NCBI GenBank assembly: GCA_022572885.1
Contig: JACZVC010000010.1
Coordinates: 17,998-81,997, forward strand
Direction: 5' to 3'
Length of the DNA stretch: 64,000 nt
Origin: Pseudomonadota bacterium
GTDB lineage: Bacteria > Pseudomonadota > Gammaproteobacteria > Steroidobacterales > MnTg04
The notes under the pieces were generated by a model, which searched no databases, was not told where the DNA came from, and saw nothing but the letters and a program-made list of their open reading frames with translations. Numbering within the stretch: position 1 is the first letter of the stretch; every line of letters starts with the position of its first letter. A program made the position numbers and the translations under genes. Shown piece after piece: positions 1 through 64,000 of this stretch.

Positions 1-2
1 AG

Positions 3-1985
3 CGCGACGAACCACCGGATATTGATGTGGATTTTGAGCACCAGCGGCGCGAGGAAGTCATCCAGTACATTTACCGGCAATACACCCGCGAGCGGGCGGC
101 GCTGACGGCCACCGTCATCAGTTACCGGCCACGCAGCGCAATGCGCGATGTCGGCAAGGCCCTGGGACTGAATCAGTTGCAGGTTGACCGTCTGGCACGG
201 ACCATGCAGTGGCGGGATCGCCGGGAGGTCCAGGATGAACGGGTCGTGGAGGCCGGGTTCGACCCGGCTAACCCTGCCGTGCATCGTTTGCTGACGCTGG
301 TGCGCGAGTTGATTGGTTTTCCACGGCACCTTTCGCAGCATGTGGGTGGTTTCGTGATCTCGCAGGGTCCGCTGGCGGAACTGGTGCCGGTCGAAAATGC
401 AGCCATGCCCGAGCGCACGGTGATCCAGTGGGACAAGGATGATCTCGATGAGCTGGGACTGCTCAAGGTGGATGTACTCGGCCTGGGCATGCTTTCCGCC
501 ATCAGGCGCTGTTTTGACCTGATCGAGAAATTTGGCGGTCGCCGCCTGATGCTGGCGACGGTACCGGCCGAAGACCCGCGGGTTTACGACATGATTTGCC
601 GTGCCGATACCGTCGGTGTGTTTCAGATCGAATCGCGGGCGCAAATGGCAATGCTGCCGCGCCTCAAGCCAAGGAATTATTACGACCTGGTGATCGAGAT
701 TGCGCTGATTCGCCCCGGGCCGATACAAGGCGGCATGGTGCATCCCTATCTGCGCCGGCGGCGGGGCGAAGAAGCGGTGAATTATCCCAGCCCGGCGGTT
801 CGCAAGGTGCTGGAGCGCACGCTGGGCGTACCCATTTTCCAGGAGCAGGTCATGCAACTGGCGGTTGTCGCGGCCGGCTTTACCCCGGGCGAGGCCGATC
901 GTCTGCGCCGCGCCATGGCGGCCTGGAAGCGCAAGGGCGGTCTGGGGCCATTCGAGGAGCGCCTGGTCCGGGGGATGCAGGACCGGGGCTATACCACTGA
1001 ATTCGCCCGGCAGATTTTTCAGCAGATACTGGGGTTTGGCGAATACGGGTTCCCCGAATCGCATGCCGCCAGTTTTGCGCTGTTGGTCTATGTCTCCGCC
1101 TGGCTGAAATACCATGAGCCTGCCGCGTTTACCTGCGCGCTGCTCAACAGTCAGCCGATGGGTTTTTATGCACCGGCACAACTGGTGCAGATGGCGCGCC
1201 GGCATGGTGTCGAAGTGAGGGCGGTCGATATTCGTTCCAGCGATTGGGATTGCGTACTGGAGCGCGGCCGGGGCGGTAGGCCCGCCCTGCGCCTGGGTCT
1301 GCGCCTGGTCAGGGGATTGTCAGCCGACGCGGGTGAACGCTTGATGGCGGAACGGCGGGAGCGGGCTTTTGTCTGTGTGCAGGACCTGGCGGAACGTAGC
1401 CAGCTGAGCCGGCGCGACCTGGCGGCGCTGGCTGCGGCCGATGCCCTGTATTCTGTCAGCGGCCACCGCCATCGCGCTCGCTGGGATGTGGCGGGCCTGG
1501 AGCCGCCTTCTCCATTGTTTCCCAAACCGCGTATTGCGGAAGGTTTGCCATTGCTGCCATCGCCGACGGCCGAGGAGGCGGTGGTTGCCGATTATCGTAC
1601 CCTGGGCCTGAGTCTCAGGGCGCACCCGATCGCCTTGCTGCGACGCCAATTGCAGGAAGCCGGGTGGTTAAGCTGTGCCGAATTTAAAAAACTGCCCGAT
1701 GGCGCACCGGCCGCGGTCGCCGGCCTGGTGATCACCCGCCAGCGACCGGGCAGCGCCAGCGGTGTTGTGTTCGTGACGCTGGAGGACGAAAGCGATTGCA
1801 GCAATGTCATCATCTGGCCGAAGCTGGTCGAGCGGCAACGCCGGGAAGTGCTGGAGGCGCGGTTGCTGGGTGTGCGGGGCAGGGTGCAGCGTGAGGGCGA
1901 GGTCTTGCACCTGATCGCCACCCGCCTGGAGGATCACAGTGAACTGCTGGGCAGTCTGCTCACCCGTTCACGCGATTTTCACTGA
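3..1985 (+). CDS. imuC: Error-prone DNA polymerase III alpha-type subunit, 3' part (ImuC/DnaE2)
   Basis: The 5' end lies outside the window; the open frame runs from base 3 without a start, and the GTG at 27 is an internal Val codon. The first visible residues, [13 protein letters not shown], carry the two catalytic aspartates of the C-family polymerase palm. The third is probably the Asp of [10 protein letters not shown] near visible residue 155. The fingers and a C-terminal OB-fold region follow. The absence of the long replicative C-terminal tail and the wording of the palm motif fit ImuC/DnaE2, the mutasome polymerase for translesion synthesis that normally works with ImuA and ImuB, which may lie to the left. 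The stop overlaps convergent gspF by 7 nt. The alternative, replicative DnaE, is unlikely. Confidence 0.93.
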
Positions 1986-3190
1986 ATAATCTGTTGCAGT
2001 TCGAAAATCGGTAACAGGATGGCGATCACAATGATAAAAACGAATATGGCCATCACGATAATCAGCGCAGGCTCCAGGATGCTCAGCATCGCCCCGATCA
2101 ATGCGTCGAGTTCCCGCTCCTGGTTTTCGGCCGCGCGTTCGAGCATTTCGTCCAGTTTCCCGCTGGCTTCGCCGCTGGCGATCAGGTGTACGGTCATCGG
2201 CGGGAACAACCCGCGTGCCGCCAGCGATTGACTGATACTCGCGCCTTCGCGAACCCTCATCGTTGCTTCCTCGACCGCTTCCCACATCGGTAAATTGGCG
2301 ATCACTGAGCCGGCGATGCGCATCGATTCCAATACCGGTACGCCGCTGCCCGAGAGGATACTCAGCGTGCGCGTAAAGCGCGCGTTATTGAAACCGCGAA
2401 CCAATCGCGCCACCAGCGGCAGGCGCAACAGAAAACCATGGACCCGGCGCCGGGCGCTTTTCTGGCGTAGCCAGCGTTTGAACGCGAACACGCCGCCGGC
2501 GATAGCGGCCAGGCCCAGCAGCCCGTAGTCCCGAATCAGGTGACTGACAGTGATCAGGGCGGTCGTCAGGAATGGCAGTTTCTGGTTGCTGTCTTCGAAA
2601 ATACCGACGATTTTCGGCACCACGAAAACCAGCATGCCGGTCACGATCATAATCGCCATGACCGATAGCACGATTGGATAAATCGCTGCAGAACTCAATT
2701 TCTGACGGAGTATCTGCCGGCTTTCGGTATAATCCGCCAGCCTTTCCAGCACCATATCCAGATGTCCGGACTGTTCACCGGCAGCGACCGTCGCCCGGTA
2801 CATCTCGGGAAACGCCTGTGGGAAATCAGCCATGCCAACCGCCAGCGGGTGTCCTTCCATCAAGCGTGAGCGCACGCCCATCAGGATGCTGCTGACCCTG
2901 GATTTTTCGGTCTGCTGAGAGACGGCGCGCAGGGCTTCTTCCAGTGGCAGTCCCGCCCGCACCAGGGTCGCCAGTTGCCGGGTAAACAGGGCGAGGTCGC
3001 CGGCGCTGATGCCCTTGCGAAAACTCAGTTTGCGGCGCTTCTTTTCCTTCTCGACAACCTCGGTAACTTCCAGCGGGAGCAAGTGTCTTTCGCGCAACAG
3101 TTGCCGGACCTGCCGCGCATTGTCCCCTTCCAGCACTCCTTGCGCCTGCTTGCCGGTGGCATCGACCGCTTTGTAGTCAAAGGCGCCCAT
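1979..3190 (-). CDS. gspF: Type II secretion system inner membrane platform protein GspF
   Basis: 403 aa, usual GspF length. It starts [18 protein letters not shown], the typical GspF N-terminus, has two repeated T2SSF cytoplasmic domains (about 70-195 and 270-395), and three membrane segments near residues 170-195, 220-245 and 370-395. GspF forms the inner-membrane platform that contacts the ATPase GspE. It starts 16 nt after gspE and is the last gene of the gspC-D-E-F run. Its stop overlaps the convergent polymerase gene, so no room is left for gspG and later genes here. A PilC homologue is the only real alternative; linkage to a GspC/GspD pair argues for GspF. Confidence 0.95.
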
Positions 3191-3206
3191 CGCGTATCAG
3201 GAATTC

Positions 3207-4724
3207 CTAGTCTTCACGGGTAACGCGCAACACTTCTTCGAGTGTGGTAATACCGGCGAGGACTTTGCTGCGCCCGTCGGCGCGGATACTGGCACTTTGC
3301 GATCTGGCGTGTTCTTCCAGCAGGTGTTCGCTGGCCCTTTCATGAATCATCGATTTCATCGTGTCGTCGATAACCACCAGCTCATAGATGCCGGTGCGGC
3401 CGCTGTAACCGGTCTGGTTGCATTGCGCGCAGGCGGCAGCCCGGTAGAGGGTCAGTTTTTCCCGCGGGGGAGCCTGGAGCAGCTTTTTTTCACTGGCATC
3501 GGCTGCATAGGGCTCGCGGCACGCGGTGCAGAGCAGGCGTACCAGGCGCTGGGCGACTGCGCCGATCAGGCTCGAGGCGAGCAGGAACGGCTCGATGCCC
3601 ATGTCCCGCAAACGGGTAACGGCGCCGACTGCGGTATTGGTATGCAATGTCGACAAGACGAGATGACCGGTCAGGCTGGCTTGTACCGCTATCTCGGCGG
3701 TTTCCAGATCGCGTATCTCGCCGACCATGACCACATCCGGATCCTGGCGTAAAATCGCGCGCAAACCCCTGGCAAAGGTCATTTTTACTTTGTTGTTGAC
3801 CTGGCTTTGACCGATGCCATCGATGTAATACTCGATCGGATCCTCAATCGTCATAATGTTCCGCGTGTTGTCGTTGATGCGCGCCAACGCGGCGTACAAG
3901 GTCGTGGTCTTGCCCGAGCCGGTGGGTCCGGTGACCAGCAAAATACCGTGTGGCCGATGAATGAGCTGGTCCACGGTTTTCCGGGTTGCGCTGTCCATGC
4001 CCAGGCTGCCGAGATCGAGTCGTCCCGCCTGCTTGTCCAGCAAGCGCAGCACCACCCGTTCGCCGTGCCCCGATGGCATGGTCGAGACCCGAACGTCAAC
4101 GGCGCGGCCGGCAATACGCAGCGAGATGCGGCCGTCTTGTGGCAAACGCTTTTCAGCGATATCCAGTCGCGACATCACCTTGATCCGGGAAACCACCAAC
4201 GGTGCGACCGCGCGGCGCGATCGCAGGACTTCGCGCAATACCCCGTCGACGCGCAAGCGAACCACCAGCCGGTTTTCATAGGGCTCAATGTGTATGTCAG
4301 AGGCATTGGCCTTGATCGCTTCGGTCAGCAGGGCGTTGATCAGCCGGATGATCGGCGCGTCGTCCTCGCTCTCCAGCAGATCGGACGGCTCAGGCAGCTG
4401 CTCCGCAACCGTGCTCAGATCCATGTCTTCATCGAACTCGCCAACCATTTGCATGGCCGAGTTACTCCCCGCTTCGTAAGTCTGTTGCAGCAGGCTATCG
4501 AAATTATCGCTGTCGACGCGCGTCAGATTCAGGGGAACCTGGAAATGCCTGCCCAGTTCAGCCAGCGTCAGCGGCGTTACATCCTGCCGGCAGACGGTGT
4601 CCAGCCGGCCGTCCTGGATTCCCCGAATCAGCACGCCATGGCGTTTGGCGAACGAAAAAGACAGCCTGGGTTGGCCGCTGTCGGCGATTGGGTTTTCTAC
4701 CGGCCTGCTCTCAGGATCCGCCAT
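3207..4724 (-). CDS. gspE: Type II secretion system ATPase GspE
   Basis: 505 aa from the chosen ATG at 4724. A longer frame opens at 4778, but the ATG at 4724 has a GAGGAAGG Shine-Dalgarno directly upstream and overlaps the end of gspD by only 14 nt. The N-terminal domain is followed by a secretion ATPase core: Walker A GPTGSGKTTT near residue 264, the Asp and Walker B boxes (DPDVVMVGEIRD), a His box (TGHLVLSTLHTN), and a four-cysteine zinc motif (CTAC near 397, CAQC near 430) typical of GspE and PilB-type ATPases. It powers pseudopilus assembly from the cytoplasmic face of the inner membrane. Confidence 0.96.
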   Translation of the reverse strand: MADPESRPVENPIADSGQPRLSFSFAKRHGVLIRGIQDGRLDTVCRQDVTPLTLAELGRHFQVPLNLTRVDSDNFDSLLQQTYEAGSNSAMQMVGEFDEDMDLSTVAEQLPEPSDLLESEDDAPIIRLINALLTEAIKANASDIHIEPYENRLVVRLRVDGVLREVLRSRRAVAPLVVSRIKVMSRLDIAEKRLPQDGRISLRIAGRAVDVRVSTMPSGHGERVVLRLLDKQAGRLDLGSLGMDSATRKTVDQLIHRPHGILLVTGPTGSGKTTTLYAALARINDNTRNIMTIEDPIEYYIDGIGQSQVNNKVKMTFARGLRAILRQDPDVVMVGEIRDLETAEIAVQASLTGHLVLSTLHTNTAVGAVTRLRDMGIEPFLLASSLIGAVAQRLVRLLCTACREPYAADASEKKLLQAPPREKLTLYRAAACAQCNQTGYSGRTGIYELVVIDDTMKSMIHERASEHLLEEHARSQSASIRADGRSKVLAGITTLEEVLRVTRED

Positions 4725-6726
4725 CGCCTTCCTCATCTGCGGCGGCCGGCCGGGGGGCGTCACTGGCCGTTCCGCCAATGATGCGGCCGCTGCCGTCGAT
4801 CGCGGGCAGGGTAGGTCTTTGCTCGCCAGGCATCATTTGTACCTGGCCCTGACGGAGCCCGCTGTCGAGCTGCAAATCGCGAATATAGTTGTACCTGGCG
4901 TTGGACTGCAGAACCGCCTGGGTGCCATCGCGCAGGATTGTCGGCCGGATGAAAACCATCAGATTGGTTTTTACCAGCTCGGTTTTCCTCGACCGGAACA
5001 AGGCGCCCAGTATTGGAATTCTACCGAGTATGGGAACGCGTTGTTCGGTTTCGATCAATAATTCTTCGATCAGGCCGCCAAGCACGATTATTCCGCCGTC
5101 TTCGACAATGACATTGGTACTGATGGTGCGTTTATTGGTCACCAGGTCAACGGCGCCTTCGGCCCCGCTAGAAATACTGGATTGTTCCTGCTCGACTTTC
5201 AGCAGTATTGCGCTGCCCTCGTTTATCTGTGGTGTGATGCGCAGTATGATGCCGACTTCCTGGCGCTGGATTGTCTGGAAGGGGTTGACGGAACCCGCGG
5301 CTGCACCGGTACCGACGAACTGGCCCGTGATAAAAGGCACTTCCTGGGCAACCTTGATCTCGGCCTCCATGTTGTCCACCGTCGTGATCGTCGGTTGCGA
5401 CAATATGTTGGTCGATGCATCACCGGCGAGCGCTGTTAGCACGGCGGCCCAACTGGTCTTGTTCTCTCTGAATCGTCCGACTATGCCGGTTAGTCCATCG
5501 CCGACGAAATCACCAACGGTACCTTCACCACCATCCAGCGCGTCGACCGCGCCCGAGAGATTAAAACTATCGGAAAACTTTGACAACGCCGCTAAGTCAC
5601 CGGTGTCACCAGGCGAGACTAGCCAGGACACCCCTAATTCATTGACCTTGCTCATTGACACTTCAACGATGATCGCATCGATCCGGACCTGCGCCCTGCG
5701 GATGTCCAGTTTATCGATGATCGCCATCAGGTTGCGCATTTCCTTTGCCGGCGCGGTAATGACCAGCGCGTTGGTCATCAGGTCTGCCCAGATGATTACC
5801 GGGGTGTTGCCGGAACCGCTCTGCGGCGCACCAGCTGCACCTTGCGCCTGGGTCGCCTGGATCTGCGCCTGCAATTTTCCCGCGAGTTCCTCGGCATCGG
5901 CGTTGAACAGGTAACGAACCCGCGTGTTGCCGCCTTCCGCCAGCGGCGTATCCAGGGAGACAATCAGGGTGCGCATCTTCAGCCGGTTCTTGCTGTCGCC
6001 GCCGATCAGCACGCTGTTGGTACGCTGGTCGGCGGCAATATTCGACCGCGCCCGGCCGGCATCGCGCCCTGCCGGCTGGCGGATGGAATTGATGATGGTC
6101 ACGATCTCGATTGCCGATGCATGTTGCAGGGGAATAATCTCGATTTCGTCCTGGCCTTCCTGGTCGATGCGGGCGATGATCCGGGCAATACGCCGGACAT
6201 TCGCAGCGCGGTCGGAAATGATCAGCATATTGGATTGCGGATAGGCCGCGAGGTGGCCGTACTGCGGAATCAGGGGCCGTAAAATCGGCACCAGTTGAGC
6301 CGCAACGACATTCTCAATCCGGATAACCCGGGTCACGATTTCATCGGGCCCATCGGTGCCCGAGGGTGCGCCGGGAACCTGTCGCGCATTGGCATCGGGC
6401 AGGATCTTGATGAAATTGCCGGATTGCACCGCAATGTATCCGTAAACCTGCAGCAATGACTGGAACGCATTGTAAAAGGCGTCCGAACTCATCGGGGTCT
6501 GCGAAATCATGGTGACGTTTTGCTGGTTGACGCGCGGATCGACAATGAAATTCTTGCCGGTGACCTCGGCGACTGCCTCGATGATCTGGCGGATATCGAC
6601 GTCCCGGAAATTGGGTGTTATCGATGCTTGCTGCCCGATCGCTAATGGGCTGGCAAGCAGGCCGAGCACCAATGTAGTCAATACCTGTCTGCGCAGGTTA
6701 CCGGCTTTGGTACAGTTTTTTTTCAT
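4711..6726 (-). CDS. gspD: Type II secretion system outer membrane secretin GspD
   Basis: 671 aa. An Sec signal peptide (about residues 1-32, ending LAIGQQ) is followed by N0 (ITPNFRDVDIRQIIEAVAEV) and N1-N3 ring domains. The secretin barrel domain carries the conserved VPILGRIPILGALF motif near residue 590, and a short acidic tail follows. GspD forms the outer-membrane channel. A GTG at 6729 immediately precedes the ATG at 6726; the ATG is preferred. It lies 27-30 nt after gspC and its end overlaps gspE slightly. No dedicated pilotin gene was seen in the window. Confidence 0.95.
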   Translation of the reverse strand: MKKNCTKAGNLRRQVLTTLVLGLLASPLAIGQQASITPNFRDVDIRQIIEAVAEVTGKNFIVDPRVNQQNVTMISQTPMSSDAFYNAFQSLLQVYGYIAVQSGNFIKILPDANARQVPGAPSGTDGPDEIVTRVIRIENVVAAQLVPILRPLIPQYGHLAAYPQSNMLIISDRAANVRRIARIIARIDQEGQDEIEIIPLQHASAIEIVTIINSIRQPAGRDAGRARSNIAADQRTNSVLIGGDSKNRLKMRTLIVSLDTPLAEGGNTRVRYLFNADAEELAGKLQAQIQATQAQGAAGAPQSGSGNTPVIIWADLMTNALVITAPAKEMRNLMAIIDKLDIRRAQVRIDAIIVEVSMSKVNELGVSWLVSPGDTGDLAALSKFSDSFNLSGAVDALDGGEGTVGDFVGDGLTGIVGRFRENKTSWAAVLTALAGDASTNILSQPTITTVDNMEAEIKVAQEVPFITGQFVGTGAAAGSVNPFQTIQRQEVGIILRITPQINEGSAILLKVEQEQSSISSGAEGAVDLVTNKRTISTNVIVEDGGIIVLGGLIEELLIETEQRVPILGRIPILGALFRSRKTELVKTNLMVFIRPTILRDGTQAVLQSNARYNYIRDLQLDSGLRQGQVQMMPGEQRPTLPAIDGSGRIIGGTASDAPRPAAADEEGDGGS

Positions 6727-6756
6727 CACTATTATCCATTTTTATCCGCCCGCAGC

Positions 6757-7713
6757 TCATCGACGCTGCGAGCCAGGCGGTAATTTTCTTATGGCAGAGC
6801 TTATCTGGTCGAGATCGATCGTAATGACTTCGGGGATGCCGTTGCGCTCAACCGTTACTGTCACCTGGCTGCCCTGGTCTATTCCGGCCAGCAGATTCGT
6901 ACTTTGATCCGGGTCCGTCAACGGTACGCCGTTGATACTGGTGGCCAGATCCCCCGGGCGGAAACCCAGTTCCGCAAAGGCGCGTCGCTGCCTGCCCGGG
7001 TAAATTCGATATCCTTTGAGCCGGCCATCGGCGAAGTGCGGTTGCGGGCGGATTATCTCGCTCAGGGCGCCGCTATCGACGGCGCTTCGGAGCACCGTAT
7101 TTCTACTCATATTTCTCAGGTTGCGCCGGCTGGTCGGCCGGTTGCGGGATCGTTCGTTCGCCGATATCTGGCTCGGTTCGGATAGCCTGAGCTCCTCCAG
7201 GCGGCCGCCGGTGCGTTGTAAAATGACCCGATGAGGCTCGACCAGGTAAAGCGTAGTGCCTGCGACGACCGGGTCGCCGATCGAATATACCTTTTCTTCG
7301 TTTCGGTACTCGATGATTGCCACGGCACGGTCGCGATCGCTGTCCCAAATTGTTCCTTTGAGAGTCAGGTCGAGCGTGGTCTCAGGAACATCGGAAACCA
7401 GGCCTGGGTCAGGGGTTTCAGGTACGTCATCCGTCACTGTGCCCTGAAAAGTACCAAACAGGCCCGCGTCCGTGATTATGGAAATATCTGTTTCGTGGGC
7501 AGCCTCGGCGGTGCCGGCCTCAGGTGAGGCAATCGGTTGCAACGGTTGCGAGGGATCGGTGATCAGCTGCAGTACCAAGATGGCGAGTTGCCAGGCCACC
7601 ACGATAACCAACAAAAAAGAAGTCCATTGCGGCAGTTTGCCGCTAAGCCGGGATAGTACGCGGGCGGCTTCACTGCTGCCCATTACACCGGTTTTGCTTG
7701 CCAGTTGATTCAT
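6757..7713 (-). CDS. gspC: Type II secretion system protein GspC (inner membrane, HR + PDZ)
   Basis: About 318 aa from the ATG at 7713. The frame is open to 7995, but that would run into the divergent cyclase gene and adds unlikely sequence, so the later ATG is chosen; the ribosome site is weak and 7683 is an alternative. One membrane segment (about 30-52, FLLVIVVAWQLAILVLQLI) is followed by a homology region (LDLTLKGTIWD...) and a C-terminal PDZ-like domain (GYRIYPGRQRRAFAELGF... GDLATSINGVPL). GspC links the inner-membrane platform to the GspD secretin. First gene of the gspC-D-E-F run. Confidence 0.9.
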   Translation of the reverse strand: MNQLASKTGVMGSSEAARVLSRLSGKLPQWTSFLLVIVVAWQLAILVLQLITDPSQPLQPIASPEAGTAEAAHETDISIITDAGLFGTFQGTVTDDVPETPDPGLVSDVPETTLDLTLKGTIWDSDRDRAVAIIEYRNEEKVYSIGDPVVAGTTLYLVEPHRVILQRTGGRLEELRLSEPSQISANERSRNRPTSRRNLRNMSRNTVLRSAVDSGALSEIIRPQPHFADGRLKGYRIYPGRQRRAFAELGFRPGDLATSINGVPLTDPDQSTNLLAGIDQGSQVTVTVERNGIPEVITIDLDQISSAIRKLPPGSQRR

Positions 7714-7909
7714 ATAATTCGCAAGTCTAATTATTGGTATCGTGACCCAGGCCACAGAGTAACCGCGCCATAAGCGTTCATCATAAGTATGGGCTGTTCT
7801 ATTGGAAAGTCCAAAAAGGCCTGTTTTGCAAGAATCGTGGTCATGCGGCTGCATGTCCACAAGCAGGATAATTATGCTATCTCGAGAGAAATGACGCGAC
7901 CGGGGACTG

Positions 7910-10135
7910 ATGTATAAACGGCTGCTAATACGCGTTTTGATCAGCTCAATGCTGTTTCTCCCCTTTTTGCTCCACAACCGGGGCGATATCCACATGGGAT
8001 GGCTGGAGCGCCTGGAGCAACTGACTTACGACGCCAGGCTGGTTTTTACCGTGCCAAACACCATCGATGACCGAATCGTCATTGTGGATCTGGATGAAAA
8101 AAGCCTCCTGGAAGAAGGGCAATGGCCGTGGCCGAGAGACCGGGTTGCCCGGTTGGTGAACCGGTTGTTCGACGACTATCAGATCAATGTTCTTGGTTTC
8201 GATATTGTATTCGCCGAGCCAGACAATCGTAGCGGCCTACCGGTATTGGAACGATTGGCACAGAACGAACTGCGAAATGTCCCCCAGTTTCGCCAGGCGC
8301 TTGATAATTTGCGGCCGGTACTGGATACGGATAGCCTTTTTGCCAAAGCGCTTGCCAATCGGGCGACGGTACTGGGTTACGTATTTCGCCACCCAGGTGA
8401 CGCGGGCGCAGGTGTTTCCTCGGGCATGTTGCCGCAGCCGTTGATACCGTCGGATCAGAACGACACCAATATCCCCTTCGCCGAGGCGATCGCATATACC
8501 GGCAATCTCGCGCTGCTGCAAACCAGCGCGGCCGGTGGGTTTTTCGAAAACGCGCTGGTTGACAAAGATGGGAAATATCGACGGGTTCCCCTGCTGCAAA
8601 AATACAATGGCAATCTCTATCCATCCCTTGCTTTCGCAGTGGCTCACCAGGCACTGGGCCGGCCAAAACTGGGTTTTGTATTTCAGCATGGCGCGGACGG
8701 GCCACGCGACGGCCTGGACCTCGAATGGCTGACGCTCGGCGACAAGAAAATCCCGGTTGGCGGAGACGTATCGGTTCTGGTTCCGTACCGGGGGCAGTTG
8801 GGCAGCTTCCCCTATGTCTCCGCGGCAGACGTATTGCATGGCCGGGCAGCGAAATATCCGTTGAAAGGGGCGATAGTCCTCGTGGGGACGAGCGCTGCCG
8901 GTCTCCATGACTTGCGAAATACGCCGCTGGGCAATCGATTTACCGGTGTCGAAATTCACGCCAACATTGTTTCCGGAATCCTGGACGAGACGATCAAGCA
9001 TCATCCGCGCTACGTCCAGGGCATCGAGATTACGATTCTGTTTTTGCTCGCTATTCTGATGACCGCCGTGTTGCCCAGGGTCCCCGTCACGACAGCGACG
9101 CTGATGACGATATTGATAATGCTGCTGATTACCGTATTGAACCTGGTGGTCTGGGGCAAGGGCAATTTCGTGCTGCCGCTGGCATCCTTGCTGAGTTTCA
9201 CGTTCCTGTTGTACTTCCTGCACATGATTTACGGCTATTTCGTGGAGGCAAGGGGCAGGCGAGAACTGTCGGGTTTGTTCGGCCAATATGTGCCGCCGGA
9301 GCTGGTTGCCGAAATGGGTAACAACCCTGGTGATTTTTCAATGGCAAGCGAGAGCAGGGAGATGACCGTGATGTTCGCCGATATCCGGAATTTTACCGGG
9401 ATCGCCGAACAGCTTAGCCCGCCGGAAGTCAGCGAGCTTCTTAACGCTTTTCTGACACCGATGACGCGGGTGATCCAACGACATCGTGGCACGATCGACA
9501 AGTACATGGGTGACGCGATCATGGCCTTCTGGGGGGCTCCGGTCCGGGACCGGCAACATGCAAGAAACGCTTTGTTATCAGCGATCGAAATGCAAGGAGC
9601 GCTCAGCCAGCTGCAAATGGGGTTTGACCGCAGAGGCTGGCCGGAAATCAAGGTTGGTATCGGTCTGAATACCGGCGAAATGCGGGTCGGCAACATGGGT
9701 TCAAGTTTCCGGATGGCATACACCGTGATGGGTGATTCCGTGAACCTCGGCGCAAGGCTGGAAAACCTGACCAAGACCTATGGGGTAACCATCGCGGTGG
9801 GCGAGGCCACCTGCAAGGCGGTGCCGGATTTCGCCTTTCTCGAGCTGGACAGGGTTCAGGTCAAGGGCAGGGGCAATGCTCTCGCGATCTTCAGTCCGGT
9901 CGGGCCACGCAACGAAATGGGGCAGGAAATCAGGCAAATGCTGAAAAAGCATGCCATGGCCCTGCAGTATTACCGCGAGCGTGATTGGGATTCCGCCGAA
10001 AAGGAATTTTTCGGCCTGGCCCAGTCATTTCCCGAACGCAAGCTTTTTAGCCTTTATCTTGACCGGGTAACCTACTTCAGGGGCCATCCGCCCGCAGACG
10101 ACTGGGACGGTATTTCGGTTATTCTGCACAAATAA
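7910..10135 (+). CDS. CHASE2-domain class III adenylate cyclase
   Basis: 741 aa. An N-terminal membrane anchor leads into an extracytoplasmic CHASE2 sensor domain (about 30-345), then three membrane helices (about 368-390, 396-417, 420-444) and a C-terminal class III nucleotide cyclase domain (about 480-680). Metal-binding Asp residues are visible in [10 protein letters not shown] and [11 protein letters not shown]. The Lys of DKYMGD and the Asp of [14 protein letters not shown] match an ATP-specific (adenylate) enzyme, and the transition-state Asn/Arg pair is in NLGARLEN, so the site looks complete. It probably makes cAMP in response to an unknown periplasmic signal. Start at 7910 has GGGGAC just upstream. 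It is divergent from gspC across about 196 nt. Confidence 0.92.
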
Positions 10136-10233
10136 CGGCTCTGCGAGGCGGTGCCGGCGGGAGTCAAAAATTGTTGTCCAAAAGCGGACGCGGAAGAGGT
10201 AAAATCGAGAGATTCGGAGCGCAAAACGACAAC

Positions 10234-10551
10234 ATGACTGATTTTGAGGAAAACCACGAGCAAGGCCTGGCGGTCAAAGAAGCGCGACCAAAACTCAAGC
10301 GGCCGCCGATGTACAGGGTATTGTTGCTCAATGACGACTACACGCCGATGGATTTTGTCGTCGGCGTGCTGGAACGGTTTTTCTCGATGGACCGGGTCAA
10401 GGCCACGCGCGTCATGCTTGAAGTCCATACCGACGGGCAGGGCGCCTGTGGAGCTTTTACCTTTGAAATCGCGGAAACCAAGGTTGCCCAGGTCAATGCC
10501 TATTCGAGACAACAGCAGCATCCTTTGTTGTGCACCATGGAAGAAAGCTGA
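10234..10551 (+). CDS. clpS: ATP-dependent Clp protease adaptor ClpS
   Basis: 105 aa from ATG 10234, matching the usual length; an upstream TTG at 10171 would add about 21 atypical residues. The ClpS fold is clear: [18 protein letters not shown] holds the Asn-Asp pair that binds the N-degron alpha-amino group, [14 protein letters not shown] holds the matching His, and [10 protein letters not shown] is the standard C-terminus. ClpS delivers N-end rule substrates to ClpAP. It is followed 2 nt later by clpA, and aat, the transferase that makes such N-degrons, lies close by on the other strand. Confidence 0.96.
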
Positions 10552-10553
10552 CC

Positions 10554-12812
10554 ATGCTTAGCAGGGAACTCGAACTTTGTCTGAACGACGCGTTTCGCGG
10601 CGCGCGCAACATGCGTCACGAATTCATGACCGTTGAGCATCTGCTGCTGGTCTTGCTAGATGAGTTAAGGGTCCGGGAGCTGCTGATATCCTGTGGCGCC
10701 GATATCAGCGGGCTGAAGAAAGACTTGCAATCCTTCGTCGGTGAGACGACGCCGTTGATCGAGGACGGCTCAGAAAGGGAAGTGCAACCGACCCTGGGTT
10801 TCCAGAGGGTGTTGCAAAGAGCGCTGTTCCACGTGCAGTCCTCCGGCAAGAAAGAAGTCACCACGCAAAACGTCCTGGTTGCGATTTTCTCCGAAAAGCA
10901 ATCGCAAGCGCTTTATCTGCTCAATCAGCAGAGTATCGAACGCCTGGATGTCGTTAATTACCTGTCTCACGGCCTGGCGCCGATTGGAGATGACTCAACC
11001 GACAGTGTTGGCAGCGGCCAGGAAGATGCCGATATGGCTGCCAGTCCGCTTGGATTGTATGCCAGCAACCTGAACGAGATGGCAGAGGCCGGTCGCATCG
11101 ATCCATTGATCGGACGCACGGATGAAATTCAGCGCACGATACAAATTCTTTGCCGTCGGCGGAAAAACAATCCGCTGTTTGTAGGCGATGCCGGTGTGGG
11201 CAAAACGGCGATGGCCGAAGGTCTGGCGAAACTCATCGTCGAGAAAAAGGTTCCCGATCTGCTGAGAAACACGACCATATATTCGCTGGACATGGGCGCC
11301 TTGGTGGCGGGCACCAAATACCGCGGAGATTTTGAGAAACGGCTCAAGGGCGTGTTTGCCGATCTGGAAAAGGATCCTTCGTCGGTGCTTTTTATTGATG
11401 AGATTCACACGATAATCGGCGCCGGCTCGACATCGGGAAGCGTCATGGATGCGTCGAATCTGATCAAACCGGTGCTGGCCAACGGTCGTCTGCGGTGTAT
11501 CGGTTCGACAACCTATGAAGAGTTTCGGGGAATTTTTGAAAAGGACCATGCATTGGCAAGGCGCTTTCAAAAAGTCGACATTCCTGAACCTTCAGTGGCT
11601 GAAACAGTTGCGATCCTGAAAGGACTCAAGTCGCGGTTTGAGGAACATCATGGCGTAAAATACCCGGATTCAGCCTTGCAAGCGGCCGCCGAGCTATCGG
11701 CACGCCATATCAACGATCGCCGCCTGCCCGACAAGGCAATCGATGTCATCGATGAAGCGGGCGCCAATATTCGGTTACTCGAAGAAGAGCAAAGGCCGGA
11801 TAAGGTTTCTGTCGAATTGATCGAGGATATTGTCGCGCGCATGGCGCGGATACCGCCGCGCAGCGTATCCGCTTCGGATCGTAACTTGCTCAAAAACCTG
11901 GAAAGGGATATGAAGCTGGTGATTTTCGGGCAGGATGCGGCGATCGGTTTGCTGGCCTCCGCGATAAAGATGGCCAGATCAGGCCTCGCTGATGAAACCC
12001 GGCCGGTAGGCAGTTTTCTTTTTTCAGGTCCCACAGGCGTTGGCAAAACGGAGGTTTCGCGGCAGCTGGCCCTGGCGCTCGGGATCGAATTGCTGCGTTT
12101 CGATATGTCTGAGTACATGGAACGACACACGGTTTCCCGCCTCATTGGCGCGCCGCCGGGGTACGTTGGCTACGACGAGGGCGGCCTGCTGACCGAGCAA
12201 GTAACCAAAACCCCGCATTGTGTTTTGCTGCTCGATGAAATTGAAAAGGCACACCCTGATGTGTTCAATATTTTGTTGCAGGTGATGGATCATGGCACGC
12301 TGACCGACAATAACGGCAGGCGCACGGATTTCAAGAATGCGATCCTGATCATGACAACGAACGCCGGCAGCGGAGAAATGAGCCGTGCCTCCATAGGTTT
12401 TACCGAACAGGATCATTCCAGCGATGGCATGAAGGCTATCCAGAAAATCTTTTCGCCCGAGTTCCGCAACCGGCTGGACGGCATTATCCAGTTCAAGGCA
12501 CTGGATTCGGCAACCATCCAACTGGTGGCGGACAAACTGCTGCTCGAGCTGGAAGCACAACTTGAGCAGAAAAACGTCAGCCTGGATGTCGATCCGGGAG
12601 CCAGGGCCTGGGTTGCCCGGCATGGTTATGACGAAAAAATGGGCGCGCGACCCATGGCGCGCCTGATCCAGGAGAAAATAAAGCGCCCACTCGCCGAAGA
12701 ACTGTTGTTTGGTGATTTGTCTGCCGGTGGCCATGTACAGGTAACCACCGATGCGAATGACCAGCTGGCCCTCAAGATCACGAAGGTCCTGGAACTCGAC
12801 AAGGTTGAATAA
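10554..12812 (+). CDS. clpA: ATP-dependent Clp protease ATPase subunit ClpA
   Basis: 752 aa. An N-terminal Clp repeat domain (about 1-145) is followed by two AAA+ modules with Walker A sequences GDAGVGKTAMAEGLA (near 211) and GPTGVGKTEVSRQLA (near 492). An IGF tripeptide loop near 613 (ASIGFTEQD) docks on ClpP. There is no middle coiled-coil domain, so it is ClpA rather than ClpB or ClpC. The start at 10554 is 2 nt after the clpS stop, with a GAAGAAAG ribosome site inside clpS. It unfolds substrates for ClpP, which is not in the window. Confidence 0.97.
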   Translation: MLSRELELCLNDAFRGARNMRHEFMTVEHLLLVLLDELRVRELLISCGADISGLKKDLQSFVGETTPLIEDGSEREVQPTLGFQRVLQRALFHVQSSGKKEVTTQNVLVAIFSEKQSQALYLLNQQSIERLDVVNYLSHGLAPIGDDSTDSVGSGQEDADMAASPLGLYASNLNEMAEAGRIDPLIGRTDEIQRTIQILCRRRKNNPLFVGDAGVGKTAMAEGLAKLIVEKKVPDLLRNTTIYSLDMGALVAGTKYRGDFEKRLKGVFADLEKDPSSVLFIDEIHTIIGAGSTSGSVMDASNLIKPVLANGRLRCIGSTTYEEFRGIFEKDHALARRFQKVDIPEPSVAETVAILKGLKSRFEEHHGVKYPDSALQAAAELSARHINDRRLPDKAIDVIDEAGANIRLLEEEQRPDKVSVELIEDIVARMARIPPRSVSASDRNLLKNLERDMKLVIFGQDAAIGLLASAIKMARSGLADETRPVGSFLFSGPTGVGKTEVSRQLALALGIELLRFDMSEYMERHTVSRLIGAPPGYVGYDEGGLLTEQVTKTPHCVLLLDEIEKAHPDVFNILLQVMDHGTLTDNNGRRTDFKNAILIMTTNAGSGEMSRASIGFTEQDHSSDGMKAIQKIFSPEFRNRLDGIIQFKALDSATIQLVADKLLLELEAQLEQKNVSLDVDPGARAWVARHGYDEKMGARPMARLIQEKIKRPLAEELLFGDLSAGGHVQVTTDANDQLALKITKVLELDKVE

Positions 12813-12855
12813 GCGGGACGGGTCTCGATGTTAACCGACCCGGGTGTCATCGGGG

Positions 12856-13074
12856 CTAGCGGCTGCGGTAGATTATTCTTCCCTTGGAAAGATCGTAAGG
12901 CGTTAGTTCCACGGTAACGTTATCACCGGTCAGGATGCGAATATAATGCTTGCGCATTTTCCCGCTGATATGGGCTGTAACTACGTGGCCATTTTCCAGT
13001 TCGACCCGGAACATGGTGTTGGGTAAGGTCTCGGTGACCTTGCCTTCCATTTGTATGGCTTCTTCTTTTGGCAT
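12856..13074 (-). CDS. infA: Translation initiation factor IF-1
   Basis: 72 aa, the exact family length, a single S1/OB-fold domain. Hallmarks are [20 protein letters not shown] and [17 protein letters not shown]. It binds the ribosomal A site during initiation. It is the last gene of a minus-strand trxB-aat-infA series and converges on clpA. The N-terminus MPKEEAIQ differs slightly from the common MAKEDxIE but needs no other start. Confidence 0.97.
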
Positions 13075-13144
13075 GTAGGTTCAATGTTTAGTTCAGGCCC
13101 GCGCATTTTGCGGAAACTACCAGTGCATTGCAAACAGAATCCTG

Positions 13145-13912
13145 TCAAACAGACGAATTATCCGGTCTCCGCCATTCATCGAATTGTGCACTGCTGCGGG
13201 CAATCGCAGGCCACGGTGGATGGGTCGGCGACTTCCCGGACCAGTTCCTGAGTTTTTCGAGGTACTGGCGCCGCGACATCGTCTGTGCGCCAAGACTTGC
13301 CAGGTGCGGCGTGTACATCTGGCAATCCATCAGTTCAAAGCCGGTTTCGCAAAGCAATCGGTCCAGGCAGGCCATCGCGACCTTCGATGCATTGTTGCGC
13401 CGGCTGAACATGGATTCTCCGCAAAACACGCGGCCCACTGCGACGCCGTATAGCCCCCCGATCAGGGTATGGTCTTCCCAGACTTCGATCGAATGGACAT
13501 GGCCCAGGTTGTGGAGATCGAGATAGGCCAGGCACATGTCCAGGGTAATCCAGGTCTCGGCCCGGTCGTTGCGTGGCCCCATGCATCCATTGATTACCCC
13601 GGCACAATCCTGGTCCAGACTAAGCTGATAACGGCCGCTGCGAAGCAGGTGGCGAAGGCCGCGGCTGATGTGCATCCGGCCGACGGGTATTACTGCCCGC
13701 GGATCAGGCGACCACCAAAGTATCGGCTGGCCGTCCTGGTACCACGGGAAGATACCCTGCCGGTACGCGGCGAGCACGCGGTCAGGGGAGAGGTCACCGC
13801 CGGCGGCGAGCAGGCCGTTTGGTTCCGGTAGCGCTTGCTCCGGATCCGGGAACAGATCAACCGGATCATCAGAATCCAGCCAGACCAGCCCCTGTGCAAC
13901 TCTTCCGGTCAT
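13145..13912 (-). CDS. aat: Leucyl/phenylalanyl-tRNA-protein transferase
   Basis: About 255 aa from the ATG at 13912; the frame is open further upstream but would overlap trxB. No strong ribosome site is visible, so the start is provisional. Conserved blocks are PNGLLAAGGDLSP, GIFPWY, ILWWSPDPRAVIP, LGHVHSIEVWE and FCGESMFSRRNNASK. The enzyme adds Leu or Phe from aminoacyl-tRNA to proteins with N-terminal Lys or Arg, creating destabilising N-ends for ClpS-ClpAP encoded next door. It starts 37 nt after trxB. Confidence 0.95.
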   Translation of the reverse strand: MTGRVAQGLVWLDSDDPVDLFPDPEQALPEPNGLLAAGGDLSPDRVLAAYRQGIFPWYQDGQPILWWSPDPRAVIPVGRMHISRGLRHLLRSGRYQLSLDQDCAGVINGCMGPRNDRAETWITLDMCLAYLDLHNLGHVHSIEVWEDHTLIGGLYGVAVGRVFCGESMFSRRNNASKVAMACLDRLLCETGFELMDCQMYTPHLASLGAQTMSRRQYLEKLRNWSGKSPTHPPWPAIARSSAQFDEWRRPDNSSV

Positions 13913-13949
13913 CGTCGGCAACCATGAATCCGCAAGTTCGGCACAGGCA

Positions 13950-15038
<1,089 letters not shown>

Positions 15039-15101
15039 TCAAACGGGCGAGGGGACAATGGTAATTAACTGTGCGCTCGACAGCAAAAAGAAGGAGAAAT
15101 C

Positions 15102-16160
15102 ATGCGAATTGGTGTGCCCCGTGAATTGAAGCCGCTTGAAGGCCGGGTGGGCCTGATACCCGCGGCTTGCGCGGAACTCGTCCGGGCTGGCCACGAAGTG
15201 TATGTCGAGAAGAATGGCGGCATCAAAAGCGGTTACAGCGATGACCAGTTTAAGGCGGTTGGCGTCAAGATTATGGACACGGCTGAAGAGGTTTACGGAA
15301 CCGCCGAGATAGTGGTCAAGGTCAAGGAACCCATCGCCGAAGACCTGAAGCACCTGCGGAAAGACCATTTGCTGTTTTGTTATCTGCACCTGGCCGCGCT
15401 CCCCGAGCTGACCCAGTCGTTGTGCGATATTGGCCTGACGGCAGTCGCGTTCGAGACCGTGGAGAATCAGCAGGGCGGGTTACCGCTGCTGGCGCCGATG
15501 AGCGATATCGCCGGCCGCTTGTCTATCCAGGTTGCAACCCATCTGTTGCACCAGCCGCAAGGCGGCAAGGGTATATTGCTCGGTGGCGTGCCGGCGGCCA
15601 AGCGAGGCAAGGTTGTGATCCTCGGTGGCGGAGTCGCTGGCGGCAATGCGGCCATCGTGGCGGCCGGTCTGGGCGCCGAGGTCGTGGTATTCGACATGGA
15701 TCGGGACAAGCTGGTAAAGGCCCGCGCCATCGGGGCCAACGTGACCGGCCTTTATCCACATACTGAGGATGTTGCAAAGGCCGTAAAAAGCGCGGACATT
15801 GTTATCGGCGCCGTGCTGGTAACCGGTGCACGCGCGCCGCACGTCGTCAGCTCGGAGATGGTCAAATCCATGCAGCCGGGCAGTGTAGTCGTCGATATTT
15901 CGGTTGACCAGGGAGGCTGTATTGAAACAACCCGGCCGAGGACCTATGACGATCCGACGTACGTCTGGGAAGGCGTAACCCACTTTGCGGTGACCAATAT
16001 GCCGGGCGCGGTGCCCAGGACTTCGTCGCAGGCACTGTCGGCGGCGATTGCGCCGTATGCCATGCGCCTGACATCGAGCGACTGGCGGCAGTCGGCAGAT
16101 CTGCTGAAGGGCATCAATGTAGAGGACGGCAAAATCGTCCACCCGGCGCTGTTTAAGTAG
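15102..16160 (+). CDS. ald: Alanine dehydrogenase
   Basis: 352 aa, slightly shorter than the usual ~370. The N-terminal motif MRIGVPRELKPLEGRVGL contains Arg15; Lys75 (VKVKEP) and His96 (FCYLHLAA) match the substrate and catalytic residues of the family, and Asp269 lies in VVVDISVDQGG. The Rossmann motif VVILGGGVAGGNAA near 171-184 binds NAD. It interconverts L-alanine with pyruvate and ammonia, linking amino acid use to NADH. The start has a strong AGAAGGAG site. A saccharopine or transhydrogenase relative is unlikely given these residues. Confidence 0.95.
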   Translation: MRIGVPRELKPLEGRVGLIPAACAELVRAGHEVYVEKNGGIKSGYSDDQFKAVGVKIMDTAEEVYGTAEIVVKVKEPIAEDLKHLRKDHLLFCYLHLAALPELTQSLCDIGLTAVAFETVENQQGGLPLLAPMSDIAGRLSIQVATHLLHQPQGGKGILLGGVPAAKRGKVVILGGGVAGGNAAIVAAGLGAEVVVFDMDRDKLVKARAIGANVTGLYPHTEDVAKAVKSADIVIGAVLVTGARAPHVVSSEMVKSMQPGSVVVDISVDQGGCIETTRPRTYDDPTYVWEGVTHFAVTNMPGAVPRTSSQALSAAIAPYAMRLTSSDWRQSADLLKGINVEDGKIVHPALFK

Positions 16161-16172
16161 ATTAATAGCTAT

Positions 16173-16178
16173 TATAAT
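16173..16178 (+). promoter_or_regulatory. Candidate -10 element upstream of ftsK
   Basis: A perfect TATAAT in a conspicuously AT-rich 57-nt gap between ald and ftsK. No good -35 match is seen 16-18 nt upstream (only weak TTTAAG-like sequence), so this is a low-confidence promoter call. Confidence 0.35.
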
Positions 16179-16217
16179 CATATACTTATTATGTTTTATT
16201 AACAAATAGGTTTAATC

Positions 16218-18518
16218 TTGATCGTAGGCAAGGGAAGCAAGCAGGATTCGCTCTTGAACAATTCGGTCCGCCGGGCGCTCAGGGAGGGCGCACTGTGGGT
16301 TTTCGGAATGCTGGCGATTATTTTCCTGGTTTCGTTGATCAGTTACAGCACGGCGGATCCGGGTTTTCGGGCGGCAAGCGGCGAATCGGTCGATAATGCG
16401 ATAGGACCGGCCGGCGCCTGGCTGGCCGATTTTTTTCTGCTGTTGTTTGGCCGGCCCGCCTTCTTGTTTCCGGTCATGCTCGCCTACGCAGGTTTTCTGT
16501 TGTACCAGGCCCGAGACGACGCCGCCTTGCTCGACCAGTCCACATTGTGGTTCCGCGGACTGGGGTTTCTGGTCACGCTGGCGACCTCTTGCGGGCTCGC
16601 TTCCCTGCATTTCAGCAGCGCCGGCTTGCCGCATACCGGTGGCGGGATTCTTGGCGATGCGATTGGGCAAAGCCTGTCCGGTTTGCTGAGTTTCCTGGGT
16701 GCGACCTTGCTGTTATTGGCGGTATGGCTGGCCGGCGTGTCCCTTTTCCTTGGTATTTCATGGATTGCGGTCATGGACAGGGTGGGCCGTTTGACGCTGT
16801 GGGGTATCGAGTGGCTGTCCTTGAGATTGAAATTGCTTGGCGAGTACATTGCCGGCATGCGCGCGAAACAAAGCCGCAAAGAGCATGTCCGGGAGCAACA
16901 GCGAAAAGCCAAGAACAAAACGCCTCCCAGGATTGAACCGTTGTCTGCCAGGCCGGTGATCAGCGAAAGGGTTTATAGAGAGCGTCAGGTCCCGCTGTTC
17001 GATCCACCACCCACCACGGATCTGCCGCCGCTCGCATTGCTGGAAGATCCGCCGGAACACACCGGGAGCTATTCCAATGAAGCGCTGGAGGCAATGTCGC
17101 GCCTGGTCGAACTGAAACTCAAGGATTTTGGCGTTGAAGTCGATGTGGTGTCGGTACACCCGGGCCCGGTGGTTACCTTGTTCGAACTCAAGCCGGCCGT
17201 CGGCGTCAAGGTCAGTCAAATCAGCAGTCTCGCAAAAGACATTGCCAGGTCTCTGTCGGCGATCGCCGTGCGGGTGGTCGAAGTGATTCCGGGCAAGTCG
17301 GTAATCGGTTTGGAAATCCCCAATGAAACCAGGGAGTTGGTAACGCTGGGTGAGATTCTCAAGTCCGAGGCCTATGACCAGATGAAGTCGCCGGTTACCC
17401 TCGCGCTGGGCAAGGATATCGCCGGCAATCCGGTGGTTGCCGATCTCGCTCGCATGCCGCACCTGCTGATTGCGGGTACCACGGGTTCGGGAAAATCGGT
17501 TGCCATTAATGCCATGGTGCTGAGCATTCTTTACAAATCGAAGGCCGAACATGTGCGTCTGATCATGATCGATCCCAAGATGCTGGAGTTGTCGGTGTAC
17601 GAGGGTATTCCACATTTGCTGTCACCGGTCGTTACCGATATGAATGAGGCGGCGAATGCGCTGCGCTGGTGTGTTGCCGAGATGGAAAGACGTTATCGTC
17701 TGATGGCGGCGGTGGGGGTGAGGAATCTCGGCGGTTTTAATCGCAAGGTTATCGATGCGATCAAAAAGAGAAACCCCATTCCCGACCCGCTGTTCGAGGC
17801 CGATCCGTTCTCGGAAGAGGAGCAGACGCCGCCAGTTCTCGAACCGTTGCCCTATATCGTGGTCGTGATCGATGAACTGGCCGACCTGATGATGGTTGTC
17901 GGCAAGAAAGTGGAAGAATTGATCGCCCGGCTGGCGCAAAAAGCGCGAGCTTCAGGCATCCACATGATCGTCGCCACGCAAAGGCCATCGGTCGATGTCA
18001 TTACCGGCCTGATCAAGGCAAATATCCCGGCCCGGATCGCATTCCAGGTTTCGGCCAAGGTTGATTCCAGGACGATACTCGATCAGGGGGGCGCCGAAGC
18101 ACTGCTTGGCCATGGCGATATGCTGTTCCTGCCGCCAGGGACATCAATCCCGACGCGGGTTCATGGCGCTTTTGTTGCCGACCAGGAAGTGCACCGGGTG
18201 GTAAAACACATGCGCAGCAGCGAGAAGCCGAATTATATTGATGAGATTCTTGTGGGTCCGAAGGGTCAAATACCGGGACTGAAGCTGGCCAATATCGGCG
18301 TCGATAGCGATGCGGAAATGGATCCGTTGTACGACGAGGCCGTGCGCATCGTAAGCGAAACCCGGAAAGCTTCGATTTCGGGTATCCAACGACGACTGAA
18401 GATCGGCTATAACCGTGCCGCGCGCATGGTCGAGGCGATGGAAGAGGCGGGCCTGGTGGGTGCGCTGCAATCGAACGGCATGCGCGAAGTACTGGTGCCG
18501 GAACCGCCAAAGGACTGA
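16218..18518 (+). CDS. ftsK: DNA translocase FtsK (SpoIIIE family)
   Basis: 766 aa. Four N-terminal membrane helices (within about 25-195) anchor it at the septum, followed by a short charged/proline-containing linker. The alpha-beta motor domain has Walker [15 protein letters not shown] near 420 and Walker [16 protein letters not shown]-terminal gamma winged-helix (about 704-766; [17 protein letters not shown]) reads KOPS sequences. It pumps DNA during division and activates XerCD. The start is a TTG with a short AGG upstream; no in-frame ATG precedes the first helices, so TTG is favoured. The linker is short compared with E. coli FtsK. Confidence 0.95.
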
Positions 18519-18526
18519 GCAATCAA

Positions 18527-19222
18527 GTGACATTAAAAACCCTTAGCGCGTTTTTCGCCATTGTGGTTATTGCCTGGATGGGCCCCGTCCAGACCCATGC
18601 ACTCGAACCTGTCACCGAGGACACTGTCGAAAATTCCGAGCAGGCATGGCGTTTGCTCGATGCTTATCTGACCGGGGTTACGACGATGCGCGCCCAGTTT
18701 CGGCAGATTCTTCTCGATGAAAACCAGCAGATAGTGCAAAACGCCAGCGGAACACTGGTATTAAAAAGACCCGGGCAGTTTCGCTGGGATTACCAGGACC
18801 CGTATGAGCAACTGATTTTGTCGGATGGCACGCACCTGTGGCTGTATGACGCGGATCTGGAACAGGTCACCGTGAAAAGTCTCGATGTTTCACTGGCAAG
18901 CACGCCGGCAATGTTGCTGAGCGGTGATGCCAGTATGACCGATGGATTCAAACTGACGGAAGCCGGCCAATATGGCGAGGTGTTCTGGATGACGCTGGTG
19001 CCGCGCAATCAGGAGACAGATTTCCGGAATATTTCACTGGGGTTTGTCGATGGACAGTTGCAGTTAATGGAGCTTGAAGACTCTCTTGATCAGGTGACCC
19101 GCATCATCTTGCGGGAGGTGGAGAGAAACCCGGTATTGGCCGATGACACCTTTAGCTTCGTGCCGCCTGCAGGCTCAGATATTATTGGCGAAATGCCGGT
19201 CGCCGCTGAGAATGATCAGTGA
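18527..19222 (+). CDS. lolA: Outer membrane lipoprotein carrier protein LolA
   Basis: 231 aa with a GTG start at 18527. A cleavable signal peptide (about 1-25) leads to the LolA fold: MRAQFRQILLDENQ, then GTLVLKRPGQFRWDYQDPYEQLI, where the aromatic/Arg core binds lipoprotein acyl chains. LolA ferries lipoproteins across the periplasm to the outer membrane. It follows ftsK by 8 nt, as in many gammaproteobacteria, and ends in a GTGA overlap with the next gene. Confidence 0.94.
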   Translation: MTLKTLSAFFAIVVIAWMGPVQTHALEPVTEDTVENSEQAWRLLDAYLTGVTTMRAQFRQILLDENQQIVQNASGTLVLKRPGQFRWDYQDPYEQLILSDGTHLWLYDADLEQVTVKSLDVSLASTPAMLLSGDASMTDGFKLTEAGQYGEVFWMTLVPRNQETDFRNISLGFVDGQLQLMELEDSLDQVTRIILREVERNPVLADDTFSFVPPAGSDIIGEMPVAAENDQ

Positions 19223-19632
19223 CCTCGGCGGGCGCGCAGCAACTCAAGTACATGCGATTTTGGCTGGGCGGCGGCTGGCTCCTGGTTTTTGTGGCGATGG
19301 TCATGAGCGTGCTGCCAGGGTTGCCGACATTTACCGTGCTATACAGCGACAAGATTTTTCACGCAAGCACCTACTTTATACTCATGATCTGGTTTTCAGG
19401 AATATACCTGCCGTCTCGATTCTGGTTGATCGCGCTCGCGCTCGCGCTGCTCGGGGTGGTGCTGGAATTCTTGCAAACCCTGTTTCCCTATCGCTTTTTT
19501 GACTCGTGGGATATTGCTGCCAATATGTCTGGCGTGGCGATTGCCTGGCTGGTCGCAGTGAATGGCATGGCTAACTGGTGTCAGCTGATAGAACGGCGAA
19601 TTGACGGGTCCGGGAACAACACCGGCTCCTGA
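19219..19632 (+). CDS. VanZ-like family small membrane protein
   Basis: 137 aa with about four membrane helices and the VanZ-like pattern of short hydrophobic segments and acidic/aromatic loops (YSDKIFHASTYFILM; LEFLQTLFPYRFFDSWDIAANMSG). Function in Gram-negatives is unknown. The start GTG at 19219 overlaps the lolA stop (GTGA), indicating translational coupling; ATG at 19252 is an alternative. The stop overlaps the rarA start by one base (TGATG), so the gene is embedded in the ftsK-lolA-rarA-serS operon. Confidence 0.85.
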   Translation: MTSAGAQQLKYMRFWLGGGWLLVFVAMVMSVLPGLPTFTVLYSDKIFHASTYFILMIWFSGIYLPSRFWLIALALALLGVVLEFLQTLFPYRFFDSWDIAANMSGVAIAWLVAVNGMANWCQLIERRIDGSGNNTGS

Positions 19633-20951
19633 TGCAGGTACAGGCTGAAAAGCGTATTCCATTCCGGCCATTGGCCGATCGCATGCGGCCGCGCTCGATC
19701 GATGAGTTCCATGGTCAGCTTCACTTGCTCGGCGACAACAAGCCGTTAGCCAGCCTGTTCGCAGGAAAATCACTCCACAGCATGATTTTGTGGGGACCGC
19801 CGGGAACCGGGAAAACCACGCTTGCACGCATGCTGGCCGAGCAATGTGATGTCAATTTTGTTGCCCTGTCCGCGGTCATGGCTGGCGTCAAGGACATACG
19901 CCAGGCGGTCGAGCAGGCACGATTCCAGCGGGACCATGCGAACCGGGACACGCTTCTTTTCCTTGACGAAGTCCATCGCTTTAACAAATCTCAGCAGGAC
20001 GCATTCTTGCCGTTCGTCGAGGACGGCACTTTGATCTTTATCGGTGCAACCACAGAGAACCCGTCCTTTGAGCTCAATAACGCGTTGCTGTCGCGCGCGC
20101 GTACCTATGTTTTGAAACCACTCGACGTTGAAGCCTTGCTGGCGATTGCCCGTGACGCACTGCAAGATTCAGAGCGAGGACTGGGTAAGCAGAAGCTTTC
20201 ACTCAGCGAGGAAATAGCCGGCTTGTTGGTGCGAGCGGCAGATGGCGACGCGAGGCGATTACTGACGATGCTTGAGATTGCCGCTGACCTGGTGGGCCGC
20301 AACGGCGTGATCTCGGAGGAAATTATTCGGGAGCTGGCGACCGACAGCATACGGCGCTTCGACAAACGCGGTGATGAATTCTACGACCAGATTTCAGCGT
20401 TGCACAAATCGGTACGCGGAAGCGATCCTGATGCGGCGCTGTACTGGCTGGTGAGGATGCTGGATGGCGGCTGCGATCCTTTGTATGTCGCACGGCGCGT
20501 TTTACGCATGGCCAGCGAAGACATAGGAAACGCAGATCCCAGGGCGCTGACGCTGGCGTTGCAGGCCTGGGATGTCTATCAGAGGTTGGGCAGCCCGGAG
20601 GGGGAACTGGCCATTGCCCAGGCAGTGGTCTACATGGCATGCGCGGCCAAAAGCAACGCCGTCTACCGGGCCTTCAAGAGCGCGCAAAAAGAAATTGCCA
20701 GGGGGGGTAGTCTGCCGGTGCCGATGCATTTGCGTAATTCGCCAACCCGGCTAATGAAAGAACTGGGGCACGGTGAAGGGTACCGATATTCCCACGACGA
20801 GGCAGATGCATTTGCCGCAGGCGAGAATTATTTTCCGGAGGAAATGCAGCCACAAAGGTATTATCATCCCGTGCCGCGCGGGCTGGAAATTCGTATTGGG
20901 GAAAAACTTGCGGATCTTAGACGAAAAAATCGCGACAAAAAGGATCGCTGA
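19632..20951 (+). CDS. rarA: Replication-associated recombination protein A (AAA+ ATPase)
   Basis: 439 aa. Walker A GPPGTGKTTLARMLAEQ begins near residue 55, Walker B is LLFLDEVHRFNKSQQDAFLP, and sensor 1 is IGATTENPSFELNNALLSRA. The C-terminal MgsA/WRNIP1 oligomerisation domain includes VRGSDPDAALYWLVRML and ends with HPVPRGLE. RarA acts at stalled forks with SSB. The start overlaps the previous stop by one base. Confidence 0.96.
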   Translation: MQVQAEKRIPFRPLADRMRPRSIDEFHGQLHLLGDNKPLASLFAGKSLHSMILWGPPGTGKTTLARMLAEQCDVNFVALSAVMAGVKDIRQAVEQARFQRDHANRDTLLFLDEVHRFNKSQQDAFLPFVEDGTLIFIGATTENPSFELNNALLSRARTYVLKPLDVEALLAIARDALQDSERGLGKQKLSLSEEIAGLLVRAADGDARRLLTMLEIAADLVGRNGVISEEIIRELATDSIRRFDKRGDEFYDQISALHKSVRGSDPDAALYWLVRMLDGGCDPLYVARRVLRMASEDIGNADPRALTLALQAWDVYQRLGSPEGELAIAQAVVYMACAAKSNAVYRAFKSAQKEIARGGSLPVPMHLRNSPTRLMKELGHGEGYRYSHDEADAFAAGENYFPEEMQPQRYYHPVPRGLEIRIGEKLADLRRKNRDKKDR

Positions 20952-20990
20952 GTTCGCAAATATTTCCTGCGGGGAGCGTGGATTCGCTCG

Positions 20991-22374
<1,384 letters not shown>

Positions 22375-22386
22375 GCGAACAAATTG

Positions 22387-24717
22387 TCAATCGTTCTTCG
22401 GCCAGTTCGGGGGCAAGGTCTTGATATGCAGATCGCGTTGCGGGAACGGAATTGTAATGGCATGTTCCCTGAAAGCCTGGTCGATCGCAAAATTGATATC
22501 GCTGGTCACATCGTAGCGTCGTTCGATGCGTTTTATTCTGACTCTCAGTTCAAAGTTTAGCGAGCTATCGCCAAACTCCATAAACAGCGCTTTCGGTGGC
22601 GTCGCCCGGGTCGGGTCGGTGATTACTTCCGGGTGATCCCTGCCCGCGGTTTCCAGGATTTCCTTTACCAGTTTGGTGTCTGAGCCATAGGCGACACCCA
22701 CCTTGATCCGCAGCCGGCCGTGCGGGTCGTGCAGCACCCAGTTGGTGACCTGACCAGAAACCAGTTCCGAATTGGGTACGAAGATATTCTGGTTATCCAG
22801 CGTTTCGATTTCCGTGGAGCGAATGCTTATGCGTTTGACGAAACCTTCGACTGTGCCCACGGTGACAAAATCGCCAACTTTCACAGGTCTTTCAAACAAC
22901 AAAATCATGCCCGAAATAAAATTGTTGACTATGGACTGAAGGCCAAAACCGATACCGACCGACAACGCGGCGGCCATCCAGGCCAGGCCGGCGAGACTGA
23001 CGCCGATCATTGCAAGACCGGTAATGCTCGCAATGGCGAATCCCGCATACCCGGCCAGGGTTACCATCGAATCCCGGGCGCCGCGATCCATCGTCATATG
23101 ACGCACCCAGCGTCTTTGTATCAGGCCCTTGATCCAGCTGGTTACCAGTAGCAGTCCGGTAAATACAATAACGCCGGACAGGATATTGAGCGGCATTATA
23201 CTGATTGCGCCAATCGTAAATCCCTGGGTAATGTAGGCGCCGGCTTTCGGCAAGATCGTACCCGAGTTGTCCCATATCCAGATGAGCAGTGCGGCAAAAC
23301 CGAGCCAGACCGTAATATCTATCAGCAATTGATATGGGCCGAGGCGACTGGGTTTCTCAGCGGAACTGATCCCCAGGTAGGATCGCGTCCTGAAGGCAAG
23401 CGGACTGCTGCCGGTGGTAATTGCGTTTCTGGTCTGCTCGATCAGCCACAACAGCATCCAGATCGCGAAACCAGACATGGCGGTGAGAACGATTCCACGG
23501 GTCAGATAACCGGAAAAATTATGGTAGCCGAGAATTTCGACAAGAATAGCTACCAGGATAATCAGTAGAATGAGAAAACGCGTGAATCTGAATCGATTCA
23601 TCAATCCCGGTATTTTTCTGGCGATCCACAATATCGCCAGCAGCGAAAACGCGAGCAACAAGGTGATCAAGGATCGTGACAGTGCGTCCTGGTCTTCCGG
23701 CAGGTCGACCAGCCAGCCTTGCCCCAATATCACAAAACTGATGACCAGCGCCAAAAGAAACCGGTGCAGGCGCCTGCGCACAGACTTGACCATGCCGGGG
23801 ATAAGCCCTTCGACTTCCGCCGCCGGCGACAAAGGTCCGGTGCTCCATTCGATTATGACCCGGCCAAATCCGTAGGCAAGCACACCAATTGCCAGCCGGA
23901 AAGAAACGAGGTTCCACACCGGTTCGACTGCATCGATATTGATGACAATGGCGGCAATCAAGCCTGCCAATAGAATCGGCGCGTATTCAGCGAGCGGTCC
24001 GGGAACCAGGAATTTGAATTCCGGTGCGCGCTCATCGGCCCGGCCATTCTTGTACCAACGCCTGAATTTGAACCGCAGAGCGAGGCCAATTCCGCTGGCC
24101 AGACCGGCCAAAGCAATCAATATCCAGGTCGCAGCAAAGCTGCCATCAACGGATGCGGCTGGCTTTAGTGCCTTAATTATCTTCGCCGGCCACAGTTTGA
24201 CCGTTTCAAGTTTTCCTTGGCCGTTATGCCACAGCGCGTCGCCCCGGCTCGTCACGCGTCGCCGCGACAAGCGTAAACGCTTTTGCTCGGCTATTGCGGT
24301 CAGGCCGTCAGATCGCGAAATAACCAGTTCGCAGTTCGATAATCGGGCCTCCACCAGGCTTTTTTCCGCCTGCAGCGCATTGCGTCTTTCCCAGATTTCA
24401 ATATTCTCGTTTTCATTGAATACCGGGAGTATCCCCAGCTCGCTGTCCAGTCTGTCCACTTCCGGCCGAGTGTCGGCAACGCAGCGCTCGGCGCCTGCTC
24501 TTATGTGACTGACCAGTTCGAGAGCATTGCTAACGGTCAGTTCATCTGCATCGGGAGCATTGAACTGGAGCTGCATCGCCTCGATGTCTTCGATGGCGGC
24601 GCCGGGATTAAAGGCTTCTTCGTCCGTGGCCTGCTGGGCGAGCAGGGTGGTGCTGCCAAACAGCGCCAGCCAGGCGGTGGCGGTTAGCAGAGCACGATGG
24701 TGAATCCCTTTAGACAT
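22387..24717 (-). CDS. Large MscS-family mechanosensitive ion channel
   Basis: 776 aa. A signal peptide (about 1-27) precedes a periplasmic region with two Cys (AERCVADT, LSNCELV) that could form a disulfide. About ten membrane helices follow, and then the MscS pore and beta domain (about 570-760): ALSVGIGFGLQSIVNNFISG is the gating helix region, and VGDFVTVGTVEGFVKRISIR and NQNIFVPNSELVSGQVTNW are the beta domain. The layout resembles MscK/YbdG-type or YjeP-like channels but is shorter than MscK. It releases solutes on hypo-osmotic shock. It converges on serS with 12 nt between stops. No good ribosome site was seen, and a minus-strand TATAAT at 24731-24726 is very close to the start. Confidence 0.9.
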   Translation of the reverse strand: MSKGIHHRALLTATAWLALFGSTTLLAQQATDEEAFNPGAAIEDIEAMQLQFNAPDADELTVSNALELVSHIRAGAERCVADTRPEVDRLDSELGILPVFNENENIEIWERRNALQAEKSLVEARLSNCELVISRSDGLTAIAEQKRLRLSRRRVTSRGDALWHNGQGKLETVKLWPAKIIKALKPAASVDGSFAATWILIALAGLASGIGLALRFKFRRWYKNGRADERAPEFKFLVPGPLAEYAPILLAGLIAAIVINIDAVEPVWNLVSFRLAIGVLAYGFGRVIIEWSTGPLSPAAEVEGLIPGMVKSVRRRLHRFLLALVISFVILGQGWLVDLPEDQDALSRSLITLLLAFSLLAILWIARKIPGLMNRFRFTRFLILLIILVAILVEILGYHNFSGYLTRGIVLTAMSGFAIWMLLWLIEQTRNAITTGSSPLAFRTRSYLGISSAEKPSRLGPYQLLIDITVWLGFAALLIWIWDNSGTILPKAGAYITQGFTIGAISIMPLNILSGVIVFTGLLLVTSWIKGLIQRRWVRHMTMDRGARDSMVTLAGYAGFAIASITGLAMIGVSLAGLAWMAAALSVGIGFGLQSIVNNFISGMILLFERPVKVGDFVTVGTVEGFVKRISIRSTEIETLDNQNIFVPNSELVSGQVTNWVLHDPHGRLRIKVGVAYGSDTKLVKEILETAGRDHPEVITDPTRATPPKALFMEFGDSSLNFELRVRIKRIERRYDVTSDINFAIDQAFREHAITIPFPQRDLHIKTLPPNWPKND

Positions 24718-24889
24718 TGTCGCTTATTATAACCACAGCTTGGTCTGTAGCCTAAGGACGTGGTTCTCGAATTATTGTCTTGAATATTGAAGCGCAAAAA
24801 GGCGAGAATTCGCATCGGTATGTGCAGCAGTGAATCTCATCCCTCCCTCTCCGCATCGGATGGTGTGGCGGTTGAAGGGGAAACAGTTT

Positions 24890-25058
24890 GGAGAGGTGGC
24901 AGAGTGGTTGAATGCGGTGGTCTTGAAAACCATTAACGGTTTGTAGCCGTTCGGGGGTTCGCAGCCAAGCCTTGCGCAGCAAGGCGAGACGACGCCGGCT
25001 TCGCCGGCGCCCGCAGGGTGAACTCGCGCAGCGAGTGAATCTCATCCCTCCCTCTCCG
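24890..25058 (+). pseudogene. tRNA-Ser(UGA) copy interrupted in the T-loop by a structured insert
   Basis: Bases 24890-24961 are identical to the intact tRNA-Ser at 25094-25165, including acceptor 5' strand, D-arm, anticodon loop with TGA, long variable arm and T-stem 5' strand through TTCG. Then 76 nt (24962-25037) intervene before AAT, an extra CTCAT, and the matching T-stem and acceptor 3' strands (25046-25057) plus the discriminator G at 25058. The halves could still pair, giving a tRNA-like fold with a very large T-loop, but the normal CCA is replaced by CAT. It is probably not a working tRNA unless the insert is removed. Confidence 0.75.
24962..25037 (+). repeat. 76-nt multi-hairpin insert within the T-loop of the duplicated tRNA-Ser
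   Basis: Three perfect hairpins with 3-nt loops: GCCTTGC-GCA-GCAAGGC (24969-24985), CGCCGGC-TTC-GCCGGCG (24993-25009) and ACTCGC-GCA-GCGAGT (25022-25036), plus a small CCC-GCA-GGG (25010-25018). No open frame and no similarity to a group I intron core are visible. It looks like a non-coding structured repeat or a REP-like cluster. Another GCA-triloop hairpin sits between two other tRNA genes at 30509-30523. Confidence 0.7.
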
Positions 25059-25093
25059 CATCGGATGGTGCGGCGGTTGAGGGGAAACAGTTT

Positions 25094-25184
25094 GGAGAGG
25101 TGGCAGAGTGGTTGAATGCGGTGGTCTTGAAAACCATTAACGGTTTGTAGCCGTTCGGGGGTTCGAATCCCTCCCTCTCCGCCA
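25094..25184 (+). tRNA. serT: tRNA-Ser(UGA)
   Basis: 91 nt with encoded CCA. Acceptor GGAGAGG (25094-25100) pairs with CCTCTCC (25174-25180), discriminator G at 25181, CCA at 25182-25184. The anticodon loop CTTGAAA gives anticodon TGA (25128-25130). The long variable arm is typical of type II serine tRNAs, and the T-loop is TTCGAAT. It decodes UCA and wobble UCN codons. It is the intact member of the tandem pair and ends 21 nt from the purK stop. Confidence 0.97.
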
Positions 25185-25205
25185 ATCTGCCTTTAATCCT
25201 TCCAT

Positions 25206-26285
25206 TTACCCGCAATCACCAGGCAACGCTGCCAACAATCGTTTCAATCCGTCGTCGTTTTCCGCACAAACGGTAATGTGTCCCAGCTTGCGTCCAGGCT
25301 GCGGCTGCTTGCTGTAAAGATGCAAATGGGCGCCTGGAATGGCCAGCACGGCAGCGATGTCCGGCAACTCCCCAATCAGATTTACCAACGCCGAGCGTGC
25401 CGTTGGTGCGGTGCTGCCCAGGGGCAGATCAAGAATCGCCCGCAGATGATTCTCGAATTGGCTGGTCACGGTTCCTTCGATCGTCCAGTGGCCCGAGTTG
25501 TGGACGCGCGGCGCCATCTCGTTGACCAGGAGCCGCCCGTCGAGCTCAAAAAACTCGATTGCCAGGACACCTACATAGTCCAGGTGTTCGAGCAGGCGTG
25601 TTGCGTAATCTTCGGCCAACTCTTGCATGGGGTCGTCTTGCAGGCTGGTGGAAAGCCGCAAAATACCGGCCTCGTGTCGATTCTCCGTCAGTGGATAGAA
25701 GGCCATTTCTCCCGACACGCTCCTGACCGCAATAATGGAGATTTCCCGGGAAAAGAGGACGAATTCTTCCAGGATGGCCGCTACGCCGTTGAGGCCTTCC
25801 CAGACAGCGCGCAGTTCAGCAGGATCGCGCAACAGCTGCTGACCCTTGCCATCATAACCGAGTGTCCGGGTCTTGAGGATTGCGGGCAGGCCCGTTTTCG
25901 CCACGGCCTGTTGCAGATCATCCAGGCTATCCACGGGAATGAAGATCGCTGTATCGATACCCAACTCGTTGAACAGGGTTTTCTCATTCAGACGATCTCT
26001 GGCGGTAGCCAGCGCCAGTGGCGGAGGATAGACAGGCAATTTCCCGTTCAGATATTCCACGCTGCCGGCAGGCACGTTTTCAAACTCGTAGGTGATCGTG
26101 TCTGCCTTTTCGGCCAGGCGTTTCAATGCGGCTTTATCGTCGAAGGCGGCACACAAATGTTCGCCCATTGGCGTCGCGCAGGCATCAGCCGAGGGGCAAA
26201 GAAAAACAAACTCCAGCCCCAGCGGGTAACCCGCCAGCGCCAGCATGCGGGCAAGCTGCCCGCCGCCAAGTATTCCGATCTTCAT
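25206..26285 (-). CDS. purK: 5-(carboxyamino)imidazole ribonucleotide synthase PurK
   Basis: 359 aa, ATP-grasp enzyme. [23 protein letters not shown] is the family N-terminus (pre-ATP-grasp fold); [10 protein letters not shown] and [16 protein letters not shown] are nucleotide-binding elements, and [15 protein letters not shown] is the conserved C-terminal active-site block. It converts AIR, bicarbonate and ATP to N5-CAIR in purine synthesis. Its ATG overlaps the purE stop by four bases (ATGA), a tight purE-purK pair. Confidence 0.96.
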
Positions 26286-26782
26286 TCACTGTCCCGCGGG
26301 TCAGGATGGTTCAGAACCCGTTCCGTCTGGCGCGCGCGATACGCTTTCAAAGCTGTGCGGATCTCTGCATGTTTGTTCCCCAGGATTGCCGCTGCCAGGA
26401 GCGCCGCATTGATAGCACCGGCGCGGCCTATGGATAAAGCGCCCACGGGTACACCGGCGGGCATCTGGGCGATAGACAGCAACGAGTCCATCCCGTTGAG
26501 AGCCTTTGACCGCACCGGCACGCCGAGCACCGGCAAAACGGTCTTCGCAGCGGTCATGCCCGGCAGGTGAGCCGCGCCACCGGCGCCGGCGATAATAATT
26601 TCGATGCCGCGTTCCTCTGCCGTTTCGGCATAGCGGAACAGTTTGTCGGGAGTGCGGTGGGCTGAAACCACCTCGGTCTCGAAGGGCACCATCAGCTCTT
26701 CCAGCGTTTCCGTGGTGTGGCGCATCGTCTCCCAGTCGGAAGCAGAACCCATGATGATGCCGACCAGTGGTTGCATTGGCAT
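26282..26782 (-). CDS. purE: N5-CAIR mutase PurE
   Basis: 166 aa from ATG 26782, preceded by GGGAGAAATCAAC, a good ribosome site; starts at 26797 or 26776 are less well placed. Motifs are [28 protein letters not shown] and [20 protein letters not shown], which form the active-site loops of class I PurE. It moves the carboxylate from N5 to C4 of the imidazole ring. It is translationally coupled to purK and lies 20 nt downstream of a broken P-II-like gene on the same strand. Confidence 0.96.
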
Positions 26783-26802
26783 GTTGATTTCTCCCATCGT
26801 TG

Positions 26803-26984
26803 TCAGAATTTTTCCGGACGCACAACCGACACGTCGTTCAGAAACAAAATCATGGCGTAGTCGCTGTAAAAGTTTTCTCCAAGGCGTAGCCATGGGCGCC
26901 CATGCGGGCGAAATCTTCGACCAGGTTATGCTCCGTCGCGGTTTCCGTGCTGATCGTGTGCAGTTTACGGGTGTCAGTATGCAT
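26803..26984 (-). pseudogene. P-II-like regulator remnant with internal deletion and frameshift
   Basis: An ATG at 26984 with a GGGGGACG ribosome site opens a 44-codon frame (to 26850). Its first ~35 residues ([20 protein letters not shown], then [12 protein letters not shown]) match the N-terminal strand-helix-strand of P-II-like proteins. Near 26880 the match moves to the -1 frame, which reads [19 protein letters not shown] then RPEKF and stops at 26803, the usual P-II-like C-terminus. The ~40-45 residues between, including the T-loop region, are missing. It most likely represents a decayed P-II/SbtB-like gene. No bicarbonate or ammonium transporter partner is adjacent. Confidence 0.65.
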
Positions 26985-27196
26985 AATGTCGTCCCCCGAG
27001 GCGATGGATCAGGTTGGCAAGAAAGACGCCGCCACATGCTCCATCTCTATACAACGGCAGCCTCGCTCCCGGCCGGGGTGGAGGGCGGATTCTCCACCAG
27101 AACATACTGGCAGCGCAAGGCGTCCTGAACTTAAATCGACTATATTTATCTCACCTAGCAAGCAACCTTTCCGATCATTTTACCCGGTGAATTCCA
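26985..27196. other. Intergenic region upstream of the P-II-like remnant and the TPR gene
   Basis: About 212 nt between the divergent P-II-like remnant and the TPR gene. No RNA gene, repeat or strong promoter was recognised. A short minus-strand frame (reading QYVLVENPPSTPAGSEAAVV before a stop) is open here but has no identifiable homology and may be a relic of the lost neighbourhood. The 3' part next to 27197 is AT-rich and may carry the TPR gene promoter. Confidence 0.4.
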
Positions 27197-28111
27197 ATGG
27201 CCGCTAAATTTTCAAAACCGCTACTCCTGGGCGCACTCCTTGCGTTTACTCTTGCCGCCAATGCCCAGGACCTGGCCGACCTGGCCAATCAAAGCTATCA
27301 GGCCAAGGAGTGGCAGGCAGCGGTCGATGCCTATGAGACTTTAATCCTGGACGCCCAATCCAATGGCCAATATCTGTACAGGCTGGGAGTTTCGCGCAGA
27401 CACCTCGGGCAGTTTCAAGCCGCGGTGAATGCCTTGGAAAAAGCGAGACAGGCGGGTATTCCCGGTAGGTTTGTGGACCTCGAAATGGCCAGGTTGTTTA
27501 CCGAGCGGAAGGATCTGGTAATGGCGGTGGAGAAACTGCAGCTGGCCGGCGAACAGGGCTTTGGCAATGTTCTGCAGATCGAGCAGGACCCGGAGTTGGC
27601 AGCGCTGGTTGGCAGTGACGGTTTCGATGAGGCCATGCAGGTGATCAAGAAAAATTCCGCGCCCTGCGAGTACGTGGCAAGGGCCAGGGATTTCGATTTC
27701 TGGATTGGCGAGTGGGAAGTCTATGACCGGGACCGAACCGTCAAGTACGGCGAAAACACGATCACCCGCAAGGACCGCGGTTGTTACTTGTATGAGCAAT
27801 GGGTTAGCGCGGCAGGCAACCCGGGCAGCAGCATGAATTACTATGACCCGGGACAGCAGCGCTGGCGGCAACACTGGGTAGGCGCAGGCGGCAGTATCAT
27901 CGATATTTATGGCGGCCTGGTGGATGGCAGCATGGTACTGAAGGGGCGTATTTACAGCGTCAACCCACCATCGGATTCAGCTTTCAGGGGAACCTGGACG
28001 CCACTGGCGGATGGCCGGGTCCGCCAGTTCCTCGAACAATCCAAAGACAACGGCAAAACCTGGGTTCCATGGTTCGATGGCTATTACCAGCGCAAGCCCG
28101 AAAGCCGGTGA
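27197..28111 (+). CDS. Secreted TPR protein with a C-terminal DUF1579-like domain
   Basis: 304 aa. A signal peptide (about 1-23, ending ANAQ) is followed by two or three TPR-like helical repeats (about 25-130). From residue 165 there is a beta-rich domain beginning FDFWIGEWEVYD, the sequence pattern of DUF1579-type lipocalin-like domains, with GENTITRKDRGCYLYEQW further on. Predicted periplasmic; role unknown. It probably uses TPR contacts plus a small-ligand or catalytic barrel, but no substrate can be named. ATG 27197 has GGTGA upstream. The next gene is 62 nt downstream. Confidence 0.75.
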   Translation: MAAKFSKPLLLGALLAFTLAANAQDLADLANQSYQAKEWQAAVDAYETLILDAQSNGQYLYRLGVSRRHLGQFQAAVNALEKARQAGIPGRFVDLEMARLFTERKDLVMAVEKLQLAGEQGFGNVLQIEQDPELAALVGSDGFDEAMQVIKKNSAPCEYVARARDFDFWIGEWEVYDRDRTVKYGENTITRKDRGCYLYEQWVSAAGNPGSSMNYYDPGQQRWRQHWVGAGGSIIDIYGGLVDGSMVLKGRIYSVNPPSDSAFRGTWTPLADGRVRQFLEQSKDNGKTWVPWFDGYYQRKPESR

Positions 28112-28173
28112 CATCGGTGCTGTGAGGCTGCCATAATCGATATGGACTCCACTTAGGGATGTAAACGCAGACC

Positions 28174-28461
28174 ATGACCCCCCGGTACAGAATCTCATAT
28201 CGCAAACCCGGCCCGGTTGCCCAGCTCGTCAGTTTTATCACCGGTATTTTGGCGCTGGGTCTTGCGGCTTTTCTGGGGATTTTCATCTTGGTGGTGCTGG
28301 TCGGTCTGATCGTTATCGGATCGGCGGTATTTGCCATGCGCCTGTGGTGGATCAAGCGGAAAATAGAACAGGCGGTGAGGGACGGACGATCGCCTGGCGA
28401 TGTCGTGCATGCCGAGTATATGGTGATCGAGGAACGGAAAACCGATTGGCCGGAGGTGTGA
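28174..28461 (+). CDS. Small membrane protein of unknown function
   Basis: 95 aa, not recognised. A basic N-terminus (MTPRYRISYRKPG) precedes two closely spaced membrane helices (about 17-38 and 40-58), then a charged cytoplasmic tail (RLWWIKRKIEQAVRDGRS...VIEERKTDWPEV). It sits 36 nt upstream of the membrane-anchored histidine phosphatase and is likely co-transcribed with it. Confidence 0.65.
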   Translation: MTPRYRISYRKPGPVAQLVSFITGILALGLAAFLGIFILVVLVGLIVIGSAVFAMRLWWIKRKIEQAVRDGRSPGDVVHAEYMVIEERKTDWPEV

Positions 28462-28497
28462 ATTCGGCAGACGGCCAGGCCCACAGAGGGAAAAAGA

Positions 28498-29094
28498 TTG
28501 AAAAAAATACACAGGACATTGCGCCGCCGGCCGTTGTTTACGCCACTGATCATGCCGGTTATGGGATTCGTCCTGATGGCGCTGGCGATCGCCTGGTTTT
28601 TCGATTCGCGGGCGACGACGGCCGTATTCATAGTGCGCCACGCCGAAAAAGCATCGATGCCCGTCGATGACCCTGGGCTGAGTGATCTCGGCAGGGAGAG
28701 GGCGGAGGAGCTGGCCCGTGTCATGGCAATGTCGAACGTCAACAACGGCCCGGATCATATCTTCGTTTCCCAGTTTCGGCGCTCGTTGGGAACCGTTGAA
28801 CCGCTGATTCGAGATACCGGTCTGCCGGTCAGCGAATACCGGGCGGAAGACTCGGCCGCGCTGGTCGATGAACTGCTGGACAATTACCGCGGCCAGACGG
28901 TTCTCATCGTCGCGCACAGCAATACCGTGGCCGAGATCATCGAGCTTTTGGGTGGCAAGGTGCCGGCGCAGGAAATGACCGAGCAAGACTATGATGATTT
29001 GTACGTGGTTGGTATTCCGCGTTTTGGGCGGCGGCAAACCCTGCGCTTCAAATACGGTCCAGTAAATAACTCGAATAACCCGATAGAACAATAG
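28498..29094 (+). CDS. Membrane-anchored histidine phosphatase family protein
   Basis: 198 aa with a TTG start supported by AGAGGG 7 nt upstream. A single N-terminal membrane helix (about 18-36) is followed by a phosphoglycerate mutase-like fold. The catalytic block reads IVRHAEK (Arg-His present, the RHG Gly replaced by Ala), the Arg of SQFRRSLGTVEPL follows, and VLIVAHSNTVAEII holds the second catalytic His. Predicted periplasmic phosphatase similar to SixA-like or broad-specificity enzymes; the substrate is unknown. Confidence 0.8.
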   Translation: MKKIHRTLRRRPLFTPLIMPVMGFVLMALAIAWFFDSRATTAVFIVRHAEKASMPVDDPGLSDLGRERAEELARVMAMSNVNNGPDHIFVSQFRRSLGTVEPLIRDTGLPVSEYRAEDSAALVDELLDNYRGQTVLIVAHSNTVAEIIELLGGKVPAQEMTEQDYDDLYVVGIPRFGRRQTLRFKYGPVNNSNNPIEQ

Positions 29095-29121
29095 CTTACA
29101 TAACTATATTAAAGTTAAGTA

Positions 29122-29781
29122 TTAACTAAAGGGATTTTCCAGCAGCTGTCCATCGGCGGACAACGCCGGATACATCAGCTTCTTTTCCCGGCAGCGGCGC
29201 GCGATATCCGGATAGGCCCATTCAAAAAGAGTTTGCTGCCAGGTTTTTGGATCGAGGCGGCTGTTGTCATACATGCCGGCAGCTTTGCGCTGCTTCATGG
29301 CCTCGTACAAGATCAATGCGGTGGCCACCGAAACGTTCAACGACTTTGTATGTCCTTGCATCGGAATCTTCAGGTGGGCATCGGCGAGGCGAGCGGCTTC
29401 GGCACTGACGCCAATCAGCTCCGAGCCTAACAACAGAGCGGTTGGCACAGTGTAGTCGATTTCCCGAAAGTCCCTGGCCTGAGCGGACAGGTGCGCCGCG
29501 AGCACCTGGAAACCGTCATTTTTCAGGCAGCCGATGGCGCTGCCTATATCGGGATGCATCACGATCGATACCCATTTGCGTGATCCTGCGGAAGTCAGGT
29601 GATGCCGAGGCAAATTGGGTGAATTTGACACGACATGGGCCTGGAAAACGCCTACCGCATCGCAACTGCGAATAATTGCCGCCAGGTTATGCGACTTGTG
29701 CACGTTCTCCGACAATATCGTCAGATCCGGTTGCCGGCGCGCCAGCACACTTTTTAGCGTTTGGAATCGATCAGGAGTCAT
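29122..29781 (-). CDS. trmH: tRNA (guanosine(18)-2'-O)-methyltransferase
   Basis: 219 aa SPOUT methyltransferase. ENVHKSHNLAAIIRSCDAVG (motif 1), LLLGSELIGVSAEAARLAD (motif 2) and IPMQGHTKSLNVSVATALIL (motif 3) form the trefoil knot that binds SAM, and MTPDRFQTLKSVLARRQPDL is the TrmH N-terminus. It methylates G18 in the tRNA D-loop. It lies 26 nt downstream of the peroxiredoxin gene on the same strand. Confidence 0.94.
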   Translation of the reverse strand: MTPDRFQTLKSVLARRQPDLTILSENVHKSHNLAAIIRSCDAVGVFQAHVVSNSPNLPRHHLTSAGSRKWVSIVMHPDIGSAIGCLKNDGFQVLAAHLSAQARDFREIDYTVPTALLLGSELIGVSAEAARLADAHLKIPMQGHTKSLNVSVATALILYEAMKQRKAAGMYDNSRLDPKTWQQTLFEWAYPDIARRCREKKLMYPALSADGQLLENPFS

Positions 29782-29807
29782 GCTTCAAGAAGGCGGCTGC
29801 CCACTCA

Positions 29808-30260
29808 TCATGCCTGCAAAGCGATGGCCTGCCGTATGAAATCTTCGTGTTGCCCGATGCGCAGGTCTGCCAGAACCGCATCGCGAATAATGCCGTCCTG
29901 GTCTATCAAGAAAGTGGCGCGGCGAACGCCGAAACCCAGCGGGCCGTTGACGCCATAATCCACAATCACTTCCTTTTCAACATCGGACAACAGCAGGAAT
30001 GGCAGGTGATACTTATCGGCGAAGCGTTGGTGACTTTCCTTTCCCTGAGGGCTGATGCCCGCAACCTGAAGCCCTGCGGCAACAAGTTCGTCATGCAGAT
30101 CGCGAATGGTGCATGCCTCCTTGGTGCAACCAGGCGTAAAATCCGCTGGATAGAAATACAGAACCACCGGGCCGTTTTCCAGCAACCCCTGTAAGGACAC
30201 GGGCTTGCCAGTCTGGTCGGGAAGCGTGAATGGTGGCGCTCGTTCGCTAATTTCCAGCAT
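29808..30260 (-). CDS. bcp: Thiol peroxidase PrxQ/BCP
   Basis: 150 aa atypical 2-Cys peroxiredoxin. YFYPADFTPGCTKEACTIRD holds the peroxidatic Cys (GCT) and the resolving Cys five residues on, the BCP/PrxQ arrangement; the family Lys/Pro-rich variants are slightly altered (PADFT instead of PKDNT). It reduces hydroperoxides with thioredoxin, whose reductase is encoded at 13950-14912. Confidence 0.94.
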   Translation of the reverse strand: MLEISERAPPFTLPDQTGKPVSLQGLLENGPVVLYFYPADFTPGCTKEACTIRDLHDELVAAGLQVAGISPQGKESHQRFADKYHLPFLLLSDVEKEVIVDYGVNGPLGFGVRRATFLIDQDGIIRDAVLADLRIGQHEDFIRQAIALQA

Positions 30261-30304
30261 ATTGCCTATTCTAGTCCGCTCGTACCGACATGCAATACTT
30301 GGCC

Positions 30305-30333
30305 TTTCCGGCCATCACCGCCGGTGATAGAAT
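30305..30333 (+). promoter_or_regulatory. Candidate promoter of tRNA-Ala(CGC)
   Basis: TTTCCG (30305-30310), 17 nt, TAGAAT (30328-30333), followed by a GC-rich discriminator typical of stringently controlled stable RNA promoters, 12 nt before the tRNA. The -10 is 5/6 and the -35 only about 3/6 to consensus. Confidence 0.45.
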
Positions 30334-30345
30334 GCGCCGCCTGAT

Positions 30346-30421
30346 GGGGCCGTAGCTCAGCTGGGAGAGCGCTGCGTTCGCAATGCAGAGGTCGGCGGTT
30401 CGATCCCGCTCGGCTCCACCA
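30346..30421 (+). tRNA. tRNA-Ala(CGC)
   Basis: 76 nt. Acceptor GGGGCCG (30346-30352) pairs with CGGCTCC (30411-30417), discriminator A, encoded CCA (30419-30421). The anticodon loop TTCGCAA gives anticodon CGC (30379-30381) for GCG codons. D-arm GCTC/GAGC and T-loop TTCGATC are standard. A rho-independent terminator follows directly. Confidence 0.96.
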
Positions 30422-30431
30422 GTTTTGATAA

Positions 30432-30457
30432 AATCCGGGATAGCCCGGATTTTTTTT
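30432..30457 (+). terminator. Rho-independent terminator after tRNA-Ala
   Basis: Stem AATCCGGG (30432-30439) with CCCGGATT (30444-30451), loop ATAG, then an eight-T run (30450-30457). It begins 11 nt after the CCA end of tRNA-Ala and implies that the downstream tRNA-Arg has its own promoter. Confidence 0.9.
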
Positions 30458-30508
30458 GCTTGCATGCAGCCTGCATTGGATATGATTGGCAGACGAGGGG
30501 AGCGTCCA

Positions 30509-30523
30509 CAGCGCGCAGCGCTG
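30509..30523. repeat. GCA-triloop hairpin between tRNA-Ala and tRNA-Arg
   Basis: A perfect 6-bp stem CAGCGC/GCGCTG with GCA loop, in the spacer between the terminator and tRNA-Arg. The loop and stem style match two hairpins of the insert in the duplicated tRNA-Ser. No T-run follows. Confidence 0.5.
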
Positions 30524-30566
30524 CTGCCGCAGAACCTGATAAAATTTACCGGAAGCAAGACTGTTC

Positions 30567-30643
30567 GCCCCGGTAGCTCAGTTGGATAGAGCGTCCGCCT
30601 CCTAAGCGGAAGGTCCCAGGTTCGAATCCTGGTCGGGGCACCA
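30567..30643 (+). tRNA. tRNA-Arg(CCU)
   Basis: 77 nt. Acceptor GCCCCGG (30567-30573) pairs with TCGGGGC (30633-30639) with one G-T pair; discriminator A (30640) and encoded CCA (30641-30643). The anticodon loop CTCCTAA gives anticodon CCT (30601-30603) for AGG codons. A TAAAAT at 30540-30545 may be its -10. A T-rich stretch follows without a clear hairpin. Confidence 0.96.
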
Positions 30644-30705
30644 TAACCGTCTGTTTTTATTTTATTTTTTGCTCAGCATTCAGCCGCGTCACCGGCGGAA
30701 CAATA

Positions 30706-31971
30706 TCAGTTCCCGAATCGAAGCCGGATGCTCAGCTGAAACTGCTTTTCGGTCCGTGTTGTATCGAGGCCATAGTATTGCCAGCTGAAACGGTCTGTTT
30801 TGATGCTCAATGACTCGGCGCCAATGGACACCTTATCGGAGTATTCGTAGAAATAAGCTAGCGTCCAGGCATCGCCGTCCTCGGAATTATCGTCCTGCAG
30901 CGTCTGATCGTTGTCCGTGACTGCAAACTTGTCGTACCGTAATGAAAATCGATGGCGATTATAGGCCCGGGTTAACATCAGGTACATACTGTCGAAATCA
31001 GCGTCGAGATCGCCGATACCATTCTCAACGGAACCCATTACTGTTGAGCCCGTCATCCACTGAAACAACAATTCCCAGTCACCCGGCAAAACAGCATGGG
31101 CAGCAATATGTTGAAACTTCGTCGCCCATGCGTACTGTCCACCTTCATCCGCCGTCGGATCGGCACGATTGTCATAATGCATTGCGCGAATCAGTAATTG
31201 CTGATTGAAACTCCATTCAACGTTGACGTAATAGCCGGCTCGGTTGTCGATTTCGAGGAACGGCGCTACGTAAGGGTCCTGGTCGTCAAATAAGCTGTCG
31301 GGCTGAATCACTGGCAATGGCGGCAACGGCAGCTTATCGCCAAAACGGCTTTGGCGATCATGCACCGACCAGCCTTTCCAGGCCAGCAACGAGCCCGTCG
31401 GATCGTTACCGTAAAAAATCGCTCCTTGCAGCCTGATGGTGTGGGCGCCGCCAAACATCGCGGGCCTACGAGATACGGACAATTCTGCACCGACCGTGCG
31501 AAGTTCCTCTGCAACCCAGGTGTTAATTGCCGAATAACTCATCGAATATGGGCTGGTCCATCCGGCCGTTATATTCTCGAGCGATATGCGAGGGTAAAAC
31601 AAACCGAGTTTCAAGCGATAACGGTTTTCGGACTGAGGTACCGGTCGCCACTCGACATAGGCCTCGGTAAAATCGACTGTTGACCCTATATCATCATCAT
31701 AGCCTTCGAGTACGGTGTGTGCCTTGAACGTATCCGCGAGCTGAATTTCGAAGTCCGCAAACGCCCGGCTAATCATCAGACCATCATTACTATCGTCGTA
31801 GCGCAACTTGCCGACGAATCCCTCCGTCCAGGAGGTATAACCGGATGAATTGATAAAACTGATGTCAATGCCCGCACGCAATTTGTACGGGTCCGGCGCC
31901 TCCGCCGCGTTGATCGCTTGCACGGCGAAAACCAAAAAGATCGCCGCAATCAGTATCAGTACTCTGACCAT
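30706..31971 (-). CDS. Outer membrane beta-barrel (porin-like) protein
   Basis: 421 aa. A signal peptide (about 1-22, ending INAAEA) is followed by many alternating amphipathic beta-strands and a C-terminal strand ending in an aromatic near-terminal pattern (FQLSIRLRFGN), typical of outer-membrane barrels. No precise porin family is recognised. It begins within the end of the cupredoxin gene (16-nt overlap), so the two are translationally linked. They are divergent from an EAL phosphodiesterase, an association suggesting a shared pathway. The substrate is unknown. Confidence 0.75.
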   Translation of the reverse strand: MVRVLILIAAIFLVFAVQAINAAEAPDPYKLRAGIDISFINSSGYTSWTEGFVGKLRYDDSNDGLMISRAFADFEIQLADTFKAHTVLEGYDDDIGSTVDFTEAYVEWRPVPQSENRYRLKLGLFYPRISLENITAGWTSPYSMSYSAINTWVAEELRTVGAELSVSRRPAMFGGAHTIRLQGAIFYGNDPTGSLLAWKGWSVHDRQSRFGDKLPLPPLPVIQPDSLFDDQDPYVAPFLEIDNRAGYYVNVEWSFNQQLLIRAMHYDNRADPTADEGGQYAWATKFQHIAAHAVLPGDWELLFQWMTGSTVMGSVENGIGDLDADFDSMYLMLTRAYNRHRFSLRYDKFAVTDNDQTLQDDNSEDGDAWTLAYFYEYSDKVSIGAESLSIKTDRFSWQYYGLDTTRTEKQFQLSIRLRFGN

Positions 31972-32660
31972 GGCGTGCTTCTCGATTGTCTGTCATGCGG
32001 CGGATTGAGTTTCTTCACCAAGTGAAATGTGACTTCGGGTTCCGGGCTACCTGGCGTGACCACTGTTTTGGACAGGGCCTCATCTCTATCGCGAATGCGG
32101 GGGCTCCAGATATTGATTTCGTAATCTTGCGGGTTGTCCAACGACAAAGATGCCTTGCCGTTCTCGTCTGTCTTGGCTACCGCTACGCTATCAACGACCA
32201 ATATGTACCCGAGCATATGGTCGTGAATATTGCATCCGAGCGTAACTATTCCGCTGTGTTCGAACGTGACCGGGGGGTGTTGCTCGCCGTGGTACATCGG
32301 TAACAAGAATTTGTTGGGGTGTGAAAAAGAATAGACGTGATGAGCGACCGTGTCGCTGTTCGGGAATTCTACGGCTGTCCCTGTTTGTACAACAAGCACG
32401 TGCGGCACGAACTGCTTGTCTATCTGGTCCATGACGGTGTTGGCGGTGGGGGCTGGCAAATCGTTTTGTCCGTCCAGCCTCATCGCATACACCGCAACAT
32501 CAGCGACAGGCCGCCCCTCCCTGTCAATAACGAAAATGTTGACGTCGCTACCGAATGAAGAGGTTGCGATAAACATCAAAACGAATAACCCGATCATTCG
32601 AACTGGATTTCGTCTGATCTGATCGTCTGACCGAAGTTCTGTAAGTCGCGAAAACGCCAT
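31956..32660 (-). CDS. Secreted cupredoxin-like (methylamine utilization-type) protein
   Basis: 234 aa. A hydrophobic signal segment lies at about 22-37 (IGLFVLMFIATSSFGS); ATG 32597 would give a more typical signal peptide than ATG 32660. The mature part is beta-rich with a plastocyanin-like copper site: VAHHVYSF (His near 108), then GCNIHDHMLGY (Cys143, His146/148, Met149). Such proteins are often annotated as methylamine utilization proteins without proof. It overlaps the barrel gene downstream and probably works with it in the periplasm, perhaps in copper binding or electron transfer (inference). Confidence 0.8.
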   Translation of the reverse strand: MAFSRLTELRSDDQIRRNPVRMIGLFVLMFIATSSFGSDVNIFVIDREGRPVADVAVYAMRLDGQNDLPAPTANTVMDQIDKQFVPHVLVVQTGTAVEFPNSDTVAHHVYSFSHPNKFLLPMYHGEQHPPVTFEHSGIVTLGCNIHDHMLGYILVVDSVAVAKTDENGKASLSLDNPQDYEINIWSPRIRDRDEALSKTVVTPGSPEPEVTFHLVKKLNPPHDRQSRSTPWSEY

Positions 32661-32881
32661 GTCCGTTCCAAGCGATTCCTACCCATCGCCGAGTATACGG
32701 TCGAACCGGGCAAGCTAACCGTGACCCACCGCACATTCTATTTAACAAAATCCACTTAATATCTCTAAGCGGTTGATATTTGACGACTATGCACGGTAAT
32801 GGGACCGCGCAGAGGGCTCGTCACGACGGTGCTGGCGATGGATGCTCTTGCACTCGTCTGAGAAAACGGAATACGCGCCGA

Positions 32882-35269
32882 ATGAAGATTCGTACCAGCT
32901 TCCGCGGAAAATTATTGCTGCTGACAATCCTGCCGTTGGCGGTTGCGCAGATCGTGACCCTTTTCAACGTAATACAGGTCGTGGAAGAGGACGTCGAGCG
33001 CCGCGCCCGTGAGTCGCTCATCATTGGTGGTGCGGTTGTTAATGAATTCCTGAGAGGCCGGGGCGAGCAGATAGAGGCGAGTGTCAAGGTCTTGGCCGCT
33101 GACTTCGGTCTCAAAGAAGCTGCCGCGACCGGGCACGCGGCAACTATTCAATCGGCCCTTAGCAATCATAGTCGGCGTATCGGGGCGGACATCGCCTTGT
33201 TGCTGGATCTCGATGGTACCAGTATCGCGAGCTCCAGTGGCATGACGCATGTTACTCGGAGTGACTTGTTGCGCCTCATTGAAAACGCACGCGAAAAATC
33301 CTCCGCGCAATCAACCGCAATATTCGATGGCGATACCTACCACACGTTCACAATGCCGGTCCGGGCACCTGTTGCTATGGCCTGGGTGGTGTTAGGTTTT
33401 CGAATCGACACGCAACTCACGCAACGCATACGAGCATTGACCGGCCTTGAGGTCTCAATCGTATCAACGTCGAGTGGCGACGCCCGTACAATTGCGACGA
33501 CCAGACACGCAGGCAGCACCACAAAATCCGAACCGGACTTTGTTGATCAGGGCACACCGCTGGACTCTATTTATATGGTCGACGAAGCGGGCCATGCCCG
33601 GTTGACGCTCAGTACGGCATTCGTCCGGACCAACAATGATGTGATCGTCGTACTCCAGCGCTCGCTGCAGGAGGCGATGACGCCGTACATCGAGGCCCGC
33701 AGCGGCCTGTTGGTTTTTGCCTTCGTCCTGTTGTTTGTCGTCTCAGTCGCGGTCGGCTGGGTTTCCGGAACTATTGCAAGACCGTTGCGGGCACTCACCG
33801 ACGCAGCGCAGAAAATAATCTCGGGTGATTACGACATAAAACTCAATGTTTACACGGATGATGAGTTCGGCGAACTGGCAACGAGCTTTAACGAAATGCG
33901 GACGGCAATCGCGGAGCGTGAAAAACGCATATCCCACCAGGCGCTCCATGACCCGTTGACTGGTCTGCCCAACCGGACAAAGGTGCTGCAAAGCCTGACC
34001 GGGGCAATCGAGCAAGCACGAAGCGCCAACACCAATATCACAGTGCTTGCGATCAGGCTGTCACGCATGAATGAAATCTCATCGACCCTGGGCCACCGCG
34101 CGAGCGACGAGATTATTGCACTCGCCGCAAAACACCTGCACGTAAACCTTGACCCTGGAGACACCCTCGGTCACGTGGGAACCAACGAGTTCATTCTGAT
34201 CCTGCCTGATAACGGTATAGACGATGCAATGATTTACGCGGACCGGATCGAAAACATTCTTGGCGCCGGCGTTAAGCTTGGTCGCTTAAATATTGCGCTG
34301 CAGACAGAGATCGGCATCTCCGGATTCCCGGATCACGGCAACAGCGCTGCAAACCTTCTACGTTATGCCTCGATAGCGAGAAACGAGGCCCAGCTTGGCC
34401 ACGAGCGTGTGATGATTTATAAGGCGGGCCGCGAGGACCATTTCGTACGACAACTTCGAATCGTCAACGACCTTCGCGCCGCCCTGGAACACGATGAAAT
34501 TCGCGTTCATTTCCAGCCGAAGATTTCGCTCCCGGATGGCGCAGTTTGCGGCGCGGAGGCGCTCGTGCGCTGGGAACATGCAGAACTCGGCTCGCTGAGC
34601 CCGGACGATTTCATCCCTGCGGCAGAGGAATCCGGCACTATTGTGCATCTCACGAGGTTCGTTCTGGCCACCGCAGTCAAACGGTGTCGTGAATGGCAGA
34701 ATGCGGGACATTCGCTTCAGGTTTCGGTAAACATATCCTCCCGGGACCTCCGGGACGAGTACCTGCCTTACTACATCCTGCAATTGCTAAAAGAACAAGA
34801 CATTGCGGCGAACCGATTGACGCTCGAGATCACAGAGAACAGTATTATGCAGAACCTTTCTCATGCAATTTCGGTTCTCGAGTGTCTTCGCGACGTCGGT
34901 GTCCGGATTTCAATGGATGATTTCGGCACAGGTTATTCATCGCTCGCACAAATCAAAAATATGCCGCTGCATGAGCTGAAGATCGACAAATCATTCGTTA
35001 TGACTTTGATGAGCGATGAACAAAGCAGGGCAATCGTTCGAACGACGATCGAGCTTGCACACAACATGAACCTCAAAGTTGTCGCAGAGGGCGTCGAAGA
35101 CGAACAGACGCTGCGACAAATAAGCGACATGGGTTGCGAGGAGGCACAGGGTTATTTTGTGAGTAAGCCCGTGTCAGCCGATGGATTGCTGGACTGGCTG
35201 AAAAACCGGAAAGAAATATCCTACGGCACGCGCCGCAGGGCAAAGCGGGCGTTTGCGAAAAAAGCTTAA
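32882..35269 (+). CDS. HAMP-GGDEF(degenerate)-EAL cyclic di-GMP phosphodiesterase
   Basis: 795 aa from ATG 32882; a TTG at 32780 would add 34 Arg-rich residues before the first helix and is less likely. A membrane helix (about 10-30) is followed by a periplasmic sensor region to about 270, a second helix (about 274-294), HAMP, a GGDEF domain whose signature is GTNEF (near 433) and so probably has no cyclase activity, and an intact EAL domain (about 535-785): GAEALVRWEH, TLEITENSIM, MDDFGTGYSSL and VVAEGVEDEQTL. Predicted c-di-GMP hydrolase. It is divergent from the cupredoxin/barrel pair across about 220 nt. Confidence 0.92.
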   Translation: MKIRTSFRGKLLLLTILPLAVAQIVTLFNVIQVVEEDVERRARESLIIGGAVVNEFLRGRGEQIEASVKVLAADFGLKEAAATGHAATIQSALSNHSRRIGADIALLLDLDGTSIASSSGMTHVTRSDLLRLIENAREKSSAQSTAIFDGDTYHTFTMPVRAPVAMAWVVLGFRIDTQLTQRIRALTGLEVSIVSTSSGDARTIATTRHAGSTTKSEPDFVDQGTPLDSIYMVDEAGHARLTLSTAFVRTNNDVIVVLQRSLQEAMTPYIEARSGLLVFAFVLLFVVSVAVGWVSGTIARPLRALTDAAQKIISGDYDIKLNVYTDDEFGELATSFNEMRTAIAEREKRISHQALHDPLTGLPNRTKVLQSLTGAIEQARSANTNITVLAIRLSRMNEISSTLGHRASDEIIALAAKHLHVNLDPGDTLGHVGTNEFILILPDNGIDDAMIYADRIENILGAGVKLGRLNIALQTEIGISGFPDHGNSAANLLRYASIARNEAQLGHERVMIYKAGREDHFVRQLRIVNDLRAALEHDEIRVHFQPKISLPDGAVCGAEALVRWEHAELGSLSPDDFIPAAEESGTIVHLTRFVLATAVKRCREWQNAGHSLQVSVNISSRDLRDEYLPYYILQLLKEQDIAANRLTLEITENSIMQNLSHAISVLECLRDVGVRISMDDFGTGYSSLAQIKNMPLHELKIDKSFVMTLMSDEQSRAIVRTTIELAHNMNLKVVAEGVEDEQTLRQISDMGCEEAQGYFVSKPVSADGLLDWLKNRKEISYGTRRRAKRAFAKKA

Positions 35270-35366
35270 GTATCCAAGCCTGTCACGAGTCGGATTTGCA
35301 GGCTTCTGTCATTATGTCGCTGCGGAAGAAGCACACTACTCCGTCGGGGTCTCAAGGTACCCTTTG

Positions 35367-37334
<1,968 letters not shown>

Positions 37335-37425
37335 TCGCGTCTCCGGGGTACGGGAAGAAGCGCCGAGACTAACCTAATTGGCTGCGGACTCCCAGACCAG
37401 ATAGCGCCTCTTTGCTGATAGGTAT

Positions 37426-37453
37426 AAAAAAAGCCCCTCGCCAGAGGGGCTTT
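37426..37453 (-). terminator. Rho-independent terminator of the small beta-barrel gene
   Basis: On the minus strand, stem AAAGCCCCTC/GAGGGGCTTT with a 4-nt loop (37430-37453) followed by a run of seven T (complement of 37426-37432). It lies 29 nt past the stop of the gene at 37482-38060 and separates it from the OPT gene. Confidence 0.9.
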
Positions 37454-37481
37454 ACTGTTTTGCTTTTTTTCGGCAGTGGAA

Positions 37482-38060
37482 TTACTCCACATAAAACCTG
37501 CCGCCAATCCCGAACGTCGTAACGTCATTGCTGAAACTGATACCACCGGTAACCGCAAAGCTGTCGTTGAAGGAATACACGCCGCCGACATTAAAAGCGG
37601 TATCGTCAGCACCCCCGCCCAGATCGACATAAGTAATCCCACCATTGAGCTCGAACTCGTTGCTCACCATGCTGCGCAATGAGACATCCAGGGCATAACC
37701 GTCTTCACGATTACTGCCAAAAAACCCCAAGTCTATTTCCGCACTGACATATGCGATACTCACATTGACATCGGTGGTGTCTGAAATGGCGCTCTTATAG
37801 CCGATACCGACGTCGAAACTGTTGAGGTCCACGCCAGCATCGCCGATGCTTGAATAACCGGCAAACATGAAAATATTTTCGCCAACTTCGGCCGAACCGC
37901 TAATACCAAAGCCATCAGCATCTCCGCCACCATCAAAGTCTGCATTGATATAGCCTCCTTCGATATAGGTGTAATCTGGCGAATCCGCCAAAACCGCGGT
38001 CGGAGCTAGCGCCAGCACCACGATCGCGCCATATCCAATCATTGCCTTGATAATTTTCAT
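37482..38060 (-). CDS. Small outer membrane beta-barrel protein
   Basis: 192 aa. A signal peptide (about 1-25, ending AVLADS) is followed by about eight beta-strands with Gly/Asp-rich turns (YIEGGYINADFDGGGDADGF) and a terminal strand ending GIGGRFYVE. The OmpA-like/OmpW-sized barrel class is clear but the exact family is not. The start has AAGGATG upstream. It is transcribed alone, with a strong terminator. Confidence 0.75.
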   Translation of the reverse strand: MKIIKAMIGYGAIVVLALAPTAVLADSPDYTYIEGGYINADFDGGGDADGFGISGSAEVGENIFMFAGYSSIGDAGVDLNSFDVGIGYKSAISDTTDVNVSIAYVSAEIDLGFFGSNREDGYALDVSLRSMVSNEFELNGGITYVDLGGGADDTAFNVGGVYSFNDSFAVTGGISFSNDVTTFGIGGRFYVE

Positions 38061-38415
38061 AACTCGTCATCCTTTTCGCTTTTTGCGAATGTAATAATCG
38101 TCCTTGTGAAACCTGAGCCCAAATATATGTTACAATTACCAAATAGGTATATTCTATATCAAAGTCTCTGGTTCGCGATACTTTCGATTCCGGAGCTTGT
38201 CTAAAGTTCGGAAACCGGCGCAGCCTAATTGGCTGCGCCTGAACCTAAGCTGAATCGATTTTGTGAGATATCCCGTCGACCAGATTTACACATTGGTCCA
38301 GCGCATGTGTGACGAACGGACCTAAATGCTTGATATTGCTCGCTCACACCAATTGCGGCGCGGATTTTGCATTAAACACAATGAGTGGCACAAGAGAATA
38401 ACGAAAGTAGAAATT
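38061..38415. other. 355-nt intergenic region between divergent genes
   Basis: AT-rich (especially 38120-38165), separating the small barrel gene and the DUF5658-like gene. It holds a perfect 9-bp inverted repeat GGCGCAGCC/GGCTGCGCC with a TAATT loop (38217-38239) without a T-run. A minus-strand TTGATA near 38160 resembles a -35 for the barrel gene but no fitting -10 was found. No RNA gene recognised. Confidence 0.5.
38217..38239. repeat. Inverted repeat in the barrel/DUF5658 intergenic region
   Basis: A perfect 9-bp stem with 5-nt loop; the loop TAATT and the absence of flanking T-runs argue against an intrinsic terminator. It could be a protein-binding site or an element of the mRNA leader. 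Confidence 0.5.
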
Positions 38416-38931
38416 ATGTCTAATTCACCTGGCAATCCGGATACTCGCGCGGCGGTTCTTGATTCGGGCGACCGCCCACCGGCCTGTGCGGCAAGCGACC
38501 GTCGTTTTATGCAGGATCGCCGGAAAAAAACCTGGTGGTCATTGTGTTATGGCGGCGTCCGCCCAAGGCGGAGATTTCATCGGCGCGATGCAGACAGTTT
38601 CAGTGGTCAAACGGACTGGCTGGACTCCGAATTGCTCTACCTGACCCTGGGAATACTGGCGCTGTGCACGGCCGATGCAATCATGACCTTGAATCTCCTG
38701 AGGATTGGGGCTCACGAAGCCAATATTTTTATGGCGCACCTGATCGAAAAAGACGTGTTTCTTTTTGGAGCAACCAAAATGGCGCTGACGGGTCTGGGTC
38801 TCATCCTGATGGTTATGCATGCCTCATTCCGGCTTTTTCGCGTGATCAGCGTGCAAAATATCCTGCGCATTTTCTTCTTTGCGTATTTGGCCCTGATCGG
38901 CTACCAGGTCGTTCTCTACAGGTTCATTTGA
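38416..38931 (+). CDS. DUF5658-like membrane protein
   Basis: 171 aa from ATG 38416; the frame is open from 38326 but the extra residues are atypical. The cytoplasmic N-terminal half has an Arg-rich stretch (DRRKKTWWSLCYGGVRPRRR) followed by three membrane helices (about 70-90, 110-130, 145-165) with LCTADAIMTLNLLRIGAHEAN, the pattern of DUF5658 proteins. Function unknown. It is monocistronic as far as can be seen, with 135 nt before sucA. Confidence 0.7.
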   Translation: MSNSPGNPDTRAAVLDSGDRPPACAASDRRFMQDRRKKTWWSLCYGGVRPRRRFHRRDADSFSGQTDWLDSELLYLTLGILALCTADAIMTLNLLRIGAHEANIFMAHLIEKDVFLFGATKMALTGLGLILMVMHASFRLFRVISVQNILRIFFFAYLALIGYQVVLYRFI

Positions 38932-39066
38932 TCGCTCGCTGACGCAGTCTTTGCCGAGAGTTTCCGGGCTGGCATTCGTTTCTTATTTTTCACGCTTGCG
39001 ATAGAATGCGCGGCTCGCTCAAGCGAGCCCGTTTACCCGTACAAGCAACGACTTAGACGAAGAAAA

Positions 39067-41949
39067 ATGACCAGCGAGCTGGAAAAAAAATACCAGACTA
39101 CGCCCCTGTCCGGGGGTAATGCGCCACTGGTCGAAGGCCTGTTCGAGCAGTTCCTCGCGGATCGTTCCTCGGTGCCCGGCCATTGGGCCGAATGGTTCGA
39201 TCAGTTTGACGAAAACGGGCAGATACCGCGGCGGCCGATCGAAAAAGAACTGGCACGACAGGCATCCGCAACGCGGATATCCCAACTCACCCAGCCGCTT
39301 GCCATGTCGGAGACACGTCAGGGCCTGGTATCCCGGCTAATTCAGGTTTACGCAGCCCGCGGGCACCTGGTCGCCGATCTCGATCCGCTGGGTTTGCTGC
39401 AGCGGCCGACCCCAAAGGTTCTCAAGCTCGAATATTTTGGCCTTGGAGAAGTCGATCTGGACCGGGTTTTCCAGCCCGAAGGCCTGGCCTCGGTTTCCGG
39501 CCCAATGGCGTTGAGAGACATTATCGATCTGTTGCAGAAAGTCTATTGCGGCAAGATAGGCGTCGAGTTTGCCCATGTGTCGCGGTCGGCTGAACGGCTC
39601 TGGCTGCAGAAGGAATACGAATTGGCGGTGGTTGGCCAAGAACTGAGCCGCGATGAAAAACGTGACGCCTTGTATCAGCTGACTGCGGCCGAAGGCATGG
39701 AGCGCTACCTGCATACACGGTTCGTCGGCCAGAAGCGGTTTTCGCTGGAAGGCGGTGAAAGCATGATCTTGCTGCTCGAGGACTTGATACAGCAAGGCGG
39801 TACGACCGGCGTCAAGGAGTTTGTCATCGGCATGGCCCACCGCGGCCGGATCAACGTACTGGTCAACATCCTCGGCAAGGCGCCGGCCGAACTGTTTTCG
39901 GAATTCGCAGGCGAGTATGACCTGGTGCAGCTAAAAGGCTCCGGCGACGTTAAATATCACAAGGGATTCTCAGCCGATATGCACACGCCGGGCGGCGATG
40001 TACATATCGCGCTGGCATTCAACCCCTCGCACCTGGAGATCGTTAACCCGGTCGTCGTCGGCTCGGTCAGAGCCAGACAGCAACGTCGTGGGGATGGAGA
40101 CCATCAACGAGTCGTACCGGTACTGATACATGGTGATGCGGCCTTCGCCGGCCAGGGCGTCGTGATGGAGACCTTGCAAATGTCCCAGGCGCGGGGATTC
40201 GCGGTGGGTGGAACCGTGCATATCGTGTGCAACAACCAGATTGGTTTCACGATCAGCAATCCGGCGGACGCCCGCTCGACGCTTTATTGCAGCGATGTCG
40301 CGAAAATGATCGAGGCGCCGGTTTTCCACGTCAACGCCGACGACCCCGAAGCGGTGATTCTGGTGACCCGGCTGGCGCTGTGTTACCGGCAGGAATTCGG
40401 CAAGGACGTCGTTATCGACCTGGTCTGCTATCGCCGCCTGGGGCATAACGAAGCGGATGAGCCGGCCGCAACCCAGCCGCAAATGTATGCGGCGATCAGA
40501 AAACACCGGACCACAAGAGAATTGTACGCGGACCGCCTGGTTCGCGAGTCGGTGCTGACCAAAGCTGAAGCCGATCGAATGATCGAGCGGTACCGGCAAG
40601 ACCTCGAAGAAGGCCACCCGCTGCCGCGAAGACTGTTGGCCCTGGTTGACAACGAGTTCATCGTTGACTGGAGCCGGTATCGAAATGGCGCCACCTCGCC
40701 AACAGCAAAAACGGCTGTCAGCAAACGGCGGTTGCAAAAATATTCGGCCCGGCTACTCGATCTTCCCGCGCATTTTACCGTCCACCCCAGGGTACAGCGG
40801 ATCCTGGACAGCCGCGGGAAAATGGCGGCCGGCGAACTGCCGATCGACTGGGGCTTCGCGGAAACCATTGCTTATGCGAGCCTGCTCGATGAAGGCTATG
40901 AAGTCAGGCTGACTGGCCAGGACAGCGCGCGCGGGACTTTCTTCCACCGCCACGCGGTGCTGCACAATCAAACGGACCAGGAAAGCTTTGTGCCGCTGGA
41001 AAACCTGTCGGCCAGGCAGGGCAGGTTCACGATCACCGATTCCTTGCTGTCGGAAGAAGCGGTCATGGGCTTCGAGTATGGCTTTGCGACGACCGAGCCC
41101 AATGCGCTGGTCATCTGGGAAGGGCAGTTTGGTGACTTTGCCAATGGCGCACAGGTGGTTATCGATCAGTTCATCTGCTCCGGCGAGGCGAAATGGGGCC
41201 GCCTGTGCGGGCTGACTCTGTTCCTTCCACATGGTTATGAAGGCCAGGGACCGGAGCATTCATCCGCGCGGCTCGAGCGGTTCCTGCAACTTTGTGCGGA
41301 GCGCAATATGCAGGTGTGCGTGCCATCCAATCCGGCACAAATGTTTCATATGCTGAGAAGGCAAATGATCAATCCGCAGCGCGTTCCGCTGATCGTCATG
41401 ACTCCGAAAAGCCTGTTGCGGCACAAGTTGTCGGTTTCGACGATCGAAGATTTGTCCAGCGGAAGTTTTCAGACGGTAATCGATGATGCATATTCGCTCA
41501 GGCCAGATGCGGTCGAGCGGGTCGTTTTCTGCAGCGGCAAGGTTTATTACGATCTCATCGATGCGCGCAACGACCGGCACGTGGAAAACGTGGCAATCGT
41601 ACGCATCGAGCAGCTTTATCCGTTCCCGGTGGCACAGTACGCGGCGGCTATCGCTGCCTGGCCGAAGGCCAGGGACATAGTCTGGTGCCAGGAAGAGCCA
41701 AAAAACCAGGGCGCCTGGTATCAAATCAGGCATCGTATGCTCGAACCACTCGATGGCGGCACACAAGTACTGTCGTATGCCGGGCCAAACGCGTCGGCGG
41801 CCCCGGCATCGGGTATATTTGCCCTGCACGTAAAACAGCAGCGGGCGCTGATTGCCGACGCCCTGATGCTGGTTGACAATCATGCCACCGCCAAATCAGC
41901 AAAACGAACCCGTAAAAAACCGAGGACGGCCAGAAAAAAACATGATTAA
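39067..41949 (+). CDS. sucA: 2-oxoglutarate dehydrogenase E1 component
   Basis: 960 aa, thiamine diphosphate-dependent. [19 protein letters not shown] and [18 protein letters not shown] plus [18 protein letters not shown] form the cofactor and Mg site near residue 355; [20 protein letters not shown] and [18 protein letters not shown] are conserved E1o blocks. It decarboxylates 2-oxoglutarate and passes the succinyl group to the SucB lipoyl arm. Its stop overlaps sucB by 8 nt. No sdh genes precede it, unlike E. coli. Confidence 0.97.
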
Positions 41950-43159
41950 AGAAGTCAAAGTTCCCCAGCTACCCGAATCGATCGCCGATGCGACCCTGGT
42001 GAACTGGCACAAGAAACCAGGCGATGCGGTGCAGCGTGACGAAAACCTGGTCGATCTGGAAACTGACAAAGTGGTTCTCGAGGTGCCCGCGCCAGTCGCG
42101 GGTGTATTGAAAGAGATCTTCAAAGAAGACGGCGCGACGGTTAACAGCGGTGAGTTGCTTGCGATCATCGAAGAGGGTGCGGTTGCCGGTGAAAAAGTGG
42201 CGTCCGAGATCGAAAGCCCCGCCCCTGAAAAAGCCAGCGGACCGGTCAAGTCAGAACAACAACAAAAATCAGCGCACAAACTCAGTCCATCCGTCAGGCG
42301 CCTGCTCGAAGAGTACGGAATAGATCCGGGTGATATTGCGGGTAGCGGTCGCGGCGGGCGGATCAGCAAGTCCGATGTGATGAAATTTGCTGATAGCAGA
42401 CCCGTGCCTGCGGATAAACAGCCCGCCGCCACGGCCGCAACGGCTGGACTAACGAGACCCCGACAGGATCGTCGCGTGCCGATGACACGGCTGCGCTCGC
42501 GTATCGCCGACCGAATGGTCGAGGCGCAAAATACGGCTGCGATGCTGACTTCGTTCAACGAAGTCGATCTGAGCGCCGTGATCGAGTTGCGAAAAAAATA
42601 CCAGGGTAAATTTGAGAAAAAATATGGCGTGCGACTGGGGTTCATGTCTTTTTTCGCCAAAGCGTCTGTCGAAGCGTTGCAGAAGTTTCCGTCTGTCAAT
42701 GCCTCGGTTGAAGGCAGCGACATCATTTACCACGACTACTATGACATCGGCGTTGCGGTCTCGACCGATCGTGGCTTGATGGTGCCGATCCTGCGCGATG
42801 TGGACTCGCTCAGTTACGCGGGCATCGAAAAGGCGATAGCGGGTTTTGCCGATCGCGCGAAAGGTGGCAGCATAACTCTCGAGGAGCTGACCGGCGGCAC
42901 GTTTACGATCACCAATGGCGGTGTGTTTGGTTCGCTGATGTCGACGCCGATTCTCAATATGCCGCAAAGCGCCATTCTTGGCATGCATGCGATCGAGGAG
43001 CGGCCGGTCGTGGTTGACGGTGAAATCGTCGTGCGAGCGATGATGTATATAGCCCTGACCTATGACCACCGGATTATTGATGGCCGGGAAGCGGTCCAAT
43101 TTTTGGTCAGCATCAAGGAAACGCTGGAAGACCCGGCCAGATTAATGCTGCAGATTTAG
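41942..43159 (+). CDS. sucB: Dihydrolipoyllysine succinyltransferase (2-oxoglutarate dehydrogenase E2)
   Basis: 405 aa from ATG 41942, identical in length to E. coli SucB; the open frame to 41873 lies inside sucA. A single lipoyl domain has the lipoylated Lys in [12 protein letters not shown] (near 43). An E3-binding domain is [19 protein letters not shown]. The C-terminal catalytic domain ends [17 protein letters not shown], containing the His-Asp active site. It forms the core of the complex. Confidence 0.97.
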
Positions 43160-43168
43160 GGAAGACTC

Positions 43169-44596
43169 ATGAGTAAACAGTTTGATGTCGTCGTTATAGG
43201 CGCCGGTCCGGCCGGCTATGTAGCTGCCATACGCGCAGCTCAGCTTGGCATGTCCGTTGCCTGTATAGACGACTGGAAGAACCACGATGGCAGCTTGTCC
43301 TATGGCGGCACCTGCCTGAACGCCGGCTGCATCCCGTCCAAGGCCTTGCTGGAGTCATCCGAGTTGGTGCACCGGGCAAAACATGAGTTTGCGGCGCACG
43401 GCATCGATACCGGTCCGGTCACGGTTGATTTGGCAAAGATGCAGAAGCGCAAGGCCGGTATCGTAAAACAACTGACCGGCGGCATCGCCGCGTTATTCGA
43501 GGCGAACAAGGTCACGGCATTGCAAGGTCGTGGACGCTTGCTCAAGGATCGCAAAGTAGAGTTCACGCCGCATACTGATAAGGCGGAAATCCTGCGCGGC
43601 AAAAACGTGATTCTGGCCTCGGGCTCGCTGCCGATGGAACTCGAGCAAGTGCCTTTCGATGGTAAGACCACCGTCGATTCCTGGGGCGCGCTCGAGTTTG
43701 ACGCGGTGCCAAAACGGCTGGCAGTCATCGGCGGAGGCGTGATCGGGCTGGAACTTGGCAGCGTCTGGCAACGCCTGGGAGCGAAGGTCGTCGTCCTGGA
43801 GGCGATGGACGATTTCCTGTTTATGATAGACCGGCAGATCGCCAGGGACACGCAGCGCCAGTTCAAACGTCAGGGGCTGGATATTCGCCTGGGAGCAAAG
43901 GTCAGCGGCGCCACCAGGAGCAAGTCGGGAATCAAGCTCAAGTATGCCGATAGCAAGGGCGAACAAGGCGTCGAAGTGGACAAGGTAATCGTTTGCGTCG
44001 GTCGTCGGCCCAACAGCGGGGACTTGTTTGAGAAAGATTGTGGCGTAACAACCGACTCACGCGGCTTCGTCGAAGTCGATGAGGAATGTCGCACGGGGGT
44101 TGCCAATGTCTGGGCGATCGGCGACCTGGTTCGTGGCCCGATGCTCGCCCACAAAGGGTCGGAAGAGGGCATCATGGTCGTCGACCTGATCGCCGGCGAA
44201 ATCAGCGTAGTCAATTACAATACGATCCCGTCGATCATATATACCGCACCGGAAATCGCCTGGGTTGGCCAGAATGAGGAAGAAATCAAGAAAAGCGGGC
44301 GAGCCTACAAGGTGGGTGTTTTTTCATTCGCTGCCAACGGCCGGGCAAAAGCGATGGAGATGGCCGCCGGTTTGGTGAAAATTATTGCCGCCGAGGATGA
44401 CGACGAAATACTCGGTGTTCATATCGCCGGGCCGATGGCCGGGGAGCTGATCGCAGAGGCAGTGCTGGCGATGGAATTTTCAGCCAGCGCCGAAGATCTG
44501 CAACGGACCATCCATGCTCATCCGACCCTGTCCGAGGCGCTGCACGAAGCGGCCCTGGCAGTGGACAATCGGGCGATCCATGCAATCAACAATTAA
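43169..44596 (+). CDS. lpd: Dihydrolipoamide dehydrogenase (E3)
   Basis: 475 aa flavoprotein. FAD-binding VVIGAGPAGYVAAIRAAQLG, redox disulfide GGTCLNAGCIPSKALL, NAD-binding VIGGGVIGLELGSVWQRLG, and the C-terminal HAHPTLSEALHEAAL with the catalytic His-Glu pair. It reoxidises the lipoyl arm of SucB (and probably other 2-oxoacid complexes). It follows sucB by 9 nt. Its TAA overlaps the relA stop on the opposite strand by four bases. Confidence 0.97.
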   Translation: MSKQFDVVVIGAGPAGYVAAIRAAQLGMSVACIDDWKNHDGSLSYGGTCLNAGCIPSKALLESSELVHRAKHEFAAHGIDTGPVTVDLAKMQKRKAGIVKQLTGGIAALFEANKVTALQGRGRLLKDRKVEFTPHTDKAEILRGKNVILASGSLPMELEQVPFDGKTTVDSWGALEFDAVPKRLAVIGGGVIGLELGSVWQRLGAKVVVLEAMDDFLFMIDRQIARDTQRQFKRQGLDIRLGAKVSGATRSKSGIKLKYADSKGEQGVEVDKVIVCVGRRPNSGDLFEKDCGVTTDSRGFVEVDEECRTGVANVWAIGDLVRGPMLAHKGSEEGIMVVDLIAGEISVVNYNTIPSIIYTAPEIAWVGQNEEEIKKSGRAYKVGVFSFAANGRAKAMEMAAGLVKIIAAEDDDEILGVHIAGPMAGELIAEAVLAMEFSASAEDLQRTIHAHPTLSEALHEAALAVDNRAIHAINN

Positions 44597-46788
44597 GGCG
44601 CGTCTCTTTTTGCACTAAGGACGTTGGCCAGGGATGTCAGGCGATGTAAAACACGGCTGAGTTTATCCAGGCCGCTGACTTCTATTCCCAATCGAATCTC
44701 GGCGGTGTTGTGTATGGCATCGGTCGAAGTGTCCAGCCTGAAAATGCGGATTTTTTCGTCGGCCAGCAAGGTTGTCACATCCTTGACCAGTCCCGACCGG
44801 TCATAAGCTTTAACGCTGATGCTGGCCGGATATAGATCTTCCTGGGTGCTGGCCCAGGAAACGTCGAGGACTCGCTCGGGCCGCCTCGCCATTAACCGCA
44901 GGAGATTGCCGCAGTTGTCCCGATGCACGGTGACGCCTCGTCCCTGGGTCAGGTAGCCACGAATTTGCTCCGGGGGTACCGGCTGACAACAGCGGGCGAA
45001 TCCTGTCATCAGGTCGCCAACTCCCTCAACGCGCACTTTTCCTTTGCCCAAACGAGAGCCAGGCTGGGCTTTGCGCGCTTGCAGCGCGAATTTTTGTGCC
45101 GGTTTCTCGGATCTCTGGATCGCACTGGCAACGGCCATAACGGTTATTTCACCGTTGCCCAGTGCAATGTACATCTCGTCCGGCGTGCCAAAATGCAACA
45201 ACCGGGCCAGTTTTTCATGCTCGAATTTCTTGTAGCCCAACCTCGAGAGTTCCCGCTCCAGCATGACACGGCCCTGTCGCTGGTTCTGTTCCTGGTCCTG
45301 TCGCCTGAACCAGCTGCGAACCTTGATCCGGGCGCGCGACGAAGCCAGAAACCCGAGTTGGGGAATCAGCCAGTCCCGGCTGGGCCTGGGTTCCTTGCCG
45401 GTCAATATCTCGACCTGTTGGCCATTGGCCAGTTTGTAGGTTAACGGAACCATCCGCCCGTTGACCTTCGCGCCCCGGCAGCAGTGTCCGATATCGGTGT
45501 GTATGTGGTAGGCGAAATCCAGCGGCGTACCGCCCATGGGCAGATCGACGACATCGCCGCGTGGACTGATGGCGTAGATTCGGTCTTCGAATATTTCGCT
45601 CTGGACACGGCTCAGAAAATCCTCGTCGCTGACGTCGTTTTCAACCGGCTCCAGCAAACGGCGCAGCCAGACGACTTTCTGAGCGAAAGCGCTGTCGCGT
45701 TTGCCACGTTCCTTGTATTGCCAATGCGCCGCCACCCCGAGTTCGGCATGCTGATGCATTTCCGCGGTTCGAATCTGGATTTCCAGCGCTTTGCCGTGTG
45801 GACCGATGACCGCTGTATGCAGTGACCGATACAGGTTTTCTTTTGGCGTTGCGATGTAATCGTCAAATTCGCCCTGAATATACGGCCAGGTGCCGTGCAC
45901 GACGCCCAATGCGGCGTAACAGTCGGCAACGCTGCCAACCATGATGCGGATGGCCCGGATATCCAGCACCTGCTCGAAGGCAAGGTTGTTGCGCTGCATT
46001 TTCCGCCAGATGCTGTAGATGTGCTTTGGCCGGCCACTGATTTTTGCGCTGACTCCTGCTTTTGCCAGTTCTTTGTGCAGCGAAGTCTGTACACGTCCGA
46101 TATAAGTCTCGCGGTCTTCGCGCTTTTCCCTAAGGTCACGAGCGATCCGGCGATAGTGCTCGGGTTCCAGGTAGCGAAACGCCAGATCCTCAAGTTCCCA
46201 CTTCAGCTGCCAGATACCCAGCCGGTTGGCCAAAGGGGCGAAAACGATCCGCGTTTCGGTTGCCGCACGGCGTTGCTCGGCGACCGGCGATGTCTTCAGG
46301 GAGCGCATGCGATAGAGCTGGTCTGCCAGGCGAACCAGCACCAGCCGGACGTCGCTAACGACGGTCAGTAACATTTTTCTGAGCGCCTCGGCCTGGTCGC
46401 CGCCCAGCCCGCCATGTTCCGGGATATCGCCCGGGATACGGGTGCGATCCAGTTTAACGAGCTGGTCTGTCAGTCTGGCAACGGATAAGCCAAATTGCGC
46501 TTCAACCTGGTCATGCGACAGGCAGCCGGACGTTAGGGCCGGGAAAAGGGCGGCGGCGCTGATTATCGCCTGGTCGGCGCCGAGCTTTGTCACGGTATCC
46601 GCAACCGCGGCAGCCCGGACCAGGCAGCATCGGCCTGTCTCGCCTTTGGCGGCCAGTTTGCCGGTCAGCCAGACCATCGTGCCGGCAAAAGATTCCGGGT
46701 TTTTTTCGGGCATTTTTCGAGTCGTTCCAGCGCGTACTTTTTTGGTGTTCGACCAGGGGAATACCGGTATCATATGCGACTTCATCAT
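44593..46788 (-). CDS. relA: GTP pyrophosphokinase RelA
   Basis: 731 aa. The N-terminal HD region lacks the HDxxED hydrolase motif (the equivalent stretch reads ALFPALTSG), so it is a synthetase-only RelA, not SpoT. The synthetase domain (about 240-370) has GRPKHIYSIWRKM and GEFDDYIATPKENLYRSLHT; the acidic EFDD is the RelA form. TGS (GDVVDLPMGGTPLDFAYHIH), a Cys-containing zinc-finger region (FARCCQPVPPEQIRGYLTQG) and an ACT/RRM domain follow. It senses deacylated tRNA on ribosomes. The start is uncertain; the ATG at 46713 with GGAACG upstream is an alternative. Confidence 0.94.
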   Translation of the reverse strand: MMKSHMIPVFPWSNTKKVRAGTTRKMPEKNPESFAGTMVWLTGKLAAKGETGRCCLVRAAAVADTVTKLGADQAIISAAALFPALTSGCLSHDQVEAQFGLSVARLTDQLVKLDRTRIPGDIPEHGGLGGDQAEALRKMLLTVVSDVRLVLVRLADQLYRMRSLKTSPVAEQRRAATETRIVFAPLANRLGIWQLKWELEDLAFRYLEPEHYRRIARDLREKREDRETYIGRVQTSLHKELAKAGVSAKISGRPKHIYSIWRKMQRNNLAFEQVLDIRAIRIMVGSVADCYAALGVVHGTWPYIQGEFDDYIATPKENLYRSLHTAVIGPHGKALEIQIRTAEMHQHAELGVAAHWQYKERGKRDSAFAQKVVWLRRLLEPVENDVSDEDFLSRVQSEIFEDRIYAISPRGDVVDLPMGGTPLDFAYHIHTDIGHCCRGAKVNGRMVPLTYKLANGQQVEILTGKEPRPSRDWLIPQLGFLASSRARIKVRSWFRRQDQEQNQRQGRVMLERELSRLGYKKFEHEKLARLLHFGTPDEMYIALGNGEITVMAVASAIQRSEKPAQKFALQARKAQPGSRLGKGKVRVEGVGDLMTGFARCCQPVPPEQIRGYLTQGRGVTVHRDNCGNLLRLMARRPERVLDVSWASTQEDLYPASISVKAYDRSGLVKDVTTLLADEKIRIFRLDTSTDAIHNTAEIRLGIEVSGLDKLSRVLHRLTSLANVLSAKRDAP

Positions 46789-46811
46789 AGCTTACCGTCA
46801 GGGGGTTCTGC

Positions 46812-47369
46812 ATGCGGGTTTTTCTGTTGTTTATGGGTTTATTGCTGCTGCCTTTGGTCAGTCATCCAGAGAGCCTCGAAATCAGTGCGAATGACGACGC
46901 CGCCAAATTCGGGTTTGGCTGGTACCTGGGTCAGCAACGCCTGGCGATGGATGTTTCCTGGCTGCATCACCAGGACCAGGGGGATGTGATCAGCCTGGGG
47001 GTGAACGTGACGGGATTTGCCAGCAGTGGTCAGAGCCCGGTCGAAGCAGGTCTGGGCGGAAAACTTGTGTATACCGATTCAGACAATCTTAATCTCGACG
47101 GCGGCGCATTGGCGCCGGGAGGTTTCATTTCCTATACCTTGCCAAACTCGAACCGGTTCACCTTATACGGGCATTTGTATTTCGCACCCGATATCCTGAC
47201 TTTCGGGGACAACGAGACCTACCGGGAAATAGAGTTCCGCCTGTACTACTCGGTGATCGATGATGCCGAGCTTTTCCTGGGTATTCGAAATGTCCATGTC
47301 GGCTATGATTTGGGCCCGAGCGTGAATTTCGATACCGGCCTCAATCTTGGCCTGAAGATGAGGTTCTAG
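46812..47369 (+). CDS. YfaZ-like outer membrane protein
   Basis: 185 aa. A signal peptide (about 1-20) is followed by a short beta-barrel with the YfaZ-type block [20 protein letters not shown] and a terminal strand NLGLKMRF ending in Phe, the usual outer-membrane insertion signal. Function unknown. Divergent from relA across 23 nt and 7 nt before yebC. Confidence 0.8.
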
Positions 47370-47376
47370 GCCCGCC

Positions 47377-48120
47377 ATGGCAGGTCACAGCAAGTGGGCA
47401 AATATTCAGCATCGCAAGGGCGCCCAGGACAAAAAACGCGGCAAGCTGTTTACCAAGCTGATCCGTGAAATCACCATAGCGGCACGGATGGGCGGGCCTG
47501 ACCCGGATGCCAATCCCAGGCTGCGCACGGCGATTGACAAAGCCAGGGGCCAAAGCATGCCAAAAGACAATATCGAAAGGGCGGTCAAGAGAGGGTCGGG
47601 TGACACAGAGGGCGTCGATTACGAGGAAATTCGTTATGAAGGGTATGGCCCGGGCGGGGTCGCGGTGATGGTGGATTGCCTGACCGACAATCGAAACCGA
47701 ACGGTAGCCGAGGTTCGGCATGCCTTTGCCAAGTACGGAGGCAACCTCGGAGCGGATGGATCGGTCGCCTACCTGTTTAATCATGTGGGCCAGATCAGCC
47801 TGGCCGGAGGCGCGGATGAAGATCGTGTCATGGAAGTCGCGCTCGAGGCGGGCGCCGAGGATGTCATCGGCAATGATGATTCTTCGTTCGATGTGATCAC
47901 CGACCCGCAGGAATTCGAGGCGATCAGGAACGCATTGGCGGCGGCCGGTCTTGAAGCGGAATCGTCCGAAATTACGCACTGGGCCAGCACCTCCGCCGAA
48001 CTGGGCGAAAAAGATGCCGCGCAGATGATCAAGTTGCTGGAAGCGCTCGAGGACCTGGACGACGTCCAGAACGTTTACTCCAACGCAGACATTTCGGAAG
48101 AAATCCTGGCGAGCTTATGA
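47377..48120 (+). CDS. yebC: YebC/PmpR family protein
   Basis: 247 aa. The N-terminus [20 protein letters not shown] is diagnostic, and the family blocks [20 protein letters not shown] and ALMVDC-like [15 protein letters not shown] follow. Family members are DNA-binding regulators or translation factors that relieve ribosome stalling. It is placed just upstream of ruvC as in many proteobacteria. Confidence 0.96.
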
Positions 48121-48151
48121 CCATGGAATTGCAACGGTCGAAATATTCGCA

Positions 48152-48664
48152 ATGAGCGGCGGTGTTCGCATACTGGGCATTGACCCCGGTTCACGGGTGA
48201 CCGGGTTTGGCCTGATCGTTGCCGATGGCCCCCGGTACAGCTACGTTGCATCCGGGTGCATCCGGACGCCGTCCGGCGATTTTGCCGGTCGCCTGCGGGA
48301 AATCTATCAGCAGGTTGGCGAGGTCAGCCGGGAACATCAACCGGATGAGGTGGCAATCGAAAGCGTTTTCCTCAGCAAGAATGCAGCCACGGCGTTAAAA
48401 CTGGGGCAGGCGAGAGCAGCGGCAATGTGCGCGACATTTGCGCTTGACCTGCCGATTTTCGAATATGCGCCCAGGCAGATCAAGCGATCGGTCGTCGGCA
48501 CAGGCAAGGCGGAAAAGGTCCAGGTCGAGCACATGGTCAAGGTGTTGTTAAAACTCAAGGGCCCGATCCAGAGCGATGCCGCCGATGCACTGGCCGTGGC
48601 GCTTTGCCACGCCAACGTCAGGGACAGCGCGATTCACCGCGCTGCGGCGCAGGTGCAGGCATGA
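48152..48664 (+). CDS. ruvC: Holliday junction endonuclease RuvC
   Basis: 170 aa. ILGIDPGSRVTGFGLI holds the first catalytic Asp, EVAIESVFLSKNAATALKLG the Glu and basic DNA-contact region, and SDAADALAVALCHAN the C-terminal acidic pair. It resolves Holliday junctions together with RuvAB. Its stop overlaps the ruvA start (ATGA). Confidence 0.97.
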   Translation: MSGGVRILGIDPGSRVTGFGLIVADGPRYSYVASGCIRTPSGDFAGRLREIYQQVGEVSREHQPDEVAIESVFLSKNAATALKLGQARAAAMCATFALDLPIFEYAPRQIKRSVVGTGKAEKVQVEHMVKVLLKLKGPIQSDAADALAVALCHANVRDSAIHRAAAQVQA

Positions 48665-49251
48665 TCGGGTTTATTCGTGGCCGCCTGGTCGAGAAAAAAC
48701 CGCCGCTGCTGTTGGTGGATGTCGCCGGTATCGGCTACGAAATAGAGGTGCCGTTGTCGACTTTGTACGAATTACCCGAAGTCGGTTTGGAAGTCGCCTT
48801 GAAAACGCATCTCCTGGTGCGGGAAGATGCTCATGTTCTGTTCGGTTTTGCCAGCGATGCCGAACGCAGCCTGTTTCGGAGCTTACTGAAGATCTCCGGC
48901 GTTGGGGCGCGACTGGCTTTGGCGATACTGTCGGGTAGCAGCGTCGATGGCTTCGTCCGTTGTGTCGAGGAACAGGACATAACCTCGCTGGTCAAGATTC
49001 CGGGGGTCGGCAAAAAGACCGCGGAACGACTGGTGATGGAAATGCGCGACCGCTTGCGTGATCTTGGCCATATTCCCGGTGCGGGCAAATCCGGCTCGGG
49101 AACTACGGAACCTGCCGACGAGGCATTTGGTGCGCTGGTCGCGCTGGGATACAAACCCGCCGAGGTCACTCGTATGATAGCCAGTGTCGATGCTGCGGAC
49201 ATGAATACCGAGGAACTGATTCGGCAGGTTCTGAAACAGGCTGCGCGATAA
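48661..49251 (+). CDS. ruvA: Holliday junction DNA-binding protein RuvA
   Basis: 196 aa from ATG 48661, overlapping the ruvC stop by four bases. [20 protein letters not shown] starts the OB-fold domain. Tandem HhH motifs ([35 protein letters not shown]) bind the junction. A C-terminal domain ([20 protein letters not shown]) contacts RuvB. Confidence 0.97.
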
Positions 49252-49255
49252 ACTT

Positions 49256-50299
49256 ATGCTGGAACAAGACAGACTCATCAGTACCGGTGGCAATCCCGAA
49301 GACGAGGCTTTTGACCGAGCCATTCGTCCCCGCCTGCTCAAAGACTTCGTCGGTCAGGCTATCGTCAAAAAGCAGATGGATATATTTATCCGGGCTGCCC
49401 GCAATCGCGAGCAAGCCATGGATCACGTACTGATATTCGGCCCCCCTGGCCTGGGCAAGACAACCTTGGCGCATGTCATCGCCAATGAACTCAACGTCAA
49501 TCTACGCCATACCTCGGGCCCGGTTCTGGAGCGCCCTGGAGATCTGGCCGCTTTGCTCACCAATCTGGAGCCCCATGACGTTTTGTTCATCGACGAGATT
49601 CACCGGCTGAGCCCGATCGTCGAGGAGATACTGTACCCGGCTTTGGAGGATTTCCAGCTCGATATCATGATCGGCGAAGGCCCGTCGGCCCGTTCGATCA
49701 AGCTCGATCTGCCGCCATTCACACTGGTCGGTGCGACGACCAGGGCGGGGCTGCTGACCTCGCCGTTAAGGGATCGATTCGGCATCGTCCAGCGGCTGGA
49801 ATTTTACAGCACCGATGAATTGGCTTTTATCGTGCGCCGCTCAGCTGGCATTTTGAATCTGAAAATCGAGGAACGGGGTGCAATGCAGATTGCATCGCGG
49901 TCCCGGGGTACGCCCAGAATCGCCAATCGCCTGCTGCGACGGGTTCGGGACTATGCCGAGGTCGAAGCCGATGGCGTGGTCACGGCGGATGTTTCAATTG
50001 CGGCGATGGATTTACTGGCGGTGGATCAGGAAGGATTCGATCTGCAGGACCGCAAGCTGCTGCTGACGATTATCGAAAAATTTGATGGCGGCCCGGTAGG
50101 AATTGACAGCCTGTCGGCTGCCCTGAGCGAGGAAAGGGGTACCATTGAGGAGGTACTTGAGCCTTTTCTTATTCAGCAAGGCTTCCTGATCCGTACATCG
50201 CGCGGGCGAATGGCGAGCGCTAATGCCTACCGCCATTTCGGTCTGGAGCCACCGGCCAAAGAGCGCACGGATCGGCTGCCCTTGTTCGACGACAAATAA
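49256..50299 (+). CDS. ruvB: Holliday junction branch migration ATPase RuvB
   Basis: 347 aa AAA+ motor. [19 protein letters not shown] is Walker [21 protein letters not shown]alker [19 protein letters not shown] sensor 1/arginine finger region, and a C-terminal winged helix follows. It drives branch migration with RuvA. It starts 4 nt after ruvA. Confidence 0.98.
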
Positions 50300-50310
50300 A
50301 GGAACCCGGA

Positions 50311-50754
50311 ATGAAGGCGGACTCTGCTGAGCAATCAGAAACGGCAAGACCTTTCTCCATTCGAGTTCGCGTTTATTACGAAGATACAGACGCCGCGGGG
50401 GTTGTTTATTACGCGAATTACCTGAAATTCATGGAGCGTGCGAGGACCGACCATTTGCGTGCCATGGGTATACGCCACGGCGACCAGAAGTCCGGGGAGA
50501 ATCTTGCGTTCGTCGTGGTCAATGCAGACATCAGCTATCACCAACCGGCGCGACTGGATGACGAGTTATGGGTCAGTTCAGCGCTGCCCGAACTTGGCCG
50601 CAGCACCCTGGTTTTCGAGCAACAGGTCCGCCGGAACGGTGCAGACGGCGAATTGTTATGCAGCGGCCGTATTCGGGCGGCCTGCGTTTATGCGGATAGT
50701 TTCAAGCCACGATCGCTACCGGCCATCATGCGGGTCAGCAAGGAGAGCAACTGA
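50311..50754 (+). CDS. ybgC: Tol-Pal system acyl-CoA thioesterase YbgC
   Basis: 147 aa hot-dog fold. VYYEDTDAAGVVYYANYLKF contains the catalytic Asp and the HotDog helix, and MERARTDHLRAMGI follows. Its position immediately before tolQ (stop adjacent to the tolQ ATG) is the conserved one. It hydrolyses acyl-CoA or acyl-ACP at the membrane. Confidence 0.95.
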   Translation: MKADSAEQSETARPFSIRVRVYYEDTDAAGVVYYANYLKFMERARTDHLRAMGIRHGDQKSGENLAFVVVNADISYHQPARLDDELWVSSALPELGRSTLVFEQQVRRNGADGELLCSGRIRAACVYADSFKPRSLPAIMRVSKESN

Positions 50755-51444
50755 ATGAGCGGCGATTTATCATTTCTGGTTTTGATACTCGAGGCCAGCG
50801 TTATCGTACAGCTGGTACTGCTGTTGCTGGTGCTCGCGTCGGTGGCGTCATGGGCGATCATCCTGAAAAAACGCCGGGTGCTCAACCAGGCGATCAGCGG
50901 GGCCGATGCCTTTGAGCAACAATTCTGGTCCGGCGGCGATCTGACCGCCATGTATCAGGAGATCAACAAGAGGACCCAGGCGGCGACGGGCATGGAAAGC
51001 ATTTTCGAGGGCGGTTTCCGCGAATTTGTTCGCCTGCGCTCTGAACCGGGAATCGACCAGGCCAAGATGATGGATGGCAGCCAAAGGGCGATGCGGGTCT
51101 CGCAGATGCGCGAGGTCGACCGCCTCGAACGCAATCTGGCCACGCTTGCCACGATCGGCTCGACAAGCCCGTATGTCGGCTTGTTCGGAACCGTGTGGGG
51201 GATCATGAACACATTCACCCAACTGGGTAAAGTGCAGCATGCGACGCTGGCCATGGTTGCACCCGGCATTGCGGAGGCACTGGTTGCGACGGCCATGGGT
51301 CTGTTTGCCGCGATCCCCGCGGTGATTGCCTATAACCGGTATGCAGACCAGGTAACGCGTCTCGAAAACCGCTACGACACTTTTGCCGAGGAGTTCGTAT
51401 CGATCCTGCAACGCCATGCGCCGCGCAGCAAACCCGGGAGCTGA
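50755..51444 (+). CDS. tolQ: Tol-Pal system proton channel subunit TolQ
   Basis: 229 aa, three membrane helices (about 18-40, 130-155, 170-195), MotA/TolQ/ExbB type. The block LATLATIGSTSPYVGLFGTV contains the conserved Thr/Gly residues of the proton pathway. With TolR it energises TolA. Start abuts the ybgC stop. Confidence 0.96.
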   Translation: MSGDLSFLVLILEASVIVQLVLLLLVLASVASWAIILKKRRVLNQAISGADAFEQQFWSGGDLTAMYQEINKRTQAATGMESIFEGGFREFVRLRSEPGIDQAKMMDGSQRAMRVSQMREVDRLERNLATLATIGSTSPYVGLFGTVWGIMNTFTQLGKVQHATLAMVAPGIAEALVATAMGLFAAIPAVIAYNRYADQVTRLENRYDTFAEEFVSILQRHAPRSKPGS

Positions 51445-51446
51445 TC

Positions 51447-51896
51447 ATGGCAAGGAACAAGCAATTAAAATTGATGGGCGAGATAAATGTGGTCCCCTAT
51501 ATCGATGTCATGCTGGTGTTGCTGATCATATTCATGGTGACTGCGCCATTGCTGACGCAGGGAATAGAAGTGGAATTGCCCGATGCCGCGGCCGAGCCGC
51601 TGGACGACGACCTGTTGCGCGATCATCAACCATTGATTCTGAGCATCAATGCCGGTGGCGATCTCTTTTTGAATATAGGCAAGAACGAAGAACAGGCCAT
51701 TGACGAGGTGACGGTGGTCGCACGAACGCTGGCAGTTCTGCGCCGTGAGCCGGAAACGCCTGTTCTGGTACGTGCCGATGAGACGGTGGCTTTTGGGCGG
51801 GTGGTGACCGCCATGGTGCTGTTGCAGCAGGCCGGCGCGAAAAAAGTCGGCTTTGTCACCGATCCACTGGAACAGCTCCCGGTCAGGAGAGAGTGA
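51447..51896 (+). CDS. tolR: Tol-Pal system protein TolR
   Basis: 149 aa, one N-terminal membrane helix with the proton-carrying Asp in INVVPYIDVMLVLLIIFMVT, then a periplasmic ExbD/TolR domain. Forms the TolQ-TolR motor. Starts 2 nt after tolQ. Confidence 0.96.
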   Translation: MARNKQLKLMGEINVVPYIDVMLVLLIIFMVTAPLLTQGIEVELPDAAAEPLDDDLLRDHQPLILSINAGGDLFLNIGKNEEQAIDEVTVVARTLAVLRREPETPVLVRADETVAFGRVVTAMVLLQQAGAKKVGFVTDPLEQLPVRRE

Positions 51897-51902
51897 CCGG
51901 CT

Positions 51903-52748
51903 ATGTTCGGATTTTATCGCGAATACCGGGGTGCCTTGATCAAGTCCGTCGTCTTGCACCTGGTGATGTTCGGCTTGCTTGGCGTCAGCCTTGCGCGCAG
52001 CGCTGCATTTACCCCGCCGCCGCCACAGATCACGATCAAGGCGACCGTGGTAGACGAGCGACGAATACAGCAGGAAATAGCCGCCCTGGAGGAAGCTGAA
52101 CAGGAGGTGCAACGGGCGGCGGATGCGAAACTCGCGGAAGCGCGCAGGCAAAGACAGCAAGAAGAGCGCCGGGCGAAGGCAGCTGTAGATAAGCGCCGCC
52201 AGGACCGGCTAAACGAGCAAAAACGCGCGGCGGCTGACCAGCGGCGGCGTGATGAGACGGAAGCCAGGGCGGCGCGCGAGTTGAAGGCTCTGCAAGAGCA
52301 GCGGAGCGTCGAACAAATCCGGCTGGCGCGACTGCGCCAGGAGCAGGAGCAGGCCGAGGAAGCGCGCCGCAGGGCGCAGGCCGACACAGAGGCCAGGTTG
52401 CAGGCGCAAATCGAGGCGGACCTCAAGGCAGAGCTGGCGCTGGAGCAGTCCAGACTGAATGCTGAAGAGGCGGGCCTGCTGGACCTGTACAAGGCGATGA
52501 TTGAACAAAAGGTCAGGCGTAACTGGATTCGGCCGCCGAGCGCCCGCGCCGGGGTCGAGTGCACGGTGAATATCAGCCAGATTCCAGGTGGCGAAGTCAT
52601 CAGCGTTCGCATCGCGGAGTGCAATGCCGATGAGGCGACCCGTCGTTCGATCGAGGCAGCCGTTTTCAAGGCGTCGCCATTGCCGGAGCCGCCCGATCCG
52701 AATTTGTTCGAACGAAATATCATTTTTATTTTCAAGCCTGAGAACTGA
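51903..52748 (+). CDS. tolA: Tol-Pal system envelope-spanning protein TolA
   Basis: 281 aa. An N-terminal helix (about 14-36, VVLHLVMFGLLGVSLARSAA) anchors it in the inner membrane. A long Ala/Glu/Arg/Gln-rich helical rod (about 55-185) spans the periplasm. A C-terminal TolA-III-like domain (YKAMIEQKVRRNWIRPPSAR onward) binds TolB/Pal. It is shorter than E. coli TolA because of the rod. Confidence 0.94.
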   Translation: MFGFYREYRGALIKSVVLHLVMFGLLGVSLARSAAFTPPPPQITIKATVVDERRIQQEIAALEEAEQEVQRAADAKLAEARRQRQQEERRAKAAVDKRRQDRLNEQKRAAADQRRRDETEARAARELKALQEQRSVEQIRLARLRQEQEQAEEARRRAQADTEARLQAQIEADLKAELALEQSRLNAEEAGLLDLYKAMIEQKVRRNWIRPPSARAGVECTVNISQIPGGEVISVRIAECNADEATRRSIEAAVFKASPLPEPPDPNLFERNIIFIFKPEN

Positions 52749-52760
52749 CGGAGTCGTGCC

Positions 52761-54068
52761 TTGAAGAGACTTTTTGCCAATCTGCTGGGTGCGAGTTTGC
52801 TTGCCGGTTTTGCCGCCTCGGCCCAAGCCCAGTTAACCATCGAAATTACCGCAGGAGTCGACCAGGCGATGCCGATCGCGGTCGTGCCATTCGAGTGGCG
52901 GGGCGGGCTGGCCAGGCCACCGCTGGATGTGTCGGCCGTTATCGCTGCGGACCTGGCCAACAGCGGGCGTTTCGACACAATGGCTCCGCGCGACATGCTG
53001 GAAAAACCGGTCGACGAGCAGGGTATCGATTTCGAGGACTGGCGTTTGCTGGGTCTTGAGATCATCGTGGTTGGCCGGTTGTTGCCGCAAAGCGACGGCA
53101 ACTATGTGATCCAGTTCGAAATGTTCGATCTGTTCAAACAAAAACGGCTGCTCGGATTCCGCCTGCCAAGTACCCGCACCGGGTTGCGCGCGGCGGCGCA
53201 CCGAATCAGCGACCTGATCTATGAAAGGTTGACCGGGATCAAGGGAGCGTTCGCTACCCGGATCGCCTTTATCACGGTCCAGGGGCAGGGACCGGCGAAG
53301 CGCTATCGGCTGGTTGTTGCCGACGCCGACGGTTCGAACCACACCATCATCGTGGAATCGCCCGAGCCGCTGATGTCGCCGGCCTGGGCGCCCGATGGCG
53401 ATCGAATTGCATACGTTTCCTTCGAGAGCGGCAAATCCGCGATCTATATCCAGGAACTCAGCACCGGCGAGCGTATCCGGGCATCGGGACGCGAGGGTGT
53501 CAACGGTGCACCGGCCTTTTCACCGGATGGGCGCAAGTTGGCGTTGACTTTGTCCCGCGATACCGGAAACCTGGATATCTATGTGCTCAACCTGGCGAAC
53601 CAGGTCTTGACCCGAATTACGCGCAACCCGGCTATCGATACCGAGGCGACCTGGAACGCCGACGGATCAACAATATTTTTCACCTCCGATCGCAGCGGTG
53701 GCCCCCAGATCTACAAGGTCGAAATTGATGGCGGCGCCAAACGCCGCGTTACCTACGAAGGCAACTATAACGGGCGTTCGCGGCTGGCCCCGGATGACAA
53801 GGAAATGGCTGTCGTTCACAATGACCAGGGCGCGTTTCGTATTGCGCGGGTCAACCCCGACAACGGCAACCTCCTGGTGCTGACTGACGGTCAGCTCGAT
53901 GAATCGCCGAGTTTTGCCCCCAACGGGGAAACCATTATTTATGCGACCCGGGTCGACGGGCGTGGTGTTTTAGCAACTGTTTCCATCGATGGCCGCATAC
54001 ACCGCAGAATTGCGGCCCAAGAGGGCGATGTTCGCGAACCCGCCTGGTCGCCGTATCCCGATTTTTAA
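52761..54068 (+). CDS. tolB: Tol-Pal system beta-propeller protein TolB
   Basis: 435 aa with a TTG start supported by CGGAG. Signal peptide (about 1-23, ending ASAQAQ), N-terminal alpha/beta domain, then a six-bladed WD40-like propeller with repeated SPDGRKLA/NADGSTIFFTSDRSG blades. It cycles between TolA and Pal in the periplasm during division. Confidence 0.97.
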   Translation: MKRLFANLLGASLLAGFAASAQAQLTIEITAGVDQAMPIAVVPFEWRGGLARPPLDVSAVIAADLANSGRFDTMAPRDMLEKPVDEQGIDFEDWRLLGLEIIVVGRLLPQSDGNYVIQFEMFDLFKQKRLLGFRLPSTRTGLRAAAHRISDLIYERLTGIKGAFATRIAFITVQGQGPAKRYRLVVADADGSNHTIIVESPEPLMSPAWAPDGDRIAYVSFESGKSAIYIQELSTGERIRASGREGVNGAPAFSPDGRKLALTLSRDTGNLDIYVLNLANQVLTRITRNPAIDTEATWNADGSTIFFTSDRSGGPQIYKVEIDGGAKRRVTYEGNYNGRSRLAPDDKEMAVVHNDQGAFRIARVNPDNGNLLVLTDGQLDESPSFAPNGETIIYATRVDGRGVLATVSIDGRIHRRIAAQEGDVREPAWSPYPDF

Positions 54069-54152
54069 ATAGGCTAAACTATGCCGTGCGTGGGAACGCC
54101 CCGGACATGGTTTTGTCTGAATTACAGGAATTCATCAACAGGAAGGGTAAAC

Positions 54153-54677
54153 ATGCAGGCATTCAAAACGATCAGAATCAGTATTCTTTTGTCCCTGGGC
54201 ATGCTCCTGGCGGCCTGTGGTGGCCAGTCAGCGACCCGGCCGGGCGATTTACCGGACATCGGCGCTCAGGACGCGCCCGGCAGCAGCCAGTCCGGAATGG
54301 CAGATCAGGCTAGCGGGGAGTTCGGTGAATTTGGCAGCGTTGGCGGTAAACCCAAAGAGCTCATCATTTATTTTGAGTACGATAAATCCGAGATCCTTGG
54401 CCAGTACGACAATGTACTGACTCGACACGCCTTATACCTTGCGGACAATTCACAGACCCGGGTCAGGCTGGAAGGACATGCCGATGAACGGGGGACGCGC
54501 GAGTACAACATTGGCCTGGGCGAACGGCGTGCGCAGGCGATCCGGCAGATCCTAATGATCCAGGGAGTGGCCACGGGTAAGATTACAACCGTCAGTTTTG
54601 GCGAGGAACGGCCTGCGCGGGAAGGCAGCAATGAAACCGCATATGCCGAGAACAGAAGGGTGGAGATCGTTTACTGA
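54153..54677 (+). CDS. pal: Peptidoglycan-associated lipoprotein Pal
   Basis: 174 aa from ATG 54153, which has an AGGAAGGG ribosome site; the longer open frame is not used. Lipobox LLAAC with Cys near residue 22, a Gly/Ser-rich linker, and an OmpA-like peptidoglycan-binding domain with LEGHADERGTREYNIGLGER. It anchors the outer membrane to the cell wall. Its stop overlaps the cpoB ATG by one base. Confidence 0.97.
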   Translation: MQAFKTIRISILLSLGMLLAACGGQSATRPGDLPDIGAQDAPGSSQSGMADQASGEFGEFGSVGGKPKELIIYFEYDKSEILGQYDNVLTRHALYLADNSQTRVRLEGHADERGTREYNIGLGERRAQAIRQILMIQGVATGKITTVSFGEERPAREGSNETAYAENRRVEIVY

Positions 54678-55474
54678 TGGACAAGCGAATTCGCGGCTAT
54701 GGCCCGGTCCTGGTGGCGCTGATGATCGGGGGATGTGCGACCACGCCCGGCGCGGACGACCCGGTGATGATCAAGCTGGGCCAGCTGGAAGCACGTCTCA
54801 ACCGAATCGAGCAGGCCGTTCAGAACCAGGCAAGAATGGTTACTCAGGTTCAGGGTCTCGAGGGTGACATGAGAGAGCTGCGCGGTTCGGTGGAAAAAGT
54901 CCAGCATGATCTCGACGGCACCAGCCAGCGCCAGCGCAATCTTTATCTTGATGTCGATGGGCGGTTGCAAAAACTGGAAAGTTCCGCAAGCGCAACAGAT
55001 GGCCGAAGCCGACGACCGGTTTTATCGTCGACAGCAAAGGTTACCACGCCACCCGTGATGAGCAGTCCAGGTCCGGATGATCAGGAAATCAGCGATCGTG
55101 ACGCCTACCAGGCTGCTATAGCGTTACTTCGTGAAGGCCACTATCAAAAGGCGGCGGAAAAGTTCGAACAGTTTCTTGGCCAGTATCCGGATAGCCAGTT
55201 TTCCGACAATGCTCAATATTGGTATGCCGAGAGTTTCTACGTTACCCGAAAATTCTCCGAAGCGCTGGCGGCTTTCCAGAAAGTCATTGCGCAATACCCG
55301 GGATCGCAGAAGGTCCCGGACGCCCTGCTCAAGATCGGCTATTGCGATTACGAGCTCGGCTACTGGGATGCGGCCAGAGCGGCGTTGACCCGGGTAACCA
55401 GCGAATACGCGGATACCACCGCTGCACATCTGGCTCAACGGCGCCTGGAGCAAATGACCAGCGAAGGCAATTGA
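54677..55474 (+). CDS. cpoB: Cell division coordinator CpoB (YbgF), with lipoprotein-type signal
   Basis: 265 aa. The N-terminus VLVALMIGGCATTPG looks like a lipobox (Cys near residue 21) rather than the plain signal peptide of E. coli CpoB. An oligomerising coiled coil (about 30-100) and three TPR units (about 135-260; YQKAAEKFEQFLGQYPDSQF) follow. CpoB links peptidoglycan synthesis with Tol-driven constriction. Overlaps pal by one base. Confidence 0.93.
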   Translation: MDKRIRGYGPVLVALMIGGCATTPGADDPVMIKLGQLEARLNRIEQAVQNQARMVTQVQGLEGDMRELRGSVEKVQHDLDGTSQRQRNLYLDVDGRLQKLESSASATDGRSRRPVLSSTAKVTTPPVMSSPGPDDQEISDRDAYQAAIALLREGHYQKAAEKFEQFLGQYPDSQFSDNAQYWYAESFYVTRKFSEALAAFQKVIAQYPGSQKVPDALLKIGYCDYELGYWDAARAALTRVTSEYADTTAAHLAQRRLEQMTSEGN

Positions 55475-55509
55475 CTCGAAAAACAAAGCAACATGCACGC
55501 CGATCTGTG

Positions 55510-56184
55510 ATGGCTAGCCCAACAAGGGATGACCTGGCGCCGGATGCGCGCCTCCGGATAACGGAAATATTTTACTCACTGCAAGGCGAGGCGGACACGA
55601 CCGGTGTGCCAACCGTGTTTATTCGCCTGACCGGTTGTCCGCTGCGTTGTCAATATTGTGACACTGCTTACGCATTTCACGGTGGCCGCTGGCTGGCCTT
55701 TGCTGTCATCCTGAAGAAAGTCAGGGAGTACGGTTGTCGATATGTCTGCGTCACTGGTGGGGAACCGCTGGCGCAAAAAAATTGCGCCGGTCTGTTGCGC
55801 GATTTGTGCGATAACAATTACCGGGTTTCGCTAGAAACCAGTGGAGCGGCGGACCTGTCAGTGGTCGACCCACGGGTGATCAAGGTGATGGATCTGAAAA
55901 CGCCCGGTTCCGGCGAAGTGGATCGTAATCTTTGGAAAAATCTGGACTTGTTGTCGAAAGACGATCAAATCAAATTTGTGATCTGCAGCCGGAAGGATTT
56001 TGAGTGGGCCGGACTACAGGTCCGGCAACGGCATCTTGATAGTATTTGTACGGTCTGGTTTTCGCCCAGCTATGAGCAGATCAAGCCAGTGGATATCGCT
56101 GACTGGATTTTGCAGGAAAGATTGCCGGTACGTTTGCAATTGCAGTTGCACAAATATCTTTGGGGAACGGACCCGGGGCATTGA
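55510..56184 (+). CDS. queE: 7-carboxy-7-deazaguanine synthase QueE
   Basis: 224 aa from ATG 55510 (a GTG one codon upstream is possible). [20 protein letters not shown] and the radical SAM cluster motif CPLRCQYCD (CX3CX2C) near residue 48 are typical, with VCVTGGEPL binding SAM. It converts CPH4 to CDG in queuosine synthesis. The stop overlaps the queC TTG start. Confidence 0.94.
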
Positions 56185-56864
56185 ACAGCCAGGAAACAAG
56201 AAAAGCCGTTGTGCTGGTCTCCGGCGGGCTGGATTCTGCAACTACGCTCGCGATCGCGAAAGATCAGGGCTTTGACTGCTTTGCGCTGAGTTTCGACTAC
56301 CGGCAGCGCCATCGCAGCGAACTGACTGCCGCTGCGAATATAGCGGAGTTTTTCGCAGTATCGGAACACCGGCTCATGGAGATCGACAGCGGCGGCCCCA
56401 GCGGTTCAGCGCTGACCGAAAAGGATATTCCAGTGCCTGAAACACCTCAGCAGGGCATACCGGTCACCTATGTTCCGGCGCGCAATACAGTTTTCCTGGC
56501 GCTGGCCTTGGGTTATGCCGAAGTGATCGGCTCCAGCGATATTTTTATCGGCGTCAATGCGGTGGATTATTCCGGGTATCCCGATTGCCGGCCCGAATTT
56601 ATCGATGCGTTCGAAGTACTGTCCAATGTTGCGACCAAAGCGGCGGTACAAGGTCGGCGCATGCGGATACACACGCCGCTGATGGCGATGGATAAGTCCC
56701 GGATCATCAGGAAGGGGATCGAGCTGGGCATCGATTATTCGATGACCGTATCGTGTTACCAGGCGGACAGCCAGGGTCGGGCGTGCGGCGTTTGCGATTC
56801 CTGCCGCTTCCGCAGCGCGGGTTTTGCGGCGGCGGGAATTGCCGATCCGACAGTGTATGTCTGA
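56181..56864 (+). CDS. queC: 7-cyano-7-deazaguanine synthase QueC
   Basis: 227 aa from TTG 56181, which overlaps the queE stop (TTGA); a TTG at 56160 would add seven residues. The PP-loop ATPase motif [19 protein letters not shown] is N-terminal, and four Cys that bind zinc sit near the end ([19 protein letters not shown]). It makes preQ0 from CDG. Downstream queuosine genes (queF, tgt) are not in the window. Confidence 0.95.
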
Positions 56865-56898
56865 AGGTTTCCCGGTCGCCGGAGACGCCTGGGTGAGC

Positions 56899-56926
56899 TT
56901 GCGATTTAGCGGCAAATCGGTATCAT
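56899..56926 (+). promoter_or_regulatory. Promoter of tRNA-Lys(UUU)
   Basis: TTGCGA (56899-56904), 16 nt, TATCAT (56921-56926), then a GC-rich discriminator, with the tRNA starting 27 nt downstream. The -10 is 5/6 and the -35 4/6 to the sigma70 consensus. Confidence 0.6.
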
Positions 56927-56953
56927 GCCGCCTCCTCGCAGCTTCTTTGCGCT

Positions 56954-57029
56954 GGGGCGTTAGCTCAGTTGGTAGAGCATCGGGCTTTTAACCCGCTGGT
57001 CATAGGTTCGAATCCTATACGCCCCACCA
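56954..57029 (+). tRNA. tRNA-Lys(UUU)
   Basis: 76 nt. Acceptor GGGGCGT (56954-56960) pairs with ACGCCCC (57019-57025), discriminator A (57026), encoded CCA (57027-57029). The anticodon loop CTTTTAA gives TTT (56987-56989). The outermost anticodon-stem pair looks mismatched (T-C), the rest is standard. Confidence 0.96.
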
Positions 57030-57114
57030 TTTTCTTTAGGGCTTTGCATCAACTCAGCGGCGCCTGTACCCGACTCGGGTGTTTGCATAAACTGCAGCCA
57101 GCGAGCTTTGCTAT

Positions 57115-57855
57115 ATGAAAATTCATTGCCTGCAACATGTGGAGTATGAAGGGCCGGCCTGCATCCCCGACTGGGCCGCAGCACGCGGGTATCGCTGTTC
57201 GACGACCCGGCTGGACCTGCGGGAAGATCTTCCGGTGCTGGACGATTTCGATCTGCTGGTCGTCCTGGGCGGTCCGATGAGCGTTTATCGTGCAGACCGC
57301 TGGCCATGGATGGGTCAGGAAAGACGCCTGATTCGACTAGCGATTGATGGCGGCAAAGTCGTGCTGGGTATTTGCCTTGGCGCTCAGCTGATTGCCGCCG
57401 AACTGGGTGGCTTTGTCGAGGCCGGTGGAGAAAAAGAGATCGGCTGGTTCGATATCGAACTAACCAGCGAAGCAGGGCAGAGCCTGCTCGGCGGATTGCT
57501 GCCGGGCAGGCTGACCGCCTTTCACTGGCATGGTGACCGTTACCAGCGACCCCCGGGTGCGGTCAGGCTGGCTTACAGCGAGGCGTGTAATGAGCAGGCT
57601 TTCCAATACGGCGACCGCGTTCTGGGTTTACAATTTCACCTCGAGGCTACACCCGCCTGGGTGGACACGCTCGCCCGGCGTGACCAGGACCAGCTGGTAG
57701 CTGCAACCTACATCCAGACCAGGCAGCAAATGCTGTCGCCGGTCGAAAATTTTGCCCGCGCCAATGAGTTCATGAACCAAATCCTGGATCGGCTGGTCGA
57801 TGTTGCGATCGGCACGACCCACGATCGAAGGGAGGAATACCAGTCGTGGTTTTGA
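57115..57855 (+). CDS. Class I glutamine amidotransferase-like protein
   Basis: 246 aa with a class I GATase fold: nucleophile Cys in VVLGICLGAQLIA (near 87), His and Glu in LGLQFHLEATPAWVD (near 175). It resembles stand-alone GuaA-N-like or YfeJ-type GATases; the acceptor substrate is unknown. Its 3' end overlaps homoserine kinase by 10 nt, so both are likely co-translated. Confidence 0.85.
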   Translation: MKIHCLQHVEYEGPACIPDWAAARGYRCSTTRLDLREDLPVLDDFDLLVVLGGPMSVYRADRWPWMGQERRLIRLAIDGGKVVLGICLGAQLIAAELGGFVEAGGEKEIGWFDIELTSEAGQSLLGGLLPGRLTAFHWHGDRYQRPPGAVRLAYSEACNEQAFQYGDRVLGLQFHLEATPAWVDTLARRDQDQLVAATYIQTRQQMLSPVENFARANEFMNQILDRLVDVAIGTTHDRREEYQSWF

Positions 57856-58796
57856 AACGCAGCGTAGCCGTTGCCTACGCTCCAGCAGCGGTTGGCAATG
57901 TTGCGGTGGGCTTCGATTTACTGGGCCACGCGATCGAGGCGCCGGGTGACATTGTATCGGTTCGGCATGCGGATCACGACCGTGTTGTGATCGATGAGAT
58001 CACCGGCGTTGCTGGCGAGTTGCCACTGCTGGCAGAGGAAAATTCAGCGGGCGCAGCACTGATTGCGATGCGGGAACGAATCGGTCTGGTCAGGGGTTTC
58101 TCGGTGAGAATCAAAAAAGGCATACCGTTGGGGTCCGGCATGGGGGGCTCGGGCGCGTCCGCCGTAGCCGCCGTTTTTGCTGCCAATGCCCTGCTTGATG
58201 AACCGCTGCCGACCGAGGATCTATTGCCATTTGCCCTGGCGGGGGAGGCTGCCGCCACGGGTGCGGCACCGATCGATAATGTCGCGCCACAGTTGCTGGG
58301 TGGCTTGCGTCTCGCGCACCCGGATGGTGGAACGCCGATCGCATTACCCGTTCCGCAGGATCTTCGATGTATTCTGGTTCATCCGGATTACAGCATCGAG
58401 ACCCGCCAATCCAGGGCCAAATTGCGTGAAAATATTCCGCTGAGCCTGGTTACCCAACAAGCGGGTTTGCTGGCGGCGTTCGTTTCTGCGTGTCACCTGG
58501 GCGATATCGACTTGTTGTCGCGGTGTTTGCGTGATGTACTCATCGAACCACAGCGCTCACTGTGCATCCCCGGTTTTGCCGATGCACAGGAGGCGGCGAT
58601 GAAAAATTCGGCGTTGGGGTGTTCGTTGTCGGGGAGCGGGCCGTCCATTTTTGCCTGGTGCAGGCACTCCGATGCGAAGACCATAACGGCGGCGATACGC
58701 TCGGCGTTTGAACGATCCGGGCTGGCATCGAGCGCTTACATATCGGCTATCGATGCCCCGGGCGTCAGGCTATTGGAAAACGATAATTATCTTTAG
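57846..58796 (+). CDS. thrB: Homoserine kinase (GHMP family)
   Basis: 316 aa with a GTG start at 57846, preceded by GGGAGGAA inside the amidotransferase gene. GHMP motif 1 is AYAPAAVGNVAVGFDLLGHA, motif 2 IPLGSGMGGSGASAVAAVFA (ATP phosphate loop), motif 3 ALGCSLSGSGPSIFAW. It phosphorylates homoserine for threonine synthesis. thrC and hom are not adjacent. Confidence 0.93.
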   Translation: MVLKRSVAVAYAPAAVGNVAVGFDLLGHAIEAPGDIVSVRHADHDRVVIDEITGVAGELPLLAEENSAGAALIAMRERIGLVRGFSVRIKKGIPLGSGMGGSGASAVAAVFAANALLDEPLPTEDLLPFALAGEAAATGAAPIDNVAPQLLGGLRLAHPDGGTPIALPVPQDLRCILVHPDYSIETRQSRAKLRENIPLSLVTQQAGLLAAFVSACHLGDIDLLSRCLRDVLIEPQRSLCIPGFADAQEAAMKNSALGCSLSGSGPSIFAWCRHSDAKTITAAIRSAFERSGLASSAYISAIDAPGVRLLENDNYL

Positions 58797-58822
58797 TATC
58801 AATAAGTAAAAGAATAATATTA

Positions 58823-59410
58823 ATGGAATTAATAATACCTGGCTATAGTCTGGCGGGGGCATTGGCCGCCATTGCCATACTCGCAATAATCGGCATTGCC
58901 TTGCGGAAACGGCGCAAAGACCCCTGGTATCGATTCGACAGGATTCTGCGACGCATCGCCAGGGAAGTGGATCGCAACCTGATGATTCCGGATGGCATGG
59001 GCGGTCAGATTCAGCTCGATTACCTGTTGTTGACCAGCAAGGGAATCCTGGTGCTGGATATGCGAAATGCGCCGGGTATCGTGTTCGGTGGCGATCGCAT
59101 GGATGAGTGGGCGGTGCTGGGACCGGCTGGGCGTTATGGCATGAAAAACCCGCAAGAAGCTCTTTTCGACCGGTTGGCGGCCGTGCGCGCGCTCGCCGAA
59201 GGCGTGCCAATTTCGGGTTTTGTCGTGTTCGCCGACAGCAGCGAATTTATCAAGGGAACCCCCAGCAATGTGTTGACGGTCAGCCAGCTGGAAGAAAAAT
59301 TTGCACTGTGTTCAACAAATGCGGATGACAAGTTGCACGATGCGTTCCTGCCCTATTGGCGAAAGATTCATTCGGCCCTGCGAGCAGCCAAGTCCCCGCC
59401 GGCTGCCTAA
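58823..59410 (+). CDS. NERD-like domain membrane protein
   Basis: 195 aa. An N-terminal helix (about 8-30) anchors a nuclease-related (NERD-like) domain: GQIQLDYLLLTSKGILVLDM, where the Asp and Lys correspond to the nuclease-fold core, and GFVVFADSSEFIKG. Nuclease activity is not shown by the sequence alone. Preceded by a very AT-rich leader; its stop overlaps the convergent M20 peptidase by 4 nt. Confidence 0.75.
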   Translation: MELIIPGYSLAGALAAIAILAIIGIALRKRRKDPWYRFDRILRRIAREVDRNLMIPDGMGGQIQLDYLLLTSKGILVLDMRNAPGIVFGGDRMDEWAVLGPAGRYGMKNPQEALFDRLAAVRALAEGVPISGFVVFADSSEFIKGTPSNVLTVSQLEEKFALCSTNADDKLHDAFLPYWRKIHSALRAAKSPPAA

Positions 59411-60825
59411 TCGCCCGACCCGTGCCGGTATTGATCGGCCAGGATCATGCTGACACAGGAAGTGAGGCGCTTGCCGGTCTCGATGTGCAGAAATTCGTTG
59501 GGTCCGTGCGCGTTTGAATGCGGCCCCAGCAGGCCGGTAACCAGAAACTGAACGCCACTGAATTCCTTTCCGAGCATGCTCATGAACGGAATGGTTCCGC
59601 CGGTACCCATGTACATTGAGTCGGCATTGAAAAATTCTTTCGATGCCGTTTGCATCGAATTTTCCAGCCATTTGGCAACTTCCGGCGCGTTCCAGCCGCT
59701 TTCCGCCGAGTCGATCGAGAAACTGACCGCTGCACCGTAGGGTGGATCGGTTTCGAGAATTCGGGTCAGCGCATCGCCCGCGACTTTCGCATCCACCGTC
59801 GGCGGCAAACGAAACGAAACCTTGATGGTGGTTCCCTGGCGCAGGACGTTGCCGGCATCCGCAACCGAGGGGATGCGATCCATGCCGGTCACGCTGAGCG
59901 TTGGCCGCCAGGTGTTATTGAGCATCAGCTCCACGAGGTCCTTGGCAATCGGCCGCGTGTTGCCGAAAAAAGGAAGTTTCCGGTGAACCATATCTCCGAG
60001 TACGCCGGTTGCCTGTTTGGCCTGGCTGATTCGTTGTTCCGGGATATCGGCATGCAATTCATCGACCAGGATCTGGCCGGTTTTGCTGTCTTCGACCCGG
60101 TCAAGCAAGCTGCGAAGCACCCGGAAACTCGATGCGCAAATTCCGCTCGAGGCGCCTGAGTGGACGCTTTCGGTCAGTACGTCGACCGTCAGCGTGGCAA
60201 TCAGGTTGCCGCGCAACGAAGTCGTACACCATAGCTGATCGTAATTGCCACACTCTGCATCAAGGCAGACAACCAGGCTGGGGCGACCCAGTTTGGGCCG
60301 CAACACATCGATATAATAGGGTAGATCGAAACTTCCGCTCTCTTCGCAGCCTTCGATGATGACCTTGCATTGGGCGTGTGGAATTCCCTGTTCCTGCAGG
60401 GCGCGAATCGCGGTTAGCGATCCAAACACGGCGTAGCCATCGTCAGCTCCGCCGCGGCCGTACAACTTGCCATCCCGGATTACCGGTTTCCACGGCCCCA
60501 GGCCGTCTTTCCAGCCGGTCGTCTCCGGCTGCTTGTCGAGGTGGCCGTATAACAGGACCACGTCATCGGAATCTCCCGGAATATCGCAAAAAATCAGCGG
60601 GGTACGGCCTGGCAGCCTGAGCACTTCAACTTCCATCCCCTTGATCGGCTGCGCGCGCACCCATTTTTCCATTAGCGCTACGGCATCTTCCATGTAGCCA
60701 TGTTTCTCCCAGTCGGCATCGAACGCTGGCGACTTGTTGGGGATTTTTATGTATTCGCAAAGTTCGGGGATGATGGAGTCGTCCCACATGGCGTTGACAA
60801 ACTGGCTGATTTTTTTTGTATCCAT
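59407..60825 (-). CDS. M20 family metallopeptidase (dipeptidase-type)
   Basis: 472 aa from ATG 60825 (AAGGA upstream); the frame is open to 60879. The di-zinc motifs are VVLLYGHLDKQPE (His, Asp), GRGGADDGYAVFG (bridging Asp), IIEGCEESGSFDL (catalytic Glu-Glu) and VVCLDAECGNYD. An M20 dimerisation domain sits in the middle. A cytosolic peptidase or carnosinase-like enzyme; exact substrate not readable. Confidence 0.92.
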   Translation of the reverse strand: MDTKKISQFVNAMWDDSIIPELCEYIKIPNKSPAFDADWEKHGYMEDAVALMEKWVRAQPIKGMEVEVLRLPGRTPLIFCDIPGDSDDVVLLYGHLDKQPETTGWKDGLGPWKPVIRDGKLYGRGGADDGYAVFGSLTAIRALQEQGIPHAQCKVIIEGCEESGSFDLPYYIDVLRPKLGRPSLVVCLDAECGNYDQLWCTTSLRGNLIATLTVDVLTESVHSGASSGICASSFRVLRSLLDRVEDSKTGQILVDELHADIPEQRISQAKQATGVLGDMVHRKLPFFGNTRPIAKDLVELMLNNTWRPTLSVTGMDRIPSVADAGNVLRQGTTIKVSFRLPPTVDAKVAGDALTRILETDPPYGAAVSFSIDSAESGWNAPEVAKWLENSMQTASKEFFNADSMYMGTGGTIPFMSMLGKEFSGVQFLVTGLLGPHSNAHGPNEFLHIETGKRLTSCVSMILADQYRHGSGD

Positions 60826-60897
60826 GGAATATTTGTCCTTAGTCAGTAATGGCGATACTTTAACCCAGCGAGGCCGCAATGCGTACCCAATCGGTGT

Positions 60898-61686
60898 TCA
60901 GGGCAGTGCGAAAAACCCCTTGCTGGTCCGGGCCGTTGCTGCAGCCAGTTCCGGCGCCTCAATCTCGCGCGCCTTGGCGATACTTTGCACGATGTGCGGC
61001 AGATGCATGGGCTCGTTTCTGCGGTTGCCTGGTTTGGGGTCGAGGTCCCTGGGCAGAAGATAGGGCGAGTCGGTTTCCACCATCAACCGGTTCAGCGGGA
61101 TATTGGCGACCAGGTCCTTCAGGTGACCCCCGCGTCGCTCGTCGCAGATCCAGCCGGTGATGCCGATATACAAGTCCAGCTCCAGGCAGGCACCGAGCTC
61201 ATCGCCGTTGCCGGTAAAACAGTGCGCCACCGCCCTGGGAATGCGGGGCAGGAATTCCTGCAGAATTGCAACAAAATCGTCGTGCGCATCGCGCTGGTGC
61301 AAAAAGACCGGCATCCGGTTCTCGGCCGCCAACTCCAGTTGCATGGCGAAGACCCGGCGCTGATCCTCCTTTGGCGAGAAGTTACGATAATAATCGAGGC
61401 CGCATTCACCGGCCGCGACCACGTTTTTCTTCCGCAACAAACCGGCCAGCGCTTCACGATCACTGGCTTGCGTTTCAGCGGCGTGATGAGGATGAATGCC
61501 GGCGGTTGAGAACAGGACACCAGGATAACCCGCCGCCAATTCCTCGGCCTGACGGCTGCAGGCCACCGAGCTTCCGGTTACGATCATCCGGCCCACGCCG
61601 GCCTCGCGAGCCCTGCCGATGACCTGGTCGCGATCCGGGTCAAAACTCTTGTGAGTTAAATTGGCGCCAATGTCTATTAGTTGCAT
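60898..61686 (-). CDS. tatD: TatD family metal-dependent DNase
   Basis: 262 aa from ATG 61686, matching the family length; the open frame to 62157 is not used and would be antisense to the DUF4389 gene. Metal ligands are visible in STAGIHPHHAAE, AAGECGLDYYRN, FLHQRDAHDDF, VAHCFTGNGDE and MVETDSPYLLPRDLDPK. TatD proteins act as 3'-5' exonucleases in DNA repair or quality control. Confidence 0.94.
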   Translation of the reverse strand: MQLIDIGANLTHKSFDPDRDQVIGRAREAGVGRMIVTGSSVACSRQAEELAAGYPGVLFSTAGIHPHHAAETQASDREALAGLLRKKNVVAAGECGLDYYRNFSPKEDQRRVFAMQLELAAENRMPVFLHQRDAHDDFVAILQEFLPRIPRAVAHCFTGNGDELGACLELDLYIGITGWICDERRGGHLKDLVANIPLNRLMVETDSPYLLPRDLDPKPGNRRNEPMHLPHIVQSIAKAREIEAPELAAATARTSKGFFALP

Positions 61687-61788
61687 ACGCGTGGGCAAAA
61701 GTCTTGTACCATTTGTCTCAGGGACGGGCATTGTATCCCAGCGAAGCCATGGGAACCGACCCGCAACAGAAAATCCGAGGGCAGGACT

Positions 61789-62148
61789 ATGAGCGATCAC
61801 GAAAAGAGCGAACTGGAACAGCATCTCACAGCGCGCAATACCTGGGTGCGGCTGGTTTACATGTTGTTGTTTGGCTTTATCTTCTGGCTTGGCAGCATCG
61901 TCCTGACGGTGGTCGTCGTCTTGCAATTCCTGCACATGCTGATTGCCGGCAAAGCTAACGATAATCTGCTGCAGTTCGGCCGGCAACTGGGTATTTATTA
62001 TCGGCAGGTAATCGATTTCCTGTGCTATGCCGACGAATACCAACCGTTTCCGTTTGGCGCCTGGCCCGCGGCTGAAAGCGGTCGTAACAAAGCCACTGTG
62101 AAACCGTCCGCGAAGAAAAAAACGGCAAAGAAAAAAGCTGGGAAGTAA
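61789..62148 (+). CDS. DUF4389 domain membrane protein
   Basis: 119 aa from ATG 61789, preceded by GAGGGCAGG; the longer frame from 61681 is not used. Two membrane segments (about 17-48) and the DUF4389 block FLHMLIAGKANDNLLQFGRQ, then a Lys-rich tail. Function unknown. Divergent from tatD. Confidence 0.85.
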   Translation: MSDHEKSELEQHLTARNTWVRLVYMLLFGFIFWLGSIVLTVVVVLQFLHMLIAGKANDNLLQFGRQLGIYYRQVIDFLCYADEYQPFPFGAWPAAESGRNKATVKPSAKKKTAKKKAGK

Positions 62149-62375
62149 CCCCGCCAACGGACCAGGAGCCGCCTGCCAGTCCTCTTGCCGGTGTCTGATC
62201 GCTTTTCAATGCAGGCAGCGCTACTTTTGACTTGAATTTCTTTGAATAATTTCGGCGCGGTCGTCGAATGCTATTTCTCCTTTCTCTCTGGCCATATCAT
62301 GGCCTCTGAGATCGGAGCATTCCACTTATAGCCTTGTCTCAACAACCGGGACCACTTCTGCCTTCACCGGACGCG
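62149..62375. other. 227-nt region with a palindrome and a small ORF
   Basis: Contains GGCCAT-ATC-ATGGCC (about 62290-62305), a perfect short inverted repeat, and a 34-codon minus-strand frame from GTG 62325 (AGG upstream) to 62221, starting MECSDLRGHD. The change to lower GC begins here, marking the start of the accessory right end. Coding is uncertain. Confidence 0.35.
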
Positions 62376-63032
62376 CTAGCTTGTATTTAGACATTGCCTT
62401 TTGATCAATTGCTCACGAAAGACGTGCGCGCATATCAGGATACTTATTGGAACTGTGATGATGAGTCCCAGACCCAATAGTGCTGCGCCGAGCATGTTGA
62501 AAAGCAGCAGGGAGAGGCACATGAGCATCAGATGCCCGCGCCTCCCTTGAGTCACTTGATTACTGAGTCCCAACGCTGCCTTGGGTCCGGACTGTCCTTG
62601 GGTGACGAAGAATAATGCTGGACCGAGGCGAGCCATACAGTAAAGCCCAGGAGCCACCAGGAGCGCCGTGCCAATCAATATTGCCGGGAGCAGTAACATC
62701 TTGACGGCTAAGAACCTTAGTGCCACGCGGTGATCGAGTAATTTGCTGCGCCAAGATTGAGGTGCTGTCTCGAAAGTGTCGAATGCACTTCGAAGGATTG
62801 CCACCTCCCAGTAAGCTGTTCCCCAAAAGTAACCCAGATGGAGCACTAGCCAGATCGGACGACCGGGTGCACTGCCGCTGCTCACGACCAAGAATTCAAC
62901 GATCAACCAAACGCTCGCCCATCCTAGCAAGAGCGCCAGAATCTGCGGAGCCTGAGACTTATAGCGGGAGACCGCCCAATGGAAGGCGGCCGCAAGGCTT
63001 AACTCCGCCGGTTCCTTGCCGAAAGCAGACAT
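62376..63032 (-). CDS. Polytopic membrane protein of unknown function
   Basis: 218 aa from ATG 63032 (a TTG at 63065 is possible). Not recognised. About five membrane helices (including ILALLLGWASVWLIVEFLVV and MCLSLLLFNMLGAALLGLGL) and a short basic C-terminus (REQLIKRQCLNTS). It lies just after a terminator and is probably transcribed alone. Confidence 0.7.
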   Translation of the reverse strand: MSAFGKEPAELSLAAAFHWAVSRYKSQAPQILALLLGWASVWLIVEFLVVSSGSAPGRPIWLVLHLGYFWGTAYWEVAILRSAFDTFETAPQSWRSKLLDHRVALRFLAVKMLLLPAILIGTALLVAPGLYCMARLGPALFFVTQGQSGPKAALGLSNQVTQGRRGHLMLMCLSLLLFNMLGAALLGLGLIITVPISILICAHVFREQLIKRQCLNTS

Positions 63033-63050
63033 AGCCCAAGTATAGGTCAA

Positions 63051-63077
63051 GAAAAAGCCCCGCAAGAAAACGGGGCT
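63051..63077 (-). terminator. Rho-independent terminator of the right-edge small-protein operon
   Basis: On the minus strand, stem AGCCCCG (complement of 63071-63077) and CGGGGCT (complement of 63056-63062), 8-nt loop, then a T-run (complement of 63052-63056). It ends the transcript of the three coupled small genes before the membrane protein gene. Confidence 0.8.
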
Positions 63078-63121
63078 GGAAGGTTATGTGGTGAAGGCCG
63101 TCCCTGGCCCTGAGAGTCCGT

Positions 63122-63364
63122 TTATTTACTTGCTACGGCAGCATCCCGCTTTTCGGTGCAAATTCCAGTTGCAGCTTCCATTGGTTGGCCTAACAGCCTG
63201 ACGAGATTTTCACCGATGCAATTAATTATCCCGGATAAATCTACTTCTTCAGCTCCCTCGAGTCTGCTCAGAATCACGCCCACTGCGTGGGCTTCATAGA
63301 TACAATGCAGCATTTCCTCTGCATCTTCATGGGAAACGGGAGTCGATACCATTTTGTAAGTCAT
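63122..63364 (-). CDS. Small helical protein, unknown (third of a coupled trio)
   Basis: 80 aa, not recognised. Predicted mainly alpha-helical with moderate hydrophobicity (EEMLHCIYEAHAVGVILSRL; IINCIGENLVRLLGQ) and no membrane segment or signal peptide. ATG 63364 overlaps the previous stop (ATGA), and GGAGGTG sits 4-5 nt upstream inside the preceding gene, so translation is coupled. The helical style recalls DUF6124-like small proteins of pseudomonads, but this is only an impression. Confidence 0.6.
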   Translation of the reverse strand: MTYKMVSTPVSHEDAEEMLHCIYEAHAVGVILSRLEGAEEVDLSGIINCIGENLVRLLGQPMEAATGICTEKRDAAVASK

Positions 63365-63795
63365 GATGCACCTCCATTCAATTGGGCGCTGTCCGGTTTC
63401 GCTTGCTGCCTTCTACGGGCTTCTAGGGCTCCCAGGCGATCCGCAAGCAAACTCCTTGCTTCTTCGGCTTCCCCAACCCAGAGCAAAATGGTGTCTCCAG
63501 CGATCCAGACTGTTTCCTCGTCGGGGGGTGATTCCGCGGTGTTTGTAATATCCAGTAAATCGCCGAGCATGTGGAGTCGCATCAAAATTTTGCGTAGGTT
63601 ATCTGAGGCGTCATCCGCATCGGCTCTTTTCCAGTACTCGCCGCTGATTATTTCTTTGAGCGCGTGCCGTTTTTCTTCGCCGCTTGTTGCACGGTAAAGA
63701 GCGCATTCGGCCGCGATCGGTTCAATCTTATGCGCTTTCTTGAATAACCTTGCGACCTCCTGACTGATTCCCTCTGTATGGTTATTGTCAGTCAT
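63361..63795 (-). CDS. 144-aa helical protein, unknown (second of a coupled trio)
   Basis: 144 aa, not recognised. Highly charged and helical (ISQEVARLFKKAHKIEPIAA; ILLWVGEAEEARSLLADRL). It ends NGGAS, where the Gly codons form the ribosome site of the next gene. ATG 63795 overlaps the preceding stop (ATGA), with GGGGGTG just upstream. No catalytic motif is visible. Confidence 0.6.
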   Translation of the reverse strand: MTDNNHTEGISQEVARLFKKAHKIEPIAAECALYRATSGEEKRHALKEIISGEYWKRADADDASDNLRKILMRLHMLGDLLDITNTAESPPDEETVWIAGDTILLWVGEAEEARSLLADRLGALEARRRQQAKPDSAQLNGGAS

Positions 63796-63995
63796 GATGC
63801 ACCCCCATCTTTGTCCAGGTCGTTAAGAAGTTCTGCTGCGTCGAGTAAGTTGTCTCTGATCAACTGCGATTTGTACATCAATACATCGATGGTTTCGACA
63901 GCGGTTGGATCTTTGGTCGACAGGCACCCAATCTCGTCGAAAATATCTTGTGCCAATATCGCAGACGATGCGACATGAGGAAGCACATAGCACAT
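63792..63995 (-). CDS. Small helical protein, unknown (first visible of the coupled run; may extend past the window)
   Basis: 67 aa from ATG 63995; the frame is open to the window edge so the true start may lie outside. Helical (VETIDVLMYKSQLIRDNLLD) and ending DKDGGAS, the same tail as the next protein. The segment VETIDVLMYK resembles EETVWIAGDT of the next protein, hinting at paralogy. Translation of the following gene is coupled through an ATGA overlap. Confidence 0.5.
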   Translation of the reverse strand: MCYVLPHVASSAILAQDIFDEIGCLSTKDPTAVETIDVLMYKSQLIRDNLLDAAELLNDLDKDGGAS

Positions 63996-64000
63996 GATAG

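Follow-up and report, generated by a model that had tools for sequence, protein, structure and literature searches.

A tRNA-Ser(UGA) gene copy split in its T-loop by an RtT-like hairpin cassette, and the occurrence of related cassettes at bacterial tRNA genes

In this study, we investigated a stretch of 64,000 nucleotides from a gammaproteobacterial genome (hereafter the window), in which the gene for tRNA-Ser(UGA) is preceded by a second copy of its 5' body that is interrupted in the T-loop by a hairpin-rich insert. The explanation we prefer, with a probability of about 0.6, is that this copy was split by a divergent RtT-like cassette, which is likely a small mobile piece of DNA that enters tRNA genes at GA^A(T)-type sites and would be transcribed within the 5' leader of the working tRNA. 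The four-hairpin cassette family exists and covaries, as presented below, and from sequence we infer the mobility of the cassette, its transcription in the leader and the loss of tRNA function in the split copy.

Organization of the split tRNA-Ser(UGA) copy

One intact tRNA-Ser(UGA) gene was detected in the array (Table 1), and the upstream copy was recognized neither by ARAGORN nor by Rfam at gathering score. The preliminary description had reported the 72-nt 5' body of this tRNA twice, identical and 204 nt apart, which we observed to hold at 72/72 positions with the starts at that distance. It had also placed an insert and then a tRNA 3' end behind the upstream body; this layout stands, with the length of the insert corrected from 76 to 82 nt by exact matching. 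In the split copy, the body and the insert are followed by ATCCCTCCCTCTCCGC, which represents 16 of the 18 nt of the tRNA expected 3' of the T-loop and is without CCA. The same 16 nt are present a third time with a similar spacer after them, so the repeat is a tandem unit of 205 nt, arranged in the order of tRNA 3' end, spacer, tRNA 5' body and insert. This third tRNA-Ser 3' end with its spacer (24829-24889) had been missed earlier. Detection by a tRNA program, a complete acceptor and a CCA end, which a functional tRNA would display, were all lacking in the split copy. Upstream of the array, a simple scan of the region detected no sigma-70 site, and the block conserved there is a promoter region by presumption.

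Table 1. Features of the tRNA-Ser(UGA) array in the window
Feature	Position	Strand	Basis
Conserved block, presumed promoter region	24778..24818	+	conserved across a four-genome alignment of the genus
Third tRNA-Ser 3' end (first unit, body lost)	24839..24854	+	exact repeat D3; decayed counterparts in G001 and G003
Spacer, first unit	24855..24889	+	inside repeats D1 and D2
tRNA-Ser(UGA) 5' body of split copy, to T-loop	24890..24961	+	72/72 identical to intact gene
RtT-like cassette in T-loop	24962..25043	+	R1 match 24959-25046, 23.5 bits, E 1.4e-6
Hairpin 1, GCCTTGC-GCA-GCAAGGC	24969..24985	+	sequence, fold
Hairpin 2, CGCCGGC-TTC-GCCGGCG	24993..25009	+	sequence, fold
Hairpin 3, CCC-GCA-GGG	25010..25018	+	strongly conserved part of the family; alignment of cassettes, R1 alignment
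Hairpin 4, ACTCGC-GCA-GCGAGT	25022..25036	+	sequence, fold
tRNA 3' part of split copy, without CCA	25044..25059	+	16/18 nt retained
Spacer 5' of intact gene	25060..25093	+	inside repeats D1 and D2
Intact tRNA-Ser(UGA) gene	25094..25184	+	ARAGORN; Rfam tRNA 60.3 bits

The cassette family and its relation to RtT

The insert contains hairpins 1, 2 and 4, which are perfect and have 7, 7 and 6 pairs around loops of 3 nt, and the short hairpin 3. Its fold energy is unremarkable (z -0.92 for 24960-25060, and z -2.52 for the split copy at 24890-25062), and fold energy alone was rejected as evidence because it is not significant; it is the comparative evidence of a covariance model, R1, that makes the insert more than a set of chance hairpins. 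A cassette located 5' of tRNA-Ser in a relative (L066) resembled the window insert, and a search with it through 246 genomes of the order returned many copies, the tally of 179 genomes including matches to the tRNA 5' end of the query. Copies were noticed near tRNA-Ser, Met, Gln and Gly genes and near tmRNA. R1 was built from 27 of 30 gathered cassettes, one of them from another contig of the window's own genome; the window's cassette, one of E. coli and the odd L101 were excluded, so that the model holds neither the window insert nor any E. coli cassette. The 27 cassettes share a common plan of hairpin 1, GACG, hairpin 2, CCCGNAGGG, YGAG, hairpin 4 and GAGTC, with pairing in 92.8% of 587 cells and changes on both sides at 16 of 22 pairs. 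Such double changes occurred in 81 cells; shuffling gave 22.3 and sliding of the partners no more than 18. In the 88 R1 matches from named genomes, both-side changes were noticed at all 22 pairs, in an alignment that is fitted to R1.

Within the window, R1 recognized the insert as its only significant match (next best, 7.5 bits), with an E-value of 6.1e-5 when taken over the whole own genome. The alignment is carried by the hairpins and the CCCGCAGGG block, and the tRNA-derived left flank fits poorly, so that the tRNA is not the source of the score. Comparatively, the window cassette is divergent, as its 23.5 bits lie in a range of 17.4-88.9 with the middle near 50 in one set of 96 R1 matches. 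An error of assembly, or hairpins formed by chance, is hardly credible as an explanation: the genome is a draft of 66 contigs and the fold energy of the insert is inconspicuous, yet the R1 E-value speaks against chance, and an assembly artefact behind the split copy appears unlikely because the spacers of the units differ and the layout recurs at seven other loci.

The preliminary description had pointed to the tyrT-linked repeats of E. coli as relatives, and this proved the right lead. On 52 kb of E. coli DNA, R1 matched only the tyrT RtT repeats at E up to 10, with five matches of 14.2-19.6 bits, one repeat being counted twice in two overlapping loci. In Serratia marcescens, tandem repeats were found behind tRNA-Ser(GGA), four of which scored 55.4-55.9 bits with the Rfam model of RtT (RF00391, gathering cut-off 45 bits) and 54.3 bits with R1. 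Since the Serratia repeats pass both models and R1 finds the E. coli RtT, R1 and RF00391 describe one family. RF00391 itself gave 16.5 bits on the insert (E 2.04, 24940-25052), with no other match in the genome of the window at E up to 10. On other cassettes, its full-length matches stayed below the cut-off, at 27.8 (L086), 33.4 (L105) and 40.5 bits (L328). Over 14 genomes, it displayed matches in nine at E up to 10, none above the cut-off; as it also matched 4 of 14 control genomes at this level, E. coli among them, weak RF00391 matches alone prove little. The E. coli unit, which is matched by RF00391, reads ...CTTCGACCAAGGTTCGA[core]AATCCTTCCCCCACCACCA, that is, the end of the variable arm and the T-arm 5' strand, the core, and the T-arm 3' strand with the CCA end, most of the tRNA 5' body being absent. 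It thus has the same T-loop split as the window, contrary to the earlier view that an insert placed in the T-loop sets the window apart; the distinction of the window is its complete tRNA 5' body.

Other families were tried as well. Further Rfam families (sX4, plastid UTR) stayed below threshold and fell mainly on tRNA bodies, and AaHKsRNA22 and asX2 gave a few scattered matches on cassettes. The cassette of L107 scored 45.8 bits with AaHKsRNA22 against a cut-off of 39.8, and that family may hold a relative. A hammerhead-like ribozyme, considered on account of a GATGAG motif in leaders, was rejected, the Rfam tables of the examined loci containing no ribozyme family, and TwoAYGGAY, considered for loops of the AYGGAY type, was absent from the Rfam table of the examined loci.

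RtT repeats are already known, and we take RtT to be represented in Rfam as a single family tied to enteric tyrT genes. On a weak test, the novelty lies in the breadth, the positions in T-, D- and anticodon loops, the antisense copies and the full-body split copies, as none of the matches listed from the open-access literature dealt with these. One published survey excluded tRNA-related clusters (PMC2267715).

Split copies at other loci and in related genomes

Among the loci looked through, not exhaustively, eight including the window carry a tRNA body split in the T-loop 5' of an intact copy (Table 2). Their inserts span 69-83 nt by exact matching, and the starts of the two bodies are 167-225 nt apart. 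The tRNA 3' part after the insert is 9-12 nt long in seven of the eight and 16 nt in the window. In L093, L154, L169, L312 and L326, it was observed to be cut at a nearly identical point and to be followed by GG.

Table 2. Loci with a T-loop-split tRNA body 5' of an intact copy
Locus	Origin	tRNA	Body identity to intact copy
Window		Ser-UGA	72/72
L312	same genus	Ser-GGA	65/73
L093		Ser-UGA	72/73
L154	Woeseiaceae	Ser-UGA	68/73
L220	Wenzhouxiangella	Ser-UGA	72/72
L169	Nevskiales	Ser-GGA	73/73
L326		Met	58/58
L334		Arg-CCU	59/59

When the cassette was removed from the window split copy, ARAGORN read the joined flanks as tRNA-Ser with 6 of 6 end pairs, the exact ends being uncertain by 1-2 bases. 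The same removal gave a tRNA in 4 of 104 tested cassettes, namely L312, L326 and L334, which rejoined at 10-11 of 12 end offsets, and L093, which did so at one of 12; the other 100, most of which have no full tRNA body, were negative, and the test left out L154, L169 and L220. This rejoining is what one would expect if the insert were removed from the RNA to give a second working tRNA-Ser, a possibility we regard as very improbable given the missing CCA, the shortened 3' part in 7/8 loci of the layout and the result that no intron or ribozyme family reached the Rfam gathering score in the window. The suggestion of a processed split tRNA finds no support in these loci, seven of which keep just those 9-12 nt and all eight of which, having been picked for the layout, hold an intact copy behind. 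Since it has no CCA end and has an intact neighbour, the split copy is probably a non-working tRNA, and in this respect the alternative suggestion of a dead duplicate is probably right. A one-off decay is contradicted by the seven other loci of the same layout and by the covariation throughout the family.

The split copy could also be a functional tRNA-shaped regulatory leader, in which body and cassette fold and govern how the downstream tRNA is processed or terminated. In six of the eight loci, the body equals the intact copy or differs from it by one base, the hairpins are kept by compensatory change, and rttR is annotated as a small RNA in E. coli K-12, all of which would agree with such a role. 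Recent duplication or gene conversion also gives identity of the bodies, however, and the five changes in L154 and eight in L312 make this role rather improbable. The full-body split copies themselves suggest an origin of RtT units, namely tRNA genes that were opened at the T-loop.

Within the genus, three genomes (G001, G003 and G004) harbor the locus with one intact tRNA-Ser and without the split copy, and no close match to the locus was found in a fourth, G002. In the four-genome alignment, the site of the first unit holds decayed tRNA 3' ends and the spacer in G001 and G003 and neither of them in G004, and the extra unit is confined to the window genome; the alignment is also compatible with an old array that lost copies in the relatives. 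In G001, a unit was further detected behind tRNA-Gln, and in G004 one follows a displaced 3' half of this tRNA; in the window's own genome the displaced half has no unit behind it, the correspondence of the sites having been judged by eye. This presence and absence fits either gain or loss. In two own-genome loci (L339 on contig C1, L344 on C47), an integrase-like frame, recognized by eye, was noticed just behind tRNA-Gln(CUG) and the displaced tRNA-Gln 3' half on the other contig; probably, an island resides in this tRNA-Gln(CUG) gene.

Cassette positions, spread and comparison with known systems

For the distribution of positions, we classed 173 R1 matches of at least 70 nt, 79 from 80 named loci and 94 from 60 stretches of ten genomes, the window's own included. 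Selection biases this sample: a tRNA 3'-end pattern served to choose the named loci, and the other stretches were taken for having matches. In 62 of the 173, the cassette is situated behind a tRNA and is followed by a copy of that tRNA's 3' end; 51 of these lie 57-90 nt behind the tRNA and 11 further away in arrays. Another 19 are behind a tRNA without such a copy, 19 are 5' of an intact tRNA, and 73 have no tRNA nearby within the DNA examined. The insertion point in the T-loop is GGTTCGA^ATCC in several tRNAs, the window junction being off by about one base; in the D-loop of tRNA-Ser, it is GGTTGA^ATGC or GGTCGA^AAGC, and in the anticodon loop of tRNA-Ser(CGA), CTCGA^AATC. Matches of at least 70 nt in the named loci displayed GTTCGA on the left in 56/79 and ATCAAT or GTCAAT on the right in 67/79, the latter count being partly a product of selection, as these loci were picked by a pattern containing RTCAAT. 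The same junctions were found in 27 and 39 of the 94 less selected matches, respectively.

In G056 and in the window's own genome, dispersed copies were detected inside tRNA-Phe 3' halves, some of them antisense to the tRNA, and the tRNA-Phe pieces on the two sides fall within positions 29-60 and 58-76 of this tRNA. Seven loci, L308 (own genome, contig C59), L279-L283 and L307, represent such dispersed halves with a cassette in or near the T-loop, and those of L282 sit between ordinary-looking genes. Seven other cassettes of G056 (L269, L272, L274-L278) resemble one another in their inner flanks (GGAAGTAA... and AACCGAGCCATGAAG), and by eye their outer flanks look like inverted repeats specific to each locus. 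Cassettes were also noticed behind tmRNA in L080, L084 and L293, with a copy of the tmRNA 3' end after the cassette in the first two, and in L336 the cassette end overlaps the stop codon of a reading frame that by eye resembles a tyrosine recombinase.

Units behind tRNAs start with a leader that has partial complementarity to the tRNA 3' end. In 24 of the 62 leaders, the motif GATGAGAA was found with at most one change, as compared with 2.0 in shuffled leaders; E. coli RtT also harbors it, exactly or with one change. Pairing of the leader to the tRNA 3' end averaged -23.2 kcal/mol for the own leader and -18.4 kcal/mol for leaders of other isotypes; in 359 of 1406 comparisons, a foreign leader paired equally well, and among the 62 units the own leader was strictly best in 28. 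Support for this pairing is moderate.

An old, vertically inherited RtT-like RNA gene, spread only by tandem duplication and unequal crossing-over, would make the window unit another tandem copy. Tandem cassette arrays do occur (L314, L349 and L168), decayed tRNA 3' ends remain at the corresponding place in G001 and G003, and the 205-nt unit is a plain tandem repeat. Nonetheless, we consider this origin unlikely, although it deserves more weight than the other alternatives, as crossing-over is a poor fit to a cassette found with various tRNAs, in any of three loops, in either orientation and also apart from tRNAs.

With respect to the spread across genomes, R1 at an E-value of 1e-4 had matches in 119 of the 246 order genomes, in 128 of 274 sampled from the class and in 84 of 299 sampled from the phylum, with 62 of the last 84 lying outside the class; each tally includes the window's own genome. 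The class was taken to be Gammaproteobacteria, as the R1 matches on contig C140 of G367 coincide in coordinates with those of L178, a named gammaproteobacterial record. An RtT-related core with strong covariation is present in nearly half of the sampled class genomes, in or beside many tRNA genes. These searches applied stricter filters and scored at most 15-18 candidates per genome, and copy numbers are lower bounds. All 14 chosen genomes, mostly picked for showing copies, displayed R1 matches at E 1, up to 37 in one. The pattern behind the named loci, in which RTCA takes the place of the T-arm before a tRNA-Ser 3' end, was found in at least 118 stretches, 80 of which were made into loci; on these, R1 gave 88 matches at E 0.1, including Woeseiaceae, Wenzhouxiangella, Ectothiorhodospiraceae, Spiribacter and Sedimenticola. 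Outside the phylum, Chlorobium ferrooxidans harbors units behind tRNA-Ser genes (40.6 bits with R1), and matches in Verrucomicrobia and Opitutales are weak (at most 22.7 bits) and were not relied on. Viral contigs yielded no exact match to the tRNA-Ser 3'-end pattern. With one cassette as the query, the phage and plasmid collections returned four and five records, respectively, all from Salmonella or Serratia, and several of them resemble pieces of chromosome by gene content. Four Salmonella loci (L348, L350, L351 and L352) carry single cassettes of 47.5-57.1 bits with no tRNA found nearby, and in three of the four a sub-threshold isrH match adjoins the cassette.

Since the cassette is found inside or just behind several kinds of tRNA across Gammaproteobacteria, a small tRNA-targeting mobile element is likely. 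According to this preferred explanation, the loop sequences of tRNA genes would offer GA^A(T) sites at which a small hairpin cassette enters. Insertion would occur at the DNA level and without target duplication, in view of the tRNA that is rejoined on removal of the cassette where bodies are complete, and of those cassettes that run antisense to the surrounding tRNA piece; on the latter ground, insertion at the RNA level into tRNA loops was set aside. A single tRNA gene would hardly tolerate an insertion without an intact copy, which would explain the intact neighbour: the working copy may survive by tandem duplication, or the inserted segment may restore a working copy. The array would then be read from the conserved block at 24778-24818, with the split copy within the precursor of the working tRNA and subsequently trimmed off the transcript.

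The Y1 transposase was examined as a possible driver. Y1 genes were present in 73 of 119 cassette genomes versus 25 of 127 others of the order, in a count that ignores kinship, yet no match to PF01797 was obtained in the window's own genome (draft, 66 contigs, 96% complete) at E 1e-5, and this driver was rejected. As a wider proposal, which we offer tentatively and to which we would give slightly less than an even chance, RtT repeats may be the visible part of a widespread, gene-less four-hairpin DNA element that homes to tRNA loops on either strand, carries tRNA pieces and makes dispersed repeats of tRNA 3' ends and whole bodies, which would make it an equivalent in bacteria of the tRNA-derived short interspersed elements. 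Should the cassette be mobile, a common small element would have its home in tRNA genes; should it be immobile, a structured RNA of wide occurrence would be made beside tRNA genes with no function assigned to it.

Comparison with known systems places the insert nearest to RtT. In both, a hairpin core with CCCGNAGGGYGA lies between the T-arm 5' strand GGTTCGA and AATCC with the tRNA 3' end, and the units are in tandem. E. coli units are located behind tRNA genes, whereas the window unit is 5' of one; at their start they also have a short leader (GGATGAGAA...) that is complementary to the tRNA 3' end, and in the place of this leader the window harbors the whole tRNA 5' body. Because the window copy falls below the Rfam cut-off and has no RtT leader, we call it RtT-like and not a member of RF00391, and by its significant score with a model built without it, the copy belongs to the R1 family as a divergent variant. 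REP elements with their RAYT (Y1) transposases are likewise small, hairpin-rich and dispersed, as are further non-autonomous hairpin elements of the IS200/IS605 type, and the cassette may resemble them in inserting without target duplication; it differs in residing in tRNA loops with tRNA pieces, and in that its own genome displays no match to the partner Y1 transposase of such elements. Islands and prophages that integrate into tRNA genes by tyrosine integrases leave tRNA 3' parts copied to places separate from the intact tRNA genes, and such parts are found here too, with one cassette unit (L097) behind a displaced tRNA-Gln 3' half; the window unit, in contrast, is gene-less and 205 nt long, and the tRNA piece it retains is the 5' body.
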